Source: a virus. Taken from it: DNA of 26,982 bases. Location of the stretch: the IMG/VR virus record IMGVR_UViG_3300030060_005199, positions 1 through 26,982 of that record; one strand, written 5' to 3'. The notes below the pieces were generated by a model, which saw nothing but the letters and a program-made list of their open reading frames with translations, ran no database searches and was not told where the DNA came from. Position numbers and translations under genes: made by a program. Positions 1 to 26,982 of this stretch are shown piece by piece. Positions within the stretch are counted from its first letter, which is position 1. Each line of letters opens with the position of its first letter.

Positions 1-25
1 AAAACGCGCCGCCGGTCATTTTCAT
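1..25 (-). CDS. possible 5' end of a gene cut by the window edge
   Basis: An ATG at 25-23 opens a frame reading MKMTGGAF that runs off the left edge without a stop. It lies 43 bases after the stop of the Cys-rich protein gene and on the same strand, which fits the tight gene spacing of the region. No convincing ribosome binding site is seen; the upstream bases are AT-rich with TGCATAATATCGC-like sequence. Only eight codons are visible, so no function can be given and the frame may not be a gene. Confidence 0.25.
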
Positions 26-68
26 ATCAGATTATGCGATATTATGCAATATGAAATTTTTAAAAGTT

Positions 69-818
69 TTATTCAGCCCCTATATCACCGGCAACGTGGT
101 GGCGAATAATTGCCCGTGGCGATAATGTTTTGACAAAAGCCCGCAACCGGTCCCCGTCGGTTTGTTCTTGTTCTTGTCCGGCGGTTGCCCGCCAATGAAA
201 GGCAACATTGCCGCCCGACGCATAACACCCGCCGCGTTCATTATTTTCTATTTTTTTCTTTTTCACACCGTGGCCAGTAAACCCGACGATATAGTCACGG
301 TTTAGGCGGGCGCAAAGTGGGCCGTCTTTACCGCCGCAATTAACACAACCTAAATTTTCTAAATATTCGGCGGGGCATCTTATCACCCGCACCCCGTCAA
401 CGTGCCGATATTTATTCAAACCCGCCGTCCCAAGGTCATATTCATATTTAGGCGCGCCCGTCCAAAATGATTTTTTAACGACTGTCACAACCGGCGCAAT
501 TTTGTTTTTCACAATTTGCACGGCTTCGGCCAAGTTGTCGGCGGAATAGTTTATTGTCGTTTTGTTCGGGGCCAGTTTTTGCGCCCAGTATAACGGGTGA
601 AAATGTGAATAAGTAAAACTTTCCCCGCGTCGCGGCTTGGCATTTAGCACGGCGTCAAGATATTCAAAATCTATTTGACTGGCACCACACCCGCGCCCGC
701 TATCATTTAGTTTGCAATCGGCGGGGCAGGTTCCAAACTTTTCACCATTACCGGCGCGATATGTAACGGCCAAGCCCGCTGTTTTACTAGCGGTTGAATT
801 TTTAATAGTTTTAAGCAT
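69..818 (-). CDS. Cys-rich phage protein, DUF7227/gp88-like, with rearranged blocks
   Basis: A 249-residue protein. I chose the ATG at 818 because it follows ACGGGAA with suitable spacing. A longer TTG-started frame reaching 881 would run back through the terminator at 862-896. Visible blocks, in order, are TCPADC and a GC pair near the N-terminus, SFTYSH, a TINYSADNLAEA stretch, IRCPAEYLENLGCVNCGG with LCARLNR, IVGFTGHG, and finally GGCYASGG, FHW and RHHVAGD at the C-terminus. From memory these blocks occur in phage proteins of the DUF7227/gp88-like type, whose biochemical role is unknown; the paired Cys suggest metal binding. In the form I recall, the GCYA...HW...RH.AGD block comes before the FTYTH block, whereas here it is at the end. 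The gene has its own promoter and follows a terminator. Confidence 0.6.
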   Translation of the reverse strand: MLKTIKNSTASKTAGLAVTYRAGNGEKFGTCPADCKLNDSGRGCGASQIDFEYLDAVLNAKPRRGESFTYSHFHPLYWAQKLAPNKTTINYSADNLAEAVQIVKNKIAPVVTVVKKSFWTGAPKYEYDLGTAGLNKYRHVDGVRVIRCPAEYLENLGCVNCGGKDGPLCARLNRDYIVGFTGHGVKKKKIENNERGGCYASGGNVAFHWRATAGQEQEQTDGDRLRAFVKTLSPRAIIRHHVAGDIGAE

Positions 819-852
819 TTTTCTATTTCCCGTAATTGAATGCGATTTGTCC

Positions 853-881
853 CATATATAGAAAAAACAAAACCCCGTCAA
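853..881 (-). promoter_or_regulatory. putative sigma70-type promoter overlapping a terminator
   Basis: On the minus strand TTGACG (881-876) is followed by 17 nt and TATATG (858-853). The -35 lies inside the 3' arm of the terminator hairpin at 862-896, so the RNA that ends one operon overlaps the DNA that starts the next gene at 818. The same terminator-then-promoter layout is seen near 7195 and 8219. The -10 could also be TATATA with a 15-nt spacer. Confidence 0.45.
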
Positions 882-896
882 GATATATCGACGGGG
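862..896 (-). terminator. rho-independent terminator
   Basis: A perfect 7-bp stem, CCCCGTC (873-879) with GACGGGG (890-896), encloses a 10-nt loop. On the minus strand it is followed by TTTTGTTTTTTC. It closes the small-gene operon that ends with the 33-aa frame at 915. Confidence 0.75.
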
Positions 897-914
897 CTTA
901 GTATTTTTAAAATT

Positions 915-1016
915 TTATCTTCGACGGCGTCGGCTTATATGCCGCGTCCGCTTTTGAGTGTGTTTTTCCCAGTCCGGCCCGTATAGTAACCGGCCAATAA
1001 TAGAAAATATAAACAT
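915..1016 (-). CDS. 33-aa basic microprotein
   Basis: The frame reads MFIFSIIGRLLYGPDW at its start and ends in a run of Arg (HISRRRRR). It begins with ATG at 1016, two bases after the stop of the preceding gene (TAATAATG). An AGAGG lies 7 nt upstream, which is a good ribosome binding site. The N-terminus is hydrophobic and the C-terminus strongly basic, so it could be membrane-associated or nucleic-acid binding; this is inference. It is the last gene before the terminator at 862-896. I do not recognise a family. Confidence 0.45.
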   Translation of the reverse strand: MFIFSIIGRLLYGPDWEKHTQKRTRHISRRRRR

Positions 1017-1018
1017 TA

Positions 1019-1240
1019 TTACGCCTCTTTTAATTTTCTTATCATAGAAATAACGTGGTCATAATCTTCTACAACCGCAAAGCCGTTAACCCCCGCACCA
1101 GAATATTCGGTTTCTTTATCATAATTTTTGCGGGTTTCAGAGTGGACCTTAAAAACGCGGTCACACAAATACAACCGGTCACCGCTTAATAAGGTTAACT
1201 CTAATTCTATCACTCTATCCATATTTCTCATATTCTTCAT
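1019..1240 (-). CDS. small phage protein, unknown function
   Basis: A protein of about 73 residues with a charged, mixed alpha/beta-looking sequence (RLYLCDRVFKV, then VVEDYDHVISMIRKLKEA). Several starts are possible: a GTG at 1243, ATG at 1240, 1231 and 1222. The GGGAG of the local CACGGGAG leader lies only 2 nt before the 1240 ATG but 11 nt before the 1231 ATG, so the true N-terminus may be at 1231. It is in the operon 2042-915, 10 nt after the preceding gene. No domain recognised. Confidence 0.65.
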   Translation of the reverse strand: MKNMRNMDRVIELELTLLSGDRLYLCDRVFKVHSETRKNYDKETEYSGAGVNGFAVVEDYDHVISMIRKLKEA

Positions 1241-1250
1241 CACTCCCGTG

Positions 1251-1490
1251 CTAGTTTATGGTGTGGCCGGTATGTATCCAGACCGGCGCGTTGGTTTCGA
1301 TCCAGACCTTGGCCCCACAAGATAGGGGCTTGTCTGGCGAATATACAACGCGAGATAGGCCATCAATTTCTGCCGCGTATGTATAATGATTTTCCCTGCC
1401 ACACTTAACAGTAATTGGCGGGTTTGCTTCGCCGTTCTTTTTGTTTGCGCGAATGACGTGCTGATTTATATGGATGCGCTTTTTTCTCAT
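1251..1490 (-). CDS. conserved small phage protein, unknown function
   Basis: A 79-residue protein starting MRKKRIHINQHVIRANKKNG, with a later VVYSPDKPLSCGAKVWIET segment. The ATG at 1490 overlaps the stop of the upstream gene (ATGA) and has AGAGGTGG just upstream, so the start is well supported and translation is probably coupled. I recall similar sequences (IHVNQH, RVVY.P.KPLSCGA.VWIET) in many phages, always without known function. The sequence looks beta-rich. Confidence 0.7.
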   Translation of the reverse strand: MRKKRIHINQHVIRANKKNGEANPPITVKCGRENHYTYAAEIDGLSRVVYSPDKPLSCGAKVWIETNAPVWIHTGHTIN

Positions 1491-1816
1491 GCCGCCACCT
1501 CTTTTAAGAACCATTGCTTATTCACTTTAGTTTGATACTCACCGTCGGCATTTAGGTGGCATTCATAAACCACGGCGACTAAATCTTGTGGATACTCTGG
1601 CGCTTCATCTGGGTATTTTTCTTGAATGCTAGTGTCTAGCCAAATGCAAATGTCAAACATTCTATCGCCAATTTGCACACCTACCCATTCCATTTCATCG
1701 TCAAGATGTTCATACCACGCATTGCCTTGGCAACGATAATCCTCAAAGCGCAAATGCGCTTCAAAGTGTGCGGTCAAAAAACCTTTTTCAAAATCGGATA
1801 ATACAAGGTCACTCAT
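1487..1816 (-). CDS. small acidic phage protein, unknown function
   Basis: A 109-residue acidic protein rich in Trp, Tyr and Glu (WYEHLDDEMEWVGVQIGD near the middle). It starts at ATG 1816, which overlaps the stop of the preceding gene by 8 nt (ATGAGTGA), and has a GGGAG 9 nt upstream inside the 38-nt repeated leader. Its own stop overlaps the next gene by ATGA. No domain is recognised; soluble cytoplasmic location is inferred from the lack of hydrophobic segments. Confidence 0.7.
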   Translation of the reverse strand: MSDLVLSDFEKGFLTAHFEAHLRFEDYRCQGNAWYEHLDDEMEWVGVQIGDRMFDICIWLDTSIQEKYPDEAPEYPQDLVAVVYECHLNADGEYQTKVNKQWFLKEVAA

Positions 1817-1846
1817 CGTTCATAACTCCCGTAGTAATTAACGATG
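1809..1846 (-). repeat. 38-nt direct repeat, copy 1 (translation leader)
   Basis: A 38-nt sequence identical to 2035-2072. On the minus strand it runs from CATCGTTAATTACTACGGG through the GGGAG ribosome binding site to the start codon and second codon of the 109-aa gene (ATGAGTGA). This copy lies inside the 3' end of the preceding gene, where it encodes the residues before its stop. Confidence 0.95.
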
Positions 1847-2042
1847 CCTTATGGTTTTCAACCCTCCGAAATTCTTGGTCAGTAAGGCCGGTGCTATAAC
1901 CACAAATTTCTGAGGCGGACAAACCATCCCAAATTTCTGAAGCTTTATTAACAGCATCCGCTTCGGTTGACCCCGTCGGCATGTTTACATCAAACCGATA
2001 GGTCATGGTTTCGATAATTTCAAAAGTAAATGTTTCACTCAT
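1809..2042 (-). CDS. small phage protein, unknown function
   Basis: A 77-residue protein beginning MSETFTFEIIETMTYRFDV and followed by an acidic helix (TEADAVNKASEIWDG). The layout of a beta-hairpin followed by an Ala/Glu helix resembles the 48-aa protein at 5062-5208. ATG 2042 sits at the end of the 38-nt repeated leader, with GGGAG 9 nt upstream. It is the first gene of the operon that ends at 862. Its last codons (VMNDE) are read from the second copy of the repeat, so the C-terminus may be a by-product of that duplication. Confidence 0.65.
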   Translation of the reverse strand: MSETFTFEIIETMTYRFDVNMPTGSTEADAVNKASEIWDGLSASEICGYSTGLTDQEFRRVENHKASLITTGVMNDE

Positions 2043-2072
2043 CGTTCATAACTCCCGTAGTAATTAACGATG
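2035..2072 (-). repeat. 38-nt direct repeat, copy 2 (translation leader)
   Basis: Identical over 38 nt to 1809-1846. It includes TACTACGGGAG and the start ATGAGTGA of the 77-aa gene. Shorter relatives of the TACTACGGGAG core lie before the genes at 3722 and 5208. Confidence 0.95.
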
Positions 2073-2076
2073 ACCC

Positions 2077-2105
2077 TACATATAGGATTATGTGGGACAA
2101 ATCAA
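2077..2105 (-). promoter_or_regulatory. weak putative promoter for the 2042-915 operon
   Basis: On the minus strand TTGATT (2105-2100), 17 nt, TATGTA (2082-2077). The -35 lies in the last codons of the nuclease gene. The alternative -10 TATATG leaves only a 15-nt spacer. The match is poorer than the other promoters in the window, and read-through from the terminase operon may supply transcription instead. Confidence 0.3.
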
Positions 2106-2549
2106 GTCAAAAATTACATCCCAATTAAATTTGCCCTTCTGGTGGTGTATCGGCTCAACGGATTGCAAGCCGTCCATTTTTAAATCAACCGCCGCACTAG
2201 CCGGATACAAAAACATTTCCGGCTCATCTGTTGGTTTGTTTTGTTTCTTTATCAGTATCCACGAAGGGCTATGTTGATGACGAGACAACCAAGCCACCTG
2301 TGACGGCTGTAAGGTAACCCCGTTGCTTGTCAGAAATTTAAGTTCCACAAAATGAAACACACCAAACTCGTCACATATGAGCAAGTCTGGTATTCCGGCT
2401 CCCACATAATTCTCAATTCGCGTCAGCAGTAACTTTCGGCTCGACCTCTGTGCCGCTTCCTTTATCTGCTTGTAAAAGCCGCTTTCTCGCTTTGTTGCGA
2501 TTACTGGGGTTTTCATCTTCCGGCGTGACGTTGATTGTGACTGGGGCAT
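2088..2549 (-). CDS. VRR-NUC domain nuclease
   Basis: A 153-residue protein with the VRR-NUC (PD-(D/E)XK fold) pattern: a leading helix (SGFYKQIKEAA), then GAGIPDLLI with the metal-binding Asp, then FHFVELKF with the Glu-x-Lys pair, and a following QPSQVAWL helix. Such phage nucleases cut branched or other DNA structures in replication, recombination or packaging. The start is uncertain: ATG 2549 and ATG 2516 both precede the domain, and neither has an ideally spaced ribosome binding site. Either start lies inside the terminase small subunit gene in another frame, giving an overlap of 104-137 nt. That is unusually long, but the domain needs the N-terminal helix, so some overlap appears real. 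Its place next to terS suggests a role near packaging or genome-end processing, by inference. Confidence 0.75.
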   Translation of the reverse strand: MPQSQSTSRRKMKTPVIATKRESGFYKQIKEAAQRSSRKLLLTRIENYVGAGIPDLLICDEFGVFHFVELKFLTSNGVTLQPSQVAWLSRHQHSPSWILIKKQNKPTDEPEMFLYPASAAVDLKMDGLQSVEPIHHQKGKFNWDVIFDLICPT

Positions 2550-3042
2550 AGCTTTGTTTGAGTTCCTCTAACGCTTTCAGAACATCCTCTTTACTCATAC
2601 TGTCAATAGAGCCATGACGGATTTCTGATTTGTTGACGTATATGTCCCCCTGCGCTTGTCCCCGTCTGTATTCAGCTTGCACGGCGGCACTATATGCGCC
2701 GTTCTGCAAAGCCAAATCTCGTATGTTCTGCAAATCCCTGACGTGCCGGTGAAAGGTGATGCCATACTTTTCGTCAAGTTCTCGCCGATACGATTGTATG
2801 GCCGCCACAACATGAGGCGATATATGCGGGTTCGTCAGTTCATAAGCCCTGCTATGTGCAGACGTTACAGCGTATCCAGCATTAATAGCCGCCTCGCGTA
2901 ACGTAATCTGCCCGTCTTTACTCACCAGTTCTTTTACAAAAAGTTCCTGCTTACGAGTTAAGGGTTGATCCACGCCAGCCGGTGGTCTGCCTCGCCGTTC
3001 TCTAGGTTTTCCTGTTATCTTACCCGCCGCTACTCTTGCCAT
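2413..3042 (-). CDS. terS: terminase small subunit
   Basis: A 209-residue protein. It has a basic N-terminus (GKPRERRGRPP), then LTRKQELFVKELV and a helix-turn-helix-like LREAAINAGYAVTSAHSRAYEL, then a long helical region and a variable tail. This matches the small terminase layout, in which the N-terminal HTH recognises the packaging site and the central helices make a ring that presents DNA to the large subunit. The length is usual for the family. ATG 3042 is preceded by GGTGG. The large subunit, normally adjacent, is not in the window; instead an overlapping VRR-NUC nuclease follows. Just upstream is a cluster of nine GGTAACAC-like sites, which could be the sequence it binds. Confidence 0.75.
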   Translation of the reverse strand: MARVAAGKITGKPRERRGRPPAGVDQPLTRKQELFVKELVSKDGQITLREAAINAGYAVTSAHSRAYELTNPHISPHVVAAIQSYRRELDEKYGITFHRHVRDLQNIRDLALQNGAYSAAVQAEYRRGQAQGDIYVNKSEIRHGSIDSMSKEDVLKALEELKQSYAPVTINVTPEDENPSNRNKARKRLLQADKGSGTEVEPKVTADAN

Positions 3043-3076
3043 AATACCACCGTTAAAAAGGTCACGTTCAGATATT

Positions 3077-3313
3077 AGTAACGCAGAACACTATATAGAG
3101 CAAAAAATATTTTTTATAAAAACCAAAATTTCAGCCAATAAGGCCGTTTTTGAGGTAACACTATGAAAAAAAGGTGTTACCTAGAAGTGTTACTTTTTTT
3201 TGTTATATATTTCAACGAGTAACATACAAAGGTAACGCGGTAACACCGGTAACACCTACTTTTACTAAAAAATATTTTTTTATTTTTTGAGCCTATATAG
3301 TGATACCGTTACT
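3077..3313. repeat. cluster of nine GGTAACAC-like iterons
   Basis: Octamers matching or close to GGTAACAC occur at 3077 (AGTAACGC), 3154, 3218 (AGTAACAT), 3231 (GGTAACGC), 3239 and 3248 in one orientation. They occur in the other orientation at 3174, 3187 (GTGTTACT) and 3306 (CCGTTACT). Three are in near-tandem at 8- and 9-nt steps (3231, 3239, 3248). Two form a 9-bp inverted repeat (3153-3161 with 3174-3182, 12-nt loop). Very AT-rich tracts (3101-3130, 3264-3289) lie between them. The 305-bp stretch contains no gene. It may be a packaging site, a replication origin or an operator; its place beside terS favours the first. Confidence 0.7.
3092..3120 (-). promoter_or_regulatory. putative promoter for terS
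   Basis: On the minus strand TTTATA (3120-3115), 17 nt, TATATA (3097-3092), about 50 nt before the terS start. The -35 is weak (4 of 6) but the spacing and the CTATATAG -10 match other promoters here. One iteron (3077) lies just downstream and others upstream, so the site could be regulated by a protein that binds them. A second CTATATAG is at 3293-3300 without a clear -35. Confidence 0.4.
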
Positions 3314-3340
3314 AAAAAAGCGCGACCCGTGGGCCGCGCT
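3314..3340 (-). terminator. rho-independent terminator
   Basis: AGCGCG (3319-3324) pairs with CGCGCT (3335-3340), with a further CCC/GGG inside. On the minus strand the hairpin is followed by TTTTTTAG. It ends the transcript of the 124-aa gene. Confidence 0.8.
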
Positions 3341-3347
3341 CTCTAAG

Positions 3348-3722
3348 CTATTGTTCTTGTTGATGTTTCAACCATTGCTGGTTGGATCTATCAAAGTAAC
3401 GCAACCACGTTTCGATAAACTCAAGGTGTGTACACCTCTTATCTTTTGACGGTTTGATGCTATTTTTGCCGACTTCAAAGAAGCCGACCGGCACCATTTT
3501 GTCTGCGCTTTCGGAAGCGTAGGACAAGCCGCCCATGTCTGTTACATGGCTGGTTTCGTCAGGACCGTACCAGACGGAGACGAAATTTTTCTTTCCTCTG
3601 GCCGCGTTTCGGGCCGCGGTCACTGGATCGGTGGCCTTGGCCCACGAGCCGTAGAATCCGGCGGTTGAAGCGATATAGGTGAAGCCGTTGGGCAACACCC
3701 AGTCTTTTGCACAATCAGTCAT
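3348..3722 (-). CDS. 124-aa protein of unknown function behind a structured leader
   Basis: A 124-residue protein with several Trp and Tyr and basic stretches (DPVTAARNAARGKKNFVSVWYG in the middle; C-terminus FDRSNQQWLKHQQEQ). No domain is recognised and no signal peptide or membrane segment is seen. ATG 3722 has GGGAGGT 4 nt upstream, at the end of the TACTACGGGAGG leader core. It forms a single-gene transcript: a strong promoter at 3901-3873, about 145 nt of leader with stable predicted folds, the gene, then a terminator at 3314-3340. Such a dedicated, structured leader suggests that its expression is controlled after transcription starts. Confidence 0.7.
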   Translation of the reverse strand: MTDCAKDWVLPNGFTYIASTAGFYGSWAKATDPVTAARNAARGKKNFVSVWYGPDETSHVTDMGGLSYASESADKMVPVGFFEVGKNSIKPSKDKRCTHLEFIETWLRYFDRSNQQWLKHQQEQ

Positions 3723-3762
3723 ATTGACCTCCCGTAGTAGTTAACGATTTTAAACAGCGGGT

Positions 3763-3866
3763 GGGCGAGATGGTCTACTAAGACCGTAGGATTGACCCCC
3801 AGCGTTACGTTAGAGGGTTCGCGCAGGTGTGTTCACCACCTCGCCCGTACAATCATTTCTGATTGT
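3763..3866 (-). promoter_or_regulatory. structured 5' leader RNA, candidate cis-regulatory element
   Basis: Read on the minus strand, the expected transcript starts near 3866. It begins with a 7-bp hairpin ACAATCA-GAAA-TGATTGT (3866-3849), which has a GNRA loop. A long closing helix then pairs GGGCGAGGTGGT (3846-3835) with ACCATCTCGCCC (3774-3763), 12 pairs with one G-U. Inside it are ACCCTC/GGGGGT (6 pairs, one G-U) and either CTAC/GTAG or GGTCT/AGACC hairpins, giving a three-way-junction shape. The TAGTAG arm can instead pair with CTACTA just upstream of the ribosome binding site. I do not recognise a known riboswitch class. Confidence 0.5.
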
Positions 3867-3872
3867 TCTTAT

Positions 3873-3901
3873 ACTATAGCATACTATCCCATACTTGTCA
3901 A
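3873..3901 (-). promoter_or_regulatory. strong sigma70-type promoter
   Basis: On the minus strand TTGACA (3901-3896), a 17-nt spacer, then TATAGT (3878-3873). An AT-rich tract lies just upstream (ttttaaaaaattaat), as in an UP element. It drives the structured leader and the 124-aa gene. Confidence 0.75.
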
Positions 3902-4077
3902 GCATTAATTTTTTAAAAGTTTTATGTGCCGTTAACCAAATTTAAGTTAACATCCCATAATCGCCCATAGAAGTCCATACACAGGCTTCAGGTGTTTTCC
4001 GGTGGTTTACTACCCTCGACCGGCCAACGGCGTTTTTGGCTTCCACCAACGATTACAGAGCATCACTGCTTAAACAG
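3902..4077. other. non-coding stretch upstream of the 3901 promoter
   Basis: No convincing gene is seen on either strand between the promoter at 3901 and the terminator at 4078. Two palindromic GTTAAC sites lie at 3931-3936 and 3946-3951, 15 nt apart and just upstream of the promoter, and could be an operator. A third GTTAAC is in the leader at 3740-3745. The rest has no repeats that I can see. Confidence 0.4.
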
Positions 4078-4112
4078 AAAAACCCCCAGCCGGTCAAAAG
4101 CTGGGGGTTTTC
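4078..4112 (-). terminator. strong hairpin terminator, possibly bidirectional
   Basis: AACCCCCAGC (4081-4090) pairs perfectly with GCTGGGGGTT (4100-4109), extended by A-T pairs on the outside. The minus strand continues TTTTTCTG and the plus strand TTTTCTT. It closes the small-gene operon 5208-4140. Confidence 0.85.
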
Positions 4113-4139
4113 TTGGTCACAAAGGAGCATTGTGAATTT

Positions 4140-4382
4140 TTAATGCGTGGTCTCCGCGTTCTCGTTTTCATACTCGACCGCGGCGCGGGCTCCGCTGGCC
4201 ATGCACGACGTAATCATGCCAATGGCCGTCGTCGAGTCCGGCGAGGATATTATCAGCCGGAAGATAATCGCGGTCAGTGCGCCGCCCATGACGGCTCCTG
4301 CGCCGTGACCATCCTTGCCCATTTCATCCAACAGGTCTTCGACCCGCTGACCGGCTTCATCAAAGCTATCGGTGCTATCCAC
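4140..4382 (-). CDS. 80-aa protein with a hydrophobic middle segment
   Basis: Start chosen at GTG 4382: it has AAGGA six bases upstream and overlaps the preceding stop by 8 nt, whereas an in-frame GTG at 4448 would overlap the previous gene by 74 nt. The 80-residue product has an acidic N-terminus (DSTDSFDEAGQRVEDLLDEMGK), then a Gly/Ala-rich hydrophobic stretch (GAVMGGALTAIIFRLIIS, residues about 31-47) that could be a single membrane helix interrupted by Arg, and an acidic tail. Last gene of the operon. Function unknown; a small membrane protein is possible. Confidence 0.55.
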   Translation of the reverse strand: MDSTDSFDEAGQRVEDLLDEMGKDGHGAGAVMGGALTAIIFRLIISSPDSTTAIGMITSCMASGARAAVEYENENAETTH

Positions 4383-4560
4383 GTTGTATCCTTTCCCAAG
4401 CGGCTCTCGTTTTCCACGCCCGCCTGTAAGCTTCACGGGTATGCTCACCCTTAGATACTGTAAGGGAAGCGTGTAAATCTACCACCCGTTCTATTTCGTT
4501 GAGGGCCGTCGGCCAGTCCATGTCTTTCGACAATTTTAAAATTTCTTCTTTCTTGTCCAT
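4375..4560 (-). CDS. 61-aa protein, unknown function
   Basis: ATG 4560 lies 7 nt after GGGAG in a CACGGGAG leader like those of other genes here, so the start is well supported. The product starts MDKKEEILKLSKDMDWPTA and is mostly predicted helix, with a basic C-terminal half (REAYRRAWKTRAAWERIQRG). It overlaps the 3' end of the zinc-ribbon gene in another frame by about 110 nt. No family recognised; the basic helical C-terminus would fit nucleic-acid binding, but that is a guess. Confidence 0.55.
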   Translation of the reverse strand: MDKKEEILKLSKDMDWPTALNEIERVVDLHASLTVSKGEHTREAYRRAWKTRAAWERIQRG

Positions 4561-4675
4561 GTAGCATCTCCCGTGGTGCCCATATTTGAAACCAGCAATT
4601 GGAACAAAGAAACAGGTCACCATCTTTTGCGGCGGCCTGTTCGTTACAGTTATTACAGCGCGTGATCTTTAACAT
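4451..4675 (-). CDS. small zinc-ribbon protein
   Basis: From ATG 4675 a 74-residue frame begins MLKITRCNNCNEQAAAKDGD followed by LFLCSNCW: two CxxC pairs 15 residues apart, the classic zinc-ribbon spacing. The ATG overlaps the end of the upstream 41-aa gene by 23 nt and has a weak AAGG upstream. The region beyond residue 35 overlaps the 61-aa gene in another frame and has an unremarkable basic composition, so the true C-terminus could be affected by a lost stop. Zinc ribbons of this size usually mediate protein or nucleic-acid contacts. Confidence 0.5.
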   Translation of the reverse strand: MLKITRCNNCNEQAAAKDGDLFLCSNCWFQIWAPREMLHGQERRNFKIVERHGLADGPQRNRTGGRFTRFPYSI

Positions 4676-4778
4676 CGTCTTCGACCTTTTCTGCTTCCCC
4701 ATATAGAATACACTCAGGGCAAGCGGTTTCAAAGAACTCACACTCTTCGCAACCCTCGACGGGTAGATATTCACTCAT
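4653..4778 (-). CDS. 41-aa Cys-rich zinc-binding microprotein
   Basis: The frame MSEYLPVEGCEECEFFETAC continues PECILYGEAEKVEDDVKDHAL. CEEC and CPEC form two CxxC pairs 7 residues apart, which should bind one metal ion. The rest is acidic. ATG 4778 is 2 nt after the stop of the preceding gene, with GGGGGA about 7 nt upstream. It is in a different frame from the zinc-ribbon gene that follows and overlaps it by 23 nt. Two small zinc proteins in a row recall the pair at 7302-7728. Confidence 0.65.
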   Translation of the reverse strand: MSEYLPVEGCEECEFFETACPECILYGEAEKVEDDVKDHAL

Positions 4779-4780
4779 TC

Positions 4781-5062
4781 TCAATCCCCCATGTTAAACA
4801 AATGGCCGACTCTTTCTGCCCTATCAATCAGCTTGTGCATATCGGAGACCCAGATAGCTTCTGTGCCTTCATACTGCATTTCAACTCCGATTTGATGTGC
4901 AATCGCCTTTAGCTCTTTAACAGCCGTTATCATCTCAGGCTGTTGGGTTTCCATTTCTTGAATGAGAGCCCCGCGGTCCGCGGTTTCCTTTTCCCGCTTC
5001 TTTTCCCAATATTCACAACGCTCTTCATGCGTCATGTTTTCAAAGTTTTTTTGTCTACCCAT
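4781..5062 (-). CDS. 93-aa charged helical protein, unknown function
   Basis: The ATG at 5062 overlaps the previous stop by one base (TGATG), with AGGAG 9 nt upstream. The N-terminal half is highly charged and helical (THEERCEYWEKKREKETADRG), likely a coiled coil. The C-terminal half carries VEMQYEGTEAIWVSDMHKLI. No known domain. Translation is probably coupled to the 48-aa gene. Confidence 0.65.
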   Translation of the reverse strand: MGRQKNFENMTHEERCEYWEKKREKETADRGALIQEMETQQPEMITAVKELKAIAHQIGVEMQYEGTEAIWVSDMHKLIDRAERVGHLFNMGD

Positions 5063-5208
5063 CAACCTATCTCCTCAACATCAATAATCACATCCTTGAT
5101 GTGATCGTCCCAAATTTCTTCTTTAGCTAATTCTTTCGCCTCTTCCGCGCTGTTAGCTTCGACATCAATCCGGTGATACACCGTGACATACACTTTAAAC
5201 TTTGGCAT
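5062..5208 (-). CDS. 48-aa alpha/beta microprotein
   Basis: The frame MPKFKVYVTVYHRIDVEANS continues AEEAKELAKEEIWDDHIKDVIIDVEEIG: a beta hairpin, a Glu/Ala helix and a final strand. This layout is common in small phage proteins. Two adjacent ATG codons lie at 5211 and 5208; the second is 6 nt after GGGAG and is preferred. It is the first gene after the promoter at 5268-5240, and its leader carries the TACTACGGGAG core. Confidence 0.6.
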   Translation of the reverse strand: MPKFKVYVTVYHRIDVEANSAEEAKELAKEEIWDDHIKDVIIDVEEIG

Positions 5209-5239
5209 CATCGTCTCCCGTAGTACATAAGATAACTCC

Positions 5240-5268
5240 TATATACTACGGTGACAACATATTGTCAA
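5240..5268 (-). promoter_or_regulatory. strong sigma70-type promoter
   Basis: On the minus strand TTGACA (5268-5263), 17 nt, TATATA (5245-5240). The TGA stop of the 168-aa gene (5267-5265) lies inside the -35 hexamer. The initial bases after -35 (ATATGT) and after -10 (GGA, then CTTATG) match the promoter at 7195-7167, so the two share an origin. It drives the operon 5208-4140. Confidence 0.85.
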
Positions 5269-5771
5269 GCCCCAACGGCTTCGTCTTTATCATCGCGCAG
5301 AATGCGGACTATTTCTTCAACCGGCGTCAAGTCGAGCCCGATATGTTCAGCCGAACCACGGAAGCGGTTGAGCCACGCGGCCAGTGCCACGCCAGCCTGC
5401 CGCCGCAGTTCTTCTTGCGACGACTCGTCGTCAGGGTCAAACGGTTCATAGCCGCCGCCCTCTTTACGTTTAGCTACCGGCGATATGTATGCCGGATACT
5501 CAGCGACCTTGATTGACACGACATCACTTTGCTGGACCTCTTCCTGCTTAACCACGATCCGTAGTCCGCTGGCCATGCGCCGTGCCATGTCGATACGCCA
5601 GTTACGCGCCGCCGTGCTATCATCCACGCCATAAAATGCGTCATACATTTCATGTTCCGGCTGGGTTGCCAGCCAGTCCACAAACTCATCGGCCTTGAAT
5701 ATATTATAACCAGTAGCTTGCAGATAATCGTCGATTATCCGCTGCTTGGTTTTTCTTGCAAAGTTACTCAT
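5265..5771 (-). CDS. conserved 168-aa phage protein downstream of the GGYNN array
   Basis: A 168-residue protein with ATGYNIFKADEFVDWLATQP near residues 19-38 and WRIDMARRMASGLRI near 58-72, then an acidic linker (FDPDDESSQEELRRQ) and a C-terminal helix. I recall proteins with the ATGYN.F.ADEFV.WL pattern in prophages but know no function. ATG 5771 has GGAGGAG 3 nt upstream. The gene lies directly 3' of the non-coding GGYNN array and in the same apparent transcript as the RAMP-like gene, with no promoter or terminator seen between them. It is therefore a candidate partner of that system. Its stop codon is embedded in the next promoter. Confidence 0.7.
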   Translation of the reverse strand: MSNFARKTKQRIIDDYLQATGYNIFKADEFVDWLATQPEHEMYDAFYGVDDSTAARNWRIDMARRMASGLRIVVKQEEVQQSDVVSIKVAEYPAYISPVAKRKEGGGYEPFDPDDESSQEELRRQAGVALAAWLNRFRGSAEHIGLDLTPVEEIVRILRDDKDEAVGA

Positions 5772-5790
5772 TTACTCCTCCTTTTAAAAG

Positions 5791-6340
5791 TTAACCGCGC
5801 CAAGCCAAGCCATGTCTAAAGTAACCTTTCCACGCCATGACCGCCTTGCCACACCAAAACACAACCCGTCTTACTCCGACACACCCCAACTGAACCGCCT
5901 TGCCAAGCCGCACCACGCCGTGCCCAACCGGAACATAACCGACCTCACCAGACCTTACCAAAACCGCCCTACCAAGACGTAACGCACCTGACCAAAACAA
6001 ATCAATCCTCGCCTCAACCGCCTTTCCAGACCTTATCCAACCGAACCTTACGAGACCCAGCCGAAACGCACCATGACCGCCTTACCTAGCCGTGCCTCAT
6101 CCAGCCCTTCCAAAGCCAACCAAACTGTAACTGACCCCGCCTCAACCGCCGTGACATGCCATGCCTATCCCCACCCCAACTCAAACCACCCTAACACGTC
6201 TCTCCACAACCGACACAACGCGGCGCACCTGACCTGTCCTGCCCTCATCTCTCCCAACCATAACCGTCTTACCTTGCTAAAACTTGCCACATCCAAACAA
6301 AACTCGCCGGACCTTATCTCAACCGTCTTTCCGCAACCCG
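5791..6340 (-). repeat. non-coding array of phased GGYNN pentamers in eleven units
   Basis: Read on the minus strand, the stretch is almost wholly made of 5-nt blocks of the form GGYNN. By hand I count 85 blocks: 79 start with G and 54 with GG. Every so often the phase slips by one base at a tetranucleotide GRCG followed by GTYNN, so headers read GGCGGTTGA, GGCGGTCAT, GACGGTTAT and so on. Units start at 6327, 6268, 6214, 6200, 6150, 6081, 6022, 5968, 5899, 5870 and 5845, and the last ends at 5802. Lengths are 59, 54, 14, 50, 69, 59, 54, 69, 29, 25 and 44 nt. Nine of the eleven equal 9+5k exactly (k=1 to 12); 50 and 25 are one base over. The last block before a header is usually GGNAA. No unit repeats another exactly. 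The 5-nt period excludes coding. A remnant header (GGCGCGGTTAA) ends the array just before the 168-aa gene. Confidence 0.9.
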
Positions 6341-6341
6341 C

Positions 6342-6362
6342 GGCGGGGGAAGAACCCCCGCC
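6342..6362 (-). other. perfect hairpin at the 5' border of the array
   Basis: GGCGGGGG (6362-6355) pairs with CCCCCGCC (6349-6342) around a TTCTT loop, 8 bp without mismatch. No T tract follows, so it is not a standard terminator. It lies 9 nt after the stop of the RAMP-like gene and about 15 nt before the first array header. It may be a processing site, a stability element or a protein-binding handle. Confidence 0.7.
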
Positions 6363-6370
6363 TATATTGG

Positions 6371-7129
6371 TTAAGCAGCCCTCCGCAACCGCTCTTCTTG
6401 TAAGAACTGCATTAGTTCTGCTGTTTCCTGATCCGCGCACTCTGGATTGTCACGCGCTAGCTCCTGAACCTCGCGGCCCTCTTGCATAAGCTCGTCCCAC
6501 AACTCTTGGTATTCGCCAAGTTCTTCACCAGCGATAGAGAATGTACCGAAAGACCCACGGCCTTTTTCCTGACGGAAATCGCCAAGGCCGATTAGTTGTC
6601 CGGCATTCTGTACAAGAGAAGAGATAGAACGTGCGCTGAAATTAGGTGTAGCAAACCGGATTTCTACTTCGGCGCACCAGTTAGGAAGATAAGCACGAGT
6701 ACGCATATCCGGTGTGCGGTTCATGTCCGCGGACCGTACCACGTCAATTTTGAGGTATGGCTTGCCCCAGATATTTATATTTGTCTGTGGCAAGAAGATA
6801 AGCCGGTTGACGCTGGTCTTGTTTACGCCAGCCGTTTCAAGCGCCGCCGTAGCCATTGCACCCTTTACGCCAGCCGCTGGAAAACACAAAAGCGTGTCAC
6901 CTTTTGGTTGGGTGTGCATGGAGTCGGCAAACTCCTGTTCCGGATTATGTTTGATTTCTTTCTTTTCAGCCGCAGTCTTGCGGCCTGCGCCAACGAGTAA
7001 GTCCCGTTTAGCTTTTGCCGACATACTGTTGAAGTACATCGGGGTCTGTCCAATCAAGCGGATTTTGATTTGGCCCTGCTTGATGACTGGGATGCTGATT
7101 GCATCATTAGTCTTTTTTGTAGCTGCCAT
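6371..7129 (-). CDS. RAMP/Cas7-like RNA-binding protein (inferred)
   Basis: A 252-residue protein. Two segments resemble RAMP (Cas5/6/7 superfamily) signatures. FPAAGVKGAMATAAL (residues 83-97) fits the iPgSSlKGalR motif, and GLGDFRQEKGRGSFGTF (181-197) fits the C-terminal glycine-rich loop (GxG..G.G.fG). The N-terminal IKIRLIGQTPMYF could be the first strand of a ferredoxin-like fold. RAMP proteins bind RNA, and Cas7 forms helical filaments along guide RNA with a regular nucleotide period. The C-terminus (after residue 200) is acidic and helical. ATG 7129 has GGAG 6 nt upstream. The gene follows a strong promoter and precedes a hairpin and the period-5 array on the same strand. The family assignment is by motif only and needs a profile or structure test; no CRISPR repeats or other cas genes are present. 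Confidence 0.6.
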   Translation of the reverse strand: MAATKKTNDAISIPVIKQGQIKIRLIGQTPMYFNSMSAKAKRDLLVGAGRKTAAEKKEIKHNPEQEFADSMHTQPKGDTLLCFPAAGVKGAMATAALETAGVNKTSVNRLIFLPQTNINIWGKPYLKIDVVRSADMNRTPDMRTRAYLPNWCAEVEIRFATPNFSARSISSLVQNAGQLIGLGDFRQEKGRGSFGTFSIAGEELGEYQELWDELMQEGREVQELARDNPECADQETAELMQFLQEERLRRAA

Positions 7130-7166
7130 TTTTTTCTCCTTTTGGTTAATGACATAAGAATTATCC

Positions 7167-7195
7167 TATATAGTCTTACTACTACATATTGTCAA
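7167..7195 (-). promoter_or_regulatory. strong promoter of the RAMP-like gene and array
   Basis: On the minus strand TTGACA (7195-7190), 17 nt, TATATA (7172-7167), then GGATAATTCTTATG. It closely resembles the promoter at 5268-5240. It lies immediately after the terminator at 7200-7235. Confidence 0.85.
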
Positions 7196-7199
7196 GCAG

Positions 7200-7235
7200 A
7201 AAAAAATACCCCCAGAGTCGTGCGAACTCTGGGGG
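7200..7235 (-). terminator. rho-independent terminator
   Basis: CCCCCAGAGT (7209-7218) pairs with ACTCTGGGGG (7226-7235), 10 bp with a 7-nt loop, followed on the minus strand by TATTTTTTT. It ends the operon 8169-7302. Confidence 0.9.
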
Positions 7236-7248
7236 CTACTACGGGAAC

Positions 7249-7270
7249 TGTAAAGCTTGGGGGCTTTACA
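7249..7270 (-). other. second hairpin after the NrdR-like gene
   Basis: TGTAAAGC (7249-7256) pairs perfectly with GCTTTACA (7263-7270) around a 6-nt C-rich loop on the minus strand (CCCCAA). It lies between the NrdR-like gene and the terminator. No T tract follows. It may stabilise the mRNA 3' end or be an operator. Confidence 0.5.
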
Positions 7271-7301
7271 AGCCTATACATATGCGATTGTCTAAGAAAA
7301 G

Positions 7302-7598
7302 TCAAGAGAAATCGTCACCATGAATTAATTCTTCTAACTCTTCGTCGGTCATGTTTTCAAAGTCCATGTCTTCAAAGCGTTTTTTCTTCTTCACGGGGTA
7401 ACGCTTCACAGAAATTTCATCTAATTTTTTGATAGGATCACCCATGATGTCGTCCAGTTTGACCACTTTAGTTTCTAAAGTTTCTATTGTGGAATACTTA
7501 TGACCGCACGTTAAACACTGCCGGTGACGGCGTGTTGTATCTCCAAGCGGCCTGCTATTGTAGACCTTACTCTTTCCCTGACACTTCGGGCATATCAT
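7302..7598 (-). CDS. NrdR-like zinc-finger protein without ATP-cone
   Basis: Start set at ATG 7598, with GGGAGAG just upstream; a longer frame would have no good start. The 98-residue product begins MICPKCQG, then VYNSRPL, RRHRQCLTCGHKYSTIET. These match the N-terminal zinc ribbon of NrdR (CPxC, then RRRRxCxxCgxRFTTyE), the repressor of ribonucleotide reductase genes. Full NrdR is about 150 residues and carries an ATP-cone after this finger. Here the remainder is a basic then acidic tail (KKKKRFEDMDFENMTDEELEEL) with no ATP-cone. It could bind NrdR boxes without nucleotide sensing, or act on another target. Its start overlaps the upstream zinc-ribbon gene. Confidence 0.7.
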   Translation of the reverse strand: MICPKCQGKSKVYNSRPLGDTTRRHRQCLTCGHKYSTIETLETKVVKLDDIMGDPIKKLDEISVKRYPVKKKKRFEDMDFENMTDEELEELIHGDDFS

Positions 7599-7728
7599 TT
7601 TTCTCTCCCTGACAGCAATCTGATATGACCATCTTGCATACCGAACATTGATAGTGCCCGTGAACCTCGACGGGCGGCGCGGCAGTATGGCACCGTGGGC
7701 AAAGCCCATCTTTTATCAAACGCCCCAT
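7567..7728 (-). CDS. 53-aa zinc-ribbon protein
   Basis: ATG 7728 has AGGGTG upstream; a GTG at 7755 in the same frame is less likely. The product MGRLIKDGLCPRCHTAAPPV continues EVHGHYQCSVCKMVISDCCQGEK: CPRC and CSVC form a zinc ribbon, with a further CC pair. Its 3' end overlaps the NrdR-like gene by 32 nt. Small zinc ribbons like this are common in phages and usually unstudied. Confidence 0.65.
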   Translation of the reverse strand: MGRLIKDGLCPRCHTAAPPVEVHGHYQCSVCKMVISDCCQGEKNDMPEVSGKE

Positions 7729-7751
7729 ACTGCCATCACCCTGACTTATTG

Positions 7752-7976
7752 TCACTTCTTTGCCTTTGCTGGACGACCACGTTTTTTAGGCGCGGCAATC
7801 TTTGCTTTCGGCGGACGACCACGTTTCTTTTTCACGGGGGCCTTACCGCCTACCCATGCTTCGTTGATCGCGGGCGTTGATTTATTATCAGCCCGCAGAC
7901 GCCCTTTGTCATCCCTAGCCCGTTCAGGCTCACAGAAAAACATAGGGAAGAACAGTCGTAAGAACTTATTTAGCAT
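7752..7976 (-). CDS. AT-hook-like DNA-binding protein
   Basis: A 74-residue protein with two copies of an AT-hook-like motif, KKRGRPPKAK (about residues 49-58) and KKRGRPAKAK (about 64-73), separated by IAAP. RGRP cores bind the minor groove of AT-rich DNA. The first 15 residues (LNKFLRLFFPMFFC) are hydrophobic and could touch a membrane. ATG 7976 has AAGGAGAGG upstream, and a putative promoter lies at 8032-8004. Probably a nucleoid-like or regulatory DNA-binding protein. Confidence 0.65.
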   Translation of the reverse strand: MLNKFLRLFFPMFFCEPERARDDKGRLRADNKSTPAINEAWVGGKAPVKKKRGRPPKAKIAAPKKRGRPAKAKK

Positions 7977-8003
7977 ATACCTCTCCTTAGTACTAAGACT
8001 TAT

Positions 8004-8032
8004 CGCATACCATAGTTAAAAAAAATGGTCAA
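8004..8032 (-). promoter_or_regulatory. putative promoter for the AT-hook gene
   Basis: On the minus strand TTGACC (8032-8027), 17 nt with an eight-T tract, then TATGCG (8009-8004). The TGA stop of the ribbon-helix-helix gene (8031-8029) lies inside the -35, as at 5265. The -10 is a poor match. Confidence 0.4.
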
Positions 8033-8169
8033 CTGATTGTTTTGCGATAGACGTTCCACATGACGCGAAGCTGACCAGATATTGTCCGGCCCTCTAATTT
8101 CGCTAATTTCTTAATCTCTTCGTACACTTCGATGGGTACGAGAACAGATTTCCACTTGGTGATGTCCAT
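8029..8169 (-). CDS. 46-aa ribbon-helix-helix-like protein
   Basis: The frame MDITKWKSVLVPIEVYEEIK continues KLAKLEGRTISGQLRVMWNVYRKTIS. A short strand (KSVLVP), helix A (EVYEEIKKLAKLEG) and helix B (TISGQLRVMWNVYRK) match the minimal CopG/Arc ribbon-helix-helix fold, which binds operator DNA as a dimer. ATG 8169 has AAGGAG upstream and follows a promoter at 8219-8191. It may repress its own promoter or that of its neighbours; this is inference. Confidence 0.7.
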   Translation of the reverse strand: MDITKWKSVLVPIEVYEEIKKLAKLEGRTISGQLRVMWNVYRKTIS

Positions 8170-8190
8170 ATATAGCTCCTTATGTGTAGG

Positions 8191-8219
8191 AATATATAAG
8201 AGAAGTTGTTATTTTACAA
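8191..8219 (-). promoter_or_regulatory. putative promoter for the RHH gene
   Basis: On the minus strand TTGTAA (8219-8214), 17 nt, TATATT (8196-8191). It starts 2 nt after the T tract of the polymerase terminator. Confidence 0.55.
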
Positions 8220-8221
8220 GC

Positions 8222-8247
8222 AAAAAAGGCCCCGCCGAAGCGGGACC
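8222..8247 (-). terminator. rho-independent terminator with UUCG loop
   Basis: On the minus strand GGTCCCGC (8247-8240), TTCG loop, GCGGGGCC (8235-8228), then TTTTTT. It ends the replication operon, 20 nt after the polymerase stop. Confidence 0.9.
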
Positions 8248-8266
8248 AGTTCTCTAAGGGAGGATA

Positions 8267-10159
8267 TTACTCTGCTTCACCCCAACTAGGACCGATCTCA
8301 ATGTCACATAAGTTGGGTATCTCCAACGGTACAGCATTTTCCATAATTTCTGCAACATCTTTTGCTTCTTCACAATTTTTCACAGACATGGCGATCTCAT
8401 CATGCACCTGCACCAAAGGGACACGTCCTGTCTTATATATGTCCACCATCGCTTTCTTTGTCATGTCCGCGGCAGAGGCTTGGATCAACCGGTTGAGAGC
8501 CTTGTAAGTGTATGCCCGCTTCAATCTGGTGGTCTCACCGTACTCACGGATGGCCTCTTGGTATGGTAGAGCCTTGTTCATAGCAAAGGTGTCGGGCTCC
8601 CACAGATCAAACCGGCACTTACGTCCCAGTATCGACCGGACAGACCCACTGCCGTCCTTTTTGTTCAGATGGTTTTGTACACCGTTCATCAAGCCTTTCA
8701 CAAACGGGACGCGGTCATGGTACTGCTTAACCAGACTCTTAGCTTCTTCGACATCAATATCTAGCTGATCGGATAGCTTGTTGACGCCCATGCCATACAT
8801 CATCCCCAAATTAATCGTCTTCGCCTGTTTGCGCGGGATCTCCGCCATTTCTGCGACCATCGTATGAAAGTCCATATTATTATTATGTCTATAAGCATTA
8901 ACAAACTCCTCTGCGCCGTTGAGTAACGCGCCTCTTGTTTTACCGAAAACGTATGCGTAATGAACCAAGATCCGTGGTTCCTGTTGCGAGAAATCAATAG
9001 CCGCCCACTGGTCACCCTCTTCCGGCAGGAACAAACTGCGTATCATCGGCCCCATCTCAGGATCACGCGCCGGTATCTGCTGTAGGTTTGGGTTTGACAT
9101 GGATATGCGCCCCGAAACGGTCCCGCCATCGTCAGAACGGATTTGATTGATGTGACTATGTATGCGGCCATCAGAATGGCAGTGCTTCATTATAGTGTTG
9201 ATGAACGTGCCGCTGGTCTTGTTCAGGTTGCGGGCTTGCACGATCAGCCGTGCCAATTCGTGGTCATGGTCCGTAAGAAACGATTTAGTAAAAGATGGCG
9301 CACCTTTTTCTGTTTTTGGATATGGTATGCTTAGTGCATCAAATGCTTTGGCTATGGACGCGGCGGCCCATAACTCTACGTCCATACCGGCTACGCGCTT
9401 GATTTGAGCAAGCACTTCCTTTTCTTTAGTCAGAAGCGTGTTCCGCGTTTTCTCGACTCTGTCCTGATCTACCCGTACACCGCGCCATGTCATGTCGATC
9501 AGGCAGGGCAACAGGTCAAGCTCTAGGTTTGCGATAGGCCAGAGCTCCTCTTTGGTAAGTTGAGTAGACAGATAGTTCCATAGGTCCAAGGTGATCTCTG
9601 CGTCGTTCTGGGCGTAAGGCCCCACATACATGGCAGGCATCTTCCACATCTCAGCCTTGGGGTCCAAGCCAAACTCACGGGCCGCGTCTTGCAGAGTCTT
9701 TTCAGTTTTTATTTTACCCAGCAGATCGTAACAAAGCGCGTTGAGGCTGTAGCTGAAACGGTTCTCGTCCAACAGTGAGGCTACCAGCATGGTGTCGATT
9801 ATGCGCCCGTTAATAGTAAAACCCATGCTACGTATCCAGCCCGCGTCATACTGGGCGTTGTGCATGATCTTGTCGGCGGGACACTCAAACACTTTTTTCA
9901 GCCACTTGTTGACTATGCGCTCATCCAGATTGCCGCCACCAAGATGTCGGATGGGTATGTATCCAGCCCAGTCGGCAACTGCTACAGCGTAGCCCACTAC
10001 CTCGCCGTCACCGGTAGGCCAACCGGGCCCGTTGGACTTGAGGTTGGGGTCTTTTGTCTCAACGTCGATAGCTATTTGTTTAGCATCGAATATGTCAGGT
10101 AGCTCTGCCGGTGGAACCCATTCACTCTTGGGTCCGAACATTGTCATCTGTAGTGCCAT
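8267..10159 (-). CDS. polA: family A DNA polymerase with 3'-5' exonuclease
   Basis: A 630-residue replicative polymerase. The exonuclease motifs are IDVET (31-35), HNAQYD (100-105) and YAQND (182-186). The polymerase has GRISMSNPNLQQIPAR (350-365), motif A DFSQQEPR (389-396), motif B RKQAKTINLGMMYG (443-456) and motif C VHDE (585-588). All catalytic acids are present. Length and layout match phage PolA proteins, which lack the 5'-3' exonuclease of E. coli Pol I. The residue equal to E. coli Phe762 is Leu451. Motif A has SQQEPR where E. coli has SQIELR. The ATG follows the stop of the 40-aa gene after one base. It is the last gene of the replication operon. Confidence 0.95.
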   Translation of the reverse strand: MALQMTMFGPKSEWVPPAELPDIFDAKQIAIDVETKDPNLKSNGPGWPTGDGEVVGYAVAVADWAGYIPIRHLGGGNLDERIVNKWLKKVFECPADKIMHNAQYDAGWIRSMGFTINGRIIDTMLVASLLDENRFSYSLNALCYDLLGKIKTEKTLQDAAREFGLDPKAEMWKMPAMYVGPYAQNDAEITLDLWNYLSTQLTKEELWPIANLELDLLPCLIDMTWRGVRVDQDRVEKTRNTLLTKEKEVLAQIKRVAGMDVELWAAASIAKAFDALSIPYPKTEKGAPSFTKSFLTDHDHELARLIVQARNLNKTSGTFINTIMKHCHSDGRIHSHINQIRSDDGGTVSGRISMSNPNLQQIPARDPEMGPMIRSLFLPEEGDQWAAIDFSQQEPRILVHYAYVFGKTRGALLNGAEEFVNAYRHNNNMDFHTMVAEMAEIPRKQAKTINLGMMYGMGVNKLSDQLDIDVEEAKSLVKQYHDRVPFVKGLMNGVQNHLNKKDGSGSVRSILGRKCRFDLWEPDTFAMNKALPYQEAIREYGETTRLKRAYTYKALNRLIQASAADMTKKAMVDIYKTGRVPLVQVHDEIAMSVKNCEEAKDVAEIMENAVPLEIPNLCDIEIGPSWGEAE

Positions 10160-10160
10160 A

Positions 10161-10283
10161 TCATTTCCAGTAAATGGTTACGATCTCATCGCCCTGTTGA
10201 AGAACCTTCCAGCCCTGATTGAGGTAATGGTCCAGTTGTTCAATACGGATGAACCGAATGAGCTTGTCTGATCTTTTAATCAC
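10161..10283 (-). CDS. 40-aa microprotein with GTG start
   Basis: The frame (M)IKRSDKLIRFIRIEQLDHYL continues NQGWKVLQQGDEIVTIYWK. It starts at a GTG that overlaps the end of the DUF6378 gene and stops one base before the polymerase ATG (TGATATG), so it fills a gap exactly in a fully coupled operon. The pattern of a helix, HYL..GW.V and a final strand is common in short phage proteins that sit next to replication genes. Function unknown. Confidence 0.6.
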   Translation of the reverse strand: MIKRSDKLIRFIRIEQLDHYLNQGWKVLQQGDEIVTIYWK

Positions 10284-10539
10284 CCGTTTCTTCGCCACCT
10301 AACGCTCCATACCCGCAAATGTCTACCCAACTGTCCTCATGGTCTGGTGTTACTACCAGACGGGCCAGCTTAACAGCAACCATACATTGGTAAACCTGTT
10401 GAATAGTAACAGGTTTATCTAGCAGAACAGACCACATCTGTGCAATACGGGCGTGGTTTTCATGCGCGTCACCATATTCTTTGGCCCGTGCGCCGTTGAT
10501 TATGGTCTTTGCTTTTTTGAGTACGTCATTACGTTTCAT
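10276..10539 (-). CDS. DUF6378 family protein
   Basis: An 87-residue protein with the family pattern: INGARAKEYGDAHENHARIA, then a Trp, VAVKLARL, and a C-terminal DSWVDICGYGALGGE. I recall this as DUF6378, common in phages near replication or nucleotide genes. The all-helical form with conserved acidic and His residues resembles MazG-type folds, but no activity is known. ATG 10539 overlaps the helicase stop by ATGA. Confidence 0.8.
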   Translation of the reverse strand: MKRNDVLKKAKTIINGARAKEYGDAHENHARIAQMWSVLLDKPVTIQQVYQCMVAVKLARLVVTPDHEDSWVDICGYGALGGEETGD

Positions 10540-12083
10540 ATCTGGTAACTCCTCGTGGCATCGTCAGGCTCAACTAAGTATAGGTTCTGTTTGGTCCGTG
10601 TGATGCCAACGTAGAACACACGGTGCAGATCGTCAGGCGCGAGTTCCGCGGCCTTTGATGCGGCTGGTGATATCTCTGTAAACAGAACCACGTTGTCAGC
10701 CTCGCCGCCCTTAGATCCGTGGATCGTGGACAGATTGATACGAGGCTCTGCATTGAACTTTTCACCACGGCGTAACAGCGCGGTGATGTAGGCACGGTCT
10801 GCGCTAGGCAGTTTGTCCATCGCTGTATGCCAGATCATATCTCGTATAGATGTAATCAAATCCACGCCTTCTATAAGTCCGTGGTGCGCGATTAGTTCAT
10901 CCAGCGTCACCATGTCGTCATCGTCGAGTGCCGGTAATTTTTTAAATCCGCGCTTGACTCTGTCGTTCACGGACATATAACTGTAAATGGTTCGTGCGGT
11001 CTTGCCCGTCACCTGTTTACCTTTTCTCAACTGTTCCCAGCCATTCACAGCGTCACTCAGATTTTCTGAGATTGAACGTCGGCCCCGATAGTTGAAAAGA
11101 TAGCCCCGACTCCGTAGGTCCGCGGTTATATCCGACAGGAAGTATGCGGCTTGTGCCAGCACGAGCCACGAACCCTCAGAAAAATCAATCATCTCAGCGC
11201 GGGCGATATGCTCTACGTTGCCTCTGTCTTGGCGGGGCAGATACTTTTTAGGCACACGGCGTTTGATACGGTGGACCACACGCTCTGCCATAGGATGCAC
11301 AGTGGCCGGTACACGGTAGGACTGTTCCAATACCTCGTAGCCACCGTTGAGGTTTATGAAATGCTCAACGTCTGCACCGGCCCAGCGGTATATGGCTTGA
11401 TCATCGTCACCGGCAGCATAGATCCGCTCAGAGTGTTGCTCTAACACATGAGCTACGTCCCATTGCAGGGGCGACAGATCTTGCGCCTCGTCAACGAAAG
11501 TGACAGCTAGGCGGGGGCAAAACTGTGCACTCTCGTTGACAAAGACCTCTAACATATCTGTGAAATCAAAAAGCTGGTATCTGTTTTTGTATTCCTGTAA
11601 CGCGGTAGCCACATACTTTACCGTGTTCCAACTCTCGCTTATCTCGCTTTCGTCATACTGCTGACGCAAATCTATCTTACGCAACCGCGCTAGGTTCATA
11701 AGGTTGACGATTGGGCTACTGCTTTTATTGAGATCAAAGGCATCTTCACCGGACAGGCTGGAGCCCTCTACATCTAAGTTGAAGCCCAGTGCAATCCCCA
11801 CTTCTTTGTAGTGTTCTGGTTGCATGACCTGTTCTTGCCGTATACCGGACAGGCGCAGGGCAAAACTATGCAGGGTGCGGAACCACGGCAGTTGCGATTT
11901 GTCCAGATGAAATCGTGCACAAGCCCGCTCGACGGCTTCATTTGCGGCTTGCCGCGTGAACGCAAAGTAACCTATGTGCGTGGGGTCAACACCGCTCGAC
12001 AATGCCTCGTCCACTTTGTTCAAAAGCGCGGTAGTTTTGCCTGTTCCGGGCGGGCCGTAGATGCGAAATATCTTAGTATCCAT
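10536..12083 (-). CDS. SF1 (UvrD/Rep-like) DNA helicase
   Basis: A 515-residue helicase with the SF1A motifs in order: Walker A GPPGTGKTT (10-18), FTRQAANEA (41-49), Walker B VDEAQDLS (196-203), GDDDQAIYRW (224-233), SYRVPATV (254-261), INLSTIHGSKGGEADNVV near 455, and FYVGITRTKQNLYLVEP near 490. All ATPase and helicase residues appear intact. It is shorter than UvrD (about 720 residues), as is usual for phage members. It probably unwinds DNA in replication or recombination. With no DnaB-type helicase seen here, it may be a main replication helicase. It is translationally coupled to both neighbours. Confidence 0.93.
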   Translation of the reverse strand: MDTKIFRIYGPPGTGKTTALLNKVDEALSSGVDPTHIGYFAFTRQAANEAVERACARFHLDKSQLPWFRTLHSFALRLSGIRQEQVMQPEHYKEVGIALGFNLDVEGSSLSGEDAFDLNKSSSPIVNLMNLARLRKIDLRQQYDESEISESWNTVKYVATALQEYKNRYQLFDFTDMLEVFVNESAQFCPRLAVTFVDEAQDLSPLQWDVAHVLEQHSERIYAAGDDDQAIYRWAGADVEHFINLNGGYEVLEQSYRVPATVHPMAERVVHRIKRRVPKKYLPRQDRGNVEHIARAEMIDFSEGSWLVLAQAAYFLSDITADLRSRGYLFNYRGRRSISENLSDAVNGWEQLRKGKQVTGKTARTIYSYMSVNDRVKRGFKKLPALDDDDMVTLDELIAHHGLIEGVDLITSIRDMIWHTAMDKLPSADRAYITALLRRGEKFNAEPRINLSTIHGSKGGEADNVVLFTEISPAASKAAELAPDDLHRVFYVGITRTKQNLYLVEPDDATRSYQI

Positions 12084-12324
12084 GCTCTTCGTCCGTCAGA
12101 TCTTGTATGTCCTGCATCATGTGCACAAACACAGGAGTTTGTTCACCTACCCATGAGCCCAATACGTTAACAAAGAAAAAGTCTATAGCCTCGTCGTGAC
12201 TCATGCCGTCACGCTCACAAAGTATGGCTATGCACTTATGGTAATCGTATGCCACCAACGGCTCCTGACCAAACCGGTGACACACACCAATAAACGCTTT
12301 GTCAAATCCATCTGCTTTCAACAT
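12073..12324 (-). CDS. conserved 83-aa phage protein, unknown function
   Basis: An 83-residue acidic protein with AFIGVCHRFGQEPLVAYDYH, ERDGMSHDEAIDFFFVNVLG and SWVGEQTPVF. I recall similar short proteins with the F.VLGSWVG..TP.F pattern next to phage replication genes, without known function. Its ATG directly follows the primase stop (TAAATG), and it overlaps the helicase start by 11 nt. Confidence 0.75.
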   Translation of the reverse strand: MLKADGFDKAFIGVCHRFGQEPLVAYDYHKCIAILCERDGMSHDEAIDFFFVNVLGSWVGEQTPVFVHMMQDIQDLTDEEHGY

Positions 12325-13863
12325 TTAAAACGGGGCCTCCTCTTCCCTGCCAAAGTCTGGCGTTTTGAGTTCTAGCTCAACGGACTCGTATGCAGGTATT
12401 TTCCATACTCTCACTGGCCTCCCTTTTATTTTAAGAAGAGTGCTCTCTCCTCCCAGATCACGGAGCCGTTGAGCTATCTTGTAAGGCTTATATTCAAAAA
12501 ACTTGTTACGTTTCAAAAAAGCCTCAAAATCTTTCAATCTAAAATATGTGACGTTGGCCTCTTCATCGGTCCAAGGCCGCTTTAGTAATATCTCTTCACG
12601 GTCTTTTGCCTTTTGTAAATGAGCACAGAACTCTTCTAAGTAGTCGTAGAATTGACCGCTTGTGCTAGCATCCTCTGCCACGTCGATAATCGCGCTCTCG
12701 TTTGCAGCCATCTCCCGCATCAACCCGCCTATGCGTCCTTCCCACACCTGCTTACTGACAGAGCGTGGCATGAAGTTGAGTTGCTCCATGCAGGCTTTCT
12801 GAAATGTCGGCTGGCTCATAAGCCCTTCGGTGTCCAGTTCAACCGGTTCGCCGTTTACATCCAGAAACCACACTGGTGGGTTAGAGTTGTATTTTCGTAA
12901 ATTAGCTATGGCGGCACCCTGTATAGCGGCACCTATGCCATGTTTGCGTGTCTGGCATAGCTCTTTATTACAGTGCGCGTTGATAGGCGCATCGCTACAC
13001 CGGTAGGCGTAATCCTTTTTCTCAAGCTGTTTAGCCACAATGTTGACCTCGTTAAGAGGCAGAGGCGGCTCCAGATACTGCATATTGTAGTTTAGTATCT
13101 CAGACTCCCAGCTATCGGGGTAAGCTTTGCGTAGATATACGCCTATGTTAAACAAACCGTTGTTGCGCCCACCCTCAGATATTTTGTTCTTGATTAAGAA
13201 CTGTAGGCACGGCGGCCCATCTTTCATGTTGGACGTTTCAGGATCGTCGGTTATTTGTAGCTTGATAAGCTGTTCTGGTGTCTGCTTATGAGTCTCGTAA
13301 AGCTCAAAGAACTCCTCAAGCGTAGCAGATGTGCCGTCGTTTTTAATTGCGTAGCGTAACCCATCTTCTGCATCATAGTACGGCAGGTTCAGAAAGTTAC
13401 CTACGTCGTCGCGGTCAAGATGCAACTTGACCTGCTTTGGAAATATCTCACTGCCGCCGTACCCTAAAGCGGCTGAAACCTGTTGCAGTGTTGACTGCAT
13501 ATCTTTCGCATCTACCCATTCTGTTGCGAACAGGAAGCAGTGTGCGCCGCCAGATTTGGAGCGGCACACCACAAGAGGTAATTTAAGCTTACGGATCTTC
13601 TCAACGAGCACTTTATGGTCCAGAGGATATTGGTCTACGTCAACACAACCCCAGACACACTTGTTGTCCTCATTGATCGGTATGATACCAATACCACGAC
13701 CCGTGCCAGCCAGATGCCCTTCCCACAGTTCCTTGGTCCGTGGTTCGCGCACGATAGCGGCCCGTCCGGTATTCTTACCGTTAGCTTGCTGTTTCTCTAC
13801 TCTGTATGTGCCATACGCAAGACGCAGGCCATCAAAGATGGATGAAAACTTATCTACTGACAT
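12325..13863 (-). CDS. archaeo-eukaryotic-type primase with C-terminal PriCT-like region
   Basis: A 512-residue protein from ATG 13863; a TTG at 13878 is less likely. The N-terminal half has AEP primase motifs: the DxD metal site in GCVDVDQYP (about 72-80), the SGGAH motif (104-108), EIFPKQ (139-144) and NFLNLPYY (156-163), a pattern I associate with TOTE-type primases. Next comes a PriCT-like helical region (EGGRNNGLFNIGVYLRKAYP), then a Cys cluster (YRCSDAPINAHC, then KELC) that may bind zinc, and a C-terminal winged-helix-like part. It likely makes primers for the family A polymerase in the same operon. There is no helicase domain, so unwinding must come from another protein such as the UvrD-like neighbour. 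Confidence 0.85.
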   Translation of the reverse strand: MSVDKFSSIFDGLRLAYGTYRVEKQQANGKNTGRAAIVREPRTKELWEGHLAGTGRGIGIIPINEDNKCVWGCVDVDQYPLDHKVLVEKIRKLKLPLVVCRSKSGGAHCFLFATEWVDAKDMQSTLQQVSAALGYGGSEIFPKQVKLHLDRDDVGNFLNLPYYDAEDGLRYAIKNDGTSATLEEFFELYETHKQTPEQLIKLQITDDPETSNMKDGPPCLQFLIKNKISEGGRNNGLFNIGVYLRKAYPDSWESEILNYNMQYLEPPLPLNEVNIVAKQLEKKDYAYRCSDAPINAHCNKELCQTRKHGIGAAIQGAAIANLRKYNSNPPVWFLDVNGEPVELDTEGLMSQPTFQKACMEQLNFMPRSVSKQVWEGRIGGLMREMAANESAIIDVAEDASTSGQFYDYLEEFCAHLQKAKDREEILLKRPWTDEEANVTYFRLKDFEAFLKRNKFFEYKPYKIAQRLRDLGGESTLLKIKGRPVRVWKIPAYESVELELKTPDFGREEEAPF

Positions 13864-13931
13864 GTACGTTCCCCGCAAAAAAGATGAGGCGGCAAGGGCA
13901 TAGCAGCCAACACCCTTACCACCCCAACTGT

Positions 13932-14723
13932 TTAGAACGGTACGTCGTCGTTCAGATTGTTATCGGAGACGCTATCGTCTTGATGCTTTACCACCACATC
14001 ACCAGCGGTAATGCTCGTGGCAAAGTCCTTACCACGTTGGTAGATAGCTCTATCTTCGACAGGGCCCACACGGCTCATCTCCCAGCCATGCCAGCTACCC
14101 TTACTATTCTCCTCAGATATGGTCTTGAGGTGGTAGATATGGCTGAAGCGAGGCGGCGTGAACGGCCCGTTCTTGCCCTGCATGGTGAGTGAGGAGATCA
14201 TGCTGTTCCACTTACGAGACTTTTTAAGCTGAGTGGACTTCATTGCAATCAACGCAGTTTCAGCAGACCCGTCATTATGTAGCACGATAACAAAATGCTG
14301 ATGGGTCTCTTCGATATATTGACCAGAGCCGTCCTGCACATACTCTTTGTTATCTTCAGCAGACCGCTCCGTCTTTGGCATATTCTCGCCCGGAGAATAG
14401 ATAGCAACGGGAGCGCCTGTTCCTTCGCCTCTGGGGGCCCATTGGATGAACCGACGCTGGTAGGCTACCGGAATGACCTTGATGCCGTCCTTGCCCTTGT
14501 ATACGGCTCCTGAGACGGTATTGTAGATATCACCCTTGCGGGCATCTTCCAAATCATCAAGTTCTTTGCTTACGCCTGACAATATCTTGAGAAAAGGTAA
14601 CGCAAGATCATCTTGGCTCATATTTTCAAGACCAACGCCTGCGTCGGCTTCAAACATGGAAGGGTCAAACTGGATAATATCAGCCGTTTCCTTCTCAACT
14701 ACATCATTTTTCTTTTCGGCCAT
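13932..14723 (-). CDS. putative phage ssDNA-binding protein
   Basis: A 263-residue protein from ATG 14723, one base after the previous stop and with AGAGG upstream. The N-terminus is acidic. The middle is beta-rich (LPFLKILSG, GDIYNTVSGAVY, GIKVIPVAYQRRFIQW), and the end is SDNNLNDDVPF. The acidic tail ending in DDVPF closely resembles the SSB C-terminal tip (DDDIPF) that recruits partner proteins. Its place at the head of the replication operon agrees. The fold itself is not proven from sequence. Confidence 0.6.
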   Translation of the reverse strand: MAEKKNDVVEKETADIIQFDPSMFEADAGVGLENMSQDDLALPFLKILSGVSKELDDLEDARKGDIYNTVSGAVYKGKDGIKVIPVAYQRRFIQWAPRGEGTGAPVAIYSPGENMPKTERSAEDNKEYVQDGSGQYIEETHQHFVIVLHNDGSAETALIAMKSTQLKKSRKWNSMISSLTMQGKNGPFTPPRFSHIYHLKTISEENSKGSWHGWEMSRVGPVEDRAIYQRGKDFATSITAGDVVVKHQDDSVSDNNLNDDVPF

Positions 14724-14724
14724 T

Positions 14725-15321
14725 TTATTTTCCTCTCTTAATAATTGCGCGTTGCCCGACGTAGGCTCCAAATAATTCCATCGGGAAGTCGTCACCATTC
14801 TCAACACGTTCCCTGACAAAGGCACGAAGCGTCTGTGAATGGACCGTTTCTTTTTGTTCTGGGACATACCCTTCTTTCTCCGCGATAGATTTGAACGCAT
14901 TCGCTTGTTCGTCTTCGCCCGCTCCAAAACTACACGTAACCGTATTTTTGATGATATCGCCATGCCCGTTCTCCCGTAACCAATGATAAGCAGCGGGACG
15001 ATTGTCCACGGTGCCTTTTTCACCTGTTGTGATTGCCCCACCGTAAGTCGCTTTCACGGTCACAGTAGATCCATCATCTAACGTCATGGATGTTAGTCCG
15101 ATTTCAGTGAGCATCGTTGGCAGATCTTCGTCAGTCATTTTTAACAACGACTTTTTCTCAGCCTTGAGTTTTTCCTCAAGCTGTTTAACCTGCTCTTCTT
15201 TGTCCCTGATTGCTTTCGCCATACCGGCGACCGTGGTTAGGTCACCCTGATCCAGTTTTTCAACCGAGTTAGACAGACTGGCTTCAAAATCTGCCTCCAT
15301 TTCTTCAAACAAATCGCTCAT
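14725..15321 (-). CDS. conserved phage replication-operon protein, N-terminal coiled coil
   Basis: A 198-residue protein. Residues about 30-65 form a coiled coil (AKAIRDKEEQVKQLEEKLKA). The C-terminal half carries AAYHWLRENGHGDIIKN and HSQTLRAFVRERVENGDDFP followed by MELFGAYVGQRAII. I have seen such sequences in marine and other phages beside polymerase and SSB-like genes, but no activity is known. ATG 15321 has GGAG 7 nt upstream, and it is the first gene after the promoter at 15401-15373. Confidence 0.7.
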   Translation of the reverse strand: MSDLFEEMEADFEASLSNSVEKLDQGDLTTVAGMAKAIRDKEEQVKQLEEKLKAEKKSLLKMTDEDLPTMLTEIGLTSMTLDDGSTVTVKATYGGAITTGEKGTVDNRPAAYHWLRENGHGDIIKNTVTCSFGAGEDEQANAFKSIAEKEGYVPEQKETVHSQTLRAFVRERVENGDDFPMELFGAYVGQRAIIKRGK

Positions 15322-15360
15322 CGCGTTTCTCCGTTCGTTGTTAGAGCCTCCTGTCGGGGC

Positions 15361-15388
15361 TTGACAAATACCTATATAGTCGTATATA
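15361..15388 (+). promoter_or_regulatory. promoter of the SNF2-like gene (divergent pair)
   Basis: On the plus strand TTGACA (15361-15366), 16 nt, TATATA (15383-15388), 22 nt before the ATG at 15410. It overlaps the minus-strand promoter at 15373-15401 almost completely. Confidence 0.7.
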
Positions 15389-15401
15389 CCCCCATAGTCA
15401 A
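15373..15401 (-). promoter_or_regulatory. promoter of the replication operon (divergent pair)
   Basis: On the minus strand TTGACT (15401-15396), 17 nt, TATATA (15378-15373), then GG. The CTATATAGG core matches the promoters at 5240 and 7167. It drives the long operon 15321-8267. Confidence 0.75.
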
Positions 15402-15409
15402 GGGAGAAA

Positions 15410-16861
15410 ATGATGCGGGAATATAAATTTAAAACTGAGCCGTTTGACCACCAGCGAAAAGTCTTGGAAGACTCGTGGGCCGAGGAGTTCTACGCGCTTT
15501 TCATGGAGATGGGGACTGGCAAATCCAAGGTGGCTATCGACACTATCGGTATGCTGTATCAGGCCAAAAAAATAAACGCGGCACTTATACTGGCACCAAA
15601 AGGCGTCTATGACAACTGGGTTCAGGGTGAGATACCCGCACACCTACCGAATGAGATAGAACGCATGGTTGTGCGGTGGACGCCGTCTACTGCTAAAAAG
15701 TTTCAAGACGAGATGAAAGCGCTCGTGTATGAGCCGTTTGACGGCATGAAGATCTTTGTGATGAATATAGAGGCATTGTCCACTGCGCGTGGTACGAAGG
15801 CTGCGTATGCCTTTTTATGTAGAAACTCCAGTAACATAATGATTGTGGACGAAAGCACCACTATCAAAAACCGTAAAGCCACACGCACTAAGAACGTAAT
15901 GATGCTGGCAAAGGATGCTATGTATAAGCGCATTCTGACAGGATCTCCGGTTACCAAGTCACCTATGGATTTGTTTAGCCAGTGCATGTTCTTGTCACCG
16001 GCTGCGCTTAACTTCAACAGTTATTTTGCCTTTCAGAACCGGTACGCGATTGTGCAGAAGCGGACCATGGGCACTCGTGCATTTCAGGAGATCACTGGAT
16101 ACCGCAGGCTAGACGAACTGAACCAGAAGCTTGATCGGTTTAGCAACCGTACTTTGAAAGAAGATTGTTTAGACCTGCCGGACAAAATGTATACGCGACG
16201 GGACGTTGCGCTGACGGACGAGCAGAAGAGCTTGTATACGCAGATGAAGAAGCTGGCTCTGGCCAAGCTGGAGAACGGTGAACTGGCCACAACAGCCAGT
16301 GTGCTGACACAGATCATGCGCCTGCAACAGATATGCTGCGGGCACCTGCAACCGGATGAGGGCGAGATACAGCCGGTAGAGAGCAACAGGCTCAAGGAAT
16401 TACTGGAGATCACAGATGAGCTTCAGGGAAAAGCTATCATTTGGGCGACGTATACACACGACATCCAACAGATAGCAGAGGCCCTGCGCCACCGCTTTGG
16501 GCCCGAAGCGGTGGCAACCTATTATGGCGAAACCCCGCAGGATGAACGTCAGGAAACGGTCAACCGGTTTCAGGACAAGGATAACCCGCTTCGTTTCTTT
16601 GTCGGTCAGCCGCGGACAGGTGGCTACGGGATCACGCTGACCGCGGCTAACACAATGATATATTACTCAAATAGCTATGATTTGGAAATACGATTGCAGA
16701 GTGAGGACAGAGCGCACCGTATAGGCCAGAGCAACAAGGTGACGTATATCGACTTGGTATCGCCGCGCACTATTGACGAAAAGATCTTGAAGACTTTACG
16801 TAACAAGATAAACCTTGCCGGTCAGGTGCTTGGAGAACAGGCTAGGGAGTGGTTGGTTTAA
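15410..16861 (+). CDS. SNF2-like SF2 helicase/ATPase
   Basis: A 483-residue protein and the only plus-strand gene. Motifs: Walker A MGTGKSK (34-40), LAPKGVYDNW (61-70), Walker B VDES (146-149, variant of DEAH), LTGSP (176-180), IIWATYTHDI, GYGITLTAANTMIYYSNSYD and RAHRIGQ (434-440), the typical SNF2 motif VI. Compared with chromatin remodellers it is minimal, with no accessory domain. Such phage proteins translocate on dsDNA and are thought to act in replication, recombination or removal of DNA-bound proteins. ATGATG at 15410 or 15413 follows AGGGAG. Its TAA shares a palindromic TTAA with the stop of the convergent gene. Confidence 0.93.
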   Translation: MMREYKFKTEPFDHQRKVLEDSWAEEFYALFMEMGTGKSKVAIDTIGMLYQAKKINAALILAPKGVYDNWVQGEIPAHLPNEIERMVVRWTPSTAKKFQDEMKALVYEPFDGMKIFVMNIEALSTARGTKAAYAFLCRNSSNIMIVDESTTIKNRKATRTKNVMMLAKDAMYKRILTGSPVTKSPMDLFSQCMFLSPAALNFNSYFAFQNRYAIVQKRTMGTRAFQEITGYRRLDELNQKLDRFSNRTLKEDCLDLPDKMYTRRDVALTDEQKSLYTQMKKLALAKLENGELATTASVLTQIMRLQQICCGHLQPDEGEIQPVESNRLKELLEITDELQGKAIIWATYTHDIQQIAEALRHRFGPEAVATYYGETPQDERQETVNRFQDKDNPLRFFVGQPRTGGYGITLTAANTMIYYSNSYDLEIRLQSEDRAHRIGQSNKVTYIDLVSPRTIDEKILKTLRNKINLAGQVLGEQAREWLV

Positions 16862-17682
16862 CGCCGACGCGGGTATGGGAATATACTTCCTATCCCTTGT
16901 TGAACAACACCGCCTTTAGCTTTGGAATATAAAGGGCCTGTGTATTTGAATCCAACGCCGGGATTATTTATTGATACGTTTTCGGGCATATCCAGAGAAA
17001 ACCCATATTGCTGCGTGGATTGGCCAGAGTTTTGAGCCCCTTGTGTGCCTCGGTTTAAAGAGTCTAAGACATTCTGTGTAGCTAAATTTGGTTGATTTTG
17101 GTATTCAGCGTAAGCTTGATCAATAACGGCAGACTGTGCGTCCTTGTACATATCCTCCAAGCTTTTAACGGCTGGAGCCATAGTTGTGCCGGGTAAACTA
17201 ACGGCTGTTGTTAGATCATTAACTGGCGTTGTTGGGGCACTAACTTTTCCTGTAGATAAACCAGCAAGAGACACAGAGTCAGCAATTTCTTGTCGTGTGC
17301 GCGTTTCTGCGAGTTGCTCCGCTGGAGTACCAATTGATTTCGGTCCACCAACATCCACCGGTCCTTTTTGAATGCCCGATATAACGTCAGCTACCTGATT
17401 TTGTATACCTTGGGCGGTTTGTGCTTTTCCGGCTAAATTTGCCTCGATTTCCGCCTCCGCGGCAGCTTTCGCAGCATCCGCGGCAGCTTTGGCTGCCGTC
17501 GTTTGTTCCCCGCGATAACCAGTGTCAGGGGTAGGGGTAGGGTCAGCCGGAGGTTGAGGATCTTTTTTAGGGCCACTTTTTGACTCGCCACCGTCACCAA
17601 GGAAGCAGCCGAACTTTATTTCAAATTCGTTTTTACCTTCATAAATGTCTTGCAGTCCGTCAAACCAGCGCTTTTTATACAC
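16858..17682 (-). CDS. Ala-rich putative virion protein
   Basis: A 274-residue protein starting at GTG 17682, with GGAG 8 nt upstream. The N-terminus is basic and aromatic (MYKKRWFDGLQDIYEGKNEF). Next come a Pro/Thr linker (DPQPPADPTPTPDTG), an Ala-rich helix (AAKAAADAAKAAAEAEIEAN) and a Gly/Asn/Gln-rich C-terminus ending QGIGSIFPYPRRR. The QGIGS...F tail resembles the QQGIGSLMG end of the 1293-aa protein, suggesting a shared virion-assembly or ejection signal. Function is inferred from place and composition only. Overlaps the acyltransferase gene by 8 nt. Confidence 0.5.
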   Translation of the reverse strand: MYKKRWFDGLQDIYEGKNEFEIKFGCFLGDGGESKSGPKKDPQPPADPTPTPDTGYRGEQTTAAKAAADAAKAAAEAEIEANLAGKAQTAQGIQNQVADVISGIQKGPVDVGGPKSIGTPAEQLAETRTRQEIADSVSLAGLSTGKVSAPTTPVNDLTTAVSLPGTTMAPAVKSLEDMYKDAQSAVIDQAYAEYQNQPNLATQNVLDSLNRGTQGAQNSGQSTQQYGFSLDMPENVSINNPGVGFKYTGPLYSKAKGGVVQQGIGSIFPYPRRR

Positions 17683-18148
17683 AGCTATGTCTCCGTCCTA
17701 CGATGTCTTCTTGAACACCGGTGGCATATCTTTTTCTTTTACCATTTACTTGCCTCAAGAAAGTAGCTCCGTCATACGGGTACACTTCAATATACCGACT
17801 GGTCAATTCCTGCTGCACAAAACGTCCTATTTTCAATGCGTTATTGTACGGTGCAATAAAGTCTATGACGTACAGCATACCAGACTCGTGGTCCGTGTAC
17901 CAGTCTTCGGGCTGCAACTTGCGTGTGCCGTTCTCGTAACCCTCCGCTGCCTCCTTCGTCAGAAAGGCATGGCTGAACAGACCTGTGGGCCGCGGAAAAA
18001 TCTCCGTCTTGGCTGTAAGCTTGTCTTCGTACACGACAACCATCTTCTTTGCTTCGATGGCAGGGAGCACAAGGCGTTCAAGGTCATGTATATACCAGTC
18101 ACGGTGCATATCGGACTTGATCATTAGTTCCAGTACATCGTTAATCAT
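17675..18148 (-). CDS. HlyC-like toxin-activating lysine acyltransferase
   Basis: A 157-residue protein that aligns by eye with E. coli HlyC. MHRDW (14-18) corresponds to LHRNW with the catalytic His (His15 here, His23 in HlyC), and LVLPAI (26-31) to NVLPAI. EDWYTD (81-86) corresponds to EDWTSG, and VIDFIAP (94-100) to FIDWIAP with the catalytic Asp (Asp96 here, Asp92 in HlyC). HlyC transfers fatty acyl groups from acyl-ACP to internal lysines of RTX toxins. No RTX toxin is visible, so in a phage the target may be a virion protein, perhaps one of the large coupled neighbours; that is inference. The ATG overlaps the stop of the 1293-aa gene (ATGA). Confidence 0.8.
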   Translation of the reverse strand: MINDVLELMIKSDMHRDWYIHDLERLVLPAIEAKKMVVVYEDKLTAKTEIFPRPTGLFSHAFLTKEAAEGYENGTRKLQPEDWYTDHESGMLYVIDFIAPYNNALKIGRFVQQELTSRYIEVYPYDGATFLRQVNGKRKRYATGVQEDIVGRRHSCV

Positions 18149-21100
18149 CCCATCAGGCTCCCGATACCTTGTTGCCGTATGAGGGCAGAGGTTGGGTCAT
18201 TCGGGAACAGGGCAGCGTACTGTTGCCGGTTCACCGGTCCGCTGGCCGCGGGCGGTGGAGGTGGAGGCGCTGCCGACGCAAGGGTGGTTGTGGGAGGTGG
18301 TGCCACCGGTTGCGCCGGAACTGTTTGTGTTGTGGGCATAGCTGTTGGTGCGACGGAACTAACGGACATGCCTTGTGGTGTAGGAATGGGATTTTCTCTT
18401 GGACCAAAAAAGAAATATTTTTTATCTGTACGTCCAGTTCCAACATCTTCGTCTTCTCCCGCCTCTCTAATAAAGAAAGGAGACATTTCACCAAAAGTAA
18501 GGAAACCTTTTTCTGTAAGTAATTTAACAATTCTTTCAGCCTGATTAACGCCTTCTTTTTCATTTTTTGGTTTACGTATAAGAGTGGCGGCTAATTCAGG
18601 GTCTGTAAAAATTAGCTGGATTGTTTCCATTCTTTTTGATGCCGGTATGTTTTTAAAGAAATCCAAAGCAATACCTTTAGTGAACCCTGCCGCACTAATT
18701 GACGCCGTGCCACCCGTCCCACCAGTTAAAGCCTGATAAGCTTTTGTACCGCCCGCTAAACCAATCATACCGACGTAAAAATCAAACAAGGGGCCTGCCT
18801 GTTTAACTAAGTCAGGGTCAGCTAATTTTCCTGCTTGATCGGCGGCAGCTAATCGAACCATTTGATTAGATATGGTGCGTATGCGGCGTATCTGGTTTTT
18901 ATCCATTATGCCGTAGCTTTCTGCTAGATCCACCAAGGAGGTTTTACCTGCGCCTTGTCCGGGAAGGGGTTCAAAAAGCGTTCTATGGAAAGTCACATGG
19001 TCAAAAGTCTTACCCTCACCACCAGCTTCCATCATGGCGTGTTGCAAAATTGTGTTAAAGTAACCTTCATTAATTCTTTCTCGCATGGCAGCCTGCTCGG
19101 CTGCGGGTAAGAGTTTACCATCAGGACCTTTATACTTAACACTGGTCAAACGAAACAGACGACGTAAACCGCCTATAGGATCGGCTTGTTTAGCATTTTT
19201 AGGAGTAAAGTTTAAAGCCTCTGTCAAAGCTAAATGTGGTGAAGAATTACCTATTAATGTCGCAAGATACGCCTGACTGTCAGATATTTTTTTAGACGCG
19301 GCTGACCTTGACTCAAAGGTCTCAACAGTGCGTTGTGCACTGACTGCATTGTCCAAATCAGATTTTAAATTAGGGAAGATCTCCATTAACTCCGCATTAT
19401 CTCTCTTGTACCGCTCAAGTGCACCAGCATTTATGGAGCCGTCAGGGTTCATTGCTTGTAAACGTAAACTCCGGATAGCCCCTTCCATGATGTTATTGAC
19501 TGAAGTAAAGACGCCGTCAGCCCCTTCAAAGCCTTGCTGTTCAGCAAACTTAGCGACGCCTTGCAGTTGATGAACGCGAAGATCTGTTATGTCAGGACTG
19601 TTTTTAACAAAGGTGTTAATTAGTAGCTCCGGAGGTATGCGGTTGCCGCGCATAGCATCCTTGGCACGACCCTTGCCCACTATCGACCGGGTATATACGT
19701 CGTTCAAAGCGGCTGAAAAAGCCCTTGCTATATCAAACGCGTCTAACTCACCGTCCGGCATACGATTTAAATCATCAAGGATAGCTTCTGCTACCTCTCC
19801 TAATTTACGAGCTTGGTTAGCTGTTCCCCTACGAAGAACAGCGCCGCTAGCTACTTGTGCTGCGTCGTTTAAAACTTCTGAACGAACAGAAAACATTTCG
19901 TCTGCTGTCACCGGGGCAACTCGGTTAGGGTCCAGCTTCGCCTGCTCTAATTTCAATAGTGCAAGTTTGGCCCTAGCTACTTTTAAAAAGTTTTTCTGTG
20001 AATCACTACCCTTTTTTAGATCAATAGAAAACTGGCCTGTTGTTGTTGCTCCAGTTTCTGGGTTTAGTGTTTGAATTTCTTCTCCAATACCTACAAATCT
20101 ACCTTTATCAATCTCACTTATGAGATTTTGCATACGGTCTATTTGACGATTTAAAGGTGCGTTGGCTAAAGGTATTTCAAACTTAGTACGAATTAAGGCT
20201 ACCGGGTCAGAATCTTGTGCATCTACAGACTGGATAATAGCGTTTTGTTCTGCAATGCTTTCTTTTATGTCTAGTCCTAACCGGCGTTTGGCGTCTTGAA
20301 CAAAATCATATAATCCTTGTGTGGCTTTAATAAATTCGCCACGGTAGCCAGTGGTGTCAGTTCCTGTTAATTCTTTAAGGAGCTCATCATATTTGGTTAT
20401 AAAAGAAGGCACCACATCGCCGTCAATCACCTCCGCAGGCGTAAATACATCAACTCCGCCTGTTTTTGACCAGAGTTCTTTTTCTCTCTTTCTAGCAAAA
20501 CCAAGCTGCGTTTCTAATAAATTTGCTAAATCTAAAGAAAAGGTTTTACGAGCTTGAGGTGTTCCAGATCTCTCATCGCCAGTCAAGACACGGTTACGAG
20601 CAGATATTCTGGCGTCTACGGCATTTACTAGCCGACGGGACATCATATCTTCCATAAGACTTTTTCTAAGAATAGCCGCGGTCCGTAGTGACTCAGGCGT
20701 GTTTTCTTCTACTAAACCGTAGATAAACTTATCAAAAAATGTCTTAGCGTTGCGTTCAGCCTTTTTTCTGGCAGCCAGCAAATCCGGGTTTTTGGTGGCC
20801 ATCTCGCCTTCCAAACCCATAATGATACCAGTGTTGTCTTCAAGACGTTGTGCGGCAGTAAAATCTACGCCGGGGAAAACCTCTTGTAGTATTTTGTTGG
20901 TTTCCTCACTGTTGAGGTCATCCATCATACGTTCATAATCGCCGTCATACTTGGTGTATAATTCATCAATTCTAGCAAACAGCTTTTTCTTCTTACCTTC
21001 GGACATTTTGGTTAGGAAATCACTGGCCTCTTTATCAGCATCTGTCTCTCTTAACTTTGAGTAACCCTTTGGTAGCATCTTGGCAAAGGCTAGACCAAAG

Positions 21101-22026
21101 AGGTTTCCGCCCAAAAACTCAAACCCTAGACGCATACTCGTGCCTCCGGGGTCTGCGCCCTCTGCAACATAGGCTCCGCCTGCTGAACCAGCCCCCGCTG
21201 CACTCTCCACACCTACGGTCAAGGCTGCCCCACCTTTAGTTCCGCGGGCCGTGCGCCCCATACTTTCAAGCATTTCTTCTATTGTGGCTGTAAATTTAGT
21301 TGCCGTGGGTACAGGCGCATCCTCTGCTAAATTTGCAATAATGTCACGAGCGGCTCTGTTCCCTGCTTCTTTAAACAGAAACGGAAACTGTATGCCCGCA
21401 GTAGCACCGCCAAGAGTTCGCATAGCTTCTACAGCTTGTTTCTGACCGGGTAGAATAGGTTTGTCCGGTCCCATCGCTAACTCTTCTAAGGCATCTGCGC
21501 CTTCATAAAGAAGCAAGCTGCCACCTATAAAAGAGGCTGCTACAGGGGCTGCTCTGAGCATAAATCCAGCGGCTGATTTAGGCGGGGTCCTAAAGGTTTG
21601 AGCCGCGGTCACCTGTGCAGCTTTTGTGCCTGCCGCTACACTAGGTGCTGTTTTAAACAACTCACCAAAGAAAGCACGGGACAAAGAACCCTTTTCAGCA
21701 TTTGTTAATAGAGCACTTATTGAGTCAGGGTCTTTGAAAAAGACACTGCGCTCAACGGGGTTTAAGTCACGTATGGGGCGCTCTTCACCATCTATAGTCA
21801 CAGTGTAGTTGGGGCTTAAAAAATCGTAAAAAGTCGCCGTGCCATCTTGTAACTTTTCGTAACTAAAAAAGTTAGGGTCATTTTGTATTTGAGCAGCATA
21901 ATCCTGATCTGCAAACGTGGTTACCACGTCACGAGCCAGAGCCTCTGATGCTCTTTGACCAAACTGTAACCGGAAGTCGTCTATCTCTTCCGGCTGTAAA
22001 TCTATTTTGCTAATCTCTAGGTTCAT
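18145..22026 (-). CDS. very large putative internal virion or ejection protein
   Basis: A 1293-residue protein. The N-terminal part contains hydrophobic Gly/Ala-rich stretches (AAPVAASFIGGSLLLYEGA near 165; GGAALTVGVESAAGAGSAGG near 270). A long helical, charged middle follows, then a Pro-rich C-terminus (PVAPPPTTTLASAAPPPPPP) and a final NRQQYAALFPNDPTSALIRQ segment ending QGIGSLMG. Size, membrane-active-looking segments and place among structural genes fit internal proteins ejected with DNA, or tail proteins. No lysozyme or peptidase motif was recognised. Coupled to both neighbours by ATGA overlaps. Confidence 0.55.
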   Translation of the reverse strand: MNLEISKIDLQPEEIDDFRLQFGQRASEALARDVVTTFADQDYAAQIQNDPNFFSYEKLQDGTATFYDFLSPNYTVTIDGEERPIRDLNPVERSVFFKDPDSISALLTNAEKGSLSRAFFGELFKTAPSVAAGTKAAQVTAAQTFRTPPKSAAGFMLRAAPVAASFIGGSLLLYEGADALEELAMGPDKPILPGQKQAVEAMRTLGGATAGIQFPFLFKEAGNRAARDIIANLAEDAPVPTATKFTATIEEMLESMGRTARGTKGGAALTVGVESAAGAGSAGGAYVAEGADPGGTSMRLGFEFLGGNLFGLAFAKMLPKGYSKLRETDADKEASDFLTKMSEGKKKKLFARIDELYTKYDGDYERMMDDLNSEETNKILQEVFPGVDFTAAQRLEDNTGIIMGLEGEMATKNPDLLAARKKAERNAKTFFDKFIYGLVEENTPESLRTAAILRKSLMEDMMSRRLVNAVDARISARNRVLTGDERSGTPQARKTFSLDLANLLETQLGFARKREKELWSKTGGVDVFTPAEVIDGDVVPSFITKYDELLKELTGTDTTGYRGEFIKATQGLYDFVQDAKRRLGLDIKESIAEQNAIIQSVDAQDSDPVALIRTKFEIPLANAPLNRQIDRMQNLISEIDKGRFVGIGEEIQTLNPETGATTTGQFSIDLKKGSDSQKNFLKVARAKLALLKLEQAKLDPNRVAPVTADEMFSVRSEVLNDAAQVASGAVLRRGTANQARKLGEVAEAILDDLNRMPDGELDAFDIARAFSAALNDVYTRSIVGKGRAKDAMRGNRIPPELLINTFVKNSPDITDLRVHQLQGVAKFAEQQGFEGADGVFTSVNNIMEGAIRSLRLQAMNPDGSINAGALERYKRDNAELMEIFPNLKSDLDNAVSAQRTVETFESRSAASKKISDSQAYLATLIGNSSPHLALTEALNFTPKNAKQADPIGGLRRLFRLTSVKYKGPDGKLLPAAEQAAMRERINEGYFNTILQHAMMEAGGEGKTFDHVTFHRTLFEPLPGQGAGKTSLVDLAESYGIMDKNQIRRIRTISNQMVRLAAADQAGKLADPDLVKQAGPLFDFYVGMIGLAGGTKAYQALTGGTGGTASISAAGFTKGIALDFFKNIPASKRMETIQLIFTDPELAATLIRKPKNEKEGVNQAERIVKLLTEKGFLTFGEMSPFFIREAGEDEDVGTGRTDKKYFFFGPRENPIPTPQGMSVSSVAPTAMPTTQTVPAQPVAPPPTTTLASAAPPPPPPAASGPVNRQQYAALFPNDPTSALIRQQGIGSLMG

Positions 22027-25000
22027 GGTCCAGTTACCCTTGGTGAGTTAGCCGTCGCACTACCACCTGATACGTTAGCCGCAGCACCGCCCGGTGTCAT
22101 ATTAGCTTCATATGCAAGTATGGCTGCGGTGTATTCTGCTATCAAGCCTTCAAAATCTCTCATAGAGAGACGAGCTTGAGCAACCCTGTCTGCAAAATCG
22201 GCTGGATTTTTTGCGTTTGCATCAACTATATCTTTAGCCCGTTTGTAGTTCATAGCTAAAGTTGAGCGAACTGTTCTAAGTTGTTCTAATGCTGATACAT
22301 CCGACTTAGCTCCACCCGGCTGGAATCCGGTGACCTCTTGTTGTAGCAATTCTAAATCCAGAGCAAAAATTCTGCCTTCTCTTCCTGCACGAGCTAACTC
22401 AATCGTTTTACGGCCTAGAGCACTTAACTGTTTGTCAGCTTTACTTGTTATTCTTGCTTGTTTACCAGCATACCCCGTTCCCAAACCAAGTTCAGCGAGT
22501 TGACCAGCCACAGCATTAAAGGTTCTGTTCAGGGTAGACGCAAAACCTTGAGATTGAGTATAATCCAAACCTGTTATGATAAAGGTAGGATCAGCCGTAG
22601 CACGATCTATGTTAACCGTATTATCTGGGTTAAGTAATGGAACATCCTGATTTGGTGCTACCATTTGCAACTCTGATCTGCTCAAGCCAAGAGTATTTAT
22701 TGGCACAGGTGAATTACCCCCATTAAGAACACGCTTTTTAATAGCGGACTTCATAAAGTCAGGCAGTTGACGCTTTTGAAGTAACCCACTCTTCGGGTTG
22801 ATAGAAGGTGCGGTATAAATGCTAATCTGACTTTCCATGACAGGATCGTCCGCACCTGCCGCATAAAGGTCGGTCATTTTCGTACCGGCATCGTTAGTTT
22901 CTACAGAGAAGTACCTAAGAGCTTTTCCAGTGTCTCCACTACCAAATAGATCTGGTGGTTCATCTGCTTTCTCGTAGCTACGCAAGGCATCTGCGCCGTT
23001 GTCTTTCTTAATAGCTGCAATTTCAACGTCAGTGAGATACATTGGTGTGCCAGCCGAAATCACTTGGCCTCTTACTGTTACAGGCTTGGTGTTGACGACC
23101 TGTTTGGTGTCAAGTTTTTCTTGAGTCGGGCTATATGTGCCAATATTAAACACCCCTTGACCCGCGTCAGCCGCGTTTTTAACAGCGTCTGCACCCTCTT
23201 GCGTATTTGTGTCAACGATGCTGACTAGCTCTCCGTCTGCACCTCGTATTTCTTTCCATACTGAGCCTTTGGAGTCCTTGGTGTAAGTGCCTATCGTATG
23301 TGTAGTTACGTCTGTAGAGAGGTTAGAATAGGCTAAACGATCTTCCGGTATGGAGAGGTCTAGGCGATCTACAATCGCTCCGTCCTTATTTCTTACTTCA
23401 ATCGGTTTTGCGGCTAAAGTGCTGCCCTTCTTAAACTCACCTACTTTTGTAGCTCGTTGATTAGACGGCAGATTTGTAATCTCTTCGTAGCCAGCACTAG
23501 AATAAACATCAATGCCACTCTTTATTAACTCTCCAGTGTTTATATCTCTAATTTCGTAAAGACCGACTTTCTTTTCTTTAGGTGTTGCCGCGGCACTAAT
23601 TGTCACGGTTTCTACGTTTTTGTCAGGGTTGTCTGAACGAGCTTTTTCTAAAGCTGATCTACCGGATTCTGTATTCAAATCAACGACGTTTGTTTCCTTG
23701 CCGTTAATCATAATACGAACTCTGTCTGTTTTAGTATCCGAAGGTTTTGGCTGAGTCCCAACATCAAACAGTTGCCCACCCTCTTCAGCCGCTCTTTTAG
23801 CATATGCGTCATAGGTTGTGGAGTTTGATCCATCAAAGAAAAACTCTTTCTCCCCCACAACCAGTTTCATAGGTTTTACAGTTTTTGTTTTTGTGCTTAT
23901 TTTTTTAAGCGCACGAGCTTCTTCTGCGGCTATTTCAGTATCAACCTGCTTTTCAGCACGTTGTACGGCAGCAAGCTTGAGCGCCCTCTCTTCTTTGTCA
24001 GCCGCCTTCTTTTGTTCAACAAGCGTCTGTGCCCGTGCACCTATGGTTTGTGGTAATTTAGTAGTGGAAGCAGCCATAGCTAGGCGTTCCGCGGCGCTGG
24101 CACCGGGTCGCTCTCCTTGCATTGGACCTGCAAAGGTAAGCGCCGTGTTGGCTATATCAAACAGCATCTGTGCTTTGGTTAAGTTCTTCTGCTCTTCAAG
24201 TGCCGCGGCTCGTTCCGCAGCCGTTCCCAGACCAGCGGCAGCATATCGCTCTTCTGCGCCTCTAGCCGCAGCTAGGACACGCTCATCATAAGTCGGTGGG
24301 TTTACAAATCCGCTCGTGGATGGCGAGGGGCCAATAGCTTTCCTAAAATCATCGGCAGTAACCAAGTTTGGCACTACACCTGCGTTTTGAAACTTTAGGA
24401 CTGGCTGGTTGTCTCCGCGGCGGACCAGCCCGCCTTCCTTAAAATTTACGGGTGGTGGTCCCCCCATACCACCAGTAGGCTGCGGGGGTTCGACCGTGGA
24501 CATAATCCCCTGCGCCATAGCGCCCTGTACAGGCTCCATCATCTCTTGTTGCGCCAAGCCGCCAATGCCTTGGTCTACCGCGCCCATCACCATAGCGGGC
24601 TGCACCAGTGTCAGGACTGACTCAGGCGTCTGTCTGGCGTCCTCTTCGCCAACCACACTAGCAAGCTCCTCATAGCGCTCCTCAACTGTCGCTTCATCAC
24701 CACGTATGGTGTTCATAACCGTTTCAAAGTCTTCGGCTTGGTCGAGGTCCTCTACCTCTTGTTGGGCGTTGGCTAATAACCCTTCCAACTGTTGGGGATC
24801 TACACCCTCTACCGGCATGTCTGCCCCAGTTGGCATAGGTGGAGCCGGGGGCATGGCAGGTGGAGCAGCCATTTCTGGCGGCATCATGCCTGCGATACCG
24901 CCCTCTGCATATTTCTTAGCAGCATCAGGGTCCATCTTCATCTGCACCGCTTCAGGCAGCATTGAAAAGCCCTTGTACTCGTTAGGCACGGCTTGACCAC

Positions 25001-25040
25001 CGTTGGCAAACATCTGTCTGGCTAATACGCTTCTGTTCAT
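22023..25040 (-). CDS. large putative virion protein with low-complexity N-terminus
   Basis: A 1005-residue protein. The N-terminus is rich in Gly, Met and Pro (MPPEMAAPPAMPPAPPMPTG and a later PPQPTGGMGGPPP), with short FANGGQAV, YAEGGIAGM and FKEGGLVRRGD phrases. An Ala-rich coiled-coil region (about 265-385) follows, then a long beta-rich part with repeated KTDRVRIMINGKETNVVDL-like segments (about 390-700), then a helical C-terminus ending in a Gly/Ser/Asn-rich tail. The EGG phrases are frequent in virion proteins of uncultured marine phages. No enzyme motif is seen. TAATG overlaps the previous gene. Confidence 0.5.
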   Translation of the reverse strand: MNRSVLARQMFANGGQAVPNEYKGFSMLPEAVQMKMDPDAAKKYAEGGIAGMMPPEMAAPPAMPPAPPMPTGADMPVEGVDPQQLEGLLANAQQEVEDLDQAEDFETVMNTIRGDEATVEERYEELASVVGEEDARQTPESVLTLVQPAMVMGAVDQGIGGLAQQEMMEPVQGAMAQGIMSTVEPPQPTGGMGGPPPVNFKEGGLVRRGDNQPVLKFQNAGVVPNLVTADDFRKAIGPSPSTSGFVNPPTYDERVLAAARGAEERYAAAGLGTAAERAAALEEQKNLTKAQMLFDIANTALTFAGPMQGERPGASAAERLAMAASTTKLPQTIGARAQTLVEQKKAADKEERALKLAAVQRAEKQVDTEIAAEEARALKKISTKTKTVKPMKLVVGEKEFFFDGSNSTTYDAYAKRAAEEGGQLFDVGTQPKPSDTKTDRVRIMINGKETNVVDLNTESGRSALEKARSDNPDKNVETVTISAAATPKEKKVGLYEIRDINTGELIKSGIDVYSSAGYEEITNLPSNQRATKVGEFKKGSTLAAKPIEVRNKDGAIVDRLDLSIPEDRLAYSNLSTDVTTHTIGTYTKDSKGSVWKEIRGADGELVSIVDTNTQEGADAVKNAADAGQGVFNIGTYSPTQEKLDTKQVVNTKPVTVRGQVISAGTPMYLTDVEIAAIKKDNGADALRSYEKADEPPDLFGSGDTGKALRYFSVETNDAGTKMTDLYAAGADDPVMESQISIYTAPSINPKSGLLQKRQLPDFMKSAIKKRVLNGGNSPVPINTLGLSRSELQMVAPNQDVPLLNPDNTVNIDRATADPTFIITGLDYTQSQGFASTLNRTFNAVAGQLAELGLGTGYAGKQARITSKADKQLSALGRKTIELARAGREGRIFALDLELLQQEVTGFQPGGAKSDVSALEQLRTVRSTLAMNYKRAKDIVDANAKNPADFADRVAQARLSMRDFEGLIAEYTAAILAYEANMTPGGAAANVSGGSATANSPRVTGP

Positions 25041-25870
25041 TAGAATAACCCCGCTGTTTTAGCGCCTGCTGCCGCTGATAATCCTGCAATACCCAAACCC
25101 AGATAAGTCTGAGCCGGTGATACACTAGGTGCTGTAGCCGAGGCAATTGTTTGCTGGCTTGACGGAGCACCTTTATAGATATCTGACAAGAATGAATAAC
25201 GCTGATACGGCTCATATAACTGAGCCAAATCGCTCTGCCTTTGCGCTTCAATTTCAGCCTGCTGCTGCGCCTGCTGCTGTTTACCAAAATCAAACTGTGT
25301 CTGGATATCAGCAAGAGCCTGCTGCTGCGCCTGCTGACCTACTGCTGCCTGACGAAGACCCAACTGACCTAACGCTTCTGCCTGTGCCTGCTGCGCTTGT
25401 TGCGCCTGTAAAAAGTTCTGCGCTTGTGCCTGTGCCAAGGCTGCTGCACGGTTTCTGCCTATCTCTGACTGTTGGACCGCGGCCCGTGATCCGCCGAAAG
25501 CTCCCGCGCCTGCTGCTTGTTGGCCTGCTTGGGAGGCTTGTATGTTAAAGGACCTATTTATTTCGTTCTGTATGGCCTGCTGATACGGGTTCATAAACTG
25601 ACTCAAGCCCTGCAAGCTAGGGTCTAGCGTGGTTCTTGCGTCAGTAAGCGCGGTGTCCGCTCCTTGCAAGTATTGTTGATAACCGCCTATGCCGCCTGTA
25701 GCCGGAGCCGCAGCAGCAATGGCATCATCCTGTAATTGAGTCATACCCGCTATCTGCTGAGTGGGTAGAATTATTTCTTGGTCAGCAAGCTTTTGGGCAG
25801 ATTCAAGAAGCCCTAGTTTATAGGCTTCAATTTCCGGGGCTTCGCGTACAATGGAGGTTTCTGTAGCCAT
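25040..25870 (-). CDS. Gln/Ala-rich putative internal virion protein
   Basis: A 276-residue protein. A globular N-terminal half is followed by AGAFGGSRAAVQQSEIGRNR (about 121-140), then a long Gln/Ala helix (QAQAQNFLQAQQAQQAQAEA and similar to about 215), a YEPYQRYSFL segment, and a hydrophobic end (YLGLGIAGLSAAAGAKTAGLF). FGGSR...E..RN phrases with a long Gln/Ala helix occur in phage internal or DNA-transfer proteins, from memory. The DNA is a run of near-repeats of GCCTGCTGCTGCGCC type, prone to slippage. Coupled to its neighbours by TAATG. Confidence 0.55.
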   Translation of the reverse strand: MATETSIVREAPEIEAYKLGLLESAQKLADQEIILPTQQIAGMTQLQDDAIAAAAPATGGIGGYQQYLQGADTALTDARTTLDPSLQGLSQFMNPYQQAIQNEINRSFNIQASQAGQQAAGAGAFGGSRAAVQQSEIGRNRAAALAQAQAQNFLQAQQAQQAQAEALGQLGLRQAAVGQQAQQQALADIQTQFDFGKQQQAQQQAEIEAQRQSDLAQLYEPYQRYSFLSDIYKGAPSSQQTIASATAPSVSPAQTYLGLGIAGLSAAAGAKTAGLF

Positions 25871-26982
25871 TATGCCATCGCCTTCCCTTTAGCCTCTAAA
25901 CCGCGCATCATGTCATACATGCGGTTGATGCCTTTGTTATTGTCTCCGTCACCCAAGCCTTTGACCGCGTTGGTTGTCATTACAAACTCACCGGGCATCA
26001 GCATAGCTTTCACGCTGTCTTTGCCGGGAGTACCCTCATCTGGCATGATGCCGCCGACGCGACGCGGGAAAACACCGCCTCCGTCTTCATACTGACCCAG
26101 ACCTTTGGTATATGTTGTAGCAACTTTTACGGGTCCTTGAGCATATTTAGGGGTAAAGCCCCCAAGCAAGAAACGGTCTTTATATTGTTGATAGTACTGA
26201 TTAGGACCCATCATAGCAGCCATCTCTTCATCAGTCCCATCGTCATCATCTTTTGTATCAAACCCACCGGCAGCATACAAGCCTGCGCCAGCTAATGCCG
26301 CAGTTGGTCCGAATGTGCGGATTATACCGGGGGTGGCTTCAGCCACCGCTCTAGCAGCTTGCTTAGTGGCTAAACTTTCAGGAACCCCTGCGGCAATGGC
26401 TTTATTATAAGCATCTATTTCTATTTGATTTAAAGCGCCTTCGGCAGGTGTTCCTGTCAAGAAGTCCATCGCCTTACCGCCGTAGTCCATAGCGGTTTTG
26501 CCAGCGCTTTGTAACTGTTCCAAAATTGTAGGAGGCGGTGTAGGTGGTAAAGCATCAGCGGCTCCAAGGAACATTTGATCTGGTCCCGCAGTAACAGAGC
26601 CTGCTAATGTTTGAGAGCCCTCAGTTGCGCTAAATAAAGCACGTGCTTGATCCTCCCTAGCAAGCCTGTTTAGTTGTATCATTTTTTCAGTTGAAGAAAG
26701 ATTAGGGTTTTTAGCAATAGCTTCATAAGCTGCCTTATTAGAACCCGCAAAAAGCTCCGTATTTGAGGTCGGAGTGGACGTCGCACTAACCACGGTATCA
26801 ACGGGACTAGTAGCACCCGTCTCTGTCGCACTAGCCACTGTGTCTTGAACTACATCACTTTGAGCAAGAGTAGCAGAATCTGGAGCACTTACAGTCATCG
26901 CCTGTGTGAAGCTAGACTGCATTGGGTTAGTTGCTACGTTTTTAACGCCCTTAGTAAAGCCCTCTAAGAAGTTGCCTTTACC
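25870..26982 (-). CDS. partial virion-associated protein, 5' end outside the window
   Basis: The reading frame stays open to the right edge. Upstream of the first in-frame ATG (26922) there are 20 more codons with coding-like sequence (NFLEGFTKGVKNVATNP), so the gene almost certainly starts beyond the window. The visible 371 codons include a Thr/Ser-rich segment, an Ala-rich helix, a Gly-rich hydrophobic stretch (FGPTAALAGAGLYAAGG), an acidic loop (TKDDDDGTDEE) and a C-terminal VGGIMPDEGTPGKDSVKAML followed by MPGEFVMTTNAVKG. The GTPGKDSV.AML.PGEFV phrase is widespread in phage tail or internal proteins, from memory. The stop overlaps the next start (TAATG). Confidence 0.6.
   Translation of the reverse strand, partial: GKGNFLEGFTKGVKNVATNPMQSSFTQAMTVSAPDSATLAQSDVVQDTVASATETGATSPVDTVVSATSTPTSNTELFAGSNKAAYEAIAKNPNLSSTEKMIQLNRLAREDQARALFSATEGSQTLAGSVTAGPDQMFLGAADALPPTPPPTILEQLQSAGKTAMDYGGKAMDFLTGTPAEGALNQIEIDAYNKAIAAGVPESLATKQAARAVAEATPGIIRTFGPTAALAGAGLYAAGGFDTKDDDDGTDEEMAAMMGPNQYYQQYKDRFLLGGFTPKYAQGPVKVATTYTKGLGQYEDGGGVFPRRVGGIMPDEGTPGKDSVKAMLMPGEFVMTTNAVKGLGDGDNNKGINRMYDMMRGLEAKGKAMA

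Follow-up and report, generated by a model that had tools for sequence, protein, structure and literature searches.

The 26,982-base IMG/VR virus fragment analysed here (the window) carries a gene for a 252-aa protein that is followed by a long tandem of GGYNN pentamers, and the question raised by this locus is what kind of system the two form and what the array is directed against. A sequence-only reading of the same DNA had regarded the protein as RAMP-like and the pair as a candidate new system, a claim that cannot be upheld because systems of this kind have already been published as VIPR (PMC13142463). As described in the part of that report that was available, VIPR combines a RAMP protein, Vipr, with guide RNAs of alternating GGY and NN (PMC13142463; bioRxiv 2026.04.26.720920), of which NN alone pairs with DNA, with one target base skipped between successive NNs. 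The guides comprise 9-16 GGY/NN repeats with hypervariable NN, the minimal locus includes a vap accessory gene, type II is represented by Escherichia phage SUSP1 and a Pseudomonas fulva prophage, and seven types and 'staggered arrays' are distinguished (PMC13142463). The best explanation of the window locus, held with high confidence, is a VIPR system in a marine phage with nine back-to-back guides, three of them against active-site motifs of integrases and Prim-Pols; its expression, binding and silencing are inferred.

Organisation of the locus

On the minus strand, the order is terminator, promoter, 252-aa gene, hairpin, 530-nt GGYNN array and 168-aa gene (Table 1). A gene for an NrdR-like zinc ribbon protein (7302-7709, minus strand) lies directly upstream of vipr, with the terminator, which insulates the vipr unit from it, in between. 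The promoter, the gene and the perfect hairpin 3' of it, all pointed out in the sequence-only reading, were found again; the promoter is missing from a strict promoter scan because its -10 element ends in A, and the hairpin has no U tract on the transcribed strand.

Table 1. Coordinates of the vipr locus in minus-strand order, with the NN pairs of the guides and the motifs they decode to
Feature	Position	Strand	Basis or content
Intrinsic terminator	7208..7236	-	12-bp stem, T-rich tail, z -4.2
Sigma-70-like promoter TTGACA-N17-TATATA	7167..7195	-	Seen in sequence
vipr gene, 252-aa RAMP protein (phrog_4652)	6371..7129	-	Gene call, profile search, structure model
Perfect hairpin between vipr and array	6342..6362	-	Lacks a U tract
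vrRNA array of nine single-guide units, GRCGGTYNN(GGYNN)k	5791..6327	-	Period test, HMM, unit lengths
Guide unit 1	6269..6327	-	GA AA CC GA TT TG GT AA TT AA AA
Guide unit 2	6215..6268	-	AT TG GA GA CA CA CA GC GC GT; common to many relatives
Guide unit 3	6151..6214	-	GT GA GT AG GG GA GG GG TA AT AT AC = Prim-Pol motif VDVRGDGGYII, sense
Guide unit 4	6082..6150	-	
Guide unit 5	6023..6081	-	AT GC TC TG CT AA TC TG AA CT AA = tyrosine recombinase box II LRFHDLRHEAI, antisense
Guide unit 6	5969..6022	-	
Guide unit 7	5900..5968	-	TT AA CT GA CG AT CC TG AC GT GC TT AA = P4-type integrase motif KATVHGMRSSF, antisense
Guide unit 8	5846..5899	-	CA GG GT GG AA GG GT TT GT AA
Guide unit 9	5791..5845	-	AT GT AA TA TA AT TT TT ..; ends with GGTTAA
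168-aa gene, candidate vipr-accessory protein (Vap)	5265..5771	-	Follows the array in 66/66 loci

The five-nucleotide period described earlier is borne out by the number of GG pairs at lag 5 in the array (39, versus 17.1 +/- 3.7 in dinucleotide shuffles; z 6, with 0/1000 shuffles reaching 39), by counts that are also high at lags 10, 15, 20 and 30, and by a GGYNN HMM that marks 5792-6321 (minus strand) as the only such stretch within the window. Tandem Repeats Finder reported no array at this stretch and an Rfam search gave no match; all that the units have in common is a 9-nt junction and the GGY scaffold. The division into eleven units, nine with lengths of 9+5k and two odd, could be reproduced, and the odd lengths come from two false boundaries, GTCGGTTAT at 5943 and GACGGGTT at 5870, both of which are ordinary in-phase pentamers that had halved units 7 and 8. 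With these boundaries removed the array has nine units, and each of the eight that are closed (59, 54, 64, 69, 59, 54, 69 and 54 nt) is exactly 9+5k long, with GRCGGTYNN followed by GGYNN repeats. As the sequence-only reading suggested, each GRCG-to-GRCG unit behaves like a single guide.

The same rule is seen across the clade, where, of 594 distances between successive junctions, 499 fit 9+5k (4 mod 5) and a further 65 are 3 mod 5, as expected for one missed junction. Clade units hold 6-16 NN (mode 9-10), and the phase slip, which occurs about once per 55 nt, drops one base in 519 of 611 cases. Other compact arrays also have a one-base slip, mostly as GGCA-GG.

The 252-aa protein is a Vipr with a RAMP fold

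A family profile of the 252-aa protein retrieved PDB entry 36pp, 'SUSP1 Vipr protein', with an E-value of 1.8e-30, versus only 0.031 in a single-sequence search, and an hhalign comparison of the family with SUSP1 Vipr gave a probability of 99.5%. The AlphaFold2 model (pLDDT 90) has CRISPR Csm3/Cas7 as its best Foldseek matches, and comparison with these proteins gave Z 10-11. The RAMP-like character first suspected from motifs is thereby confirmed, and the protein is a Vipr, homologous to that of SUSP1. As a positive control, the GGYNN HMM recovered the four arrays of SUSP1, of which one precedes and three follow vipr, matching the published locus (PMC13142463).

Conservation of the gene, the array and the 168-aa neighbour

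Relatives were represented by 80 fetched loci with a protein at 66-100% identity to the window's 252-aa protein. Examination of their 3' flanks with the HMM, as the sequence-only reading had proposed, revealed a phased array directly 3' of the gene and on the same strand in 74 of the 74 relatives whose contig extends past the gene. The array is followed by the 168-aa gene at all 66 loci with enough DNA, even at those where all other neighbours from the window are absent; therefore, the three elements (vipr, array and 168-aa gene) move together as a cassette. Beyond this clade, a scan for seven GGYNN repeats found arrays in at least 120 other viral stretches, many adjoining a homologue of the window protein. 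At several such loci (among L082-L201), arrays flank the RAMP homologue gene on both sides. Among cultured phages, the Gordonia phages Ecliptus (L400, OP820472.1, 3128-3336) and UmaThurman (L401, NC_031249.1, 3086-3398) have a homologue followed by a GGYNN array, and gp40 of UmaThurman, annotated as a protein, sits inside that array.

The 168-aa protein is a candidate Vap of unproven function. It is unrelated to SUSP1 Vap1 (hhalign probability 0.2%), a search for nuclease families in it found none, and a structure search with its model (pLDDT 77) gave no significant match and no recognisable fold. In the model, helices are accompanied by a small beta part, and winged-helix DNA-binding proteins are among the best matches, none of which is significant. 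Distant homologues of this protein adjoin other VIPR genes and arrays (L140, L189, L143, L169, L201, L136, L155 and L157).

Targets of the window guides

The guides were decoded by the published one-nucleotide skip (NN-x-NN). The query from unit 5, its first nine pairs (AT GC TC TG CT AA TC TG AA), has 25 exact matches in viral contigs, of which 24 fall within tyrosine recombinase genes (PF00589 confirmed for two of them), every one antisense and in frame on the catalytic motif FHDLRHEAI, with the skipped base at the wobble position; the same pairs in reversed order have no match in the viral contigs. The full 22-base guide is matched in 10 of the 24 sites, which span 15 synonymous sequences. 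With the variation of the relatives allowed, unit 3 has at least 120 matches, and 78 of 80 loci checked are in frame on DVRG[DE]GGY of Prim-Pol proteins; one target contig encodes a PF09250 Prim-Pol as well as integrase, terminase and portal proteins. The core of unit 7 is present in a P4-type integrase of Chromohalobacter, where 23 of the 26 bases of the full guide match. Read in this way, three window guides spell conserved active-site motifs of two tyrosine recombinase families and of Prim-Pol, keeping the reading frame and skipping the wobble base.

An identified target is missing for the other six of the nine guides, and an exact one-skip scan of viral contigs with unit 2 returned no match. 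Two of the three genome matches of the unit 7 core were judged to be chance, as were its two matches in viral contigs, both in the same non-integrase sequence, and a P4-type guide from relatives had no match in 369 genomes from the class to which Chromohalobacter belongs. One of the target-bearing temperate phages (L395, 70-1770) encodes, adjoining its integrase, a large protein whose start resembles an ART-PolyVal ADP-ribosyltransferase, just under the curated cut-off. The window's own primase gene (12325-13878, minus strand) has a TOTE-type archaeo-eukaryotic primase domain (PF22548) and does not belong to the Prim-Pol family targeted by unit 3.

Controls and the pairing rule

Because one motif hit brings many homologous genes, the hit numbers above are not independent events; the weight of the target evidence lies in the frame, the wobble alignment and the identity of the genes. 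When 250 clade guides were compared with 66 integrase proteins, 13 matched with at most one wrong codon, and at the same threshold neither reversed or shuffled guides against these integrases nor real guides against unrelated ORFs gave any match. Counting against the explanation, the 250 guides showed no excess over shuffles in about 1.5 Mb of ordinary phage loci at skips of 0-4. No match was found between the window guides and the window itself, and PF00589 and PF09250 were absent from 17 VIPR-bearing records including the window (records that may be incomplete).

These comparisons also bear on how the guide is read. The class 1 CRISPR RAMPs read their guides nearly contiguously, and a contiguous or, alternatively, a pentamer-spaced pairing in place of one skipped base could be imagined here; at the DNA level, however, integrase loci show an excess of matches at skip 1 only and none at skip 0, 2, 3 or 4, and specific binding was reported only for the one-nucleotide skip in the accessible part of the VIPR study (PMC13142463), so that either pairing is considered barely credible. 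The earlier proposals that target information resides only in the variable bases, and that gapped queries should be held against shuffled controls, were well founded, real guides exceeding both reversed and shuffled ones in the integrase sets. The idea of discontinuous pairing likewise holds as far as the gapped reading goes, but successive NNs lie one skipped base apart on the target (NN-x-NN) and not at pentamer spacing.

Evolution of the arrays and the guide repertoire

The same unit occurs between different neighbours in different phages, and units therefore move as cassettes. Different units retain GGY and vary freely in NN, whereas in homologous units the two NN positions change in 5.6% and 11% of cases versus 15.7% for each of scaffold positions 2 and 3 (mostly G/T and C/T); since unit pairs are not independent, no p-value is given. 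Both observations are what would be expected if NN is the message.

This pattern helps to weigh the possibility that the array is merely a low-complexity DNA element (e.g., a replication origin or a packaging or recombination site) with coincidental motif matches. Such sites are frequent in phage genomes, and the strong G/C skew and simple composition of the array are in keeping with one. Nevertheless, the array accompanies vipr into different genomic contexts, its NN positions are conserved while the scaffold positions drift, and its in-frame matches reach 24 integrases and 78 Prim-Pols versus none for the reversed guide. A low-complexity element is hence given almost no credence, being already refuted by the controls unless these are biased.

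Of the 251 distinct guides, 43 can be assigned by motif; they are spread over 43 of the 75 arrays, and one or more integrase guides occur in 36 arrays. The classes tested are integrase box II, P4-type integrase and Prim-Pol; the others come from motif recognition or from single matches with at least one wrong codon. The decodings to HGGxSTG zinc-finger, FHVxRHT, RVPLS, SF3 and RepA-like helicase motifs are accordingly no more than leads. Guides in the arrays of L001, L005, L007, L012, L028 and L029 decode to LHGG[FA]STGP[KR]T, which we take to be the HGGxSTG motif of prophage proteins, and guides of L001, L034, L035 and L077 decode to [IM]WRRIRLVPF and VIDTLARSF, which resemble SF3 and RepA-like helicase motifs. 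For a guide of L001 and a guide of L077, a single Prim-Pol ORF each fits with one wrong codon. On balance, it seems somewhat probable that the guides of the marine VIPR clade are an inherited, shuffled repertoire against amino-acid motifs of integrative elements, namely the active sites of integrases from several families, of Prim-Pol and probably of helicases.

Relation to known systems

Four features of VIPR are present in the clade: a Vipr belonging to the ancestral RAMP family, GGY/NN guides, a wobble-aligned one-base skip and a candidate accessory gene (66/66 loci). The window system shares with that of SUSP1 a homologous RAMP protein, tandem GGY/NN guides, a one-nucleotide wobble skip on either strand, carriage by a phage, a small neighbour gene and targets in competing elements. 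Unlike SUSP1, for which the available text describes separate RNAs of about 100 nt with a structured tail, the window guides lie back to back with a GRCGGTY slip, and no such 3' tail was seen in the array, only GRCGGTY between abutting units. The window protein is also longer (252 versus 195 aa) with a C-terminal helical extension, the neighbour gene is unrelated to Vap1, and the guides are directed to integrase and Prim-Pol catalytic motifs. The absence of both a structured tail and Vap1 speaks against type II, and the system may be one of the other six types or the 'staggered arrays', to the extent that the accessible text defines them.

CRISPR-Cas class 1 is similar in the fold of its Csm3/Cas7 RAMPs (Z 10-11), in a glycine-rich loop and, by inference, in an oligomeric RAMP on a guide RNA. 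In contrast, the window has a single RAMP, discontinuous pairing and no repeat-spacer array, and the CRISPR-Cas hallmark of near-identical direct repeats with spacers between them is not met. TIGR-Tas, according to the part of its description consulted (PMC12045711), resembles the window system in RNA-guided DNA recognition, a tandem array and occurrence in phages among others, but as far as is known it has a different array and a different protein family, the window protein having a RAMP fold. The kind of system is thus known. Novelty may lie in what the guides are directed at, namely the first two codon positions in catalytic motifs of genes that are hallmarks of temperate and integrative elements, in that the portion of the VIPR main text available mentions wobble alignment and targets in satellites and prophage regulators but not targeting of catalytic motifs (PMC13142463).

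Proposed mode of action

Expression, RNP formation and silencing in the window phage are inferred by analogy. One transcript starting at about 7160 would cover vipr, the array and the 168-aa gene and, as inferred from SUSP1, would be cut into vrRNAs at or near the slips. Vipr protomers would then coat each guide, about one per pentamer, presumably gripping GGY, and the complex would bind double-stranded DNA with a matching sequence that belongs to a temperate rival or another integrative element sharing the cell. This binding would silence the integrase and replication genes of the target, an inference from the SUSP1 VIPR as far as it is described (PMC13142463). Since a guide specifies only the first two bases of each codon in a catalytic motif, a single guide covers many gene versions, both synonymous and diverged.

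The same complex with the same targets could instead act through the 168-aa protein to destroy the target rather than silence its transcription. This gene is an obligate neighbour unrelated to SUSP1 Vap1, and predicted nuclease or helicase Vaps occur in VIPR types III-V; yet the protein has no nuclease family, its helical model has only insignificant winged-helix matches, and nuclease Vaps are tied to host defence islands and not to phages in the part of the source available (PMC13142463). Destruction is therefore thought unlikely, and silencing remains the preferred outcome. As to the opponents, the guides might serve defence against superinfecting temperate phages rather than resident prophages or satellites, and the examined target-bearing contigs do resemble temperate phages in having genes for an integrase, a terminase, a portal and replication. 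However, prophages and satellites carry integrase and Prim-Pol just as typically, and SUSP1 guides, according to the accessible text, target satellites (PMC13142463). Superinfection defence is a real possibility that falls somewhat short of even chances, and it need not exclude use against resident elements.

Implications

The data support the noncontiguous code of VIPR from sequence alone, with matched controls, in a clade that differs from the one used in laboratory work, and they suggest a use for that code, the targeting of conserved protein motifs across synonymous variation. The one-base phase slip is a possible rule for cutting compact arrays into guides. Guide-to-gene predictions are ready for laboratory phages, and GGYNN arrays in viral metagenomes become readable as lists of enemies. 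If the proposed reading is true, a lytic phage would hold a broad-spectrum weapon against temperate rivals and satellites without prior contact with every one of them, because a wobble-skipping guide addresses a protein motif.
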